Of a stretch of DNA of 57,125 nucleotides, positions 1 to 57,125 are shown piece by piece. Location: positions 1-57,125 of the forward strand of contig JASBSN010000040.1 of the NCBI GenBank assembly GCA_030148915.1. The letters run 5' to 3'. The translations under genes were made by a program, and so were the position numbers. The notes under the pieces were generated by a model. The model was not told where the DNA came from. It worked only from the letters and a program-made list of their open reading frames with translations, and ran no database searches. This DNA comes from Thiogranum sp. Lineage in GTDB: Bacteria; Pseudomonadota; Gammaproteobacteria; DSM-19610. Numbering within the stretch: the stretch's first letter is position 1; each line of letters opens with the position of its first letter.

Positions 1-1
1 C

Positions 2-247
2 GAGGGCCTGGAACGGCCGCCGCACCCGGGTGAATTGGGGCAGCGTATTTACAGCAGTGTGTCCAAGGAAGGCTGGCAACGCTGGCTCGATCAGGTGACC
101 ATGATTATCAACGAAAACGGCCTGACCACCGCCGACCCGCAGAGCATGGAGCTGATCGAAAAGCACATGCGCGGTTTTTTCTTCGGCGAAGGCGATCACG
201 GGCAGGCACCGGCCGAGTTCAGGCCCGCCGCCGGCGGCAAGAAGTAG
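2..247 (+). CDS. yggX: YggX-family Fe(2+)-trafficking protein, 5'-truncated
   Basis: The first 81 codons form an open frame that already runs through the window edge, so the N-terminus lies outside. The visible start, EGLERPPHPGELGQRIY, followed by SKEGWQRWLDQVTMIINE, matches the conserved middle of YggX, a small (about 90 aa) cytoplasmic protein linked to iron trafficking and protection of Fe-S clusters from oxidation. Only the N-terminal segment with the conserved cysteine is missing. The C-terminal tail (AEFRPAAGGKK) is short and family-like. The gene ends in TAG and is followed by a 527-nt non-coding locus holding three class A/B hairpins and a small 255-271 dyad. Identity is confident from the motif string; function is from family knowledge. 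Confidence 0.9.
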   Translation, partial: EGLERPPHPGELGQRIYSSVSKEGWQRWLDQVTMIINENGLTTADPQSMELIEKHMRGFFFGEGDHGQAPAEFRPAAGGKK

Positions 248-254
248 TCTATCG

Positions 255-271
255 ACCCGCGACTCGCGGGT
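255..271. repeat. Short perfect dyad after yggX
   Basis: ACCCGCGA-C-TCGCGGGT is an exact inverted repeat 8 nt after the yggX stop. As RNA it would make a 7-bp GC-rich stem with a 3-nt loop. No T-run follows, so it is not a canonical intrinsic terminator; it may stabilise the yggX 3' end. Confidence 0.45.
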
Positions 272-309
272 TGACGCAATAACACTGGCATCCGCCACCA
301 CCAGGCCCA

Positions 310-392
310 GAGGTCCCGTCGGGTAGGCGCTCGATGGTGCATGTGCCGCTTGCGGCACCCTAAGCCATCGAGCGCCTACCCGACGGGACCTC
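310..392 (-). repeat. Class B long hairpin, copy B1
   Basis: A perfect 28-bp stem (310-337 with 365-392) encloses the conserved apex, here read on the minus strand as GGCTTAGGG...ACATGCACC. Outer flanks on the minus strand (GGTCCGAGGT before, ACCTCTGGGCCTGGTGGTGG after) match those of copy B2 at 49582. The stem sequence itself is unlike B2 although both are self-complementary. It lies between convergent genes, 61 nt from hairpin A1 in opposite orientation. Confidence 0.85.
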
Positions 393-453
393 GGACCGGC
401 GTCACCAAAAGTGTCAGCTCTCAGCGCTTAAATGTACTCGCGGTTCGGTGCAG

Positions 454-538
454 GCGTGTTTTACCCGGTACAAGGTTTTTGGCTTAGGGCGCCGCGGGCG
501 GCGCATGCACCAAAAACCTTGTACCGGGTAAAACACGC
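454..538 (+). repeat. Class A long hairpin, copy A1
   Basis: A perfect 29-bp stem (454-482 with 510-538) ends in GGTTTTTGG / CCAAAAACC and is capped by the apex CTTAGGG-CGCCGC-GG-GCGGCG-CATGCA. The right flank CGCTTTATGCGAGGTGGGTGTACG is repeated almost exactly after A2. Open frames drawn across it on either strand are by-products of the palindrome, not genes. Confidence 0.87.
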
Positions 539-610
539 TTTATGCGAGGTGGGTGTACGCTTTGCCGCTTGAACTTTTGTACGACCTGTCTTTCTGAGCC
601 TCGCTTGAGA

Positions 611-690
611 GTTTTCCCGCTGCAAGGTTTTTGGCTTAGGGCGCCGGGGCGGCGCATGCACCAAAAACCTTGCACCGGGTGAAACCCGCT
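611..690 (+). repeat. Class A long hairpin, copy A2 (imperfect)
   Basis: Apex GGCTTAGGGCGCCG...GCATGCACC is conserved with one base missing from the apical loop region. The stem (612-634 with 661-683) keeps the GGTTTTTGG top but has two internal mismatches, so this copy looks partly decayed. It is a tandem second A element 74 nt after A1, with the same 3' flank (CGCTTTATGCGGGGTGGGTG). Confidence 0.8.
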
Positions 691-774
691 TTATGCGGGG
701 TGGGTGTACGGTTGCCGCTTGGCGTTTTGCTCTACCTGGCTTGCGCGCCCGGCCGCTTTTTCCGTTGACAGCAG

Positions 775-2028
775 TTACTGCTGCGCGCGTAGGCGGAAGA
801 CGGGGGCGACGACGAAGTTCAGGTGCGCTTGCGCTGTGTGCAACGCTGTTACTACCTGTTCGGCTGTGGCCGCCCGCGCAAACAGATAGCCGGGATATTG
901 ATTGCCTTCGGGCAAGGGCACCAGTTCCTGACCTTCCCTGGCGATAATATCCACCTTCTCGATGCCCGGTACCCGGGCCGCGGCAGGAATGCCTTCGACT
1001 CGTCGTAACAGGCCAGCCTTCTGGATCGGCAGCATCATTACGCCGCGCGCGCCTTCGAGGCGCGGCCGGGTCACCGGTCGGCCGATGGCCAGCGCGATGG
1101 TCAGTGCCTCAAGGTTCAGTTGGTCTTCGCTGTCAAGGGTGCGCGCGCAGTCGCCGCCGATGGTGCGCGAGGCGACTTCGAGGATCCAGGCGTCGTTGCC
1201 ATCGACCCGCAATTCCGCGTGTACCGGTCCGGTGCTCAGTCCGTAGGCCGCGCAGGCGGCGGCAACCCGCGCCTCGATCTGCGCCTGGGTAGAGGCATCA
1301 AGCTGCGAGGGCGTGACGTAAATGGTTTCCTCGAAAAACGGTCCCACCAGCGGTTCAGGCTTGTCGAACAAGGCCAGCGTTGTCAGTTGACCTTGCTGCA
1401 GGTAGCCCTCGTAGGCGACTTCGATACCGTCTATATACGCTTCGGCCAACAGGTGGCTGCGTTCGAAATCATCGCCGCTGTCGGCGATGATGGACTTGAT
1501 CCTCGCGCAGGCGGCGATAAATGCCTGTGGCGTATCCACGCGGATCACGCCGCGGCTGGCCGACAGGTGCAGCGGTTTGAGCACGCAGGGCCAGGGCAGC
1601 CCCTCAGTCTGTGCCGGCAGCGGTTGGTCGAGAGCGACTCGACGGTGCCAGGGTACCGGGCAGCCGGCCTGCGCGAGGTGCGCGCGGGCCAGGTCCTTGC
1701 GCCGCGACAGACGCGCGGCCGCGGGCGGGTTGTGGGGCAGGCCCAGGGCCTGCGCCGCCCGGGCGGCGATTTCCACGGTGCTGTCGTCGCTACCGAGGAT
1801 GCCGGCAAACGGCCGCTGCGCGGCGATATTGACAATGTGTTTTACGGCGGTGTCGAGGTGATCGAGGTCCAGGTGCAGGCCCTGGTGGACTTCCGCGGTG
1901 AGCGAGTGCTCACCGCGTGAACCGAGCAGGACTTCCAGACCCAGGTGCCGGGCGGCACGCAGGTAGGGGACGATGCGGTAGCTGCTGGGCTGGGCGACCA
2001 GTAGCAGGCGCGCCGCCTTCAGGCGCAA
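775..2028 (-). CDS. ATP-grasp domain protein (carboxylate-amine ligase type)
   Basis: A 417-aa protein of the ATP-grasp superfamily, which activates a carboxylate with ATP and joins it to an amine or thiol; the substrate is not recognisable. Visible features: an N-terminal Rossmann-like part (ARLLLVAQPSSYRIVPYLRAA), a GILGSDDSTVEIAA segment, a lysine-containing nucleotide-binding strand (PCVLKPLHLSASRGV), an acidic EAYIDGIEVAYEG strand and a metal-binding-type strand (VHAELRVDGNDAWILEVASRTIGG). Start is TTG at 2028, overlapping the end of the upstream Fe-S carrier gene by 10 bp, so the two are probably translationally coupled. It resembles PurK/biotin-carboxylase-like ligases of unknown role. 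Class is confident; product is open. Confidence 0.8.
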   Translation of the reverse strand: MRLKAARLLLVAQPSSYRIVPYLRAARHLGLEVLLGSRGEHSLTAEVHQGLHLDLDHLDTAVKHIVNIAAQRPFAGILGSDDSTVEIAARAAQALGLPHNPPAAARLSRRKDLARAHLAQAGCPVPWHRRVALDQPLPAQTEGLPWPCVLKPLHLSASRGVIRVDTPQAFIAACARIKSIIADSGDDFERSHLLAEAYIDGIEVAYEGYLQQGQLTTLALFDKPEPLVGPFFEETIYVTPSQLDASTQAQIEARVAAACAAYGLSTGPVHAELRVDGNDAWILEVASRTIGGDCARTLDSEDQLNLEALTIALAIGRPVTRPRLEGARGVMMLPIQKAGLLRRVEGIPAAARVPGIEKVDIIAREGQELVPLPEGNQYPGYLFARAATAEQVVTALHTAQAHLNFVVAPVFRLRAQQ

Positions 2029-2396
2029 CCACCCCCGGCCGCGCCGCAGGCGCCGCAGGTGCCGGCGCCGCCGGTCTTGGCAAACACGTTCTTGAACACA
2101 AAGCTGCGGTTCACGCCCTGCGTTTTGTAGTCGATCTCGACGCCTTCGAGAAAGCCCAGAGCGACCGCATCAATATAGATTTTGGTGCCTTCTTGTTCCA
2201 GCACACAGTCGGTAGGTAGCGGCTCTTCGACAAACGTCATACCGTAGGTCATGCCGCCGCAGCCGCCGCCGGAGACGAAAATGCGGATACCGCTGACGTC
2301 GGCTTCGTTTTCGGTCAACGCAATCAGTTGCTCTACGGCCTCCGGAGAGACCTTGAGTTCGTCGGTCAATTGCGATTTAAACTGCACATCGGACAT
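2019..2396 (-). CDS. HesB/IscA/ErpA-type Fe-S cluster carrier with variant C-terminus
   Basis: A 125-aa A-type carrier expected to deliver Fe-S clusters to apo-proteins in the cytoplasm. The first cysteine motif is clear (VSGGGCGGMTYGMTF), as is the conserved EGVEIDYKTQG...SFVFKN region. The C-terminus departs from the family: instead of the usual CGC it has TCGACGAAGGGCA, giving CxxC plus a third cysteine near the end. ATG start is supported by AAGGGGAT a few bases upstream. The gene lies downstream of the LysR gene on the same strand and overlaps the ATP-grasp gene. ErpA, IscA and SufA cannot be separated confidently, so no symbol is given. Confidence 0.85.
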   Translation of the reverse strand: MSDVQFKSQLTDELKVSPEAVEQLIALTENEADVSGIRIFVSGGGCGGMTYGMTFVEEPLPTDCVLEQEGTKIYIDAVALGFLEGVEIDYKTQGVNRSFVFKNVFAKTGGAGTCGACGAAGGGCA

Positions 2397-2506
2397 GGGT
2401 ATCCCCTTTAATCTATCCAGCCCGCTGAGGGCTCTTGGAGTGAAAGTTTAGCATGCCTGCGGCGTCAGCCACCACGCGGGTTTTGTGGAAGGCCTGAGGC
2501 CCAGTG

Positions 2507-3412
2507 TTATCGGGCCTGCCCGCCGCCGGAGGATGTCGGGGCGCCGCGCGCCGCGCAACGTTCGAGCAGTGCGCACAGCGCGCTGGCGGCGTTCGAGAGC
2601 GTGCGGTCGCGGTGAATCACGCTACCCAACTGGCGCTGCAAGGCGAGCTCTTTGACCGGCAGAGAAAGGATCTGGCGCTCGAGCATGGTCACCGGCAGCA
2701 GGGCCCAACCAATACCGACCGAAACCAGCATCTTGATCGTTTCCAGATAATTGCTGGACAGGGCCACGTCCAGTTGCAGATCGCCGAAGGCCTGCTCGGC
2801 GATCTGCCGGGTATAGGTGCCGCTCGCCGGCAGAATAGCCGGATGCAGGGCCAGATCGGCCAGCTTCGGTCGCTTCAGCGCAGCCAGTGGGTGCTCCCTG
2901 GCGACGACGATGGCCAGCGGGTCGACCCAAATGGTGTGGGTGCGCAGCACTTTCGACGGCGCGGGAGGCAGGGTGACGACGGCCAGTTCCAGTTCACCCA
3001 GCTCTACCGCATGGCAGGCTTCCTCGGAATCCATAAAGCGGATATCCAGGCGCACTTGCGGATAACGGCGCACGAACTGTTTCAGTACCGGGGGCAATCG
3101 ATGCAGACCGATATGGTGACTGGTGGCGAAGCGCAGCGGGCCGTGAACCACACCGCTCAGCGAAGACAACGTGCGCACGCTGTCTTCCAATTCGAGCAGA
3201 ATGTTGCGCGCCCGCGGCAGCAGCGTCTGCCCCGCCTCGGTGAGGGCGATGGTGCGCCCGATGCGGTCGAACAAGCGGGTCTCAAGCTCGGTTTCCAGCG
3301 CGGCGATGCGTTTGCTGACAGCCGGCTGAGTCAGGTACAGGTGCTCGGCGGCGAGCGAAAAAGACCCGCTGTCCGCGACGGCGATAAAGGCTTTGAGGGC
3401 GGTGACTTCCAT
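2507..3412 (-). CDS. LysR-family transcriptional regulator, divergent from leuCDB
   Basis: A 301-aa LysR-type regulator. The N-terminal winged helix-turn-helix is clear (residues 1-60, [23 protein letters not shown] read in parts), followed by the linker helix and a periplasmic-binding-fold effector domain from about residue 90. It is divergently placed from leuC with a 112-bp shared intergenic region containing a perfect 8-1-8 inverted repeat (3427-3443), the usual site for autoregulation and control of the neighbour. By position it most likely controls leucine biosynthesis genes; the inducer (for example an isopropylmalate) is inference. Confidence 0.9.
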
Positions 3413-3426
3413 GCGCGTGCAGCTAT

Positions 3427-3443
3427 TTTCAAGATTCTTGAAA
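3427..3443. promoter_or_regulatory. Candidate LysR-type operator between lysR and leuC
   Basis: TTTCAAGA-T-TCTTGAAA is a perfect 17-bp inverted repeat of the T-N11-A kind bound by LysR-type regulators. It lies 14 bp from the regulator's start and about 80 bp before leuC, in a locally AT-rich stretch rich in TATA-like hexamers. The assignment to the adjacent regulator is inference. Confidence 0.6.
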
Positions 3444-3524
3444 GTTATAGAATATATGAAAAATATGAATTTGTGTAATCGACGTGCGGGTCGTAGACTG
3501 CGCGCTGACTGTGGAGAAAGCGCA

Positions 3525-4976
3525 ATGACCGGCAGAACGCTCTACGACAAGCTGTGGGATATGCATTTGGTGCGCGAGGAGGCCGATGGTACCGCCTTGC
3601 TGTATATCGATCGCCATCTGGTGCACGAGGTGACCTCGCCGCAGGCTTTTGAAGGTCTGCGCCTGGCCGCGCGCCAGCCGTGGCGCACGGCATCGGTGTT
3701 GGCGGTGCCCGATCATAACGTCCCGACCACGCCGCGCGGTCAGGGGGTCGCCGACATCGCCGATCCGGTGTCGCGCATTCAGGTCGAGACACTGGACCGC
3801 AATTGTGCCGATTTCGGTATTAACGAATTCGCGATGAACGATGTGCGCCAGGGTATCGTGCACGTTATCGGGCCCGAGCAGGGCGCGACGTTGCCGGGCA
3901 TGACGGTGGTGTGCGGTGATTCGCATACCTCGACGCACGGGGCGTTCGGGGCGCTGGCGTTCGGTATCGGCACCTCCGAAGTGGAGCACGTGCTGGCCAC
4001 GCAATGCCTGATTCAAAAAAAATCCAGAAATATGCAGGTGCGCGTGGAAGGTGAACTGCGACCGGGGGTCACCGCCAAGGACGTGGTGCTGGCTATTATC
4101 GGTGAAATCGGTACCGCCGGCGGTACCGGCTATGCCATCGAGTTTGCCGGCAGCGCTATCGCCGCGCTGTCCATGGAAGGCCGCATGACAGTGTGCAACA
4201 TGGCCATCGAAGCGGGCGCGCGCGCCGGTATGGTGGCCGTGGATCAGACCACTCTCGATTATGTCGCCGGGCGTCCGTTTGCACCCCCGCCCGATCAATG
4301 GCCGCAGGCCGTAGCGGCCTGGCGCGAGTTGGTGAGCGATGCCGATGCCGAGTTCGACCGCGTGGTCACCGTGCAGGCCGATGCCATCAGTCCGCAGGTT
4401 ACCTGGGGCACGTCGCCGGAAATGGTGGTGGCGGTAGACGCCCGCGTGCCGGACCCGGAAGGCGAAATCGATCCGGTGAAGCAAAGCGGCATGCGCAAGG
4501 CGCTGGCCTACATGGCGCTTGAGCCCGGTATGCCTGTCACCGACATCCGCGTCGACAAAGTGTTTATCGGATCCTGTACCAATTCGCGCATCGAGGATCT
4601 GCGCGCCGCCGCCGCCGTGGCGGCCGGGCGCCGGGTAGCGCCGACGATTAAACTGGCGCTGGTCGTGCCCGGTTCAGGCCTGGTGAAACAGCAGGCCGAA
4701 GCGGAAGGGCTGGATGCGATATTCATCGCGGCGGGTTTCGAGTGGCGCGAACCGGGTTGCTCCATGTGTCTGGCGATGAACGCCGACCGGCTGGAGCCGG
4801 GTGAGCGCTGTGCTTCGACCTCCAACCGTAATTTCGAAGGCCGTCAGGGCGCTGGCGGGCGCACCCATCTGGTGAGTCCGGCAATGGCCGCGGCGGCGGC
4901 GGTCAGCGGTCATTTTGCCGACGTCCGCGAACTGGCCGCAGTGGCGCCCGCGCAGCCGCTTGGAGAACCGTCGTGA
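3525..4976 (+). CDS. leuC: 3-isopropylmalate dehydratase, large subunit
   Basis: LeuC (483 aa) with LeuD isomerises 2-isopropylmalate to 3-isopropylmalate in leucine synthesis. It is an aconitase-family [4Fe-4S] enzyme; the cluster cysteines are seen in [12 protein letters not shown] and [11 protein letters not shown], and substrate-binding regions in [14 protein letters not shown] and [11 protein letters not shown]. The ATG at 3525 follows GGAGAAAG at good spacing; earlier in-frame codons fall in the operator region. Its stop overlaps the leuD start (TGATG). It heads leuC-leuD-leuB, as in many gammaproteobacteria where leuA is elsewhere. Confidence 0.97.
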
Positions 4977-5614
4977 TGGAAAAATTCACGCCCTTCGATG
5001 GCCTGGTGGCACCCCTGGATCGGGCCAACGTGGATACCGATGCCATTATCCCCAAACAGTACCTGAAGTCCGTCAAACGCAGCGGCTTTGGCCCCAACCT
5101 GTTTGACGACTGGCGCTACCTGAGCGCCGGCGAGCCTGGCCAGGACCATCGGCGGCGGCCGCTGAACCCGGATTTCGTCCTCAATCAGCCGCGTTACGCC
5201 GGTGCGCAGATTCTACTGGGAAGGCAAAACTTCGGTTGCGGTTCGTCGCGCGAACACGCGGTGTGGGCGCTGGAAGACGCCGGCTTCCGCGTCGTCATCG
5301 CGCCGAGCTTCGCCGATATCTTCTTCAATAATTGTTTCAAAAACGGTGTCCTGCCGGTGGTGCTGGACGCCGCGGTACTGGATCGGCTGTTCGCCGCGGT
5401 GGCGGAAACCGACGGTTACCGTCTGCGGGTGGACTTGGAAAGCCAGACGCTGACCACACCGGCGGGCGAGTGTCTGACTTTCGAGGTGGAGGCTTTTCGC
5501 AAGTACTGCCTGTTGCAGGGTCTGGATGATATCGGCCTGACGTTGCAGCATGCCGATGACATACGGGCGTACGAAGCCCGGCGCAGACAGCAGGCCCCCT
5601 GGTTATTCGCGTAA
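4976..5614 (+). CDS. leuD: 3-isopropylmalate dehydratase, small subunit
   Basis: LeuD (212 aa) is the small swivelling subunit that completes the isopropylmalate isomerase. Typical segments are [13 protein letters not shown] near the N-terminus, the [15 protein letters not shown] loop and the [13 protein letters not shown] region. ATG at 4976 shares a base with the leuC stop; a GTG one codon earlier is also possible, and both follow GGAGA. Length and composition match the family. Confidence 0.97.
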
Positions 5615-5670
5615 AATCGGGACACACGGGCCGCTAAGACAGTATGTATATAACTCAAGCGGTGTGGTGA

Positions 5671-6747
5671 ATGACGAAAAAGATACTGATACTACCCGGC
5701 GACGGCATCGGCCCGGAAATCGTCGCCGAAGCGCGCAAGGTACTGGAGGCGCTCGAGGCCGGCGGGCTGGATGTCGAGTTGGAGGAAGGTCTCATCGGCG
5801 GCGCGGCTTATGAGGCCCACGGACACCCGCTGCCCGCGGCCACCCTGGCCCAGGCGGAGCGCGCCGACGCTATTTTGCTCGGGGCGGTCGGTGGGCCGCA
5901 ATACGAGAATCTGGAACGCGCCTTGCGTCCGGAACAGGGTCTGCTCGGCCTGCGCGCGGGGCTGAAATTGTTTTCCAACCTGCGCCCGGCGATTCTTTAC
6001 CCGCAACTGGCCGCAGCCTCGACCCTCAAACCGGAAGTGGTCTCCGGCCTGGATCTGATGATTGTGCGCGAACTGACCGGGGGGATTTATTTCGGCCAGC
6101 CGCGCGGCGTGCGGGAACTGGAAAACGGTGAAAAGGAAGGTTTCAATACGCTCGTCTATCGCGAATCGGAAATCGAACGTATCGGCCGTTCGGCATTTGA
6201 GATTGCCCGCCGGCGTGGGCGCAAGCTGTGCTCGGTGGACAAGGCCAACGTGCTGGAAGTCACTGAGCTGTGGCGCCAGACCATGATGCGGATAGCCGCG
6301 GACTACGCGGATGTGGAATTGAGCCATATGTATGTCGACAATGCGGCCATGCAGTTGGTGCGGACGCCGAAACAGTTGGACGTCATGGTAACCACCAATA
6401 TGTTCGGTGACATTCTCTCCGATGCCGCGGCTATGTTGACCGGGTCGATCGGCATGTTGCCCTCGGCATCGCTCGACGCGGACGGTAAAGGGATGTATGA
6501 GCCGATTCACGGCTCGGCGCCGGACATCGCCGGACAGGGCATTGCCAATCCGCTGGCGACGATTCTGTCGGTCGCCATGATGTTGCGCTACAGTCTCGAC
6601 GAAAATGCACGCGCCGTGGCGCTCGAAGCGGCTGTCGGCACAGTGCTGGACCAGGGTTTGCGCACCCGTGATATCGCCGCCGCCGGCCAGGCATCCGTTT
6701 CCACCGCCGCCATGGGCGACGCCGTGGTGGCGGCACTAAGCGGTTGA
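5671..6747 (+). CDS. leuB: 3-isopropylmalate dehydrogenase
   Basis: LeuB (358 aa) oxidises and decarboxylates 3-isopropylmalate to 2-ketoisocaproate using NAD+. The protein begins with the family's [17 protein letters not shown], has the [13 protein letters not shown] loop, the KANVLE lysine segment, the acidic metal-binding DNAAMQLV and [13 protein letters not shown] motifs, and the [14 protein letters not shown] signature near the C-terminus. It lies 56 bp after leuD and 34 bp before asd, so it is probably cotranscribed with both. Confidence 0.97.
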
Positions 6748-6781
6748 CGCGCGACCCAGTAATTATTTCAGGAGTAAATCA

Positions 6782-7804
6782 ATGAGTCGTACTTTCGATG
6801 TGGCCGTGGTCGGCGCCACCGGCGCGGTCGGTGAAGTCATGCTGGAGATCCTCGCCGAACGCAAATTTCCGGCGGGCAAAGTATATGCGCTGGCGAGCGA
6901 GCGCTCGGCGGGCAAACGTGTCAGCTACGGCGACCAGCAACTGGTGGTGGAGAATTTGGCCGATTTCGATTTCTCGCAGGCACAGATCGGTCTGTTCTCG
7001 GCCGGCGCGTCGATTTCAGCCACGTACGCCCCGCAGGCCGCCGCCGCCGGGTGCGTGGTGGTGGATAACACCTCGCAGTTCCGTTATGACGAGGATATCC
7101 CGCTGGTGGTGCCCGAAGTCAACGCGGAAAAAATCGCCGACTACACCACCCGTGGCATTATCGCCAACCCCAATTGTTCCACCATCCAGATGCTGGTGGC
7201 GCTAAAACCGATCCACGACGCGGTCGGTATCGAGCGGATCAACGTCTGTACTTATCAGGCGGTGTCCGGCACCGGCAAGGAAGCCATGGAAGAGCTTGCA
7301 AAACAAACCGCCAACCTGTTGAATGCAAAACCCATTGAATGTGAGGTCTATGCCAAGCAGATCGCCTTCAATGTGTTGCCGCACATCGATGTATTCCAGG
7401 ACAACGGCTACACCAAGGAAGAAATGAAAATGGTCTGGGAGACGCACAAAATCATGGCGGACGCTTCCATACAGGTCAATCCGACCGCGGTGCGTGTGCC
7501 GGTGTTTTTCGGTCACTCCGAGGCCCTGCACATCGAAACCCGCGACAAACTGAGCGCCGCCGACTGCCGTCAACTGCTGCGCGCAGCCCCGGGCGTGAAG
7601 GTTCTGGATCAGCACGTCGATGGCGGTTATCCGACCGCGGTTTCCGAAGGCGCCGGCAACGACCCGGTGTACGTAGGTCGCATTCGTGAAGATATCTCCC
7701 ATCCCAGAGGTTTAGATTTATGGGTGGTCGCCGATAATGTGCGCAAAGGGGCAGCCCTGAACAGTATTCAGATTGCTGAAATACTGGTGAAAAACCACCT
7801 CTGA
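6782..7804 (+). CDS. asd: Aspartate-semialdehyde dehydrogenase
   Basis: Asd (340 aa) reduces aspartyl phosphate to aspartate semialdehyde for lysine, threonine, methionine and diaminopimelate synthesis. Visible: the N-terminal nucleotide-binding motif VVGATGAVGEVML, the catalytic cysteine in IIANPNCSTIQML, and the substrate-binding histidine segment RVPVFFGHSEA. A strong ribosome site (CAGGAG) precedes the ATG. The leuB-asd-fimV order is a conserved gammaproteobacterial arrangement. Confidence 0.97.
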   Translation: MSRTFDVAVVGATGAVGEVMLEILAERKFPAGKVYALASERSAGKRVSYGDQQLVVENLADFDFSQAQIGLFSAGASISATYAPQAAAAGCVVVDNTSQFRYDEDIPLVVPEVNAEKIADYTTRGIIANPNCSTIQMLVALKPIHDAVGIERINVCTYQAVSGTGKEAMEELAKQTANLLNAKPIECEVYAKQIAFNVLPHIDVFQDNGYTKEEMKMVWETHKIMADASIQVNPTAVRVPVFFGHSEALHIETRDKLSAADCRQLLRAAPGVKVLDQHVDGGYPTAVSEGAGNDPVYVGRIREDISHPRGLDLWVVADNVRKGAALNSIQIAEILVKNHL

Positions 7805-7921
7805 GCGTGGCTCGGGACGGCGATTTTTTGCGCGGGTTGCCGGTCGCATTACAAATGCCGGTCGGGAGCGCGACCGGGTTCGCCATGCTCGGTGCGAACA
7901 AGGGAAAAGAGGACCTTCTTT

Positions 7922-10351
7922 ATGTTCAGGAAAACGGCCTTCGCCATGGCAATGCTGGGCGCCTTTGCCAGCGCCGACGTGGCGGCACTGGGACTGGGAG
8001 AGATTGAGTTAAAATCAGCGCTGAATCAGCCGCTTAATGCAGAAGTCGAGGTGCTTTCGGCGACTCGTCCGGAGCTCGACGAGTTGAAAGTCGCCGTAGC
8101 CTCCACCCAGGCATTTGCCAACGCCGGTATCGACCGGCCGCTGTTCCTCAACAAACTCCGCTTCGAGGTTACCCGCAGTGCCGATGGCAAGCCGGTGATT
8201 CGCATTACCAGCCGCGATGTGGTGCGTGAGCCGTTCCTGGATTTCCTCCTCGAAATGTCCTGGAGCAAAGGGCGCCTGGTACGTGAATACACCGTATTGG
8301 TCGATCCGCCGGTGACCATGCCGGCGCCCGCTCCGCTGACCCGGGCGCCGCTGCACGCCAGCGCCGCGCCGCGCCGCGCGACCCACACGGCGCAAATGCC
8401 GCCGGTGTCGTTCAGGCAGGGAGAGTACGGCCCGACGCGGCGTAACGATACCCTCTGGAGTATCGCCGAGTCGGTACGCCCGGACAGCGGCGTGAGTGTC
8501 GAACAGACCATGCTGGGACTGTTGCGCGCCAATCCTGAAGCCTTCACTGACAACAACATCAACAATCTCAAGGCCGGTTATGTATTGCGCGTCCCCGACC
8601 GCCAGGAGCTGACCTCGATCACCCGCGGTCAGGCACTGCGCGAAACCCGTCAGCAGTATTCCGCCTGGCGTAACGCTCCTTCTCCGGTGAGTCCGGTGGC
8701 GAGCGCGCCAACCGCAACCGCCTCCGCAACGGCAACTGACGCCGCCGCGTCACCCGCCGGGACTGGCGGCGCCGCGTCCAGTCTGCAGTTGGTCGCCGCC
8801 GACGCCCCAGCGGGTGTAAGCGGCGCCAAAGGGCTGAAAACGGTTCAGCAGGAACTGCTGATGGCCAATGAGGCACTGGAAGAGCAGCGCCGTCAGAGTG
8901 AGGAAGTGACCAGCCGGTTGAATCTGCTGGAAGAACAGATTGCCAACATGCAACGCCTGATCCAGCTCAAGGACAACGAGCTGGCGCGGCTGCAGGCGCA
9001 GGCCGCAACGCCGGCGGCGAGCGCGGCGGGGGCGACGGCCGAAGCGAGCACCGCGACTGAGGCGACTGAGATAACCGCCCCGACCGAAGCAACGCTCGAG
9101 GCGGCGCCCAGTACACCATTACCCGCCGCGGGCGGCGACGAAAGTTCGCAGCCTGCCGGCGACACGCCCCAAGCGCAGACCGACAGCGCACTGCCGCCCG
9201 GCGCACTGGCATCGGAGGGGCTCGCGCAGCATCCCGCTGAGACCCCGCAGAGCCCGCCGATGACCGCGCCGACGATGCCCGAGGCGGACCCGTCGGGCTC
9301 AGCGCCGGCGCCCGTGACGGCCGCGACATCGACCACCCCCGGGTTCATCGATCGCCTGCTGGCAAACCCGCTATGGTTGGGTGCCGGCGCCGCGCTGCTG
9401 GTGCTGCTGGGTTTCATCGGCTGGCGTCGCAAGCGCAGCGTGGAGACCGATTTCCAGGAAAGTATTCTGCAGGCTTCGCACGCGACCTCACGGGTTGCAG
9501 ACAGTGAGATCGTGGCCTCCGAGCCGCTCTCGGAAGACGCCAAGCCGGTGCAATCCTCGCTTCTGTCGGAATTTGCGGTCAGCGACATGGGCTCGATCCG
9601 TAACGACGGCGAAGCCGATCCACTTGCCGAGGCCGATGTCTATCTGGCTTATGGCCGTTACCAGCAGGCCGAGGATTTAATCAAGGACGCGCTTGAGAAA
9701 GACTATGAAAATGAAGATCTGAACCTGAAGCTGCTGGAAGTCTTCCTGGCCGCCCACAACACCGCCGCGTTTGACGATCATGCTCAGCTCATGCTGGTGC
9801 GACTGGGCGGTGGCGGCCATCCCGCGTGGGAAAAAGTCGCCGAAATGGGGCGCGAACTGAATCCTGACAACCCTATTTATCACGAAGATTCGCAGTCCCC
9901 GGCGCTCAGCGACGAAAGCGAGTTGAACACTGATGACCTGTCGGCGGACAGCGGCGTCGAGGAACGTTCTGCGCCGCAGGAAGACCCGGGACTGGATTTC
10001 GATATCGACCTCGCTTATTCCGGCGAGCCCGAGGAGGCCGAGCAACCCGATCGCGGCGATAACGAACCCCAAGCCGGCACCGAACCCGAAGCGTCAACAC
10101 CGCAAGACGCGCCGTTGGAGTTCAACCTCGAGGATTTCGACGGCCAGATGACCGACATCGACGAGCCGGAACAGGGTAACGGTGAACTGGCTGATCTCGA
10201 CGAAGTGTCCACCAAACTCGATCTGGCGCGCGCTTATATCGATATGGGCGATCCGGACGGCGCAAAAAGTATCCTCGACGAAGTCATGGAAGAGGGCAAT
10301 GAGGAGCAACAGGAAGAAGCGCGCGGCATTATGGCGCTGATTACTTCCTGA
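7922..10351 (+). CDS. fimV: FimV-family pilus/cell-pole assembly protein
   Basis: An 809-aa FimV/HubP-type protein, an inner-membrane, peptidoglycan-contacting scaffold for polar functions and type IV pili. Order of parts: signal peptide (1 to about 23), conserved N-terminal FimV domain (GEIELKSALNQPLNAEVEV), a LysM-like motif (about 170-225, NDTLWSIAESVRP...GYVLRVP), Ala/Pro-rich linkers, a coiled coil (about 300-360), one membrane helix (about 480-500, then WRRKRS), an acidic cytoplasmic region and the C-terminal FimV domain with a TPR-like helix pair (LDLARAYIDMGDPDGAKSILDEV). ATG at 7922 follows AGAGGA; an in-frame ATG-less extension upstream lacks a signal sequence. A terminator follows. 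Confidence 0.92.
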   Translation: MFRKTAFAMAMLGAFASADVAALGLGEIELKSALNQPLNAEVEVLSATRPELDELKVAVASTQAFANAGIDRPLFLNKLRFEVTRSADGKPVIRITSRDVVREPFLDFLLEMSWSKGRLVREYTVLVDPPVTMPAPAPLTRAPLHASAAPRRATHTAQMPPVSFRQGEYGPTRRNDTLWSIAESVRPDSGVSVEQTMLGLLRANPEAFTDNNINNLKAGYVLRVPDRQELTSITRGQALRETRQQYSAWRNAPSPVSPVASAPTATASATATDAAASPAGTGGAASSLQLVAADAPAGVSGAKGLKTVQQELLMANEALEEQRRQSEEVTSRLNLLEEQIANMQRLIQLKDNELARLQAQAATPAASAAGATAEASTATEATEITAPTEATLEAAPSTPLPAAGGDESSQPAGDTPQAQTDSALPPGALASEGLAQHPAETPQSPPMTAPTMPEADPSGSAPAPVTAATSTTPGFIDRLLANPLWLGAGAALLVLLGFIGWRRKRSVETDFQESILQASHATSRVADSEIVASEPLSEDAKPVQSSLLSEFAVSDMGSIRNDGEADPLAEADVYLAYGRYQQAEDLIKDALEKDYENEDLNLKLLEVFLAAHNTAAFDDHAQLMLVRLGGGGHPAWEKVAEMGRELNPDNPIYHEDSQSPALSDESELNTDDLSADSGVEERSAPQEDPGLDFDIDLAYSGEPEEAEQPDRGDNEPQAGTEPEASTPQDAPLEFNLEDFDGQMTDIDEPEQGNGELADLDEVSTKLDLARAYIDMGDPDGAKSILDEVMEEGNEEQQEEARGIMALITS

Positions 10352-10372
10352 GCGTCTCTTTACGAGCCACTG

Positions 10373-10402
10373 AAATCCCTGCGCTGGCGGGGATTTTTTT
10401 TG
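10373..10402 (+). terminator. Rho-independent terminator after fimV
   Basis: AAATCCC pairs with GGGATTT across a 10-nt loop and runs into eight Ts. It closes the leuCDB-asd-fimV transcription unit. A near-copy of this terminator and its TCTGCA downstream flank occurs at 20010-20046, on the other side of the respiratory gene block. Confidence 0.85.
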
Positions 10403-10454
10403 TCTGCACACCCCCCGTGGAACAGGTGTAGTTCGGGTACTGACCGGTTGGCGG

Positions 10455-11072
10455 CTACTCAGAGGGTGGCAGCAGGCTGTCAGCCGGGTCCGCCAGCGGG
10501 GGTCGAAACGGGGCAATGCGGATGGCTTTGGGCGCGACGATGCAGGCTTCGCGACACAGACCGCAGCCATTGCACAGGGTGCTGTCGATGACCGGTTTCG
10601 ACTGTTGCCAATGCAGCGCGCCGGGCAGCGGACAGCTGCCGTCGCAGGCGCCGCATTCGGGGCCTTGATAAGGCAGACAGCGGCCGCTGTCGATGCTGGC
10701 GGCAGCCAGTCGGGGTGGCGGTGGGGGCGAGGCCTTCTGATCCCGGTCCGGCAGTCGCAGCGCGCCGGGTTCACAGGCGCTGACGCAGGGCCAGCCGGCG
10801 CACAGGTGGCAGCCGTGGTTGACCAGATCCAGCGCCGGCGTGCCGGCGAACTGGGCGCCGAGGCGCGCGGGCAGGGCGAACACCACGCGGTGAGGGCAGG
10901 CGCCGAGGCAGGCGCCACAGCGCGTGCAGGCGAGCAGAAAGTCGAGTTCGTCGATGGCATACGGCGGGCGCAGCCAGTGCAGAGCGTGGGTGTTGACCCG
11001 CGCGTCGACTTCGCGGACCAGCGTCTGGCCGGCTTTTTGTGCGCTGCGGCGAAAAAAACTGCGGCGGTCCAT
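10455..11072 (-). CDS. NapF-like ferredoxin with four Fe-S cluster motifs
   Basis: A 205-aa iron-sulfur protein, last gene of the respiratory operon. Four cysteine groups are seen: CTRCGACLGACPH, CHLCAGWPCVSACEP, the split CLPYQGPECGACDGSCP, and CNGCGLCREACI, enough for about four [4Fe-4S] clusters. The layout is that of NapF, a cytoplasmic protein thought to help mature NapA. The N-terminus has RRSFFRRS but no hydrophobic stretch behind it, so export by Tat is doubtful. It starts 6 bp after the preceding polyferredoxin gene and is clearly in the same operon. Confidence 0.8.
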   Translation of the reverse strand: MDRRSFFRRSAQKAGQTLVREVDARVNTHALHWLRPPYAIDELDFLLACTRCGACLGACPHRVVFALPARLGAQFAGTPALDLVNHGCHLCAGWPCVSACEPGALRLPDRDQKASPPPPPRLAAASIDSGRCLPYQGPECGACDGSCPLPGALHWQQSKPVIDSTLCNGCGLCREACIVAPKAIRIAPFRPPLADPADSLLPPSE

Positions 11073-11078
11073 CGCGGT

Positions 11079-12611
11079 TTACATCCGCATTATCATCGGC
11101 TGCATCAGCAGCCACAGGCTGGTGGCGTGCACCAGCAGTGCAAAGGTCAGCATCGGCAGCAGGCGCAGGCGGGCGGGCGTGCCCTGATCGCCGGTCAGGC
11201 CCATGCTGCGGTGCCGGATCACCGCGACGGCCAGGTAAAACCCCAACATCATCAAGCCGCTCTGCAGGGCAAACAACATATCCTGGGGGAGCAGCAGGTG
11301 CAGATGCCGGGCGTGTTTCTCCGCCATACTGAGCGGCAGTGCGCCGCTGCCCAACGGGTTGGCGAACAGCGCAAGGAGGCCGTCGTTTTCACCTACCAGG
11401 TGATTGAGGTTGTGGGCCAGGTGGTAGGCAAACGCCAGTGGTAGGGTGACAAATGCCAGCCGGGCGAACAGCCGTGAGAAGGGTAGCGAGACCCCAGCCA
11501 GATGCCGCGTCAGCCAGACCGCCAGCGCATATCCGGCGAGCGGCAGCGCCATAGTGACGCCCAGGCCGATGGAAAAGCTCCACAGCAACTGACCGGAGTC
11601 GCCGATGCGCCGGGCCAGCGCGAGCATCCAGCTTTCCCAGAAGGGCATCATGGTCAGGCCGTGGAACAGGGTGAGCGCCAACAGCCCGAGCATGAACCAG
11701 GCTTCGTCCCAGTGCGGCCGTGCGTCCTGACTGGCTTCGACGCCCGGCGGTCGCAACCGCCAGGCGACATTTTCGTGCGGGCAGGACCGGGCGCAGTGGC
11801 CGCAGGAGGTGCAATAGGTGTTCTGGCTGATGCGCCCCATCACCAGGTGGGTCGGGCAGGGCTCGACCTCTGCGCTGCCGTGGTAGCAATCAAGGGTAGT
11901 GCAATCCGCGCACACCGCGCTATCAACCGGGCGCAGTTCCAACGGCGCGAGTTGCGCGTAAAAACCGACGGTGCGGCCTACCGGACAGAAATAACGGCAG
12001 AACGCTTTGCGCTCGAAGACCGCCAGCGATACGCTGGCCAGCACCAGCATCAATAAGGCGATAGAGGCCGTGGCGTAGGGGCTGGTGGTGACGCCGACGC
12101 CGAGTTCCAGCCAGGTCAGGCCGACGAACAACAGCAGCGCCGGCAGGATATTGCGCAGCTGTTTCGGCACCCGCAGGTTCAGGCTGCGCCCGGCCGGCGC
12201 GCGCCGCCACAGGCGGCGTTTGACCAGCCAGTCGGCGAGCGTGTCCCAGGGGCATACCGCGCACCAGGCCGAACCGAGGAAGAACACGCTGATGATCAGA
12301 CCGGTCCACCACAGGTTCCAGGTCAGGGCGGTGGCAATGTTGCGTTCCGGGATCTGGCTGCCCGTCAGGCCAGCGAGAATGACCAGTATAAAAAGGGCCA
12401 CGCTGATGATTTTCACAACCTGCAACGGCCCAGGGTGACGGGTGGCGTAGCGCACCAGGGCGCCCAGGGCGGGTAACCGTGTGAGGGTGTAGCGCCAGCG
12501 GCCCGGCGTGGCCGCCGCCGGCTGTAGCAGAGCGCGCAATGTCAACGCCAGCATGACCACCCAGACCGCCAGTGCCCAGCTCCAGGGCAGACCGGGATGC
12601 GTCATAATCAT
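11079..12611 (-). CDS. Membrane polyferredoxin of the NapH/NosR/CcoG type
   Basis: A 510-aa integral membrane protein with about ten hydrophobic helices and Fe-S motifs. CAVCPWDTL and CRYFCPVGRT are the CxxCP / CxxxCP pairs typical of NapH- and NosR-like electron carriers facing the cytoplasm; CADCTTLDCYHG and CTSCGHCARSCPHE supply further clusters. The C-terminal third is hydrophobic and histidine-rich (HLAHNLNHL, HARHLHLLLP), which could hold haem or metal but this is inference. The ATG overlaps the previous stop by 4 bp. It is longer than NapH (about 290 aa), so it is a second, distinct membrane electron carrier in the operon. Confidence 0.8.
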   Translation of the reverse strand: MIMTHPGLPWSWALAVWVVMLALTLRALLQPAAATPGRWRYTLTRLPALGALVRYATRHPGPLQVVKIISVALFILVILAGLTGSQIPERNIATALTWNLWWTGLIISVFFLGSAWCAVCPWDTLADWLVKRRLWRRAPAGRSLNLRVPKQLRNILPALLLFVGLTWLELGVGVTTSPYATASIALLMLVLASVSLAVFERKAFCRYFCPVGRTVGFYAQLAPLELRPVDSAVCADCTTLDCYHGSAEVEPCPTHLVMGRISQNTYCTSCGHCARSCPHENVAWRLRPPGVEASQDARPHWDEAWFMLGLLALTLFHGLTMMPFWESWMLALARRIGDSGQLLWSFSIGLGVTMALPLAGYALAVWLTRHLAGVSLPFSRLFARLAFVTLPLAFAYHLAHNLNHLVGENDGLLALFANPLGSGALPLSMAEKHARHLHLLLPQDMLFALQSGLMMLGFYLAVAVIRHRSMGLTGDQGTPARLRLLPMLTFALLVHATSLWLLMQPMIMRM

Positions 12612-13186
12612 CGTGCCTGCTCCTCTCGCGCGGCGCGAATCTTGCCGCGCATCAGACGGCGGCGCTGGACCAGACTGACGGTAATCAAAACGCCGATCAG
12701 CACGGCCACACTGATGCCGAGCGGCCCGAGGGGCGAAGGCTGGCCGATGCGCAAGGGAAAATCGATCAAGTAAGGCTGCCCCTGGTCTTCAAAAGCGGCG
12801 GTGACGATGTAATCGCCGCGTTGCGAGAAGACGAAGCCCTGGCGAAACACATTATCGTCCGGCGCCTGTTCGCCGATGATTTCTTCATGGCGGCTGAACC
12901 AGCTGTCGTCGCGTACGCGAAAGGTGACTTTACCGGTGTAAGGTGCGCTGCCGTCGAGGTGATTGACATACAGATTAATGCGGCCCGACTCGCCCGGGCG
13001 GGGGAAAGCCGGATACACCATGTAATTGACAAAGTAGTCGCCGATGCGGGTTTCCACCTGCATGCTGGGCGGAGTGTTGGAGTCTTCGTTGAGACTGTAG
13101 GACGGACGGCCCAGCACGTGGTGCGCGGCCACCGGCGACACCCATAGCCACAACAGCAACAACCCGATTGTCTGCCAGCCTTTCAT
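12608..13186 (-). CDS. Membrane-anchored periplasmic protein of unknown function (respiratory operon)
   Basis: A 192-aa protein with a signal peptide (MKGWQTIGLLLLWLWVSPVAA), a mature periplasmic domain beginning HHVLGRPSYSLNEDSNTPP, a beta-rich middle (VTFRVRDDSWF, GDYIVTAAFED) and a C-terminal membrane helix (about 153-172) followed by a basic tail. The two histidines right after cleavage and the beta-sandwich look suggest a metal-binding or assembly role like FixH-type proteins, but I cannot name a family. It overlaps both neighbours by 4 bp (ATGA), sitting between napG and the second polyferredoxin gene, so its product very likely works with them. Confidence 0.75.
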   Translation of the reverse strand: MKGWQTIGLLLLWLWVSPVAAHHVLGRPSYSLNEDSNTPPSMQVETRIGDYFVNYMVYPAFPRPGESGRINLYVNHLDGSAPYTGKVTFRVRDDSWFSRHEEIIGEQAPDDNVFRQGFVFSQRGDYIVTAAFEDQGQPYLIDFPLRIGQPSPLGPLGISVAVLIGVLITVSLVQRRRLMRGKIRAAREEQAR

Positions 13187-13791
13187 ATCCGGTGGGGCGT
13201 TACCGTACCGCGAGAACGCTCGACAATGCCGATCGGCAGGCTCGGGTGGGGGCAGACCTCGACGCACTGGCCGCAACCGACGCAACCGGACTGGACCACC
13301 GGTCGGTACTGGTTCCATAGGGCGAAGTCGATAGCCTTCGGGCCCAGTGGACAGATACTGACACAGGCGCCGCATATGCCGCGGTCGACCCAGGGATAAC
13401 AGGCACTGCGGTCGATCTGGGCGATGCCCATGTCGATGTCTTCGCGAGGCGTCACATTCAACGCTGCAGTGGGGCACACCTGCATGCACTTGTTGCACAG
13501 GATACAGGCTTTCGCCTCCGGGTTGATGTAGGGCGTATTCAGCAGGTCGCCCCCCTCGCGCTGAAAAAAACGAATACAGCGCGGTGGACAGACTTCAGCG
13601 CACAGGCCGCAACCGATACAGGCTGCGACGAAGGCCCGGTCGTCGGCCAGCGCGCCCGGGGGGCGTAAATGGGTGCGTGCTGCGGCCAGCACCGGCGGCG
13701 CCAACAGGCGGCTGATGCCGTAGGGCAGCGTCACCGCGGCCGTGGTCGCGGCGCTCGCCGCCAGGCGAACGAGGAAACCGCGCCGCTGCAT
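13183..13791 (-). CDS. napG: NapG-type periplasmic ferredoxin
   Basis: A 202-aa Tat-exported iron-sulfur protein. The N-terminus MQRRGFLVRLAASAATTAAV is a twin-arginine signal. Four cluster motifs follow: CIGCGLCAEVCPPRC, CILCNKCMQVCP, CYPWVDRGICGACVSICP and CVGCGQCVEVCPHP. NapG with NapH passes electrons from quinol towards NapA. ATG at 13791 overlaps the napH stop by one base (TGATG); an upstream extension in this frame runs inside napH and lacks the signal. It is one of two NapG-like proteins in the operon. Confidence 0.88.
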   Translation of the reverse strand: MQRRGFLVRLAASAATTAAVTLPYGISRLLAPPVLAAARTHLRPPGALADDRAFVAACIGCGLCAEVCPPRCIRFFQREGGDLLNTPYINPEAKACILCNKCMQVCPTAALNVTPREDIDMGIAQIDRSACYPWVDRGICGACVSICPLGPKAIDFALWNQYRPVVQSGCVGCGQCVEVCPHPSLPIGIVERSRGTVTPHRI

Positions 13792-14813
13792 CAGGCCACC
13801 GCCTGCTGGTGGCGCGCGTTGTCGCCGCTGTGCTGTTTGCGGTACTGGTGGCCGAGGTGCCCGGGCCCCTGCGGCGGAATATCCGCGAGACGCAGAGTGA
13901 AGGTCATGGCCTCGGTAGGGCATACGGCGATGCAGGCCGCGCAATTGTTGCACTCCTGGCCGAAACCGTCGTGCAACGGATCCAGGGCAAATTCGCACAC
14001 CGCGTTACATTTGGCGCAGTCGTTGCAATTTTCCACCAGGCGGCGGATGCGTACCAGACGAAAGCGCCCCAGCAGGGAATACAGCGCGCCACCCGGGCAG
14101 ACATAGCGGCAGAAGCCGCGCCGCGCCACCAGCAGATCGAACAGCAGCGTGCCGACAAAAAACACACTGCCCGCGCCCAGGCCGCCCTGGGCGATGGCGT
14201 AGTAGGCTTCGCGACCGACAATCGCCGGCGGGTAGACGCCGGCTACCAGTACCGCACCGGCGGCCGCCGATAACAGCAGGCCGACCCCCAGCGCGGCATA
14301 TTTTATCCGCCGGTCGAAACGGCGGGTGCCGGTCTTGAGACCCAGGCGCCGCAACCAGACGCTGAAATTGGTGTTGAGTTCATAAACAAAGGTCGCGGGG
14401 CAGATCCAGCCACAGAAAACGCGGCCCAGCACCAGGGTGAGCAGCACCGGGATTAGGGCGGTCAACAGAAACGGCAGGTACAGCGTATGGCCGGCCGCCG
14501 CCTGGCCGAGGGCCGCCAGCGGATCGCTGAGTTTCAGGCCGAAGAGGTTGGCCGACCAGGTGGTGCCCTTGACGGCATCCAGGTCTTTCGCAGGATCATT
14601 GGTAAAAGGCGCGCTCAGGGCTTCCATGGTGTCGTAAAAGCGTTGCTCGTCGGGCGCCAGCAGGTCATAGGCGTGCGCCGCGACATAAGTCTGGTAAAGA
14701 TGCAGAGCTGGCAGCAGCAACAGCGTCGCAAACACCAGCGTCAGCGTCAGCCAGCGCAGCTTGTTCAGATGGCGCCAGAGAAAAAAAGGTTTGCCGGTGG
14801 TTGCGGAACTCAT
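13791..14813 (-). CDS. napH: NapH-type membrane quinol dehydrogenase ferredoxin
   Basis: A 340-aa membrane protein with several helices, a periplasmic loop and NapH motifs: CGWICPATFVYELN and CRYVCPGGALYSLLGRF in the membrane part, then two ferredoxin clusters (CNDCAKCNAVCEF and CNNCAACIAVCPTEA) in the C-terminal cytoplasmic domain. NapH oxidises quinol together with NapG. ATG at 14813 is chosen; a TTG 36 bp upstream is possible, and neither has a strong ribosome site. Upstream is a 292-nt gap containing hairpin A3, so this gene may depend on readthrough or have its own start. Confidence 0.9.
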   Translation of the reverse strand: MSSATTGKPFFLWRHLNKLRWLTLTLVFATLLLLPALHLYQTYVAAHAYDLLAPDEQRFYDTMEALSAPFTNDPAKDLDAVKGTTWSANLFGLKLSDPLAALGQAAAGHTLYLPFLLTALIPVLLTLVLGRVFCGWICPATFVYELNTNFSVWLRRLGLKTGTRRFDRRIKYAALGVGLLLSAAAGAVLVAGVYPPAIVGREAYYAIAQGGLGAGSVFFVGTLLFDLLVARRGFCRYVCPGGALYSLLGRFRLVRIRRLVENCNDCAKCNAVCEFALDPLHDGFGQECNNCAACIAVCPTEAMTFTLRLADIPPQGPGHLGHQYRKQHSGDNARHQQAVA

Positions 14814-14970
14814 GGCTAAAACCTGTACCGGCGGCTCGGTTGCCGCCAATTTCGCAGGGTGATTCTCGCGTCCTGAGGGACCAAAGTGACCCCGGATTCG
14901 TACCGATGCGGGCCTGGAATTGGAGCCACCGGTGGTTTTGATGTTTTCGTGTCATTCTGCGTTGGCGCAG

Positions 14971-15055
14971 GCAGGTTTCGAGCGTTGCCTGGTTTTTGGC
15001 TTAGGGCGCCGCAAGCGGTGCATGCACCAAAAACCCGGCAACGCTCGAAACCCGC
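14971..15055 (+). repeat. Class A long hairpin, copy A3 (inside the respiratory operon)
   Basis: Stem 14971-14999 with 15027-15055 has only two mismatches. Apex is GGCTTAGGG-CGCCGC-AA-GCGGTG-CATGCACC, in which a G-T pair replaces a G-C pair of other copies. No class B partner is seen nearby. It fills most of the 292-nt gap between the two same-strand genes for the NapG-like and NapH proteins, so it would be transcribed in the operon mRNA. Nothing else is recognisable in this gap. Confidence 0.85.
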
Positions 15056-15105
15056 TTGATGCAAGCGGGCGCTACTATTCGTTCTGTGAATTTTTATCGG
15101 CTTCA

Positions 15106-15678
15106 CTAGCTGTAATCCGGAATAATGCGGATCGCCTGCGGCATTTGGATGCAGGAGCGTTCGCACAGTCCGCAGCCCACGCAACGCTCGGTGACGTGGG
15201 GTTGCTCCATCATGCCGACAGTGATGGCGATATCCTGCAGCGGGCAGGCACGGTAACAGACGCCGCAGCTTTTGCCTTGATAGGACAGGCACAGGCTCCG
15301 GTCCACCACGGCGCGCCCCATGTTCACGTGATCGAGAATCGCCTCGGCGGTATGCGCCACTGGCTGAATGGCGCCGCTGGGGCAGACCTGGCCGCATTTC
15401 ATGCACAGGATGCAGCCTTTGTCACGGGGGATGATGAACGGGGTGTCAGTCGAGGCGAGGCCGTTTTCCAGGCCGAAATAGCGGATACAGCGGTTAGGGC
15501 AGATCTCGCCGCACTGCCCGCAGTGAATGCAGGTGGCGGCGAAGTCCGCTGCGGCCAGGGCCCCCGGCGGGCGCAGGTAGCGCAGCGACGCATGGGCGGC
15601 CGCCGCCCGGGTGCCGCCGGGCACGACGGCCGCGGCAGCGCTTACCGCCAGGGCTTCGAGAAATTGCCGGCGCCGCAT
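15106..15678 (-). CDS. Second NapG-like Tat-exported ferredoxin
   Basis: A 190-aa periplasmic iron-sulfur protein. Tat signal: MRRRQFLEALAVSAAAAVV. Cluster motifs: CIHCGQCGEICPNRC, CILCMKCGQVCP, CLSYQGKSCGVCYRACP, CVGCGLCERSC. It begins 15 bp after the NapA-like gene and is the likely immediate electron donor to it. It is similar in plan to the other NapG of the operon, yet clearly diverged, indicating an old duplication or two separate electron routes. Confidence 0.85.
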   Translation of the reverse strand: MRRRQFLEALAVSAAAAVVPGGTRAAAAHASLRYLRPPGALAAADFAATCIHCGQCGEICPNRCIRYFGLENGLASTDTPFIIPRDKGCILCMKCGQVCPSGAIQPVAHTAEAILDHVNMGRAVVDRSLCLSYQGKSCGVCYRACPLQDIAITVGMMEQPHVTERCVGCGLCERSCIQMPQAIRIIPDYS

Positions 15679-15693
15679 GGCCGAGCCGCCGGT

Positions 15694-18399
15694 TTATACT
15701 TTCTCGATCCGGCAGGCGAGCTTTTTGAAGTCCACCTGACCGGAGACCAGATCCCACACCCGGCTGGAGGTCGAATTGACCAGCCACTTGTTCTTGCGCG
15801 GGTCGGCGCTGTCGGCCACCGACAGGTTCCACGGGCTGAACAGGTAGCCGCGCGGCACGCTGTTGCGCGCCGGCTTCACCAGGCTGTTGGTGCCGACCTG
15901 GGCGCGCGCCTCGAAGTGCCCGCGACGCGTCACCAGCCGCACCTTGTCGCCGTCCTCGATGCCCAGGTCTTTGGCATCCTCCGGGTGCATCTCCACATAC
16001 ATCTCCGGCACCAGCCGCCGGGTGGTCGGACTGCGGTTGGACTTGGCGGTGTGGAAGTGTTCGTAGACCACGCCCAGACCCAGCCAGTAGGGGTATTTGC
16101 CCGCGGGCACCTTCGACCAGGGTTTAGCGCGGTGCTCGGCGTCCGGCAGGTCCGGTGTCAGACCCTTGTCGCGCGCCTCTTCAAGCAGGGCCAGGTTGTC
16201 GATAGTGTAGACACCGGGCTTGGCGCCGAACTCCATGAGCTTGGCGGTGACGGCTTTGCGGTCGTTGTAGTCCTGTCGGCATAGTTTGAAGTGCACCTTG
16301 CCGTCTTTGGTGCGGAAATAGCCGTAAGGCCGGTTGGGCCAGTCGCCTTCTTGCAGCATGTAGCGGCGTTTGGTGCCGCCCTCTTTGGCGATCGCATAGG
16401 TCGGGGCGGGCCACTGGATGCCGCGCAGCTTTATCAGTTGCTGGTAAGGCGACAGCTTGTCGATTTTTTCCACTTCGAGAATGCCGCTCAGGTCGGTGTC
16501 GGAGCCCTTGGAAGCCTTGACCACGTCGCGGAAGATTTCTTCGGCGTCGTAAAAACCGTCTTTGTTGCGTTCATAGGGCAACGCTTTTTTCATGTCCAGA
16601 CCGAGCAGGGTGCCGATTTCCTTGGCCTTGTCGATAACCATGTCCATGTCGGGGCGGCAGCCTGGCGGGGGTTCGGCGGCTTTTTGCACGATGTTGATAC
16701 GCCGCTCCGAACTGATATAGACGCCATCGACTTCTCCCCAGGTGGCGGCCGGGAATATGACATCGGCATACAGATTGTTCGGCGCATGCCGGTAGATCTC
16801 CTGCACCACATTGAAGGTTTTGCTGATCGCCGGTCGCACCAGATTCTGCTGATCGGGCAGGTCGATGTGCGTGGCGTAGACGAAGAACATGGCTTTCACC
16901 TCGTCTTTAAGCGCGCGTTCCATCATGCCGACCGCCATGCCCGGGTTCTTGGAGTTCATGGCGTTGACTAAATTCTGTTCGGGGATGCCCCAGGCAGCGG
17001 CAATGTGTTTGCGGTGCGCGGCGTTTTTCAATGGTTGGTTGAACGGCAACCGGCCGGTGAGTCCGCCGGTGAAGCGCTCGCCCATGGCGTTGGGCTGACC
17101 GGTCATGGAGAAGGGGCCGCAGCCGGGTTTGGCCAGGTTGCCGGTGAGGGTCAGCAGGTTGATGATGGAAATGACGTTGTGCTGGCCGTGAATGTGCTGG
17201 TTGTAGCCGATACCCCACATGATAATGACGCCGCCATAACCCCCGCCTCCCGGCACGCCGACTTTTTCGCCCGCCTGTTTGCCGCCCGAGCGCGCCAGCC
17301 GTTTGCGGGTGGCCTCGGCGAACATAGTGGCCACGTTGCGGATCAGTGCCGGCGTGACCTCCTCGTTGCCCATGCGGTCCTGCACCTGTTCGGGGCTGTA
17401 GTCGGCGAGCACGCCGTCGACGTAGTCCTTCCAGTTGACGGTATGTGCTTTCATGAATTCCCAGTCGATGACGTCGTCGTGTTCCTTGAGCAGCACGTGC
17501 GCGATGGCGTTGAGGAAACTGATGTCACCGTTCAACACCGGCGCGTGTATCGAGTTGTCCGGGTTGATGTCGGCATAACCCTTGGCGGTCCCGGTATAAC
17601 GCGGGTCGACCACCACGGTAGGGATGTCGGTTTTCTTTTTATAGTCGGCTGCGCGCCAGAATATGATCGGGTGTGACTCCCGTGCGTTATGCCCGAAGTG
17701 CATGATCATGTCGCACATTTCGATATCTTCGTAGGCCAGCGGCGGGGTGTCCGAGCCCAGTGTCTTGAAATAACCGGTGACCGCCGAGGTCATGCACATG
17801 CGCGCGTTGGCCTCGATAGTGTTCGAGCCCAGCACACCTTTCATGAACAGGTTTTCCAGGTACTGGCCTTCCATGGTTAGCTGGCCGGAGCCGTACAGGG
17901 CGATCGAATTGCCACCGTATTTTTTTGCCAGGTGGGCGACCTTGTGGGCCACCATGTCGGAGGCGGCCTCATAAGGAACGCGTACAAAGTGTTTTTCCTC
18001 GAATGAGCCTTTGGTGTTGCTGACATAGTCGAGGTCGCCGTGGCCCGGTTTGTTCCACTCGTCCCAGACGTCCTTGCGCACATAGGAGTCACCTTCCATG
18101 CGGTCGACATAAATCGGTTCTGCGGCGGTCAGCCCCTTGATGCACTGCAGTCCATAGTTGGTGGGGTGGTCCTTGTCGGGCCGCATGGAGACGATTTTAC
18201 CGTTCTCCACCTGGATAATGGTGCCGCACCCGACCCCGCAGTAAGGGCACTGGGCGAGCGCCGTTTTGCGGTTGGCTGCGGCCGGTTCGCCCGGAGCGGC
18301 TTCGAGTTCGGGATTGGCGCCGACCATGAGGCTGCCCGCGCCGGTGATAAAAGCACTGCTTTTGAGGAAATCGCGGCGGTTCATTTTAAAGCGTTGCAT
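15694..18399 (-). CDS. napA: NapA-like periplasmic molybdopterin oxidoreductase
   Basis: A 901-aa DMSO-reductase-superfamily enzyme, probably reducing nitrate in the periplasm. A Tat signal (RRDFLKSSAFITGAGSLM) is followed by the [4Fe-4S] motif CPYCGVGCG with a fourth cysteine in LQCIKG (residues 51, 54, 58, 86), and by the expected Mo-ligand cysteine at about residue 202 in NARMCMTSAVTGY. The C-terminal cofactor domain has YEHFHTAKSNRSPTTRRLVPEM-type NapA motifs. It is longer than usual NapA (about 830 aa) and reads GHNARESHPI where NapA has GSNMAEMHPI, so another oxyanion substrate is possible. Start ATG at 18399 follows GGGAGA; an ATG 15 bp later is an alternative. No napB or napD is adjacent. 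Confidence 0.82.
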   Translation of the reverse strand: MQRFKMNRRDFLKSSAFITGAGSLMVGANPELEAAPGEPAAANRKTALAQCPYCGVGCGTIIQVENGKIVSMRPDKDHPTNYGLQCIKGLTAAEPIYVDRMEGDSYVRKDVWDEWNKPGHGDLDYVSNTKGSFEEKHFVRVPYEAASDMVAHKVAHLAKKYGGNSIALYGSGQLTMEGQYLENLFMKGVLGSNTIEANARMCMTSAVTGYFKTLGSDTPPLAYEDIEMCDMIMHFGHNARESHPIIFWRAADYKKKTDIPTVVVDPRYTGTAKGYADINPDNSIHAPVLNGDISFLNAIAHVLLKEHDDVIDWEFMKAHTVNWKDYVDGVLADYSPEQVQDRMGNEEVTPALIRNVATMFAEATRKRLARSGGKQAGEKVGVPGGGGYGGVIIMWGIGYNQHIHGQHNVISIINLLTLTGNLAKPGCGPFSMTGQPNAMGERFTGGLTGRLPFNQPLKNAAHRKHIAAAWGIPEQNLVNAMNSKNPGMAVGMMERALKDEVKAMFFVYATHIDLPDQQNLVRPAISKTFNVVQEIYRHAPNNLYADVIFPAATWGEVDGVYISSERRINIVQKAAEPPPGCRPDMDMVIDKAKEIGTLLGLDMKKALPYERNKDGFYDAEEIFRDVVKASKGSDTDLSGILEVEKIDKLSPYQQLIKLRGIQWPAPTYAIAKEGGTKRRYMLQEGDWPNRPYGYFRTKDGKVHFKLCRQDYNDRKAVTAKLMEFGAKPGVYTIDNLALLEEARDKGLTPDLPDAEHRAKPWSKVPAGKYPYWLGLGVVYEHFHTAKSNRSPTTRRLVPEMYVEMHPEDAKDLGIEDGDKVRLVTRRGHFEARAQVGTNSLVKPARNSVPRGYLFSPWNLSVADSADPRKNKWLVNSTSSRVWDLVSGQVDFKKLACRIEKV

Positions 18400-18411
18400 G
18401 GACGTATCTCC

Positions 18412-19065
18412 CTATTGCTGAGTCGGCAGGGTGCGCAGGTAGGCGATGATGTCATCGATTTCCTGGTCGGACAGATTGGCCAGTCCGCTGGCACCCTGAA
18501 AGCCGAGCATGCGGGTGTTGGAGCGGCCTTGTTTGATCGTGGTGCGGATAAAGCCGTCCGAGGCCTTGCTCAGAAAGCCCGGTTTGCCGATGGCTGTACC
18601 GGTACCGCCCGCGGCGTAGCCGTCGCCGTTGGCGCCGTGGCACGTGGAGCAGATGTCATCGAACCACTGTTTGCCCAAGCGGGGGTCGCCGTGTGATTGG
18701 CGCTCGGCGTCTATTTTTTCGGCCTTGTTCCGCGGGTGGGGGTGGGAGCGCAAAAAGGCGATAATGGCGCGTACCTTTTCACGCCCCAGATGTGCAAACG
18801 GCGGCATGCCGGTGCCGGTACGCCCGTCGCGCACCGTTGCCATCAGAAACTTGTCGGAGGCGGTGCTCAGCAGCTCGGGATTGGACAGCGAAGGCGCGAA
18901 GCCGGGTTTGCCGATGGCATCGGCCTGGTGGCATACAGAGCAGTTCTGGTCGTAAAGCTGCTTACCTTGCTCTATCAGTGCGGTATCGTCGGCCCGGGTC
19001 GAGAGGGCGGTCAATAGCGCCCATGCCACAAAGATCGCTGAGAGATGGTTTTTGGTGGTCGACAT
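18412..19065 (-). CDS. Periplasmic dihaem cytochrome c (class I type)
   Basis: A 217-aa secreted cytochrome. Signal peptide at 1 to about 25, then two class I domains with haem motifs CSVCH (42-46) and CSTCH (139-143). Methionines that could be axial ligands are in GTGMPPFAHL and RMLGFQG. Its plan (two tandem monohaem domains) is unlike NapB, whose place in the electron chain it may take. A strong AGGAGG precedes the ATG. It lies between the NapC-like gene and the NapA-like gene, 12 bp from the latter. Confidence 0.88.
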   Translation of the reverse strand: MSTTKNHLSAIFVAWALLTALSTRADDTALIEQGKQLYDQNCSVCHQADAIGKPGFAPSLSNPELLSTASDKFLMATVRDGRTGTGMPPFAHLGREKVRAIIAFLRSHPHPRNKAEKIDAERQSHGDPRLGKQWFDDICSTCHGANGDGYAAGGTGTAIGKPGFLSKASDGFIRTTIKQGRSNTRMLGFQGASGLANLSDQEIDDIIAYLRTLPTQQ

Positions 19066-19172
19066 ATGCGCCTCCTATGGGGGAATACCGGCGACGAGCG
19101 CTATCCGGAATGGTAATTGTGGCAACGCGGCTCCAGGACGCGCGGCGGATGGGGTCCGGTCGGGCTGAGATT

Positions 19173-19826
19173 TCATTGCGCCCACCCATCGTTCTCGGCC
19201 GGGTGCGCGATACCGGTGTGGCAGCGGATACAAGGTACGTTCTGTTCTTTATAGCGCTTATGTTCCTGCTCAAGAAACGCTTCGGGCAGCTTGTGGGCAA
19301 TGCCTTTATGGCAATCGATGCAGCTCTGGCCGTTGCGTTGCGCGGCCGCATGTTGCTGCCGGCTGACCGCCAGCTGCAGGCCGGCGCGCATGGCGGTGAA
19401 GCTATGGCAATTGCGGCACTCACGGGAATCGGTGCGTTGCATGGTGCGCCATACTTTCTTTGCCAGAATCAGGCGTCTGGCCTCGAATTTTTCGCGGCTG
19501 TCGATCGAGCCGGCCAGTTTGTGGAACAGCTCGTTGGTGGCGCCGATTTTGCGCGTTACCATATGCGCCCAGTCCTTGGGAACGTGACAGTCGGGGCAGG
19601 TGGCACGCACCCCGCTCCGATTGCGGTAGTGGGCGGTTTGCCGGTATTCCGGATACACATTGTCTTTCATCTCATGGCAACTGATACAGAAAGCTTCGGT
19701 ATTGGTCGCTTCCAACAGCGTGTTAAAGCCTCCCCAGGTGACGACACCGGCTACAAAGAACAGTAAAAGAGCGAGGACTGGATACAGGACCAGGCGGGCA
19801 GAGAGTTTTCCAAACCAGTTCGGCAA
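19173..19826 (-). CDS. NapC/NirT-family cytochrome c with five haem motifs
   Basis: A 217-aa membrane-anchored multihaem cytochrome that should oxidise quinol and feed the periplasmic chain. One N-terminal helix (about 11-33) is followed by CxxCH motifs CISCH (47), CPDCH (77), CRNCH (137), CIDCH (169) and CIRCH (199). NapC normally has four; the fifth lies in a short C-terminal addition (residues about 190-217). The conserved TNTEAFCISCHEM start is kept. The start is TTG at 19826, following GGAAGCGGAAC; no ATG fits before the helix. First gene of the nine-gene operon, with an FNR-type promoter upstream. Confidence 0.87.
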   Translation of the reverse strand: MPNWFGKLSARLVLYPVLALLLFFVAGVVTWGGFNTLLEATNTEAFCISCHEMKDNVYPEYRQTAHYRNRSGVRATCPDCHVPKDWAHMVTRKIGATNELFHKLAGSIDSREKFEARRLILAKKVWRTMQRTDSRECRNCHSFTAMRAGLQLAVSRQQHAAAQRNGQSCIDCHKGIAHKLPEAFLEQEHKRYKEQNVPCIRCHTGIAHPAENDGWAQ

Positions 19827-19904
19827 TAGTTCCGCTTCCCGGGGGTGATATGATCTTTTGTTTTCATCCGGTCGCTCTATCGGTACGTCGCAACGGCACT
19901 ATAA

Positions 19905-19910
19905 AGTCTA
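19905..19910 (-). promoter_or_regulatory. Inferred -10 element of the respiratory operon
   Basis: TAGACT on the minus strand matches four of six bases of TATAAT. A start near 19898 would place the centre of the FNR box (19939.5) at -41.5, the class II activator position, leaving a leader of about 70 nt before the TTG. Confidence 0.5.
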
Positions 19911-19932
19911 AGCCGTCGACAACGGATTGTGC

Positions 19933-19946
19933 TTGACGTGGATCAA
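19933..19946. promoter_or_regulatory. FNR/Anr-type binding site
   Basis: TTGAC-GTGG-ATCAA differs at one base from the FNR consensus TTGAT-N4-ATCAA. It is the only such site noticed in the window and lies between the NapC-like gene (minus) and a plus-strand permease gene. Oxygen-sensing control of an anaerobic respiratory operon fits the gene content. Confidence 0.72.
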
Positions 19947-20009
19947 GCCTGAGCCCGGTAGTGGCCTTTTCGGCTTGCCCATCTCGCCGCCCGGCTGTTG
20001 GGCTGCCCG

Positions 20010-20036
20010 AAAATCCCCTTGGTTGCGGGGATTTTT
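20010..20036 (+). terminator. Intrinsic terminator-like hairpin between divergent promoters
   Basis: AAAATCCCC pairs with GGGGATTTT over an 8-nt loop, with a T-run on the plus strand. It sits upstream of the permease gene's -10 element, so it does not end any visible plus-strand gene. Sequence and flank (TCTCTGCA) resemble the fimV terminator at 10373-10402. Confidence 0.7.
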
Positions 20037-20058
20037 CTCTCTGCAGGCATGCCGGGGT

Positions 20059-20064
20059 TATAAT
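20059..20064 (+). promoter_or_regulatory. -10 element for the permease-truA unit
   Basis: An exact TATAAT 38 bp before the GTG start, followed by a GC-rich segment. No good -35 hexamer is seen 17 bp upstream (CTCTCT region), so strength is uncertain. Confidence 0.5.
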
Positions 20065-20101
20065 CGCGGCTCCTGATTAGTCGCCGGTCACAGGTTCACG
20101 C

Positions 20102-20767
20102 GTGGATTTTCCCGTAACACTCTTTCCCCCAGCCCTTTTCTGGGCGGCCAATATTGCCCTCCTGGGCGTATTTCTCGCCGCGCTCTGGCGCGCTCCGTTC
20201 GGGCGTCTGCGCATTCGCGCCTTCAGCCACGTATTTTCCGCCGCCTGTGTGGTGCTCCTGGTGCTGTGGAATACGCGCGTCGGCGTGTTGCCGGCGCTGA
20301 ATTTTCACCTGCTTGGGGTGACCGCGCTGACCCTGATGTTCGGCTGGGCGTTCGCGGTCTTTGGCGTGTTACTGGTCGCCATCGGCTCGCTGATCAACCA
20401 GCAGGGGGATTGGCTCAGTCTGGGCTTGAACACATTGGTCATGGGGGGTGTGCCGATACTCATCACCGAGACGCTGTTGCGCGTCGCGCAGCGCCGGTTG
20501 CCACATAATTTCTTTATTTATATCTACGTCAACGGGTTTCTCACCGCGGGCCTGTCCATCCTCGGCGCCAGCCTGCTCGGCGCCGCGCTGATGTGGCTGG
20601 CGGACGCCCATAGCGGCGAATGGCTGAGTTACCAATATTTGCCCTACCTGCCGTTGGTGCTTTTCTCGGAAGCGTTCGTCAACGGCACGATTATGACCGC
20701 GCTGGTCGCCGTGCGGCCAGGCTGGGTGGCCAGTTTCGATGACGAGCGGTATATCCACAATAAATAG
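20102..20767 (+). CDS. CbiM-like energy-coupling-factor membrane protein
   Basis: A 221-aa very hydrophobic protein with about six or seven membrane helices. Segments such as LNFHLLGVTALTLMFGWAFA, the HNFFIYIYVNGFLTAG loop and SEAFVNGTIMTALVAVRPGWVASFDDERYI are typical of the predicted permease family related to CbiM (ECF transporters). Its substrate is unknown, and no ATPase or T-component gene is next to it. It starts with GTG and ends 11 bp before truA, so the two are probably cotranscribed. No cobalamin riboswitch signature is seen upstream. Confidence 0.78.
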   Translation: MDFPVTLFPPALFWAANIALLGVFLAALWRAPFGRLRIRAFSHVFSAACVVLLVLWNTRVGVLPALNFHLLGVTALTLMFGWAFAVFGVLLVAIGSLINQQGDWLSLGLNTLVMGGVPILITETLLRVAQRRLPHNFFIYIYVNGFLTAGLSILGASLLGAALMWLADAHSGEWLSYQYLPYLPLVLFSEAFVNGTIMTALVAVRPGWVASFDDERYIHNK

Positions 20768-20778
20768 TCCCTCAATGT

Positions 20779-21558
20779 ATGCGTATTGCTTGCGCGGTTG
20801 AATATGATGGTGCGGTGTTTTGCGGCTGGCAACGCCAGCAGAACGCGCCCTCGGTGCAGGCCTGCGTGGAACAGGCGCTGGCCCGCGTCGCCGATCATCC
20901 GGTGACAGTCGGTTGCGCCGGGCGTACCGATACCGGCGTGCACGCCACCTGGCAGATTATCCATTTCGATACCGAGGCGCGGCGCAGCGAACGTTCCTGG
21001 TTATTGGGCGCCAATTCTCATCTGCCGCGCGAGGTGCGTATGGTGCGGGTCCAACAGGTGGACGAGACCTTTCACGCCCGTTTCTGCGCGCAGGCGCGCA
21101 GTTACCGCTATGTCATTCTCAACCGCGAGGTACCCAGTGCGCTGTTGCGCCGGCGCACCACCTGGGAGCGACGCCCGCTGGATGTGGCGCGCATGCAGCA
21201 GGCGGGCGCTTACTTGCTTGGAGAGCACGACTTCAGTTCCTTCCGTGCCGTGGCCTGTCAGGCAAAAAGTCCGGTGCGCACCGTGCAGCACCTGACGTTG
21301 AAGCGCAGCGACGAGTTGATCTACCTGGACGTTCGGGCCAACACCTTTTTGCACCACATGGTGCGTAATATCGCCGGTGCGCTGATCAGCGTCGGCTGTG
21401 GCGACCGGCCGGTCGAGTGGGTGGGCGAGGTGCTGGCCCACCGCGACCGGACCCGCGGCGGCGTCACGGCGCCCGCCGACGGGCTCTACCTGGTGGGCGT
21501 GAGGTATCCTGCGCAGTTCGGTATCGCGGCCGGCGGGAGGCTGCCGGTTTTCGGTTAA
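20779..21558 (+). CDS. truA: tRNA pseudouridine(38-40) synthase
   Basis: TruA (259 aa) isomerises uridines 38-40 in the anticodon arm of many tRNAs. It opens with RIACAVEYDGAVFCGWQRQ, has the catalytic aspartate in AGRTDTGVHA, and the conserved NTFLHHMVRNIAGALISVG and HRDRTRGGVTAPADGLYL motifs. ATG at 20779 is in frame with these; another ATG four bases earlier is out of frame. In related genomes truA directly follows fimV; here the respiratory block intervenes. Confidence 0.97.
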   Translation: MRIACAVEYDGAVFCGWQRQQNAPSVQACVEQALARVADHPVTVGCAGRTDTGVHATWQIIHFDTEARRSERSWLLGANSHLPREVRMVRVQQVDETFHARFCAQARSYRYVILNREVPSALLRRRTTWERRPLDVARMQQAGAYLLGEHDFSSFRAVACQAKSPVRTVQHLTLKRSDELIYLDVRANTFLHHMVRNIAGALISVGCGDRPVEWVGEVLAHRDRTRGGVTAPADGLYLVGVRYPAQFGIAAGGRLPVFG

Positions 21559-21642
21559 GCGGCCGTTTTGCCGTCCGATTTCCGAACCCGGGGGGATTTC
21601 TGCTAGGATAGGTTTTTTTGATTGGCGCGCGGTCAGGGGGCG

Positions 21643-22281
21643 ATGCGAACCCGGGTGAAAATCTGCGGCATAACCCGGCCCGAGGACGCGCAGGCGGCGG
21701 CCCGGGCCGGGGCCGATGCGATCGGCCTGGTGTTCTACGCCCCCAGCCCGCGCTACGTCGAGTTGGCCCAGGCCCGCGCAGTATGCCGGGCGCTACCCCC
21801 GTTTGTCAGCGTGGTCGGTTTGTTCGTCAACGCCGCCAGAGCCGAGATCGAAGCGGTGCTCGAAGCGCTGCCGGTGGATCTGTTGCAGTTTCACGGTAGC
21901 GAAACGCCCGAGGCATGCACCGGCTTTGGCCGGCCTTATATCAAGGCCATCGCCATGCGCGAGGGTGTCGATCCTCTGGCGAGTATGGCCGATCATTCAC
22001 AAGCCAGCGGTTTTTTGTTCGACGCCTGGCAACCGGTGCTTCACGGAGGCGGCGGGGTCACTTTTGATTGGGGGCGGCTGCCGGCCGGCAATGCCCGGGC
22101 GCTGGTCCTGGCCGGCGGTCTCACCGCGGACAACGTCCCGGCAGCCATCGAGCAGGTGCGGCCCTACGCCGTCGATGTCAGCAGTGGCGTCGAAATCCGC
22201 AAGGGCATAAAGTCCACAGCGAAGATAGAAGCATTTATGCAAGGAGTGAAACGTGGTGACGCAAACCGGGCACGCAGCTGA
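21643..22281 (+). CDS. trpF: Phosphoribosylanthranilate isomerase
   Basis: TrpF (212 aa) converts N-(5-phosphoribosyl)anthranilate to the ribulose form in tryptophan synthesis. A TIM barrel with the catalytic cysteine in [13 protein letters not shown] and aspartate in [15 protein letters not shown] and [11 protein letters not shown] are family segments. ATG at 21643, preceded by GGGGG, is chosen over an in-frame TTG at 21622. Its end overlaps trpB by 29 bp, indicating coupling. No trp attenuator or leader peptide is seen upstream. Confidence 0.96.
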
Positions 22282-23485
22282 AGCGCTGAAGCTTCCCGAC
22301 ATGCCGGATGCCGGCGGACATTTCGGTGTCTATGGGGGGCGTTTTGTCGCAGAAACACTCATGGGCCCGCTGGAGGAGCTGCGCGAAGCCTATGAGCAGT
22401 ATGTGCGCGACGCGGATTTCCAGGCCGAACTGGACCGCGACCTGGCGCAATTCGTCGGCCGCCCGTCGCCGCTCTATCACGCCGAGCGCTGGAGCCGCGA
22501 GCTGGGTGGTGCGCAGATATATCTCAAACGCGAAGACCTCAACCATACCGGTTCGCATAAGATCAATAACACCGTCGGTCAGGCGATGCTGGCCAGGCGC
22601 ATGGGCAAGCGACGCATTATCGCTGAAACCGGCGCCGGTCAGCACGGCGTGGCCTCGGCCACGGTGGCGGCGCGTTATGGCATGGAATGCGTGGTCTATA
22701 TGGGCGCCGAGGATATCAAGCGCCAGACGATCAACGTTTACCGTATGCGTCTGTTGGGCGCGCAGGTGATCTCGGTCGAGTCCGGTTCCAAAACACTCAA
22801 AGACGCCCTCAACGAGGCCATGCGTGACTGGGTCACGAATGTCGATGAAACCTTCTATATCATCGGCACGGTCGCCGGCCCGCATCCCTACCCGGCGATG
22901 GTGCGTGACTTCCAGGCGGTGGTCGGGCGCGAAGCGCGGGCGCAGGTTCTCGCCCAGGCCGGACGCCTGCCCGATGCGCTGATCGCCTGCGTCGGCGGTG
23001 GTTCAAACGCCATTGGCCTGTTCCACCCGTTTTTGCGCGACGCGCAAGTCGCTCTGTACGGCGTCGAGGGGGGTGGCGAGGGGCTTGAGAGCGGGCGTCA
23101 CGCCGCGCCGCTGTGTGCCGGCAGCCCGGGCGTGCTGCACGGTAACCGCACCTACCTTATGGAAGACGAGGACGGACAGATTATCGAGACCCATTCGGTG
23201 TCCGCCGGGCTGGACTATCCGGGCGTCGGCCCGGAACACGCCTGGCTCAAGGACATTGGCCGCGCCAGCTATGTCGCGGCCAGCGACGCCGAAGCGCTGC
23301 AGGCGTTTCATGAGCTGACCCGCCTGGAGGGTATCATGCCGGCGCTGGAATCCAGTCATGCGCTGGCCTACGCGCGTAAGCTGGCGCCGACCATGGACCG
23401 GGAGCAGATTATTATCGTCAACCTTTCCGGTCGCGGCGACAAGGATATTCATACCGTGGCCGCCCTCGAGGGCCTCCACGTATGA
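22253..23485 (+). CDS. trpB: Tryptophan synthase, beta subunit
   Basis: TrpB (410 aa) condenses indole with serine using PLP. Visible: [16 protein letters not shown] near the N-terminus, the PLP lysine in [15 protein letters not shown], the [10 protein letters not shown] loop, the phosphate-binding GGGSNAIG and the C-terminal NLSGRGDKD. Start is GTG at 22253 after AAGGAG, overlapping trpF; the trpA start overlaps its stop (ATGA). Confidence 0.98.
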
Positions 23486-24309
23486 GCCATATCGCCGCCC
23501 GTTTCGAAGCCCTGCGCAGTCGTCGGCGCGTCGCCCTGATCCCCTACATTACCGCCGGAGATCCCGAGCCCTCGGTGACCGTGCCGCTGATGCACGCGCT
23601 GGTCGCGGCCGGCGCCGATATCCTCGAACTGGGCGTGCCTTTTTCCGACCCCATGGCCGACGGCCCGACCATCCAGGCGGCCTGCGAACGCGCCTTGCGC
23701 CACCACACCGGTTTGCGCCATGTGCTGGAAATGGTTAGCCGTTTCCGCGAGCAAGACGAACAGACACCCGTGGTACTGATGGGGTATCTCAACCCGATCG
23801 AGGTCATGGGTTACCAGGCCTTTGCGGCCGCCGCACACCGCGCGGGTGTTGACGGCGTGTTGACGGTGGATTTGCCTCCGGAAGAGGGCCGTGACCTGGT
23901 TGGAGCGCTGAAGGAACATGGGTTGGATAGCATTTTCCTGGCGGCCTCGAACAGCAGCGAGCAACGCATACAACAGATGTCCGCCAGTGGTGGCGGCTTT
24001 TTATATTATGTGTCATTTAAAGGCATCACTGGCGCCAAGCAGCTGGATGTCGATGCCGTGCATGAGCAGCTGAAGCGGATCCGTCAGCATACCGACTTGC
24101 CGATGGGCGTGGGTTTCGGCATCCGGGACGCCGAAACCGCGGCGCAGATCGCCGCCTTTGCCGACGCGGTGATCGTGGGCAGCGTGCTGGTCGCGCGGAT
24201 CGCGCAATTGGCCGATGAACCTGAGCGCATCGTTGCCGAAGCACCGCGGCTGATCGCGCAGATGCGCAACGCGATGGACGCCAACGGTCCGCTGGCCGCG
24301 ACCAACTGA
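23482..24309 (+). CDS. trpA: Tryptophan synthase, alpha subunit
   Basis: TrpA (275 aa) cleaves indole-glycerol phosphate and channels indole to TrpB. A TIM barrel with catalytic residues in [19 protein letters not shown] (Glu and Asp), the loop [15 protein letters not shown] and the phosphate-binding [12 protein letters not shown] and VIVGSVLV. It overlaps trpB by 4 bp and is 14 bp from accD, so trpFBA-accD-folC are probably one unit. Confidence 0.98.
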
Positions 24310-24323
24310 ACAGGTAAAGTGTC

Positions 24324-25187
24324 ATGAGCTGGTTTGAAAAACTGATGCCCTCTCGCATCAGAACCGAGAGTAAGGATAAACGCACGGTGCCGGAAGGGCT
24401 CTGGACCAAGTGTCCGGTGTGCGACGGGGTGCTGTACCGGACCGAGCTGGAACGCAATCAGGATGTGTGTCCGAAGTGCGAGCACCATATGCGCATCAAT
24501 GCCAGGCGCCGCCTCGATCTGTTTCTGGACGCCGAGCCGCGCGAGGAAATCGGCGCCGAGCTGCAACCCGCCGATCCGCTGAAGTTTCGCGACAGCAAAA
24601 AATACAGCGAGCGCATCAAGCAGGCGCAGAAGGCCACCGGTGAGACCGATGCGCTGATTGTGCTACGCGGCGAGTTGCAAGGGATGCCGGTGGTAGCGGC
24701 GGCCTTCGAATTCCAGTACATGGGCGGCTCCATGGGCGCGGTGGTCGGCGAGCGCTTCGTGCGCGCGGTCAATGCCTGCCTGGAGCACCGGGTGGCACTG
24801 ATCTGCTTTTCCGCCAGCGGCGGGGCGCGCATGCAGGAGGCACTGTATTCGCTGATGCAAATGGCCAAGACCAGCGCGGCGCTGGCGCGCCTGTCGCAAG
24901 CGGGGCTGCCGTTTGTCTCGGTGCTGACCGACCCCACCATGGGCGGGGTGTCGGCCAGTCTGGCGATGCTCGGTGATATCACCGTTGCCGAGCCGCGCGC
25001 GCTGATCGGCTTCGCTGGGCCGCGGGTCATTGAACAGACGGTGCGCGAAACCCTCCCCGAGGGTTTTCAGCGCAGCGAATTTCTGCTCGAACACGGCGCC
25101 ATTGATCTGATTGTCGACCGGCGTGAAATGCGCGAGCGCATCGCGTCGCTGCTGGGTATCCTGACACACCGTCCGCGCCTGAGCTGA
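24324..25187 (+). CDS. accD: Acetyl-CoA carboxylase carboxyltransferase, beta subunit
   Basis: AccD (287 aa) with AccA moves the carboxyl group from carboxybiotin to acetyl-CoA, the first committed step of fatty acid synthesis. The N-terminal zinc ribbon is intact (CPVCDGVLY...CPKCEHHM, four cysteines), followed by the crotonase-like fold with [19 protein letters not shown] and [14 protein letters not shown] and [14 protein letters not shown]. The trpA-accD-folC order is conserved in gammaproteobacteria. Confidence 0.98.
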
Positions 25188-25224
25188 AAGCAAACGGCCG
25201 GTGTCTTGCCCTGAACCAACGGAT

Positions 25225-26502
25225 ATGACAGCCGCGGCGCGCTTCACCACGGTGAAAGATTGGCTGCGCTGGCAGGAAACGCTGCATCCGCAGGCGATTG
25301 AGCTCGGTCTGCAGCGCGTTGCCGGGGTGGCCGCTCAGCTGGCGTGCCAGCGTCCGGCGCCGATCGTCATCAGCGTTGCCGGTACCAACGGCAAGGGCTC
25401 GAGTGTGGCGTTGTTGGAAGCCATCTTGTTGCGCGCCGGTTACCGTGTCGGCGCTTACAGCTCACCGCATCTGTTGTCCTATAACGAGCGGATTCGTATC
25501 GACGCCGCGCCGGTTAGCGATGACGAGCTGTGCGCAGCCTTTGCCCGTGTCGATGCGGCCCGCGCCGGCACCTCACTGACCTATTTCGAGTTCGGCACTT
25601 TGGCGGCGCTGGATATCATGACGCGCCGTCGTCTCGAGGTGGCGCTGCTGGAAGTCGGTCTCGGCGGGCGACTCGACGCGGTCAATCTGGTCGACGCCGA
25701 TGTCGCCTTGATTACCCGTATCGGTATCGATCATACCGAGTGGCTGGGCCCGGACCGCGACGCCATCGGCCGCGAAAAAGCCGGTATTATGCGCACCGGC
25801 CGCCCGGCGGTCTGCGCCGACCTCGAGCCGCCGGCGGGGCTGTTGCAAGCGGCTGAACACTGTGGCGCCGTGCTGGCGGTGGCCGGGCGTGACTTTCACG
25901 TCTGCCCGGATGCGCAAGGTTGGGCCTGGCGGGGGCGTAGCTCCAGCTTCGAGGCATTGCCGCAACCGGCGCTGCCCGGAGCGCACCAGGTGGCCAACGC
26001 GGCTGGGGTATTGAGCGTACTGGAGGCGCTGGCATCGCGACTACCGGTGCGGCGCGAAGCGCTGGTCGGTGGTTTGCTCAAGTTCGGTCTGCCTGGGCGG
26101 ATTCAGCACGTCGGCGGAGCGGTGGATCAGGTTCTCGATGTGTCTCATAATGCGCAGGCCGCACAGGCGCTGGCGGACACGCTGCGGCAAATGCCGTCAC
26201 CGCGACGCTGTTACGCGGTCCTGGGCATGATGAAAGACAAGCAGCCGGCGTCTTTTGTACAACCATTGCTGCCCTTTGTGGATACCTGGTACGCCAGCGG
26301 GCTGCAGGTGGCGCGCGCCAGCCCGGCGGCCGCGCTTGCCGCGAGCATCAGCGCCTGCACCGGCCAACGCATAGCGTCTTTCGCCAGTATGTCGGAAACC
26401 CGCGACGCGCTGCAGGCGGTATTGCGCCCGGGTGATCGGGTGGTGGTGTGTGGATCGTTTTATACCGTCGCCGAGTGGTGCGCCTTGGAGGCGTCGGAGT
26501 AA
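25225..26502 (+). CDS. folC: Dihydrofolate synthase / folylpolyglutamate synthase
   Basis: FolC (425 aa from ATG 25225) adds glutamate to dihydropteroate and extends folate polyglutamates. Mur-ligase family motifs are visible: the P-loop VAGTNGKGSSVALLEAIL, SPHLLSYNERIRI, EVGLGGRLDAVNLVDADVA, GIDHTEWLG and the later DVSHNAQAAQALA. A GTG at 25201 is also in frame, but ATG has the more typical spacing to the first conserved block. dedD starts 13 bp after. Confidence 0.96.
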   Translation: MTAAARFTTVKDWLRWQETLHPQAIELGLQRVAGVAAQLACQRPAPIVISVAGTNGKGSSVALLEAILLRAGYRVGAYSSPHLLSYNERIRIDAAPVSDDELCAAFARVDAARAGTSLTYFEFGTLAALDIMTRRRLEVALLEVGLGGRLDAVNLVDADVALITRIGIDHTEWLGPDRDAIGREKAGIMRTGRPAVCADLEPPAGLLQAAEHCGAVLAVAGRDFHVCPDAQGWAWRGRSSSFEALPQPALPGAHQVANAAGVLSVLEALASRLPVRREALVGGLLKFGLPGRIQHVGGAVDQVLDVSHNAQAAQALADTLRQMPSPRRCYAVLGMMKDKQPASFVQPLLPFVDTWYASGLQVARASPAAALAASISACTGQRIASFASMSETRDALQAVLRPGDRVVVCGSFYTVAEWCALEASE

Positions 26503-26515
26503 CAGGGAGAAGAGG

Positions 26516-27190
26516 ATGGATTTGTTGTTGAAACAGCGCCTGGTCGGCGCCGTGGTACTGGTCGCACTGGCGGTGATCTTTATACCGATGTTGCTCGAAG
26601 GCCCCGACAGTAACCTGGTGCCGGAAATGGCGCCTCTGCCCGAACCGCGCGATCAGGGGCTGAGCGAGCCGCTGGAGCGATTCGCGCCAGACGCGGAAAT
26701 TCCCGCGCAACCCGAACAGTCGGTGGTGCACGAGGCGATGCCCGCGACTGCCGGGCAAGTGGGCCCGCAGGACACTGACACAGGCGGATCCGTGCCGTTG
26801 TCACTGCCACCCGAGCCGGCGACAGAGCCGCAGACAACCGCTAACCCGGGGCCTGAGTCCGCCGAGGAGTCAACCAGTCCGCCGCTCGCCACCGTCGCCC
26901 CAGCCGCGATGCCCCAGGCAAGCGCGGAGAGCTCTACACCGGCGCCCGGCCCGCTCGGCAGTTGGGTCGTGCAGGTGGGCAGTTTCTCCAGCGAGCAGAA
27001 CGCGCTGCGCTTGCGCGACCGGCTGCGTAAGGAACAATTCGCCACCCAGGTCGAGCGCGTGGTGGTCGACGCAAAGCCCCATTTTCGGGTCCGGGTGGGG
27101 CCGTACCTGGAGCGCGCCGAGGCCGAACAGCAACAGAAAAAACTCGCCAGCGCCTTTGACCTCAAGGGTCGTGTGCTTTCCTACCCCTGA
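26516..27190 (+). CDS. dedD: DedD-type SPOR-domain protein
   Basis: A 224-aa cell-division-associated protein. One N-terminal membrane helix (RLVGAVVLVALAVIFIPMLL), a low-complexity Pro/Ala/Glu-rich periplasmic linker (about 30-145), and a C-terminal SPOR domain (about 148-222, WVVQVGSFSSEQNALRLRDRL...FRVRVGPYLERAEAEQ) that binds denuded septal peptidoglycan. ATG follows GGGAGAAGAGG. Placement between folC and cvpA is the conserved order. Confidence 0.93.
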   Translation: MDLLLKQRLVGAVVLVALAVIFIPMLLEGPDSNLVPEMAPLPEPRDQGLSEPLERFAPDAEIPAQPEQSVVHEAMPATAGQVGPQDTDTGGSVPLSLPPEPATEPQTTANPGPESAEESTSPPLATVAPAAMPQASAESSTPAPGPLGSWVVQVGSFSSEQNALRLRDRLRKEQFATQVERVVVDAKPHFRVRVGPYLERAEAEQQQKKLASAFDLKGRVLSYP

Positions 27191-27267
27191 TGCGCTGTCG
27201 CTGCCCGCGGTCTTGGCGTAAAATAGCGCGCCATGAATTCGGTTAAGCGGCGCCACGTAACACAGAA

Positions 27268-27780
27268 GTGCAGGTCCATCGCTTGATCTGGATAGACTAC
27301 ATTCTGCTGGCGATCATTTTGCTTTCCGCGCTACTGAGTTTGTGGCGCGGCTTTGTCAGAGAAGCGCTGTCGTTGGCCAGCTGGGTGGCGGCGCTGTGGA
27401 TCGCGCTGCTGTTCTTTCACGATTTGGGAGACGTGCTGGCGCGCTGGATCGAGACGCCGTCGGTCCGCGATGCGGTCGGTTTCGGCATCCTCTTTGTGGT
27501 CACGGTACTGGTGGGCGGAGTGATCAGCTACCTCGCCGCGCAGTTGGTCGCCAAGTCCGGCTTGACGGCGACCGATCGGATGCTCGGTGTGGTCTTCGGT
27601 GTCGCCCGCGGCATCGTGATTATCGCCGTACTGGTGCTCCTGGCCGGGCTGACCGCGCTGCCGCAGGATCCCTGGTGGCAGCAATCGCTGCTGTTGGGAC
27701 ACTTTCAGGAGCTGGCTGTGTGGCTGAAAAGCTTTCTTCCTGAGGACATCGCCCGGAACATCCAGTTTCCGGTCGCCTGA
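27268..27780 (+). CDS. cvpA: CvpA-family membrane protein
   Basis: A 170-aa protein with four membrane helices and the family opening (IDYILLAIILLSALLSLWRGFVREALSLASW). CvpA is linked to colicin V export and envelope homeostasis and is usually beside purF, as here (31 bp). The start is uncertain: GTG at 27268 or TTG at 27283, the latter giving the family's usual N-terminus; neither has a strong ribosome site. Confidence 0.9.
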   Translation: MQVHRLIWIDYILLAIILLSALLSLWRGFVREALSLASWVAALWIALLFFHDLGDVLARWIETPSVRDAVGFGILFVVTVLVGGVISYLAAQLVAKSGLTATDRMLGVVFGVARGIVIIAVLVLLAGLTALPQDPWWQQSLLLGHFQELAVWLKSFLPEDIARNIQFPVA

Positions 27781-27811
27781 TGGAATCATTTGAGTTTCGG
27801 GGTTAAGGCCA

Positions 27812-29323
27812 GTGTGTGGAATTGTCGGAATTGTTTCTTTCAGCGCCGTTAACCAGTCGATCTACGATGCCCTGACGGTGTTGCAGCACCGCGGCCAGGA
27901 CGCCGCCGGGATTATCACCTGTGACGGCGATCAGCTGTGCCTGCGTAAGGACAACGGGCTGGTGCGCGATGTGTTCCATACCCGCCATATGCTGCGTTTG
28001 CGCGGCACCATGGGTATCGGGCATGTGCGTTATCCGACGGCCGGTTGTGAGAGTTCCGCCGAGGCCCAGCCCTTTTACGTCAACTCGCCCTACGGCATTA
28101 CGCTGGCCCACAACGGCAACCTGATAAACGCCGAAGAACTCAAACAGAACCTGTATCGCGAAGACCTGCGCCATATCAACACCGATTCGGATTCCGAAGT
28201 GCTGCTCAACGTCTTCGCCCACGAACTGCAACGGCGCGGCAAGCTGGAAATCGACCACGAAGATGTGTTCGCCGCGGTCGCCGGCGTGCACCGGCGGTGT
28301 CGCGGCGCCTATGCGGCGGTGGCCATGATCACCGGTTTCGGTATCGTGGCGTTCCGCGACCCGTGCGGCGTGCGCCCGCTGGTCTACGGCAAGCGCGAAT
28401 CGGCGCAAGGCCTCGAATACATGGTGGCTTCGGAAAGTGTGGCGCTGGATACGCTGGGCTTCGAGCTGATCGATGACGTGCGCCCCGGAGAGGCGGTGTT
28501 CCTCGGTATGGAGGGTGGCATGTTCAAGCGTCAGTGCGCCGAACACCCGCGTTACGCGCCTTGTATTTTCGAGCACGTCTATCTGGCCAGGCCCGATTCC
28601 ATTATCGATAACATCTCGGTGTACAAGGCGCGCCTGCGCATGGGTGAAGTGCTGGCGGCGAAAATCCGCCGTGAGCGTCCCGACCACCACATCGATGTCG
28701 TTATCCCCATCCCCGATACCAGTCGTACCGCCGCCCTGCAGCTGGCCTACAACCTGGGCGTGAAGTATCGCGAAGGGTTTATCAAAAACCGCTATATCGG
28801 TCGCACGTTCATTATGCCGGGGCAGCAACAGCGCAAGAAATCGGTGCGCCAGAAGCTCAATGCCATCGAACTCGAGTTCAAAGACAAGAACGTCATGCTG
28901 GTCGACGATTCCATTGTCCGCGGTACCACCTCGCAGCAGATTATCCAGATGGCGCGTGATGCCGGGGCCAAGAACGTCTTTTTCGCCTCGGCCGCGCCGC
29001 CGGTACGCCACCCCAACGTCTACGGCATCGACATGCCCAGCAAGGACGAATTGATCGCCCATGATCGTACGGTGGAAGAGATCGCCGCGGCCATCGGCGC
29101 CGACTGGCTGATTTTCCAGGACCTCAAGGACCTGGTGAAAGCGGTGGGCCGGGGCAACCGGCAGATCTCCGAATTCGACTGTTCGGTGTTCACCGGCGAA
29201 TACGTCACCGGCGGTGTCACCGACAGTTATCTCAGCCATATCGAGAATATGCGCAACGATTCCGCCAAGCAGGAGCGGCGCATCATCGATGACGAAGTGC
29301 TCGAGATGCACAATAACGCTTGA
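27812..29323 (+). CDS. purF: Amidophosphoribosyltransferase
   Basis: PurF (503 aa) makes phosphoribosylamine from PRPP and glutamine, the first step of purine synthesis. After the GTG start the second residue is the catalytic cysteine ([21 protein letters not shown]). The N-terminal nucleophile amidase domain ([21 protein letters not shown]) is followed by the phosphoribosyltransferase domain with the PRPP loop [18 protein letters not shown]. Full length. A terminator follows. Confidence 0.98.
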
Positions 29324-29417
29324 CACCTAAGGCGGCTATTGTCTAGCCTGTTTGCAGAGCGCCGATTTGAGTTTCAGCTTGCGGGCGCCTAATAAATGCG
29401 GCTAAAGCGACGGCATA

Positions 29418-29452
29418 CCTGCTTTCGCTGTCAGTCGGGAGCGGGTTTTTTT
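29418..29452 (+). terminator. Intrinsic terminator after purF
   Basis: CCTGCTTTCG pairs with CGGGAGCGGG (with G-T pairs) around an 8-nt loop, followed by seven Ts. It separates purF from metZ. Confidence 0.75.
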
Positions 29453-29492
29453 GTGCCCGCGTGTCAGTCAATCACAGTGAAGCGGAGTGAGC

Positions 29493-30674
29493 ATGTCCGA
29501 GACCGATTCCACACCGGGCTTCGATACCCTGGCGGTTCGCGCCGGGCAGCATCGTAGCGCCGAACAGGAACACGCCGAGGCGATTTTCCCCACCTCGAGC
29601 TACGTGTTCGAAAACGCCGCTGCCGCCGCGGCGCGCTTTTCTGGGGAAACGCCTGGCAATGTCTATTCGCGGTTCACCAATCCTACCGTGCGCAATTTCG
29701 AACAACGCCTGGCGGCGCTGGAAGGCGCCGAGCGTTGCGTGGCCACGGCTTCGGGGATGTCGGCCATCTACGCCACCTGCGCCGGGCTGCTCTCCGGGGG
29801 AGACCACATCGTTTCCTCGCGCAGTGTTTTCGGCAGCACCACGCTGCTGTTCGACAACTATCTGCGCAAGTTCGGTATCGACACCACCTTCGTGGCGCAG
29901 AATGATCTGGCGGCCTGGGAGCGGGCGATAACGCCGCAGACCCGTCTCTTGTTTTTGGAGACCCCCTCCAACCCGTTGACCGAGATCGCCGATATCGCGG
30001 CGTTGGCGGAACTGGCCCACGCCAACGAGTGTCTGCTGGTGGTGGACAATTGTTTTTGTACACCGGCACTGCAGCGGCCGCTGGCGCTGGGTGCCGATAT
30101 CGTTATTCATTCGGCCACCAAATATCTGGACGGGCAGGGACGCTGCGTCGGCGGAGCAGTGGTCGGTAGCGAGGCGGTTGTCGGTGCGGGGGTTTACGGG
30201 TTTCTGCGCACCTGCGGTCCGAGCATGAGCCCGTTTAACGCCTGGGTGTTTCTCAAGGGGCTGGAGACGCTGTCGTTGCGCATGCAGGCTCATTGCCGGG
30301 CGGCGGGTCAGCTCGCCGAGTGGTTAGAGCGCCAGCCGGGCGTGGCCAGGGTTTATTATCCGGGGCTGCCCACGCACCCCCAGCATGATTTGGCGGCGCG
30401 CCAGCAGAGCGGCTTCGGCGGCATTGTATCGTTTGACCTGGCGGGGGGGCAGGCGGCGGCCTGGCGGTTGATCGACGCCACGCGCATCTGCTCGATCACG
30501 GCCAATCTGGGCGATACCAAGACCACCATCACCCATCCGGCGACGACGACGCATGGGCGTCTGACGCCGGAGCAGCGTAACACCTCCGGGATTTCCGACG
30601 GCCTGGTCCGTGTCGCGGTCGGCTTGGAGAATATCGAAGATCTGTGCGCTGATCTCGCGCGCGGGCTGAACTGA
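29493..30674 (+). CDS. metZ: O-succinylhomoserine sulfhydrylase
   Basis: A 393-aa PLP enzyme of the Cys/Met metabolism family that makes homocysteine directly from O-succinylhomoserine and sulfide. Family motifs: HAEAIFPTSSYVFENAA, YSRFTNPTVRNFEQRLAALEG, ATASGMSAI, the PLP lysine in HSATKYLDGQGR and the C-terminal SITANLGDTKTTITHPATTTH. ATG 29493 is preferred to GTG 29487. The purF-metZ neighbourhood is typical of gammaproteobacteria that use direct sulfhydrylation. Confidence 0.94.
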   Translation: MSETDSTPGFDTLAVRAGQHRSAEQEHAEAIFPTSSYVFENAAAAAARFSGETPGNVYSRFTNPTVRNFEQRLAALEGAERCVATASGMSAIYATCAGLLSGGDHIVSSRSVFGSTTLLFDNYLRKFGIDTTFVAQNDLAAWERAITPQTRLLFLETPSNPLTEIADIAALAELAHANECLLVVDNCFCTPALQRPLALGADIVIHSATKYLDGQGRCVGGAVVGSEAVVGAGVYGFLRTCGPSMSPFNAWVFLKGLETLSLRMQAHCRAAGQLAEWLERQPGVARVYYPGLPTHPQHDLAARQQSGFGGIVSFDLAGGQAAAWRLIDATRICSITANLGDTKTTITHPATTTHGRLTPEQRNTSGISDGLVRVAVGLENIEDLCADLARGLN

Positions 30675-30687
30675 GAGGGGAGACGGT

Positions 30688-31383
30688 ATGCGACAGATGC
30701 TCGCGGCTATCTTGCTGGCACTGGCGGTATGGCCGGCACTGGCCGGCGCCGCGCAGAAAGTGCCGCGCGATCAGGTAAGCTTTCAAGTGGAGGCGGGGCG
30801 TGACGTGGAAAACGACCACGCCCTGGCGGTACTGAGTGTGACCGGCGAACAGCGCGAGCCTGCGCGGCTGGCGCAACAGATCAACCAGAGCATGGCCTGG
30901 GCGCTGCAACAGCTCAAAGCGCAGAGCGCGCTCAAATCGCGCAGCGGGTCCTATCAGACCTACCCCGTGTACGAAGACGGCAAGATCGTGCGTTGGCGCG
31001 CACGCCAGGAGTTGCAGCTCGAGGCCGCCGACGTCGAGGCGCTCAGTCGAACGTTGGGCGTGTTGCAGGAACGTCTGCAGATTCAGTCACTGCGGTTTTC
31101 GGTCTCGCCGGACAAGCGCCGCGAGGTCGAAGCAGCATTGATAAAGGAGGCGTTGTCGGCGTTCCGTCAGCGCGCCACGCTGATCAGCGAGGCCCTGGAT
31201 GCCAAAAGCTACGCGCTGATGGATGTCGCGGTGCACAGTGGTGGGTTGCAGCAGCCGATACCGCTGCATGCCGAGGCCATGGCCTCGGTGGCACGCGCCT
31301 CGGTGGCCGCCCCGGCTTTCGACCAGGGCAGCAGCCGGATCACCGTCCAGGTCAGTGGCAGGATCCAGCTGCTGCGCGACTGA
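30688..31383 (+). CDS. Periplasmic SIMPL-domain (DUF541) protein
   Basis: A 231-aa secreted protein: signal peptide (1-22, ending AGAAQ), then a SIMPL domain with repeated alpha/beta units (AVLSVTGEQREPARLAQQINQSM, LQIQSLRFSVSPDKRREVEAALIKEAL, SKRITV-like strand SSRITVQVSGRIQ at the end). Family function is poorly known; some members respond to oxidative stress or signalling. Starts 13 bp after metZ with AGGGGAGA before the ATG. Its stop is 2 bp from the stop of the convergent gene. Confidence 0.82.
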   Translation: MRQMLAAILLALAVWPALAGAAQKVPRDQVSFQVEAGRDVENDHALAVLSVTGEQREPARLAQQINQSMAWALQQLKAQSALKSRSGSYQTYPVYEDGKIVRWRARQELQLEAADVEALSRTLGVLQERLQIQSLRFSVSPDKRREVEAALIKEALSAFRQRATLISEALDAKSYALMDVAVHSGGLQQPIPLHAEAMASVARASVAAPAFDQGSSRITVQVSGRIQLLRD

Positions 31384-31385
31384 TC

Positions 31386-31724
31386 TCAGCCGGGCGGGGT
31401 AATCTTGCCGACTCCCCAGCGGGTGAAATTATCAAAACTGACACTGTCCATGTTCATCAGATCGGCGTCGCCGATGACCCGGGCGATATTCACCGTACAG
31501 GTGCTGGAAACCGCGCGATCAATGTTGTCGCCGTTGTAGCGCGGTTGCACCAGCAACTGTGTCACCTGCGCGTCATCGATAGCGAAAGGGTGTTCGATCT
31601 GCACGAGATAATAGGTTTCGCGCATCGGTCCGGCTATCACCGCGACGCCGGCCACACTGAGCGGATTGTCACCCTGGTAGTCGTAGGGTTCGTAAACTTC
31701 GAGGGCGTGATGCTGTATAGTCAT
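31386..31724 (-). CDS. Hypothetical 112-aa protein
   Basis: I do not recognise this protein. It is soluble, acidic, with no signal peptide or membrane helix, and looks beta-rich (LSVAGVAVIAGPMRETYYLVQIEHPF, VTQLLVQPRYNGDNIDRAV). One cysteine (SSTCTVN). Coding status is supported by a good ribosome site (GAGAGGGATAG) 5 bp before the ATG, by an AT-rich promoter region upstream with a TTGACA hexamer, and by codon use like its neighbours. It is convergent with the SIMPL gene and divergent from the ferritin-like gene. Confidence 0.65.
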   Translation of the reverse strand: MTIQHHALEVYEPYDYQGDNPLSVAGVAVIAGPMRETYYLVQIEHPFAIDDAQVTQLLVQPRYNGDNIDRAVSSTCTVNIARVIGDADLMNMDSVSFDNFTRWGVGKITPPG

Positions 31725-31743
31725 TTTCTATCCCTCTCGAGGT

Positions 31744-31780
31744 ATGCTGCCAGCATGCACAAAGGCATTGGCGGTGTCAA
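31744..31780 (-). promoter_or_regulatory. Candidate promoter and palindrome for the 112-aa gene
   Basis: A perfect TTGACA (-35, minus strand 31780-31775) is followed 17 bp later by CATGCT, which lies inside the exact inverted repeat ATGCTG-C-CAGCAT (31744-31756). The -10 is weak, and a palindrome over it could be an operator. Function is inference. Confidence 0.4.
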
Positions 31781-31823
31781 AAAAACTACTCTATATTTTT
31801 AAATTAATATGATTAACAAATAG

Positions 31824-31853
31824 TTGAAGTTATTTATTAAAGCTAATTATCAT
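31824..31853 (+). promoter_or_regulatory. Candidate sigma-70 promoter for the ferritin-like gene
   Basis: TTGAAG and TATCAT are separated by 18 bp within a strongly AT-rich stretch (31785-31860), the least GC-rich part of the window, about 30 bp before the ATG. Confidence 0.45.
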
Positions 31854-31882
31854 GCTGATCCAGCAACTTAGTCGGTCTTCCC

Positions 31883-32695
31883 ATGCCTGAGGATCTGTTC
31901 GCCCGCGCCTTGGCCTGTCTGCGCTGCGCAGATCCGCTGGAGAAGTGCCGGTTGACCGCAGCGGCGGTGGCCGCCGTCAATCAACAACAGTTGTGCCCGC
32001 TCTGCGCCACCGCTCCGGTTGCTATCGATGCGCCGGGCCGACCGGCGCGCCCGCGTTTGGTCCGGCCGCGCGACTTGCCCAAGCGCAAACCGGGCAGCGT
32101 GCAAGGCAGGGCGACGCTGTTGCACGCCTTGGCGCATATTGAGTTCAATGCCATCAATCTGGCGTGGGATGCGGTGTATCGTTTTCGCGCCATGCCCAGC
32201 GCCTTTTATAGCGACTGGGCGGGTGTAGCGGGTGAAGAAGCCGTGCACTTCGGTTTGCTGTGTGATTGCCTGCAGAGTCTCGGTTATGCCTACGGCGACT
32301 TTGACGCGCACAACGGTTTGTGGGAGATGGCTTGCAAAACCGCGCACGACCCGCTGGTGCGCATGGCGCTGGTGCCGCGGGTGCTCGAGGCGCGCGGCCT
32401 GGATGTAACCCCGGCGATACTCGAAAAGCTGCGCAGCAGCGGTGATGCGCGCGCCGTCGCGGCGTTGGAAATCATCCTGCGCGACGAAATCGGTCACGTC
32501 GAAATCGGTAGCCGCTGGTTCCGTTATCTTTGTCGCGAGCGCGGCTTGGACGCCGATGCGACGTTCGTGGAATTGTTGAACCAGTATATGCAAGGGCAGG
32601 TGCGGCGTCCGTTCCACTACGCCGCGCGCCGCCAGGCGGGATTCAACGAAGAGGAAATGCAGCACCTGGAAGCTATGTCGGTGTGCGGATCGTGA
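31883..32695 (+). CDS. DUF455 ferritin-like diiron-type protein
   Basis: A 270-aa protein of the DUF455 ferritin-like family. Carboxylate/histidine metal-binding pattern is visible: HALAHIEFNAINLAWD, EEAVHFGLL and ILRDEIGHVEIGSRW form the helices of a diiron bundle. Two N-terminal cysteine pairs (CLRCAD, CPLCATAP) could bind zinc or a cluster but I cannot confirm this. The family is linked to tRNA-modification or oxygen-dependent chemistry without a firm assignment. It overlaps the next gene by 4 bp (GTGA). Confidence 0.8.
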   Translation: MPEDLFARALACLRCADPLEKCRLTAAAVAAVNQQQLCPLCATAPVAIDAPGRPARPRLVRPRDLPKRKPGSVQGRATLLHALAHIEFNAINLAWDAVYRFRAMPSAFYSDWAGVAGEEAVHFGLLCDCLQSLGYAYGDFDAHNGLWEMACKTAHDPLVRMALVPRVLEARGLDVTPAILEKLRSSGDARAVAALEIILRDEIGHVEIGSRWFRYLCRERGLDADATFVELLNQYMQGQVRRPFHYAARRQAGFNEEEMQHLEAMSVCGS

Positions 32696-33411
32696 GCGCC
32701 ATGGGCTGGCGCGGGTTTTTCCTGTGGCTGGCCGGCGTGCTGGCGCTCAGTGGCGCTGTGCACGCCGGCGTAGCGCAAACGCCCGCCACGGTGGTTTGGT
32801 TTCAGGAGCAGGAGGCCGGCATTGCGCCGTATCCGGTACGCTATATTGTCACGCCGGATTTCATGCGTTCCGATGACGGTCGCGATGACGGTGACTTCCT
32901 GCTGTTTGACCGTCGGCGGGGGAAAATTTATTCGGTGGTGCGCGAGGAACGCCGCGTGCTCGAAGTCGACGGGAAGGGCGCGCCGCCGGAAAAGCCCGGC
33001 TCACTGCAGTTCAAGGTGCGTCAGCACAGCGCCACGCAGGCGCCGAAGATCGCCGGCGCAGCACCGCTGGAAGTTGAACTGAGCGCCGGTGGCGAAATCT
33101 GTCGCACCGCGCTGGTCGCGCCGGGCTTTCTGGAGCCGGTGCGGCTGGCCTTGCAGGAATTCGCCCTGGCCCTGGCAGTCCAGCAACAACGTACCCTGGC
33201 GCACACCCCCGAGCCGCTGCAGACTCCATGCTTTCTTTCGCGTTACCTCTATGCCACGGATTTCCAGCTCAGCCGGGGCATGCTGCTGGCCGACTGGAAC
33301 AGCGATGGCGAGCGCCGCCAACTGACCGGTTTCGAAGCCGCGGTGCCGGTGGACGAAAAGTTGTTTGTGGTACCGGTGGGCTTTACCGTTCTGCCGGCCG
33401 CCGGCCGCTGA
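32692..33411 (+). CDS. Hypothetical exported protein
   Basis: A 239-aa protein with a signal peptide (hydrophobic FFLWLAGVLALSGAVHA, cleavage about residue 26), then a beta-rich domain with an acidic RSDDGRDDGDFLLFDRRRGKIYSV stretch that resembles proteins sensing or displaying a periplasmic value, and two cysteines (EICRTAL, TPCFLSRY) that could form a disulfide. No family recognised. GTG at 32692 overlaps the preceding stop; ATG at 32701 is an alternative. Its stop is one base from that of the convergent lpxH. Confidence 0.7.
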   Translation: MSAMGWRGFFLWLAGVLALSGAVHAGVAQTPATVVWFQEQEAGIAPYPVRYIVTPDFMRSDDGRDDGDFLLFDRRRGKIYSVVREERRVLEVDGKGAPPEKPGSLQFKVRQHSATQAPKIAGAAPLEVELSAGGEICRTALVAPGFLEPVRLALQEFALALAVQQQRTLAHTPEPLQTPCFLSRYLYATDFQLSRGMLLADWNSDGERRQLTGFEAAVPVDEKLFVVPVGFTVLPAAGR

Positions 33412-33412
33412 A

Positions 33413-34132
33413 TCACGCCGGCAGGCTGGTGAGCTCCAGTTGGCCGGGCGCTACCCGCAGGACGCTGCCCTGTTCGTACCAGTCGCCCAAAACCACCCGC
33501 TGCAAGTCTCTGCCGCCATGCCTTAATCGATGTATACCCGGGCGATGGGTATGACCGTGAATGAGCAGTTCGGCGTTGTGGCGCTCGAGAACGCGTAGCA
33601 CTTCACCAGGATTGACATCCAGTAGCTGCTCGCCGCGCTCAGCGGTGGCCAGGGTGCTCATTTCACGCGCCTGGCGGGCGAAACGCAGGCGGGCGTCGAG
33701 CGGCAACGATAAGGCCTGTTGTTGCCATTGCGGGTGGCGCAGGCGGGCCCGTAACGCCTGGTAGTCACGGTCGTCCGTACATAAGGAATCGCCGTGCATG
33801 AGCAGCGTGCGCCGTCCACAGAGCTCGATTACGGTGGGGTCTTCAATCAGCCGGCAGCCGGTTTCGGCGGCGAACCGTTCGCCGAGCAGAAAGTCGCGAT
33901 TGCCGTGTAGCACGAACACCTGCGTGCCAGCCGTGGTGCAGGCCAGCAGCGCCTCTTTGACCGGCTCATAGGTCGGCTCCGGATGGTCGTCGCCGACCCA
34001 CGCCTCGAACAGATCACCGAGGATGTACAGCTGCTCATCGGCTTTCAAAGTGGCGAGAAAATCGATACAGCAGCGGCTGATGGCCGGCCGCGAGGGATGC
34101 AGGTGCAGATCGGAAATGAAGCAGGCGCTCAT
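33413..34132 (-). CDS. lpxH: UDP-2,3-diacylglucosamine diphosphatase
   Basis: LpxH (239 aa) cleaves UDP-2,3-diacylglucosamine to lipid X at the cytoplasmic face of the inner membrane, in lipid A synthesis. Calcineurin-like metal motifs are all present in order: FISDLHLHPSRP, LGDLFEAWVGDD, LHGNRDFLLG, LMHGDSL and IHGHTHRPGIH. The ATG at 34132 gives the conserved N-terminus; the longer frame upstream enters ppiB in another frame and is not coding. Confidence 0.95.
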   Translation of the reverse strand: MSACFISDLHLHPSRPAISRCCIDFLATLKADEQLYILGDLFEAWVGDDHPEPTYEPVKEALLACTTAGTQVFVLHGNRDFLLGERFAAETGCRLIEDPTVIELCGRRTLLMHGDSLCTDDRDYQALRARLRHPQWQQQALSLPLDARLRFARQAREMSTLATAERGEQLLDVNPGEVLRVLERHNAELLIHGHTHRPGIHRLRHGGRDLQRVVLGDWYEQGSVLRVAPGQLELTSLPA

Positions 34133-34163
34133 GTCGGCCCGGGCCGTAGCCCGGGTACCTGCT

Positions 34164-34661
34164 TCAGTCCTGCACGGTGACGCTTTCGATAACGACGTCT
34201 TCCTGCGGCACGTCCTGGTGGCCATCGCGGCTGGTGGTGGGTACTTTTTCGATGTCCTTGACCACCTCGAGCCCCTCGACAACTTTCCCGAACACGCAAT
34301 AACCCCAGCCCTGGGCATTGGGCGCCGTGAAGTTCAGGAAACCGTTGTCCTTGGCATTAATGAAAAACTGCGCGGTGGCGGAGTTGGGATCGGGCGTGCG
34401 CGCCATGGCGATAGTACCCAGATCGTTGGTCAGCCCGTTGTCGGCCTCGTTTTTGATCGGCGCGCGGGTGGATTTCTGCTGCATGCTCGGGTCGAAACCA
34501 CCGCCCTGGATCATGAAGCCGGGAATGACCCGATGGAAAATAGTCCCGTCGAAAAAGCCGGCGCGGGCGTATTCGACAAAGTTGGCGACGGTTTCCGGCG
34601 CCTTGTCGGCGTCGAGTTCCAGTACGATAGTGCCTTTAGTGGTCTGCATGGTTACCGTCAA
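34164..34661 (-). CDS. ppiB: Peptidyl-prolyl cis-trans isomerase (cyclophilin type, PpiB)
   Basis: A cytoplasmic cyclophilin of about 165 aa. Core motifs: [49 protein letters not shown] and [16 protein letters not shown] start at 34661 is chosen because AGGAGA lies 8 bp upstream and gives the family's [15 protein letters not shown] opening; an ATG at 34649 is possible. No signal peptide. ppiB-lpxH is a conserved pair; cysS and gltX are divergent, also conserved. Confidence 0.93.
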
Positions 34662-34765
34662 GATGGTGTCTCCTGTAGGGGTTGCTGGCCGGCTATGATA
34701 ACGATTTCCGCGCTGTCGACCAATTTTTGTTACCATGCGCGCCGTCCCGTACAGCATTGATAGCG

Positions 34766-36217
34766 ATGAGCGAGAGCACCCTGAAAACCCGGTTTGCGCC
34801 CAGTCCCAGCGGGGAAATTCATCTGGGCAATCTGCGCACAGCGCTGTTTAATTATCTGCTTGCCGCCAGTAGGGGCGGAGTTTTCCTGCTGCGCATCGAA
34901 GACACCGATGCCGAGCGCAGCCGCGGCGAACACGCCCAGGCTTTGATGCGGGACCTCCGCTGGCTGGGCCTGCGCTGGCAGGAGGGCCCCGAGGCAGACG
35001 GTGAGCGTGGGCCTTACTATCAGGCCCAGCGTGGGGCGATTTACGCGCGGTACTACCAGGCGCTGGAGACCGCCGGCGCGGCCTATCCCTGTTTTTGCAG
35101 CGACACAGCGTTGCAGCTGGCGCGTAAGGCCCAGCGCTCGGCCGGTCAGCCGCCGCGTTATGCGGGTACCTGCGCGCATCTGCCGGCGGAGGAGGTCAGG
35201 CGGCGGCTGGCGGCGGGCGAGAGGCCGACCCTGCGCTTTCGGGTACCGGCCGGCGGCCAGGTGGAGTTCAATGACCTGGTGCGCGGCCCGCAGCGTTACA
35301 ACAGCGATGACATCGGCGATTTCATCATTCGCCGCAGCGACGGCACGGCGGCGTTTTTCTTCTGCAACGCCATCGACGATGCCCTGATGGCGGTCACTCA
35401 CGTGCTGCGCGGCGAGGATCACTTGAGCAACACCCCGCGACAACTGTTGATTCTGCAGGCCCTCGAACTGGACGCGCCCGCCTACGGGCATGTTTCGCTG
35501 TTGGTCGGCGAGGATGCCAGCCCCTTGTCCAAGCGCCACGGCAGTCTCAGTGTGCGCCAGTTGCGTGAAATGGGCTATCTGCCGACGGCCATTCTCAATT
35601 ATCTGGCCAGGCTCGGCCACAGTTACGGCGACGACAGCTACGCCGAGCCCGAGCGCCTGGCGGCACAGTTCGACCTGGAGCGCCTGGGTAAAGCACCGGC
35701 ACGTTTCGATCCAAGCCAACTACGTCACTGGCAGAAAGAGGCGGTGCAGGCGGCCGACAGCGAGACGCTGCTGGGTTGGTTCCGCGAGGCCGGAGGCGTG
35801 TTACCCGCTGGGTGTGACGCCGCGCGCGGCTTGGCCGTGCTGGATCTAGTACGCGATAATGTGGAAATGCCGCAGGATATCGTCGACTGGGTCTCGCGCC
35901 TATGTGGTGAGCCGAGGCCCGGCGAGGCCGAAGGCCGCGTCCTGCTCGCCGCGGGCAGCGCTTTCTTCGCCGCCTCGCTGAGCTTGCTGGCAGACTCATC
36001 CGGGGCTTTCCGTGAGTTTGCCGCGGCGGTGGGTAAACAGACCGGTGCGCGCGGCAAAGCGCTTTATATGCCGTTGCGCGTCGCGCTTAGCGGCGCCGTG
36101 CACGGCCCTGAAATGGGGCGTATATGGGACTGGTTGGGCCGCGATGCGTGTCGCGAACGTTTGCAGGCGGCGCTGGATTACTGCCGTGGAGCCGAGGCGC
36201 ATGCTGAAACTGTTTAA
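34766..36217 (+). CDS. gltX: Glutamyl-tRNA synthetase (GltX2-like)
   Basis: A 483-aa class I synthetase charging tRNA-Glu. HIGH-type motif is [12 protein letters not shown]; the KMSKS-type motif is [15 protein letters not shown] zinc-type cysteine pair (CFCSD...RYAGTC) and [11 protein letters not shown] are present. HLGN and the shape of the motif resemble the second GluRS class found in bacteria with two gltX genes, some of which prefer tRNA-Gln. This is inference. Start ATG at 34766. The 3' end overlaps cysS by 17 bp. Confidence 0.9.
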
Positions 36218-37592
36218 CAGTCTCTCACGCAGCAAGGAAACTTTTGTTCCCATCGAGGCGGGCAAAGTGCGTCTGTACGTCTGCGGTATGACCGTCTACG
36301 ACTATTGTCATCTGGGGCATGCGCGCGTGCTGGTGGTGTTCGACATCATCGTCAGGCACTTGCGCAGCCTCGGTTATGCCGTGACCTATGTGCGCAATAT
36401 CACCGACATCGACGATAAGATTATTGCCCGCGCGGCCGAAAATGGCGAACCTATCGAGGCGCTCACCGAGCGTTTTATCTGCGCCATGCACGAGGACGCG
36501 GACGCCTTGGGTGTCCTGCGACCCGACGCCGAGCCGCGCGCGACCGACTCGATGGACGATATCCTCGCCATGATCCGCACTCTGATCGACAAGGGTTTCG
36601 CCTACCTGGGTGCTAACGGCGACGTCTACTACGCGGTGAATCAGTTTGCCGGTTACGGGCGCCTGTCGGGCAAGCGGGTCGAGGAGTTGCGCTCCGGGGC
36701 GCGCGTCGAAGTGGAAGACGCCAAGCGGGATCCGCTGGACTTCGTGTTATGGAAAAGCGCCAAGCCCGGTGAGCCGAGTTGGTCGTCCGACTGGGGCATG
36801 GGTCGTCCCGGCTGGCATATCGAGTGTTCGGCCATGTCCACCGAATGCCTGGGGGCGCATTTCGATATTCACGGCGGCGGCATGGACCTGCAGTTCCCGC
36901 ACCATGAAAACGAAATCGCCCAGTCCGAGGCGGCTACCGGCGAGCACTTCGTCAACTACTGGGTGCATAACGGTTTCGTCCAGGTCGAGGAAGAGAAAAT
37001 GTCCAAATCACTGGGCAATTTTTTTACCGTGCGCGAAATCCTGCAACGCTATCAGCCCGAAGAGGTGCGTTACTTCATCCTCTCCAGTCATTACCGCAGC
37101 CCGCTCAACTACAGTGACGACAATCTGGATCAGGCCCGCGGTGCCTTACAGCGTCTTTATACCGCCTTACGCGATGCCGACGCCGCACCCGGTGCCACGC
37201 CGCAGGACGGGTATGCGCTGCGTTTTCAGGCGGCGATGGACGATGATTTCAACACGCCCGAAGCGTTGGCGGTGCTGTTCGATCTGGCGCGCGCGGTCAA
37301 CCGGGCGCGCGAACAGGGCTCGGACGATGCCGCAGTCCTGGCCGCTGAGCTGCGTGAGCTGGGAGGCAGGCTGGGTCTGTTGCAGTCTGCGGCGCAGGTG
37401 TACTTGCGCGGGCTTCCGGGGCGCGTCGATGAAACGCTGGCCGACGGGCAGATCGATGCGTTGGTGGCGCGGCGGGATCAGGCGCGGGCGTCGCGCGATT
37501 TTGCCGCCGCCGATCGTATCCGCGAGCAACTCAGCGAGCTCGGCATTGTGCTGGAAGACGCCGCCGGCGGCACGCAGTGGCGGCGCGGATGA
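36201..37592 (+). CDS. cysS: Cysteinyl-tRNA synthetase
   Basis: CysRS (463 aa). The zinc-binding and HIGH region reads [36 protein letters not shown] and [11 protein letters not shown] complete the zinc site; [16 protein letters not shown] is the signature loop. ATG at 36201 overlaps gltX by 17 bp, as expected for a coupled pair. The remaining length matches the family. Convergent with folD (17 bp between stops). Confidence 0.97.
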
Positions 37593-37609
37593 AGCGGCGC
37601 TGACACGCC

Positions 37610-38461
37610 TCAGGAGTGCAGGGTGTCGGCGGCGAACAGGGTGTTCTGCAGCAACGTGGCCACCGTCATGGGGCCTACGCCACCCGGTACCGGCGTGATC
37701 CAGGCGGCGCGTTGTTGCGCGACGGCGAAATCCACGTCCCCCACCAGGCCGCGCTCGGTGCGGTGGATGCCGATATCGACCACCGTGGCGCCTTCGCTTA
37801 TCCACTCGCCCGGTACCAGCCCGGGTTTGCCGGCGGCCACGACGAGGATTTCCGCCCGCGCCACATGGGCGCGCAGATCGCGGGTAAAACGGTGGCAACA
37901 GGTCACCGTGGCGCCGGCCAGCAGCAACTCCAGCGCCATCGGCCGCCCGACGTGGTTGGACACGCCGACCACCACCGCTTCACGTCCATGATAAGTTTCG
38001 CCGATGCTATCGAGCAGGGTGATGACCCCGCGCGGCGTGCACGGGCGCAGTTGCGGCATGCGCAACGCCAGGCGGCCGACGTTATAGGGGTGAAAGCCGT
38101 CCACGTCCTTGTCCGGACGAATGCGTTCGATGACGGTTTCGGCGTTGATCTGTAGCGGCAACGGCAGCTGCACGAGGATGCCGTGAATGGCCGCATCGGC
38201 GTTGAGTTGGTCGATCAGATCCAGCAGCTGTTGTTGCGAGGTCTCTACCGGCAGGTCGTAGGAGCGTGACAGCAGGCCCGCTTCGGCGCAGGCGTTGCGC
38301 TTGTTGCGCACATAGATCTGCGAGGCGGGGTCGTTGCCGACCAGCACCACGGCCAGCCCCGGTGGCGCCAATCCCTCGGCCAGGCGCAGGTCAATGGTCT
38401 CCTTGATCTGTCGGCGTAGTTGCGCCGAAACGGCTTTGCCGTCGATGATTCGGGCGTTCAT
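37610..38461 (-). CDS. folD: Bifunctional methylene-THF dehydrogenase / cyclohydrolase
   Basis: FolD (283 aa) interconverts one-carbon units on tetrahydrofolate using NADP+. Typical motifs: [21 protein letters not shown] (with the catalytic lysine of YxxxK), [26 protein letters not shown], the dinucleotide region [18 protein letters not shown] and [16 protein letters not shown] at 38461 matches the family opening [16 protein letters not shown]. Divergent from the tRNA cluster. Confidence 0.97.
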
Positions 38462-38562
38462 TGCGTGCGCGGCTTGGCCTGTGCGGAGAAGGCCCGCGAT
38501 TTTCGCATGCGCGGCCCGACCCGACAAGCGTGGGGGAAATTCTGCTATAGTGCACCCTGCCG

Positions 38563-38591
38563 TTGACGGTGCTTGCGGGTCACCGTATGAT
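38563..38591 (+). promoter_or_regulatory. Promoter of the tRNA cluster
   Basis: TTGACG, 17 bp, TATGAT, then a GC-rich discriminator (CGCCGCCCG) typical of stringently controlled stable-RNA promoters. It lies 57 bp before tRNA-Pro. A second possible -10 (TATAGT at 38546) is upstream. Confidence 0.72.
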
Positions 38592-38648
38592 CGCCGCCCG
38601 TCCGGTGGTCGGCGCGGGCGCGATGGTTCGCGCGGTAACGGAAATCCA

Positions 38649-38725
38649 CGGGGCATAGCGCAGTCTGGTAGCGCGCCTGCTTTGGGAGCAGGATGTCGGG
38701 AGTTCGAATCTCTCTGCCCCGACCA
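38649..38725 (+). tRNA. tRNA-Pro (anticodon TGG)
   Basis: 77 nt with complete cloverleaf: acceptor CGGGGCA / TGCCCCG, anticodon loop TTTGGGA within GCCTGC/GCAGGa stem, T-loop GTTCGAATC, encoded CCA. First of five tRNA genes in the cluster. Confidence 0.95.
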
Positions 38726-38768
38726 ATGACAGAAGGTATGCCGTATCACTGCGTTAGCAGGTGCTCGA

Positions 38769-38845
<77 letters not shown>

Positions 38846-38900
38846 ATCTGCGCTCGGCCCCGTCGGGTTTTGGCGAGGGCGGCACAGGCATAAGTTCAGT

Positions 38901-38977
38901 GGCGGGTGTAGCTCAGTTGGTAGAGCGCTGGATTGTGACTCCAGTTGTCGCCGGTTCGATCCCGGTCATTCGCCCCA
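38901..38977 (+). tRNA. tRNA-His (anticodon GTG)
   Basis: 77 nt including the extra 5' G (-1) that pairs with discriminator C73, the identity mark of bacterial tRNA-His. Acceptor GCGGGTG / CATTCGC uses two G-T pairs. Anticodon loop TTGTGAC, encoded CCA. Confidence 0.95.
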
Positions 38978-38991
38978 TTTTTCTATTTTAC

Positions 38992-39067
38992 GGGCCGTTA
39001 GCTCAGTTGGTAGAGCAGGAGACTCTTAATCTCTTGGTCGAAGGTTCGAGCCCTTCACGGCCCACCA
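38992..39067 (+). tRNA. tRNA-Lys (anticodon CTT)
   Basis: 76 nt; acceptor GGGCCGT / ACGGCCC, anticodon loop CTCTTAA, T-loop GGTTCGAGCC, encoded CCA. Lies 14 nt after tRNA-His and is followed by a terminator. Confidence 0.95.
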
Positions 39068-39073
39068 TCTTCC

Positions 39074-39098
39074 AGCCCGCCCGCCCGCGGGCTTTTTT
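39074..39098 (+). terminator. Intrinsic terminator after tRNA-Lys
   Basis: AGCCCGC / GCGGGCT with a 6-nt loop and six Ts, 6 nt after the tRNA-Lys CCA. Ends the Pro-Arg-His-Lys transcript. Confidence 0.9.
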
Positions 39099-39119
39099 AT
39101 TCCCCTGACGCGCGCGGGG

Positions 39120-39148
39120 TTATGCTGCTTTTTCCAAACCCGTATAAT
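39120..39148 (+). promoter_or_regulatory. Promoter for tRNA-Leu and probably tig
   Basis: TATAAT at 39143 with TTATGC 17 bp upstream (weak -35). It is 46 bp before tRNA-Leu. Only 38 bp without a promoter or terminator separate tRNA-Leu from tig. Confidence 0.6.
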
Positions 39149-39194
39149 AGCTTGCCACCACTGATCCATCGGCTTGCCGGTGTCGTGGTGGACT

Positions 39195-39279
<85 letters not shown>

Positions 39280-39317
39280 GACGATGAAAAAAACAAGTTC
39301 AGATTCGAGGAAATAAC

Positions 39318-40592
39318 ATGCAAGTCTCTGTTGAAACCACCAGCGGGCTGGGACGCCGGATGACGGTGGAGATCCCCGCTGACCAGATCGACCAGCAGGT
39401 GGAAAGCAAGCTGCAGCAGCTCGCGCGCAGCGTCCGGCTCGACGGCTTCCGCCCGGGCAAGGTACCTTTGAGCGTGGTCAAAAAGCGCTATGGTGAGCAG
39501 GTCCGCCAGGAGGCGGCCGGCGAGCTGATCGCGACCAGCTACGAACAGGCCCTGCAGCAGGAGAACCTCAAGCCTGCCGGCGACCCGAGCATCGAGCAGA
39601 CGCAGAATCAGCCGGGCAAAGAGTTGCAATATGTCGCCTCGTTCGAGATTTATCCGGACATCGAGCCGCCGCAACTGAGTGATATCAGCATCGAGCGTAT
39701 GACCGCCGAGGTCACTGAGAGCGACGTCGATAACATGCTGGAGAAGCTGCGTAAGCAGCGCGTCATCTGGAGTCCGGTGGAGCGCGCCGCGGCTGACGGC
39801 GACCGCCTCGAGATCGACTTCGAGGGGCGCATCGACGGCCAGCCGTTCGAGGGCAACGCCGCCACCGGAGTGCCCTTGGAGCTCGGCAGTAACGCTATGA
39901 TCCCGGGTTTTGAAGAGCAGCTCAGAGGCGTTTGTGCCGATCAGACGAAGACGGTGGAAGTGACTTTCCCCGAGGACTACGGGTCCCCGGAGGTCGCCGG
40001 AAAGAGTGCCGTTTTCGATGTCAAGGTGCACAGCGTCGCGGCGGCCGAACTGCCGCAGCTCGACGATGAATTCGCCCGCGCGTTTGGCGTCGGCGACGGT
40101 GGGCTGGCGAGTTTGCGCGATGAAATCCGTCGCAATATGCAGCGCGAACTGCAGGCGGTGATCAAATCGAAGGTCAAACACCAGGTCTTTGAGGCGCTAC
40201 TGGAAAAAGCCGATATCGAGGTGCCGGCTTCGTTGGTTGAAAATGAAGTGAGCGCGTTGATCAAGAAAGACGAAGCCGCTGCCGATGCAGTGAGCGACCG
40301 CAGCCGCTACCAGGCCGAGGCGCGCCGGCGCGTCTCGTTGGGCCTGCTGATTGCCGAGATCGTCAAACGCAATCAGCTGCAGATCGACCCGGAGCGGGTG
40401 CGCGCTACCATCGAAGATCTGGCGCAGTCGTATGAGAAGCCCGAGGAAGTGGTGCAGTGGTATTATGGCAACCAGGAAATGCTGGCCGGCGTACAGACTC
40501 TGATCATGGAAGAGACCGTCATGGAATGGATCGCCGCGCAGGCGAAAGTCGACGAAAAAACCGTCAGTTTTGATCAAATCATGCAGGCCTGA
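39318..40592 (+). CDS. tig: Trigger factor (ribosome-associated chaperone / PPIase)
   Basis: Trigger factor (424 aa) meets nascent chains at the ribosome exit tunnel. N-terminal ribosome-binding domain with the docking signature GFRPGKVPLSVVKKRYG, a central FKBP-type PPIase domain (about 150-245, DFEGRIDGQPFEGN...VTFPEDYGSPEVAGK) and the C-terminal helical arms. Strong GAGGAAA site before the ATG. Heads the conserved tig-clpP-clpX-lon cluster. Confidence 0.98.
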   Translation: MQVSVETTSGLGRRMTVEIPADQIDQQVESKLQQLARSVRLDGFRPGKVPLSVVKKRYGEQVRQEAAGELIATSYEQALQQENLKPAGDPSIEQTQNQPGKELQYVASFEIYPDIEPPQLSDISIERMTAEVTESDVDNMLEKLRKQRVIWSPVERAAADGDRLEIDFEGRIDGQPFEGNAATGVPLELGSNAMIPGFEEQLRGVCADQTKTVEVTFPEDYGSPEVAGKSAVFDVKVHSVAAAELPQLDDEFARAFGVGDGGLASLRDEIRRNMQRELQAVIKSKVKHQVFEALLEKADIEVPASLVENEVSALIKKDEAAADAVSDRSRYQAEARRRVSLGLLIAEIVKRNQLQIDPERVRATIEDLAQSYEKPEEVVQWYYGNQEMLAGVQTLIMEETVMEWIAAQAKVDEKTVSFDQIMQA

Positions 40593-40625
40593 ACCAGGGT
40601 CGGCCGACGTAAAGGAAGGCATTTA

Positions 40626-41267
40626 ATGTCACACAAAATGAGCAATGGCGGCGCAGCGGACATTCAGGCGCTGAACCTGGTGCCGATGGTCATAGAACAG
40701 ACCGCGCGTGGCGAACGGGCCTATGATATCTACTCACGCCTGCTCAAGGAGCGCGTGGTATTCATTGTCGGCCCGGTCGAAGACTATATGGCCAACGTGG
40801 TGGTCGCCCAATTGCTGTTTCTCGAGTCCGAAAATCCCGATAAGGATATCCATTTATACATCAACTCGCCGGGGGGCTCGGTGACCGCCGGACTGGCGAT
40901 CTACGACACCATGCAATTCGTCAAGGCCGATGTCAGTACCATGTGTATAGGCCAGGCGGCCAGCATGGGCGCGCTGTTGCTGGCCGGCGGGACTCACGGC
41001 AAACGCTACTGCCTACCGCATTCGCGCATGATGATCCATCAGCCGCTGGGCGGTTTTCAGGGCCAGGCGACCGATATCGATATTCATGCCCGGGAAATAC
41101 TTCTGGTTCGCGAGCGTCTCAACAAGATCCTCTCAAGCCATACCGGTCAGCCGCTGGAGAGAATCCAGACCGATACCGACCGTGACAATTTCATGGGTGC
41201 GGAACAGTCAGTGGAATACGGGCTGATCGACGAAATCCTCGTAACTCGCAAGACAGGTGCCGAATAA
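40626..41267 (+). CDS. clpP: ATP-dependent Clp protease proteolytic subunit
   Basis: ClpP (213 aa). Catalytic triad residues are in view: serine in [14 protein letters not shown], histidine in [17 protein letters not shown], aspartate in [19 protein letters not shown]. It forms the barrel used with ClpX. The short leader before [22 protein letters not shown] is the usual processed propeptide. 33 bp after tig. Confidence 0.98.
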
Positions 41268-41429
41268 GGCCGGAAAAACCGCAGATTACGGCCGGAAACC
41301 CTTGTCAGACAGCTCTGTAGGGTGTTGAATAGGAAGAGGCGGTTTGCAGGGTATTTTGAGGTATTCAGGCCGAAGAGTATCTGCCGCTGAATAGTAGGAA
41401 AGGGAGACCGCAAGTCGGGGATATCGGTT

Positions 41430-42704
41430 ATGAGCAACGATCGCAACGCCAAAGGCGACGACGGAAAATTACTGTACTGCTCTTTCTGTGGTAAGAGCCA
41501 GCACGAAGTACGCAAGCTGATCGCCGGTCCGTCGGTTTTCATCTGTGACGAGTGTGTCGAGCTGTGTAATGACATCATTCGCGAGGAGATGCAGGAGAAA
41601 TCCTCCGGCGGCACCAATAAGCTGCCAAAGCCTCACGAGATCAACGACGTGCTGGACGAGTATGTTATCGGCCAGATGCGCGCCAAGAAAGTCCTCTCGG
41701 TAGCCGTCTACAATCATTACAAGCGATTGGAAGCGGGGCACAAGAAAGACGAGGTGGAGCTTTCCAAGAGCAATATTCTGCTGATCGGTCCTACCGGCTC
41801 CGGCAAGACGCTGTTGGCCGAAACGCTGGCACGCTTGCTCAACGTCCCCTTCACCATTGCCGATGCCACCACGCTGACCGAAGCCGGCTATGTCGGCGAA
41901 GACGTCGAAAACATTATTCAGAAGTTGCTGCAAAAGTGCGATTACGATGTGGAGAAGGCGCAGACCGGTATCGTCTACATCGACGAAATCGACAAAATTT
42001 CGCGCAAATCCGACAACCCCTCCATCACCCGGGACGTGTCCGGTGAGGGCGTACAGCAGGCGCTGCTCAAGCTGATCGAAGGGACAGTCGCCTCGGTTCC
42101 TCCGCAGGGCGGGCGTAAACATCCGCAGCAGGAATTTCTGCAGGTCAATACCTCCAACATACTGTTTATCGTTGGCGGCGCGTTCGCCGGTTTGGAGAAG
42201 ATTATCAAGGGCCGTTCGGAGAAAGGCGGTATCGGCTTCAAGGCGGAAGTGAAAACCCGCGAAGAGGACGTCAACGTCGGCGAAATTCTCTACGACGTCG
42301 AGCCGGAGGATTTGATCAAGTTTGGCTTGATTCCGGAATTCGTCGGTCGTCTGCCGGTGGTCGCGACCCTGGAAGAGCTCGACGAAAATGCTCTGGTCAG
42401 TATCCTGACCGAACCGAAAAACGCCCTCACCAAGCAGTATGCCAAGTTGTTTGAAATGGAAGGCGCGGAAATCGAGTTCCGTGAGGACGCACTACGCGCC
42501 GTGGCGCGCAAAGCCATGCTGCGTAAAACCGGAGCGCGGGGATTGCGGACGATCATGGAGCACGTGTTGCTGGATACCATGTACGAGTTGCCTTCCCTGG
42601 AAAATGTGCAGAAAGTCGTCATCGACGAACGCGCGATTGCCGGCGAATCCGAGCCCTATCTGGTCTACGACTCCGAGCAGGAGCAGCGCGCTGCCTCTGA
42701 CTGA
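41430..42704 (+). CDS. clpX: ATP-dependent Clp protease ATP-binding subunit
   Basis: ClpX (424 aa) unfolds substrates for ClpP. N-terminal C4 zinc domain ([13 protein letters not shown]...[12 protein letters not shown]), Walker A GPTGSGKT, Walker [23 protein letters not shown] pore/loop segment and the C-terminal small domain with the sensor-2 arginine region [17 protein letters not shown]. The 162 bp before it hold no gene; only a repeated GGCCGGAAA is noted. Full length. Confidence 0.98.
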
Positions 42705-42812
42705 GCGTTTTTCCCTTAATTCCATCTGTTTACGAGCGCGATGCACAGCCAGCGCCAGCCTTCGGTGCGGGCGCGAACGCGCTATACTCCCGAGTGGTTT
42801 TCCGGTTTTTAC

Positions 42813-42840
42813 CCACGCATCCCCGGGCGGGGGTGCGTGG
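42813..42840. repeat. GC-rich inverted repeat in the clpX-lon gap
   Basis: CCACGCA-T-CCCC / GGGG-G-TGCGTGG around a GGGC loop. No T-run follows, so it is not a simple terminator; it could be a processing or Rho-linked stem after clpX. The rest of this 273-bp gap holds the heat-shock promoter of lon. Confidence 0.5.
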
Positions 42841-42876
42841 CTCAGTTCTTGCAATTATTCTAGTGGGCGTTAATAC

Positions 42877-42910
42877 CGTCATTGAATTGGCTGGTCAACG
42901 TCCCCATCTA
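42877..42910 (+). promoter_or_regulatory. Candidate sigma-32 (heat-shock) promoter of lon
   Basis: GTCATTGAA, 15 bp, CCCCATCTA. The -10 is an exact match to the sigma-32 CCCCATnTA; the -35 matches its core (CTTGAA) at all but one position. It lies 68 bp before the lon ATG. Lon is heat-shock regulated in E. coli, so this fits. Confidence 0.68.
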
Positions 42911-42977
42911 TGCAGACTTGGGGGCCGCGTGAAACCGACCGGCTCCTCAATCAAATACGGATACGAGGTACTCTCCG

Positions 42978-45422
<2,445 letters not shown>

Positions 45423-45434
45423 TTTTCGGCCTTG

Positions 45435-45488
45435 AAAGCCCGCTGACCGCACAAAGTCTGGTTCGATTGTGCGGTTAACGGGCTTTTT
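45435..45488 (+). terminator. Intrinsic terminator after lon
   Basis: A long two-part stem: AAAGCCCG / CGGGCTTT outer and ACCGCACAA / TTGTGCGGT inner, separated by small bulges, with a short T-run (TTTTT at 45484-45488). It is 12 bp after the stop. Confidence 0.88.
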
Positions 45489-45490
45489 AT

Positions 45491-45520
45491 TTGACGCATC
45501 CTTTGCAGGATTGGTATAAA
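45491..45520 (+). promoter_or_regulatory. hupB promoter
   Basis: TTGACG, 18 bp, TATAAA, giving a leader of about 120 nt before the hupB ATG. Confidence 0.65.
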
Positions 45521-45647
45521 ATTGCCTGTGCACTTCGGGGCCTTACCGTTACTCAGCCTGTATTTTTATGATGAAGAGTCGTTCATGCAGCGAGCGAGCC
45601 CCGCACAGTTCTAAGCAATGACTAAATCTTATTGAGGGTCGCACTTA

Positions 45648-45920
45648 ATGAATAAAGCAGAATTAATCGATGCCGTCGCAAGCACCGCCGATATGTCCAA
45701 AGCGGATGCGACGCGCGCTGTAGACGCCGTGGTAGATAATATTACTGAAAGCTTGCGCAAAGGAGATTCGGTGACGTTGGTCGGTTTTGGTACGTTTGAA
45801 GTTCGCGAACGCGCTGCCCGCGCCGGGCGCAATCCGCAGACCGGTGAAACCATCCAGATCAAAGCTTCGAAGGCCCCCGCATTTAAGGCTGGCAAAGCCT
45901 TTAAAGATGCCGTAAACTAG
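45648..45920 (+). CDS. hupB: DNA-binding protein HU-beta
   Basis: HU (90 aa) bends and compacts DNA. Starts [28 protein letters not shown]; carries the DNABII signature [22 protein letters not shown] and the beta arm to [13 protein letters not shown]. Lies between lon and two tRNA genes, the conserved neighbourhood. Confidence 0.97.
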
Positions 45921-45932
45921 CGCGCCTTCCTG

Positions 45933-46008
45933 GGGTGCTTAGCTCAGCTGGTAGAGCGTCGCCCTTACAAGGCGAATGTCGGGGGTTCGATCCCCTCAGC
46001 ACCCACCA
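45933..46008 (+). tRNA. tRNA-Val (anticodon TAC)
   Basis: 76 nt; acceptor GGGTGCT / AGCACCC, anticodon loop CTTACAA, T-loop GGTTCGATCC, encoded CCA. Only 12 nt after the hupB stop, so it may share the hupB transcript. Confidence 0.95.
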
Positions 46009-46015
46009 AGGTTAT

Positions 46016-46092
46016 GGAGTGGTAGTTCAGCTGGTTAGAATACCGGCCTGTCACGCCGGGGGTCGCGGGTTCGAGTCCCGTCCACTCCGCCA
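46016..46092 (+). tRNA. tRNA-Asp (anticodon GTC)
   Basis: 77 nt; acceptor GGAGTGG / CCACTCC, anticodon loop CTGTCAC, T-loop GGTTCGAGTCC, encoded CCA. 7 nt after tRNA-Val and before a terminator. Confidence 0.95.
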
Positions 46093-46100
46093 CCTTACGA

Positions 46101-46132
46101 AACGGGCGTCCACAGGGCGCCCGTTTTTTTTA
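46101..46132 (+). terminator. Intrinsic terminator after tRNA-Asp
   Basis: AACGGGCG / CGCCCGTT around a 9-nt loop, followed by a run of eight Ts; 8 nt after the tRNA CCA. Confidence 0.92.
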
Positions 46133-46192
46133 ATTTGGCTGTACAATACGGCTGATCTGAATAGATAAAACTGCCTAAACGGGAAAACAACC

Positions 46193-48112
46193 ATGTTGCA
46201 AGCATTGCGCGACCGGGTGATGGGTGTGCTCGGTTGGATCGTAATCGGTCTTATCATTGTCACGTTTGCACTGTTCGGTCTCGGTTCCTACCTGCAGGAC
46301 CACTCGCGGGCCTATGCGGCCAAAGTCAACGACGTGGAAATCACGCCGGGCGAACTGCAGGTGGCTTACCAGAATCAGCGGGCCAATATGGAACAGATGC
46401 TCGGTGATGCATTCAAGCCCGGTCTGATCGACGAACGCCAGCTCAAGCGGCAGGCGCTGCAGAGTCTGATCAGCAGGCAACTGATACTGCAAGCGGCGGA
46501 AAAAGACGGTCTGGTGGTCGGTGACCAACTGCTGGCCGCCCGGATTCATGCTATTGGTGCGTTCCGCAAGGACGGCAAATTCGACGCCGATCTGTATCAG
46601 CAGTTGCTCGCCAGGCAGGGGCAGACACCTGCGGGCTTCGAGCAGCAAATGCGCCTCATGCTGACCGGCCAACAGCTGACCGACGGTCTGTCCAGTAGTG
46701 CGTTTGTGTCCGCGGCTGAACTCGGGCGCGTTTACAGATTGCAGCAACAAAAACGCAGTTTTGCCTATCTGACTATTCCCTCGAAGCCGCTGCAAGCGGC
46801 AATCAAACCGAGCGAAGCGGACATCAAGGCGTATTACGATGCGCACGCCGCGGCTTTCACCACGCCGCAGCGGGTCCGACTCTCTTATGTGCGCTTGAAT
46901 ACCCAGACACTGGGCAAAGATATCCAGATCGACGAACAAGCGGTGCGAGAGGAGTATGAACAAAGAAAGAACGCACTGAAGACGCAGGAACAACGTCGCG
47001 CCAGTCATATCCTGTTTACGCTGGCCGCTGACGCCGATGAGGCGAGCGTGGAGACCACGCGCAAGGAAGCGGAGAAAGTGCTGCAGCAGATCAGAGACGG
47101 CGCCGACTTCGCCAAACTGGCGAAGCAGTATTCCGACGACCCGGGTTCGGCGGAAAAGGGCGGGGATCTGGGTTACTTTGGCGCCGGTAATATGGTGCCG
47201 GCGTTTGACCAGGCAGTATTCTCGATGAACAAAGGCGAGGTATCCGATCTGGTGCGCTCGCAGTTCGGGTTTCACATCATCAAGCTCACCGACATCAAAG
47301 AGAGTGAAATCCAACCCCTGGAGAAAGTGCACGACGAACTGGTCAAGGATCTCAAGCAGCGCCAGATAGGCGATCTGTACTACGAACAGCTCGAACGGCT
47401 GAGCAACACCGCCTTTGAGAATCCCGACAGTTTACAGGCCTCGGCCGATGCGCTCGGTTTGCAGATCATGACCAGTGACTGGCTGAACGCTGATTCCGGC
47501 ACCGGTATCGGCGAGTATCCCGGCGTGCGCGCCGCGGCCTTCAGCGATGATGTGCTCGAGTCGGGGAATAACAGCGAACCGGTCGAGGTCGGTGCAGATG
47601 ACGCTATCGTGCTGCGGGTCAAGGATCGCGAGCCCGCGCATCCGACGCCTCTCGCCGAGGTCAGAGAGCGGATCATTACGCAATTGAAACAGGAGCGGGC
47701 CGCGCAGGCAGCCCGCGAGAAAGGCGAGCAGGTGTTGCAGCAACTGCAAGCGGGTAAGCCGATGAGCGAGCTGGCCGCCGGCGAGAAACTCAGCGTGAAA
47801 ACCGCCGAGGCCATCACGCGCGATGCCCCCGGTTACAACCCGGAGCTCAAACAACAGGTGTTCCGCTTACCCCGCCCGGGCGAAGACGGCGCCACTGTCG
47901 ACAAAGGCTTCAAGCTGGCCAACGGCGATTTCGTGGTGGTGCGTCTCAAAACGGTCACCGATGCCGATCCAACCGCCATGACCGATACGCAACGCACCCA
48001 GCTGAAACGCGGCTTTGAGAATATGCGCCGCAATCTGACACTGATGACGCTGGTCGACGAGCTGCGTCGGCACGCCGAGGTGGAAATTCCCGAGGACCGT
48101 GACACGCCCTGA
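46193..48112 (+). CDS. ppiD: Periplasmic folding chaperone PpiD
   Basis: PpiD (639 aa) is a membrane-anchored periplasmic chaperone near the Sec translocon. N-terminal helix ([25 protein letters not shown]), SurA-like N-terminal chaperone region (about 40-160), a parvulin domain (about 263-355, QRRASHILF...[11 protein letters not shown]) and a long C-terminal chaperone part. Position after hupB/tRNAs is the conserved order. Confidence 0.95.
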
Positions 48113-48123
48113 GGCCGACGTCG

Positions 48124-49413
48124 ATGCGCCTGCAGCTACATTGGCAGATTCTCATAGCGTTGCTGCTGGCGGTCGCCGCCGGGCGTCTTAGCGGCACCGA
48201 GGGCGCGCTGTTCGGTTTTACCTTCTATTCGGTCTACGTTTTCGTCGGCGCGCTGTTCCTGAACGCGTTGAAAATGATCATTGTGCCGTTAATCATGGCA
48301 TCGATTATTACCGGCGTTTCCGGCATGGGGGAGGCCGGCGGTGCGCAGGGTCTCGGTCGTCTGGGCGCCAAGACACTGCTCTTTTACATGACCACCAGCC
48401 TGTTGGCCATCCTCACCGGTCTGCTGTTTGTCAATTGGCTCACACCGGGCATTCTTGACGGTCAGCCGGCGCAGCAGGTGCTGGGTCTGAGCGCACAGAT
48501 GCCCGCTGAGCTGGAGGCCTCGGTCGGCGCACGCAGCGTATCGGATCTCACCGGCGTATTCCTGAGTATGGTGCCGGCGAATATTGTCCAGGCGGCTGCT
48601 CAAGGTCAGATGCTTGGCCTGATTTTTTTCAGTCTGCTGTTCGGTTATTTCATCACCCGCATCGATCCTGACAAAGCCACACTGCTGGGCAGCTTCTGGC
48701 AGGGCGTGGCCGATGTGATGATGCGCATCACCGATCTTATCATGAAGTTCGCCCCGCTCGGCGTGTTCGCGCTGGTGGCTAAAACCGTGGCCGGCGTCGG
48801 CGCCGACCAGCTCGGCGACCTGTTCGTCTCCCTCGGTGCCTTTACCCTCAGCGTACTGCTGGCACTGGCCGCGCACCTGTTCATCACCCTGCCGCTGATG
48901 CTGAAATTGGTCGCCGGAGTCAGTCCGCTGGCGCACTTTTCGGCGATGATGCCGGCGCTGTTAACCGCCTTCTCCACGGCCTCTTCGTCGGCGACACTGC
49001 CGTTGACCATGGAATGCGTGCAGGACAACGCCCGTGTCTCCAAGCGCACCTCGAGTTTCGTGCTGCCGCTGGGCGCGACGATCAACATGGACGGTACCGC
49101 ACTCTACGAATGCGTGGCGGCGATGTTTATTGCCCAGGCCTACGGTTTGCACCTGGATTTCGTCACCCAGTTCACCATTGTCCTGGTCGCTTTGTTGACC
49201 TCGGTGGGCGTGGCGGGTATCCCGGCGGCCAGCCTGGTTGCCATCACCATCATCCTGGCGGCAATCGGACTGCCGGCGGAAGGCGTCGGCCTGATCCTGG
49301 CGGTGGACCGGATTCTGGATATGTTTCGCACCTCGGTCAATGTCTTCAGCGATTCGTGCGGTGCGGTGATTATCGCTCGCTCGGAAGGCGAAAAAGACTT
49401 ACTTCCGCACTAA
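48124..49413 (+). CDS. Dicarboxylate/amino acid:cation symporter (DAACS family)
   Basis: A 429-aa inner-membrane transporter of the GltP/DctA family, moving glutamate, aspartate or C4-dicarboxylates with Na+ or H+. The signature serine-rich hairpin is TAFSTASSSATLPLTMECVQ, and the conserved NMDGTALYE segment of helix 7 is present; the second hairpin is SVGVAGIPAASLVAI. About eight helices. Substrate not assignable. Starts 11 bp after ppiD; followed by convergent hairpin locus A4-B2. Confidence 0.9.
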   Translation: MRLQLHWQILIALLLAVAAGRLSGTEGALFGFTFYSVYVFVGALFLNALKMIIVPLIMASIITGVSGMGEAGGAQGLGRLGAKTLLFYMTTSLLAILTGLLFVNWLTPGILDGQPAQQVLGLSAQMPAELEASVGARSVSDLTGVFLSMVPANIVQAAAQGQMLGLIFFSLLFGYFITRIDPDKATLLGSFWQGVADVMMRITDLIMKFAPLGVFALVAKTVAGVGADQLGDLFVSLGAFTLSVLLALAAHLFITLPLMLKLVAGVSPLAHFSAMMPALLTAFSTASSSATLPLTMECVQDNARVSKRTSSFVLPLGATINMDGTALYECVAAMFIAQAYGLHLDFVTQFTIVLVALLTSVGVAGIPAASLVAITIILAAIGLPAEGVGLILAVDRILDMFRTSVNVFSDSCGAVIIARSEGEKDLLPH

Positions 49414-49438
49414 CGTCAGTCGAGACCCGAGCCCCAAA

Positions 49439-49523
49439 GCGGGTTGCACCCGATACCGGGTTTTTGGTGCATGCGCCGCTCGCGGCGCCCTAAGCCAAAA
49501 ACCCGGTATCGGGTGCAACCCGC
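49439..49523 (-). repeat. Class A long hairpin, copy A4
   Basis: A perfect 29-bp stem (49439-49467 with 49495-49523) topped by GGTTTTTGG/CCAAAAACC. On the minus strand the apex reads GGCTTAGGG-CGCCGC-GA-GCGGCG-CATGCACC. Stem sequence differs from A1 and A3 yet remains fully complementary. 58 nt from B2, in opposite orientation. The 360-nt gap it fills lies between convergent genes (symporter and fabI); apart from the two hairpins nothing is recognisable. Confidence 0.87.
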
Positions 49524-49581
49524 CTGCATCACGGGCAGGGTATGCCGGGGGACGTCTGGAAAGCCACCGTGGTTTCGGTCC

Positions 49582-49664
49582 GAGGTTCAGCCGCGAAGCC
49601 CCTCGACGGCTTAGGGCGCCGCGAGCGGCACATGCACCGTCGAGGGGCTGCGCGACTGAACCTC
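49582..49664 (+). repeat. Class B long hairpin, copy B2
   Basis: Stem of 28 bp with two mismatches (49582-49609 with 49637-49664). Apex GGCTTAGGG-CGCCGC-GA-GCGGCA-CATGCACC. Flanks GGTCCGAGGTTCAG before and CTGAACCTCTACGTCTGGTGG after correspond to those of B1 (minus strand). Confidence 0.85.
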
Positions 49665-49773
49665 TACGTCTGGTGGTGGGTACGACCTTGCGGTTCTTGC
49701 AGCTACCGAATCATTAACCCGGTTGCTTACTAGTGCAGCCTATTTCGCAGAGTCTGCCGCAGCTCAGGCCGAC

Positions 49774-50562
49774 TCAATCGTCGAGCGGGGGCATACCGGT
49801 GGTGTTGTAACCGGCGTCGACATAAGTGACTTCACCGGTAATTCCCGAGGCCAGATCGGAACACAGGAAAGCCGCGGCGTTGCCGACTTCTTCTATGGTG
49901 ACGTTACGGCGCAGGGGGGAGGTGCGTTCCATCAGTTCCAGCATGCGGCGAAAATTACTGATGCCCGCCGCCGCCAGGGTTTTGATCGGCCCTGCCGAGA
50001 CGGCGTTGACGCGGATGCCGTCGGGTCCGAGGCTCTGCGCCATATAGCGCACATTGGCCTCCAGGCTGGCTTTTGCCAGGCCCATGACGTTGTAATTGGG
50101 CATGGCTTTTTCGGCGCCGTAATAACTCAGCGTCAGCAGAGCGCCGTCGCGACCCTCCATCATGCGGCACCCGGCTTTGGCGAGCGCGGAGAAACTGTAG
50201 GAGCTGATTTCGTGCGCTACGCGAAAGCCTTCGCGGCTGACCGATTCGAGGTAATCACCCTCCAACTCGGCGCGCGGGGCGAAGGCCACCGAGTGGACGA
50301 TAATATCGAGGTGATCCCAGTAGTCGTCAAGGCGATCGAAGACCTCATCGATCTGCTCGTCGTTGGAGACATCGCAGGGCACCGTGATTTCGGTGCCGCA
50401 CTCACCCGCCATTTTTTCCACCCGGTCGCGCAATTTGTCATTCTGGTAGGTGAAAGCGAGTTCGGCGCCTTCGCGCTGCATCGCCTTGGCGACACCCCAG
50501 GCGATCGAGCGGTTGCTGGCGAGTCCTACAATCAGTGCGCGTTTGCCGCTAAGAAATCCCAT
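49774..50562 (-). CDS. fabI: Enoyl-[acyl-carrier-protein] reductase (NADH), FabI
   Basis: FabI (262 aa) makes the last reduction of fatty acid elongation. Rossmann fold with [28 protein letters not shown] and the catalytic tyrosine/lysine spaced as Y-x6-K in [24 protein letters not shown], plus the [14 protein letters not shown] loop. ATG at 50562. ppiD and fabI are near neighbours in related genomes. Confidence 0.97.
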
Positions 50563-50660
50563 GGCTACGTCTGGCCCTCTGGTTGGTGGCAGGATGGCGG
50601 CTAAGTTACCGTAAAACCGCCGCTACGGGAAGGGCCTGGGCGTCGCACCGCGCGCCGGCG

Positions 50661-50700
50661 CCATCGCTATGGCGGCTTGGCGTCGCCTCTTAAGCGATGG
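50661..50700. repeat. Short hairpin resembling the class A/B apex (tentative)
   Basis: CCATCGCT and AGCGATGG frame a 24-nt interior containing ATGGCGGCTTGG and CTCTTAAGC, which loosely resemble the CATGcGCCGCTcGC and CCCTAAGCC parts of the A/B apex. It lies in the fabI / ABC-operon divergent gap. It could be a decayed copy or chance. Confidence 0.3.
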
Positions 50701-50737
50701 TAGTCTTGCCCGTGGCTCTCCGCACTTCAGGTCGATT

Positions 50738-52615
50738 ATGGAAAACCGATTCGGCGTAAAAGACGTCTTCTTTGCCTTGGCACTGCTGGTATTGCTGGCG
50801 GTGTTGCTGACTACCATGTATATGATCGACCGCCAGTGGGACAAGCTCTCGGAAATGGGTCAAGCGCTCAGCGAGCAATCCGGCGATATCCGCCACCTCA
50901 GGCAGTCGTATTCCGAATTAAAGCGACAGATCGACGCCGGCGCGGTGGTAGGCGCGAGCGGCGCTTCGGCCACGACCGACGAACACGCGCAACCCTCGGC
51001 TTTTGGGCGTTCGCTCGCCGTGTCTCGACGTGAGGACTACGCCGAAGGCGATTGGTTGGTACAGGCTTTCGGCAACTCGATCAAGACCGTCACGCCTCTG
51101 GTTTCCTCGGATGTGTATGCCAGCCAGGTGCAGGGCTACGTGCTGGAATCCCTGTTGACGCGCAATCCGCAAACGCTGGAGTGGGAGGGCTTGCTGGCCA
51201 GCGCCTGGAAAGTGAGCGATGACGGTAAACGCTTTGTTTTCCGCTTGCGCCCACAAGCGACGTTTTCGGACGGCAAGCCGGTGAGCGCCGCGGACGTGGT
51301 GTTCTCTTACGATTTCATTATGAATGAAACAATCAAGGCTCCGCGCGAGCGTGCCTACTACGAAAAAATTGAATCCGTGAAGGCGCTGGGAACACACGAA
51401 GTGGAGTTTCAGTTCAAGGAACCCTACTTCAACAGTCTTTCGCTGGCGGGAGGGCTGCCCGTGTTCGCCAAACACTTTTACGCCCGTTACCTGGACGAAC
51501 CGGAAAGCTTCAATCAGTCCAAAGGCATTCTGTTCGGTTCCGGGCCGTATCGTCTGGCCGATCCGCAAAGCTGGTCGCCGGACAAAGGCGTCATCGAGCT
51601 CGAACGCAATCCGCGTTACTGGGGGCCGGTGCAGCCGAGTTTCAACCGACTGGTCTGGAAGGTGATAGAAAATGAAACCGCGCGCCTGACTTCATACCGC
51701 AATGGGGAAATCGACGTCTACAGCGCGCAGCCCCGTGAGTACAAGACTAATCTTCTCGCCGACAAGCCGTTGATGGCGCATAGTTACCATTACGAATACC
51801 TGCCGCCGACGGCCGGTTATCGCTATATCGGCTGGAACGAGTCGCGCAACGGCAAGCCGACGCGTTTCGCCGACCGGCGCGTGCGCCTGGCGATGACCTA
51901 TCTGGTCGACAAGCAGCGCATTGTGGATGAAATCATGCTCGGCTACGGCGAAGCGGCTGTCGGCCCGTTCAGCCCGCAGAGCAAACAGCACGCCGCGGAT
52001 TTGCGCCCGCGGGGTTTCGACCTGGATAAGGCGCGCGAGCTTCTGCGGCAGGCGGGATACGAAGACCGCAACCACGACGGTATCCTGGAAGACGCCGACG
52101 GACGCCCCTTCAGTTTCGAACTGGTCTATCCGCAAGCCAATGAACAATACACTACCCTGGCCCTGTTTCTGAAAGACAGCTTTGCCAAAGCAGGCGTAGA
52201 GATAATTCCCAAGCCGACCGAGTGGTCGGTGATGCTGGACCTGCTGGATAAAAAGAATTTTGCCGCCATTATGCTGGGTTGGTCGGGCAGCCTGGAGGGA
52301 GATCTGTACCAGATTTTCCACAGCGACCAGCGCAAAAACAACGGCGATAATTTTATCGGCTACAGCAATAAGAAACTCGACCGGCTGATCGAAAAAGCGC
52401 GCTCGACGGTAGACGAGACCGAACGCATGCCCCTGTGGCAAGACGCCGAGCGTATCATCTATGCTGACCAGCCTTACACCTTCCTGACCCGCGGCCAGTC
52501 CCTGGTGCTCGTCGAGCGGCGTATGCACAATGTCGAAGTGCTGCCGACCGGGTTGAATATCAGCGAAACGCCGATCGGGTGGTATGTGCCACTGGACGAG
52601 CAGAAATACCGTTAG
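50738..52615 (+). CDS. Membrane-anchored peptide-type solute-binding protein (ABC transporter)
   Basis: A 625-aa family 5 extracellular solute-binding protein. It is unusual in starting with an uncleaved-looking membrane helix (FFALALLVLLAVLLTTMYMI, residues 11-30) and a short heptad-rich linker (DKLSEMGQALSEQSGDIRHLRQSYSELKRQI), followed by the binding domain (about 105-625; WEGLLASAWKVSDDGKRFVF, RYNGEIDVYSAQP-like SYRNGEIDVYSAQP, LARQAGYEDRNHDGILED). The ligand is probably a peptide. ATG 50738 chosen. First gene of a four-gene operon. Confidence 0.87.
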   Translation: MENRFGVKDVFFALALLVLLAVLLTTMYMIDRQWDKLSEMGQALSEQSGDIRHLRQSYSELKRQIDAGAVVGASGASATTDEHAQPSAFGRSLAVSRREDYAEGDWLVQAFGNSIKTVTPLVSSDVYASQVQGYVLESLLTRNPQTLEWEGLLASAWKVSDDGKRFVFRLRPQATFSDGKPVSAADVVFSYDFIMNETIKAPRERAYYEKIESVKALGTHEVEFQFKEPYFNSLSLAGGLPVFAKHFYARYLDEPESFNQSKGILFGSGPYRLADPQSWSPDKGVIELERNPRYWGPVQPSFNRLVWKVIENETARLTSYRNGEIDVYSAQPREYKTNLLADKPLMAHSYHYEYLPPTAGYRYIGWNESRNGKPTRFADRRVRLAMTYLVDKQRIVDEIMLGYGEAAVGPFSPQSKQHAADLRPRGFDLDKARELLRQAGYEDRNHDGILEDADGRPFSFELVYPQANEQYTTLALFLKDSFAKAGVEIIPKPTEWSVMLDLLDKKNFAAIMLGWSGSLEGDLYQIFHSDQRKNNGDNFIGYSNKKLDRLIEKARSTVDETERMPLWQDAERIIYADQPYTFLTRGQSLVLVERRMHNVEVLPTGLNISETPIGWYVPLDEQKYR

Positions 52616-52629
52616 CCTGAACCGGCGCG

Positions 52630-54012
52630 ATGCTCAGTTACATTCTGCGGCGGCTGTTGTTGATGATCCCCACCTTGCTGGGTATCACCCTGGTGGTGTT
52701 CGCCACCATGGCGCTCTCGCCCGGTGGCATCACCGCCCAATCGCTGGTTGACGGCTTCGGCATGAACCCCCAGGAGAAGGCCGCGCTACAGGCGTATTTC
52801 AATCAGCGCTACGGCCTGGACAAACCGGCGCCGGTGCAATACCTGCGTTGGTTGAACAATGTCTCGCCGATCGGGTTCGAGACCGACAGCGATGGCACGC
52901 TGGGGGGCTTTTCGCTGACCAAGGGCTCCGATCTGGGCGAGAGCTTCCGCTACGGCCGTCCGGTGGCCGATATACTGGCCGAGCGCGTGCCCATCACCTT
53001 GCTGTTGAATGTGCTGACCGTTCCGCTGATTTATCTGATCTCGATTATGGTTGGCGTCAAGGCGGCCAGCGATCGCGGCGGGCGTTTTGATGTCAGCTCC
53101 AGCGTGGTCATGCTGGCCTTATGGTCGGTTCCCACCATGCTGACCGGCGTCCTGTTGATCGGTTTTTTTGCTTCCAACCAATACTGGCACTGGTTTCCCA
53201 CCAGCGGGCTGAGCAGCCGGGTGGCCCAAGACATGCCCTTTATGCCGCACTGGAGCAATCTGCTTGACGTGCTCAGTCTGTTCGGCGCGATGCTGCTCGG
53301 ATTTTTCGCGGCGCTGTTGCTGGCGCGCTGGAACCGGCCGCGGCCGCGTGCGCTGCTCGCCGCGGCCGCCGGTGCGGCCTTCGCCGTGTGGATGGTGCGC
53401 GACCTTCCCGCCGGCGCCTCACCGGGCGCGACGCTGATCCTGGTTGTGTTGCTGGCGGCGAGCGCCTATGCGGTGGCGGCCAGCGACTACAAGGCGTTAC
53501 GCCTGGGTATCTTCGGGCTCGTCGGGTTGTGCCTCGGTGCGATCGTGGCCATGGCGTTGGCGCAGGGTGAATTTATCCGCGGTTTCCTCGTGGATCGTTT
53601 GTGGCACCTGGTATTACCCATCGTCTGCCTGGCCTACGGCAGTTTTGCTTTTCTTGCCAGACTGACCCGCTCAGCGGTACTGGAAAATCTGCAGGCCGAC
53701 TATGCGCGCACCGCCAGGGCCAAGGGAGTGGCGGAAAATCAGGTGCTGTGGAGTCACGTATTCCGCAACAGTCTGCTGCCGTTGATCACGGTGTTTGCCA
53801 GTCTGCTGCCCGGATTGTTGGCGGGTTCGGTGATCGTGGAAAGCATCTTCAGTATCGAGGGCATGGGCAAGCTGGCCGTCGAGGCGGTCAAGGGACGAGA
53901 CCGCGAACTGGTGCTGTCGATCACCCTGATCAGTGGCATTCTCACTTTGCTGGGTTATCTGCTGGCGGATCTCTTATACGCCATGGCCGATCCTAGGGTC
54001 AGCTATGAGTAA
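52630..54012 (+). CDS. DppB/YejB-type ABC permease with extra transmembrane insert
   Basis: A 460-aa inner-membrane permease. N-terminal helix of the DppB type (LSYILRRLLLMIPTLLGITLVVFATMAL) and C-terminal coupling motif (RARAKGVAENQVLW-like TARAKGVAENQVLWSHVFRNSLLPLI). Between the usual FPTSG segment and DRLWHLVLP lies an added stretch of about 120 residues (197-318) with roughly four helices, making it over 100 aa longer than typical DppB. The next gene overlaps by 8 bp. Confidence 0.85.
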   Translation: MLSYILRRLLLMIPTLLGITLVVFATMALSPGGITAQSLVDGFGMNPQEKAALQAYFNQRYGLDKPAPVQYLRWLNNVSPIGFETDSDGTLGGFSLTKGSDLGESFRYGRPVADILAERVPITLLLNVLTVPLIYLISIMVGVKAASDRGGRFDVSSSVVMLALWSVPTMLTGVLLIGFFASNQYWHWFPTSGLSSRVAQDMPFMPHWSNLLDVLSLFGAMLLGFFAALLLARWNRPRPRALLAAAAGAAFAVWMVRDLPAGASPGATLILVVLLAASAYAVAASDYKALRLGIFGLVGLCLGAIVAMALAQGEFIRGFLVDRLWHLVLPIVCLAYGSFAFLARLTRSAVLENLQADYARTARAKGVAENQVLWSHVFRNSLLPLITVFASLLPGLLAGSVIVESIFSIEGMGKLAVEAVKGRDRELVLSITLISGILTLLGYLLADLLYAMADPRVSYE

Positions 54013-55159
54013 GATCGACCGACGCGAAGCTTACGCCGCGCGCTTGTTGCGCAAGACGTTCTCACGCTGGAGCGCGCGTCTGGGCGCCGCCTGGATCGTG
54101 CTGCTCGCGCTGGTGTCGGTGTTTGCGCCGTTTCTCGCCAACAGCCGTCCGCTGTGGGTGAGCGAGGGCGCTACCGGCTACAGCCCCTTGCTGCGCGCGC
54201 TCACGGTCACCGACATCAGCTGGCTGGCCGCTTTTTTCGCCGTGCTGGTGCTTTGGTCGGTACCGCTGCGCCTGGGCAAACGCCTGGGGCTGCTGGTCGG
54301 GGTTGTTGTTCTCAGCGCGCTGATCGGCGAGACGTTGATCAAACCGCCGGTGCTGGTGGTCTACGAACAGTACCGTACCGAGGCCGGCGATTTCGACACC
54401 GTGATTTACCCGCCGATTCCTTATTCGCCGCGCGACTATCTGCGCGATCAGGGCGATACGGGCTTCCTCGCGCCCGGGCGCGGACACTGGTTCGGCACCG
54501 AGGAGAGCGGGGCGGATGTCGCCAGCCGCATGATACACGCCTCGCGCGTGGCCTTGAGCATCGGTTTTGTCGCCACCGGTATCGCGTTGTTTATCGGTAT
54601 TCTGGTGGGCGGTCTGATGGGCTATTTTTCCGGTCTTTTCGATATTATCGGTATGCGTATCGTAGAGATCTTCGAAGCCATACCGACGTTGTTTCTGCTA
54701 CTGACCTTCGTCGCTTTTTTCGGCAGCAATCTGTATTACATGATGGTGATTATCGGGCTGACCAGCTGGACAGGCTATTCGCGCTACTTGCGCGCCGAAT
54801 TTCTCAAACTGCGCGATCAGGACTACGTGCAGGCGGCCCGCGCCGCCGGCCTGCCACTGCGCTCGATTCTGTTCCGGCACATGTTGCCGAACGGTGTCGC
54901 GCCGGTGCTGGTGGGTGCGAGCTTCGGCGTGGCCTCGGCGATTCTCGCCGAGGCCACGCTCAGCTTCCTCGGCTTGGGTTCGGTGGATGCCCCGTCGTGG
55001 GGACAGATGCTGAATCAGGCGGTGCGATTTTCTTCCTTCAACTGGTGGATGGCGGTGTTTCCCGGCGGGGCGATTTTTCTGACCGTGTTTGCTTATAACC
55101 TCATCGGCGACGCCCTGCGCGATGCTATCGACCCGCACCTGAGCACGGTCGACGCCTGA
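54005..55159 (+). CDS. DppC/YejE-type ABC permease with N-terminal insert
   Basis: A 384-aa permease partner. The usual helix 1 (AAWIVLLALVSVFAPFLA) is followed by a region of two additional helices (WLAAFFAVLVLWSVPLRLG and LGLLVGVVVLSALIGETLI) before the family segment HWFGTEESGADVASRMIHA. In standard proteins that segment reads GTDxxGRD; here it is GTEESGADV. The C-terminal coupling region is normal (QAARAAGLPLRSILFRHMLPNGVAP). ATG 54005 overlaps the previous stop. Confidence 0.85.
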   Translation: MSKIDRREAYAARLLRKTFSRWSARLGAAWIVLLALVSVFAPFLANSRPLWVSEGATGYSPLLRALTVTDISWLAAFFAVLVLWSVPLRLGKRLGLLVGVVVLSALIGETLIKPPVLVVYEQYRTEAGDFDTVIYPPIPYSPRDYLRDQGDTGFLAPGRGHWFGTEESGADVASRMIHASRVALSIGFVATGIALFIGILVGGLMGYFSGLFDIIGMRIVEIFEAIPTLFLLLTFVAFFGSNLYYMMVIIGLTSWTGYSRYLRAEFLKLRDQDYVQAARAAGLPLRSILFRHMLPNGVAPVLVGASFGVASAILAEATLSFLGLGSVDAPSWGQMLNQAVRFSSFNWWMAVFPGGAIFLTVFAYNLIGDALRDAIDPHLSTVDA

Positions 55160-56820
55160 TGGCCGCGCTACTCGAAGTCACCGGCCTTAAAACCTTTCTG
55201 CGCAGCGGCGGCAACCTTATCAAGGCGGTCGACGATATCAGCTTTAGCGTCAATCGCGGTGAGACCTATTGCCTGGTGGGCGAGTCGGGCAGTGGTAAGT
55301 CGGTCACCGCGCTGTCGGTGATCCGCCTGCTGCCCGCGCGCATCACCTCGCACCCGGCCGGCGCCATCCGTTTTGATTTCCGCACTCGCCAGGAGGTGCA
55401 CGAAAACGTCGATATGCTGCGCCTGGATCAGGCCGCGCTCGGGCGCATTCGCGGTTTGCGCATCGCGATGATTTTTCAGGAGCCGATGAGTTCGCTGAAT
55501 CCGGTGTTTACCATCGGCGAGCAGATTGTCGAGGCGCTGCGCCTGCATAACCCCGAAATGTCTGTCGCCGAAGCCCGGTCCCGTGCCTTGAGTGCCTTGC
55601 AGCAGGTGCAGATTCAGGATGCGCAAAGTCGTCTCGATGATTATCCCCATCGTTTATCCGGCGGCCAGCGCCAGCGGGTGATGATCGCCATGGCGATGGC
55701 CTGCAAGCCGGATCTGCTGATCGCCGACGAGCCCACTACGGCGCTGGATGTGACCGTGCAGGCGGAAATTCTGCGCCTGATGAAATCCCTCCAGCAGGAC
55801 GAGGGCATGGGGATATTGTTTATCACCCATGACTTCGGCGTGGTGGCGAGGATGGCCGACCGGGTCGGCGTAATGCGACGCGGTAAAATCGTCGAAAGCG
55901 ATGCACTGGAGTCCATCCTGCGCAGGCCGCAGCACGACTATACCCGCGCCCTGCTGAACGCCTTGCCCGACAATCTGCCGAGAGTGGCCAAGCCGACACT
56001 GCGCGACTCGTCGGCGTATCTGGAAGTGCGCGATCTCAAGGTCTGGTTTCCGGTGCGCCAAGGGGTGTTTCGCCGCCACGTAGCGGATATCAAAGCAGTG
56101 GACGGCGTTGATCTGAGCATCCGACGCGGCGAAATCATCGCCCTGGTGGGTGAGTCCGGCTGCGGCAAAACCACCTTGGGTCGCGCCATTTTGCGCCTCA
56201 TTCAGCCCACCGGCGGCGATATACTGGTGGAGGGGAGAAGCATCCTCGGCCTGTCCAACCGTGAACTGCGGCCTTATCGCCGCACCCTGCAGATTATTTT
56301 TCAAGATCCCCTGTCATCGCTGAACCCGCGTCTGACGATAGAGACCACTCTGACCGAGCCGATGGCGGTACACGGCATCGGCGCCAGCCGCGAGGAGCGC
56401 ATAGAAATCGCCGCCCAAGCGCTGCAAACCGTGCAGCTCGACGCCGATTATCTGTGGCGCTACCCGCACGAATTCTCCGGCGGACAGCGACAGCGGATCG
56501 GCATCGCCCGCGCGCTGGTCCTGAATCCGGGGTTTATTGTCTGCGACGAAGTGACCAGCGCGCTGGATGTCTCGGTCCAGGCGGAGATTCTGCAAATGCT
56601 GCTGGAATTGCGGCGCGAACGCCAATTGGCATTGCTGTTTATCACCCACGATATCGGCGTGGTGGAATATGTCAGCGACCGCACCTTGGTGATGCAGGCC
56701 GGTCGCGTGGTGGAACAGGGGCCCACCGCCCAGGTGTGCCGGTCGCCGCAAAATGACTACACGCGCAAACTCTTGAGCGCCGTACCGAGATTGCCCGAGT
56801 TCGCCGTCCAAACCCGGTGA
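55159..56820 (+). CDS. Fused dual-domain ABC transporter ATPase (YejF type)
   Basis: A 553-aa ATPase with two nucleotide-binding domains. Domain 1 (about 1-265): Walker A GESGSGKS, signature LSGGQRQR, Walker [12 protein letters not shown]. Domain 2 (about 290-540): [29 protein letters not shown]. Each domain has the oligopeptide-type C-terminal tail ([14 protein letters not shown] and [14 protein letters not shown]). One fused ATPase serving two permeases is the YejABEF / microcin C arrangement. It overlaps the permease by one base. Followed by hairpin locus A5-B3. Confidence 0.93.
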
Positions 56821-56862
56821 GGCTCAAAGTAAGCAGCGCTACAGTACTACCCGAACCTAAAA

Positions 56863-56949
56863 GCGGTTTACGACCGGGCAGGAGTTTTTTGGTGCATGTA
56901 CCGCTCGCGGCACCCTAAGCCAAAAAACTCCTGCCCGGTCGAAAACCGC
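56863..56949 (-). repeat. Class A long hairpin, copy A5
   Basis: 30-bp stem (56863-56892 with 56920-56949), one mismatch. On the minus strand the apex reads GGCTTAGGG-TGCCGC-GA-GCGGTA-CATGCACC, where T-A replaces C-G at the first apical pair. 49 nt from B3, orientation opposite. Located 42 bp after the ABC operon. Confidence 0.87.
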
Positions 56950-56998
56950 CTGCACCGAAGCCCGAGGGCAATAGTGAAACAGCCGGTGGCTTCGTTCC

Positions 56999-57081
56999 GA
57001 GGTTGAGCCGGGCGGACCCGGGAGGGCGTTGGGGGGCGCCCGCGGCACAAGCCCCCTCGGGGGTCCGCCCCGGTAAACCTC
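56999..57081 (+). repeat. Class B long hairpin, degenerate copy B3
   Basis: Imperfect stem (56999-57026 with 57054-57081, several mismatches). Outer flanks TTCCGAGGTTGAG before and AACCTCTGGG after match B1/B2. The apex (GGCGTTGGGGGGCGCCCGCGG...ACAAGCC) has lost the GGCTTAGGG and CATGCACC words, so this copy looks decayed. The remainder of the window holds no gene. Confidence 0.7.
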
Positions 57082-57125
57082 TGGGTTTGGCGCGGGCTGA
57101 ACTGGCGGTGCCAAACTTACGGGTG

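Follow-up and report, generated by a model that had tools for sequence, protein, structure and literature searches.

A conserved tip on drifting, self-complementary arms: an intergenic hairpin family in Thiogranum

Introduction

Base pairs that covary are usually read as strong support for selection on an RNA fold. Palindromic elements are built in several ways. The attC sites of integrons carry conserved ends and a variable tip and have an integrase nearby; by a reading of the two layouts, this is the opposite of the hairpins described here. Mitochondrial double-hairpin elements are also reported from Allomyces (cited in PMC2800124), and BIME/REP palindromic units are reportedly the subject of PMC2817692.

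The closest described systems are bacterial. REPs, which include the GTAG and CGTC superfamilies, are 20–40 bp long and end in a tetranucleotide tag, and BIME/REP units are intergenic, lie mostly in convergent or unidirectional gaps, build alternating composites and form families that differ between species (PMC3733652). REPINs, as described for Pseudomonas fluorescens SBW25, consist of a REP doublet that folds into one hairpin. An invariant 16-mer marks each outer end, and the spacer between them is less conserved but can still form a hairpin, with frequent compensatory changes (PMC3116915). Repetitive hairpin and double-hairpin elements of mitochondria are described as dispersed, single or double and suspected of mobility, and those of sponges as having conserved stems and variable loops (PMC2800124).

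Paired arms may also be kept at the level of DNA. Template switching homogenises the arms of inverted repeats and inverts their spacers in yeast, the inverted spacers being just 2–5 bp long (PMC8604942). It has further been put forward as a source of perfect stems, which it would also maintain, and of compensatory changes; in a test on rRNA, loop inversions and multiple compensatory changes rose above the control, while single compensatory changes did not (PMC8794818).

Here we describe a hairpin family found in a window of 57,125 nt, which is one of the 135 contigs of a Thiogranum assembly (3.22 Mb) that was searched as a whole.

Results

Hairpins of the window and their number in the genome

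The original prediction described seven clear hairpins and one degenerate copy, with a near-invariant tip, divergent self-complementary arms and an unpaired, conserved internal loop. This description holds, and the seven exact apex copies and the degenerate class A copy at the contig end were recovered at the positions below. It had missed that the tip sits on two arm classes (A, approximately GAGGTTCAGCCGGGTAGGCCCTCGAT; B, approximately GCGGGTTTCAGCCGGTNCAGGGTTTTT; consensus read by eye) and that doublets are frequent.

310–392, minus strand: class A hairpin (apex 336–366; arms of 26 bp, zero mismatches)
393–451, no strand: linker that separates hairpins A and B of this doublet (from the composite alignment)
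452–540, plus strand: class B hairpin (apex 481–511; arms of 29 bp, one non-Watson-Crick G.T pair near the base)
616–679, plus strand: class B hairpin, third in the row (apex 633–662, 30 nt; left arm degenerate past 17 bp)
14968–15058, plus strand: single class B hairpin (apex 14998–15028; arms of 30 bp, three non-Watson-Crick pairs)
49437–49525, minus strand: class B hairpin of a doublet (apex 49466–49496)
49526–49581, no strand: linker of the 49.4k doublet (from the doublet alignment)
49582–49664, plus strand: class A hairpin of the doublet (apex 49608–49638; two non-Watson-Crick pairs)
56861–56951, minus strand: class B hairpin (apex 56891–56921; arms of 30 bp)
56997–57084, no strand: degenerate hairpin of class A, where the contig ends (by eye, this locus and the end of contig C97 appear to be one and the same; letters therefore unreliable)

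The interval that was read first, 310–690, contains three of these hairpins, namely A(-) at 310–392, B(+) at 452–540 and B(+) at 616–679. Window arms are 26–30 bp long with 0–3 non-Watson-Crick pairs each, except in the 633 copy, whose left arm pairs over 17 bp. Six of the seven exact hairpins span 83–91 nt and the degenerate-armed 633 copy 64 nt, and the predicted folding energies of the seven range from -40.0 to -77.6 kcal/mol over both strands.

The apex, GGCTTAGGG-stem-loop-CATGCACC, has 57 exact matches in the 3.22 Mb genome, against none for a reversed control pattern. A looser pattern with 19 fixed bases and at most two mismatches has 64 matches, and the distinct copies, with contig-end duplicates merged, number 66. 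The 5' part of the apex reads GGCTTAGGG in 60 of the 66 copies, GGCGTAGGG in four and another CTTAG form in two. When GGCTTAGGG was counted alone with one mismatch allowed, it was not over-represented in the window (14 occurrences versus 10.6 expected); the signal resides in the whole apex together with the arms, not in this single word. The contig-end pairs C2/C87, C55/C56, C53/C106, C17/C97 and C25/C37 finish in apparently the same copy, and the repeat seems to break the assembly.

Doublets and conservation by part

The copies occupy 43 sites, with one hairpin in 25, two in 17 and three in one, i.e., more than one at 18 sites. Eighteen of 19 doublets were aligned, the one at C55 being left out for insufficient flank. 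The usual doublet is A(-), linker, B(+), and tips lie 130–197 bp apart across the aligned set. This orientation was found in 10 of the 18, followed by '++' (four), '--' (two) and the reverse arrangement '+-' (two). Judged against the outer flanks, one apex is inverted in the six '++' and '--' doublets. The inverted apex is that of B in C14 and C58 and that of A in C25, C51, C89 and C97, with the C25 and C97 cases sitting at contig ends. Within the linker of one doublet (locus L110, G000:C25) lies a 14-nt tandem repeat of about CTTGGAAGTACYGC, with GGAAGTAC at 104, 118 and 132.

Mean pairwise identity is 97–99% in the tip (9+8 nt), a figure that overstates its conservation because the copies were gathered mainly through the tip. 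It is about 65% in the arms and 49% in the linker (four of the 18 aligned doublets omitted), and in the flanks 35–45% at 29–45 nt from the tip and about 28% at 46–70 nt. With linkers just 49% identical between copies, the suggestion that the fold was generated recently is not supported.

A search with the class B arm only, allowing three mismatches, returned 33 places in the own genome. According to our tally these comprise 25 tipped hairpins, one degenerate tip at a contig end (C113), two hairpins with the tip deleted or shortened (C121 and C2:89222) and four places without such a hairpin; C106:2959 is not among the 32 places examined or already known. Since 25 of the 33 places hold a tipped hairpin, the tip is present on the majority of B-type hairpins. 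Chimeric hairpins, in which an A-type arm faces an arm of another kind, occur at C7:3532, C118:10399 and C51:87710, and in the congener G001 at C46:13707 and C101:40084. They would arise by crossing-over at the tip, which is the longest stretch common to most copies.

Pairing and covariation of the arms

Covariation was measured on 46 of 56 extracted copies, the rest lacking flank, being chimeric or starting a contig. The 31 class B copies gave 162 cells changed on both sides of a pair, versus a shuffled mean of 41.7 and at most 50 in slid registers. In the 15 class A copies there were 78 such cells, versus 19.1 in shuffles and at most 11 in slid registers, and in neither class did any of 500 shuffles reach the observed value. 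In RNAalifold structures, both-sided changes affect 20 of 32 pairs in class B and 23 of 34 in class A (31 and 15 copies). The covariation that the original prediction had called visible by eye is thus borne out, as it exceeds every shuffled and slid control. Columns 35–87 of class B hold GC 12 times, AU seven, CG six and UA six times, and columns 37–85 hold AU 11, CG nine, GC nine and UA two times, in both cases with all four pair types and no intermediate.

Arm statistics were taken from the 53 of 66 copies (20 A, 33 B) in which the first 24 arm pairs are readable. The 13 dropped copies are three chimeras (L003, L054, L091), five at contig ends or starts (L023, L025, L027, L038, L094), three with contig-cut arms (L002, L024, L034), the degenerate 633 copy and L093, which has a third arm type. 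Pairing is strict, with Watson-Crick pairs in 1227 of 1272 arm cells, and in 274 of the 1272 both bases differ from those of the class consensus but still form a Watson-Crick pair. The other 45 cells are six wobbles on the GGCTTAGGG strand, 18 wobbles on the other strand and 21 other combinations. Between each copy and its nearest neighbour (46 pairs), 188 differing positions are symmetric, 33 one-sided and 16 other, and the three closest pairs of copies differ at two positions each, all symmetric. Wobble-type cells on either strand (24 of 1272) are rarer than G.U pairs in the seven tRNAs of the window (12 of 149; p=0.00015), a comparison that serves as a rough yardstick.

The wobbles are unevenly divided between the strands, with 32 on the GGTGCATG...CCCTAAGCC strand versus nine on the GGCTTAGGG strand (arms 18 versus six, apex stem 14 versus three; p=0.0004 together), although the copies are related rather than independent and such p-values overstate the evidence. 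Such a bias may be a sign that one strand is transcribed or under selection. The original prediction had read the covariation as selection on, or recent generation of, the fold. The covariation itself stands, but the step to selection does not follow from it: the rarity of half-changed and wobble pairs, the symmetric differences between nearest copies and the apex inversions fit copying from arm to arm better.

Genomic location

Genes were called with a simple codon-based caller on loci often of 0.5–1 kb, in which some neighbours are missing or cut. The hairpins are intergenic and lie 3' of genes. None of 68 copies falls inside a called gene (three have no called neighbour). Both neighbours were called at 28 of the 43 sites, which are convergent in 19 cases, '--' in five, '++' in two and divergent in two; the remaining 15 sites have one or no called neighbour. 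Convergent gaps are thus far more frequent at element sites (19/28) than in four stretches of the own genome (14/91; p=3e-7). Of 57 first hairpins met by the transcript of an upstream gene, 38 present their GGTGCATG strand (p=0.016). The layout of the doublets accounts for part of this excess, and a count by copy gives 33 versus 21 (p=0.13). Six contig-end duplicate rows are excluded from the orientation and site counts. Some distances from stop codons form a cluster near 93 nt; by eye these share no stop-codon context, and a fixed insertion distance was rejected.

A terminator scan of 240–780 returned one site, at 285–304 on the minus strand (0.7 expected), which lies beside the hairpins and overlaps none of them; the loop limit of the scan, 3–8 nt, would miss a hairpin of this kind. 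The 5' arm of class B contains a T5 run. A second repeat, with GGCGTASGCCAGACAAAAGCGC, was seen downstream of genes near hairpins in G000:C55 (~25.93k), C11 (~3.77k) and C2 (~22.85k).

Relatives and gain at individual sites

As the original prediction had proposed, a covariance model was searched in relatives. The class B model found related hairpins in five of 15 same-genus genomes (G001, G004, G010, G011 and G014) and a marginal match in a genome from a different family (G027, E=0.009). Exact tip ends were present, among 17 genus genomes including the own one, in G001 (four copies), G014 (one) and G004 (one) besides the own genome. All of these congener copies have a shorter central stem-loop, and in the best hairpin of G011 the tip has diverged. 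Among 369 sampled genomes of the class, one match lay outside the own genome, in G328, and its flanks look unpaired. A scan of GTDB contigs gave five Thiogranum contigs (from the MAGs MASpbin.12, BWSM_145 and BWSM_146) and six others with 6–15 of 30 flank positions pairing; one viral contig also matched, with flanks that look unpaired. A RAYT was considered as the mover of the family and rejected, as the presence of PF01797 in the 17 genus genomes (own included) does not track the hairpins.

At the first window site, the gap between the flanking alignments is 525–546 bp in the own genome versus 27 bp in G004, 13 in G014 and 30 in G001. The second site measures 369–379 bp versus 93, 120 and 60 bp in three congeners, and the site at 14968–15058 measures 337 bp versus 56 bp in G004. 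The intact hairpin is absent from the congener gap in all seven comparisons, where the longest perfect palindrome arm is 9 bp. The G014 gap at the 49.4k doublet site (L157, G014:C49:7050–7650; gap 7297–7416) holds the 12-nt apex word GCTTAGGGCGCG and no hairpin. An apex word of that length was reached in six of 943 control stretches of the window, and the word is a possible remnant of an older copy; the mechanism proposed below for the arms is independent of whether it is genuine.

Of the four exact copies in G001, three share their intergenic site with an element of the own genome (C3/C40, C46:13707/C104 and C101/C51), and the fourth has no match among the loci compared. Some sites are therefore common to two species, with gain tested directly at the window sites only. 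The shared G001 sites could reflect a function that was retained, copies that are old, or a hot spot of insertion. The orthologous gap L112/L114 (G001:C101, G000:C51) carries chimeric hairpins in both species, with an identical 25-nt apex in opposite orientation relative to the genes. The G001 gap L113:16839–17236, orthologous to the own L093 (C104:20.3–21.1k), contains a different palindrome, TAGGTTGGGCTGAG...ACCAACCTACGG, and the same gap hence hosts different hairpin families in two species. At the sites inspected for target-site duplications, the intergenic sequence does not align between species.

Comparison with described palindromes

The apex might have belonged to a known RNA family. 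At the Rfam gathering threshold, however, the curated families gave only tRNAs in the window, and a permissive search of 1–800 returned scores below gathering, mostly to microRNA-like hairpins (best E 1.2e-6). REP/BIME elements had been named as the closest idea, and this is right in part. Like the BIME/REP units, the Thiogranum repeat is intergenic, sits mostly in convergent or unidirectional gaps and forms alternating composites, A(-)B(+) in 10 of 18 doublets, in a family that differs between species (PMC3733652). It departs from REPs in size, the complete window hairpins being 83–91 nt long, and in having no consistent terminal tag: in place of GTAG beside a short stem-loop, GGCTTAGGG is found in 60 of 66 copies. 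No link to a RAYT was found either, with no Y1_Tnp match in three hairpin-bearing congeners (two of them less than 90% complete).

With REPINs the repeat has in common the intergenic doublet, a variable part that keeps its hairpin through compensatory change and the spread within a genome. The conserved parts are placed differently, however. REPINs are described with their invariant inverted sequences outermost and the variable interior between them, whereas here the outer flanks are 35–45% identical, the tip is 97–99% identical and the near-perfect arms of 26–30 bp vary; moreover, the members of a doublet are separate closed hairpins rather than the two ends of one (PMC3116915). As neither the defining ends nor the transposase link of REPs and REPINs was found, we file the repeat as neither. 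Mitochondrial hairpin elements resemble it in being dispersed, single or double and suspected of mobility, and the organellar sponge elements, with conserved stems and variable loops, show the reverse of its layout (PMC2800124).

The original prediction knew of no family described in this way. This requires qualification, because the drifting, paired interior had already been reported for REPINs, in which conservation is confined to the outer ends (PMC3116915). A conserved tip on drifting paired stems was not found in our literature search, with most subscription journals outside its coverage. Drifting yet pairing bacterial stems are thus already known, and the conserved tip on them would be the new element of the layout.

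Discussion

According to our analysis, the family is probably, on the balance of the evidence, a genus-restricted, amplified and BIME-like intergenic repeat whose arms are kept paired by template switching and whose tip is kept by recognition. Template switching between the arms during replication would copy a mutation onto the other arm or erase it, leaving near-perfect arms, and would sometimes flip the spacer. Homogenised arms together with inverted spacers are the signature of this process, and the mechanism is therefore favoured for the arms: few half-changed intermediates are found between nearest copies (188 symmetric positions versus 33 one-sided and 16 other), and spacers are inverted in six of 18 aligned doublets. 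Arm homogenisation and spacer inversion are what the Thiogranum hairpins have in common with the template-switch inverted repeats as published (PMC8604942 and PMC8794818). The published cases concern individual sites, in coding genes of yeast or in RNA genes, whereas Thiogranum has a dispersed family with a conserved spacer. The length of that spacer, about 25–31 nt versus 2–5 bp for the inverted spacers in yeast (PMC8604942), counts against the mechanism, as do the uneven division of wobbles between the strands and the single compensatory changes that stayed within the control in the rRNA test (PMC8794818).

The tip would be kept by a separate force, most likely recognition by a putative factor. 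The part so recognised may be the internal loop CTTAGG/ATGCA on its short GC stem, and the factor might act in the spread of the element or on transcripts entering from upstream genes. The tip is far better conserved than the linkers, which argues for recognition of some kind, although ectopic conversion might equally have kept the tips alike. We tentatively entertain a bolder reading, in which the family is a REPIN turned inside out. The repeat would be mobile or regulatory, with the tip, read by a putative factor, as its sole sequence-specific part; the drifting stems would be perfected by template switching, and diverged copies would stay functional.

The pairing might instead be kept by selection on RNA, if transcripts of convergent genes folded the hairpin in their 3'-UTRs and thereby blocked 3'-exonucleases or were cut by RNase III. 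The location fits well, with 0/68 copies in called genes and convergent neighbours at 19/28 sites versus 14/91 gaps, as do the predicted folds of the seven exact window hairpins (-40.0 to -77.6 kcal/mol) and the wobble asymmetry of 32 versus nine toward one strand. The strand biases could, however, mean either weak selection on RNA or a transcription-linked mutation bias. Selection on RNA should moreover tolerate wobbles, which are about four times rarer here than in tRNAs, and the inversion of one tip in 6/18 doublets speaks against it as well. The one terminator site in 240–780 (285–304) lies beside the hairpins, in a scan whose loop limit of 8 nt would pass over a hairpin of this kind. We regard an RNA-based explanation as rather unlikely. 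The tip might also be mobile or converted itself, replacing the loops of older palindromes, so that its identity reflects recent spread or conversion and not function. Four of 30 listed apex core alleles, the commonest included, are common to both arm classes, chimeric hairpins carry different arms around one apex at five loci, and the apex centre is matched within nine of 18 doublets (6.3 expected; p=0.04). Yet the 32 arm-search places examined or known include two tip-deleted or shortened hairpins and no intact palindrome with another loop, and congeners retain the apex ends around shorter central stem-loops, though one G011 tip has diverged. On this evidence a travelling tip appears improbable.

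Spread of a REP/REPIN-type element by a RAYT acting on the tip would account for doublets that are mostly inverted and intergenic and for a species-specific amplification. The own genome also has a Y1_Tnp (RAYT-like) gene, and the GGCGTAGGG of four of the 66 copies includes GTAG. The other 62 copies have CTTAG rather than GTAG, the Y1 transposase gene (L119:3895–4608, G000:C100) is flanked, by eye, by inverted GGGTCAGAGTAAAAA-type ends unlike the hairpins, and G004, G011 and G014 (95, 88 and 86% complete) have hairpins and no Y1_Tnp match, which together make a RAYT a quite implausible mover. That the palindromes are artefacts of a fragmented assembly is suggested by the many copies at contig ends and by L023 and L027, which lie near contig starts with suspiciously perfect arms of at least 45 bp. 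The 66 copies differ in arms and flanks, however, other Thiogranum genomes also have near-perfect arms, and the best G004 match lies within a 518 kb contig; an artefact is already largely refuted and hardly credible.

Template switching on the arms, with recognition of the tip, remains the reading that we prefer. Taken alone, the covariation of these hairpins is no demonstration that the fold is selected. A single genome here supplies dozens of replicates in which strong covariation stands alongside spacer flips and few wobble intermediates. The family therefore lends itself to testing how far DNA replication can generate covariation without selection on RNA. Among bacterial palindromes it adds a layout in which the tip is conserved and the stem drifts, and it points to a putative tip-recognising factor in the genus Thiogranum.
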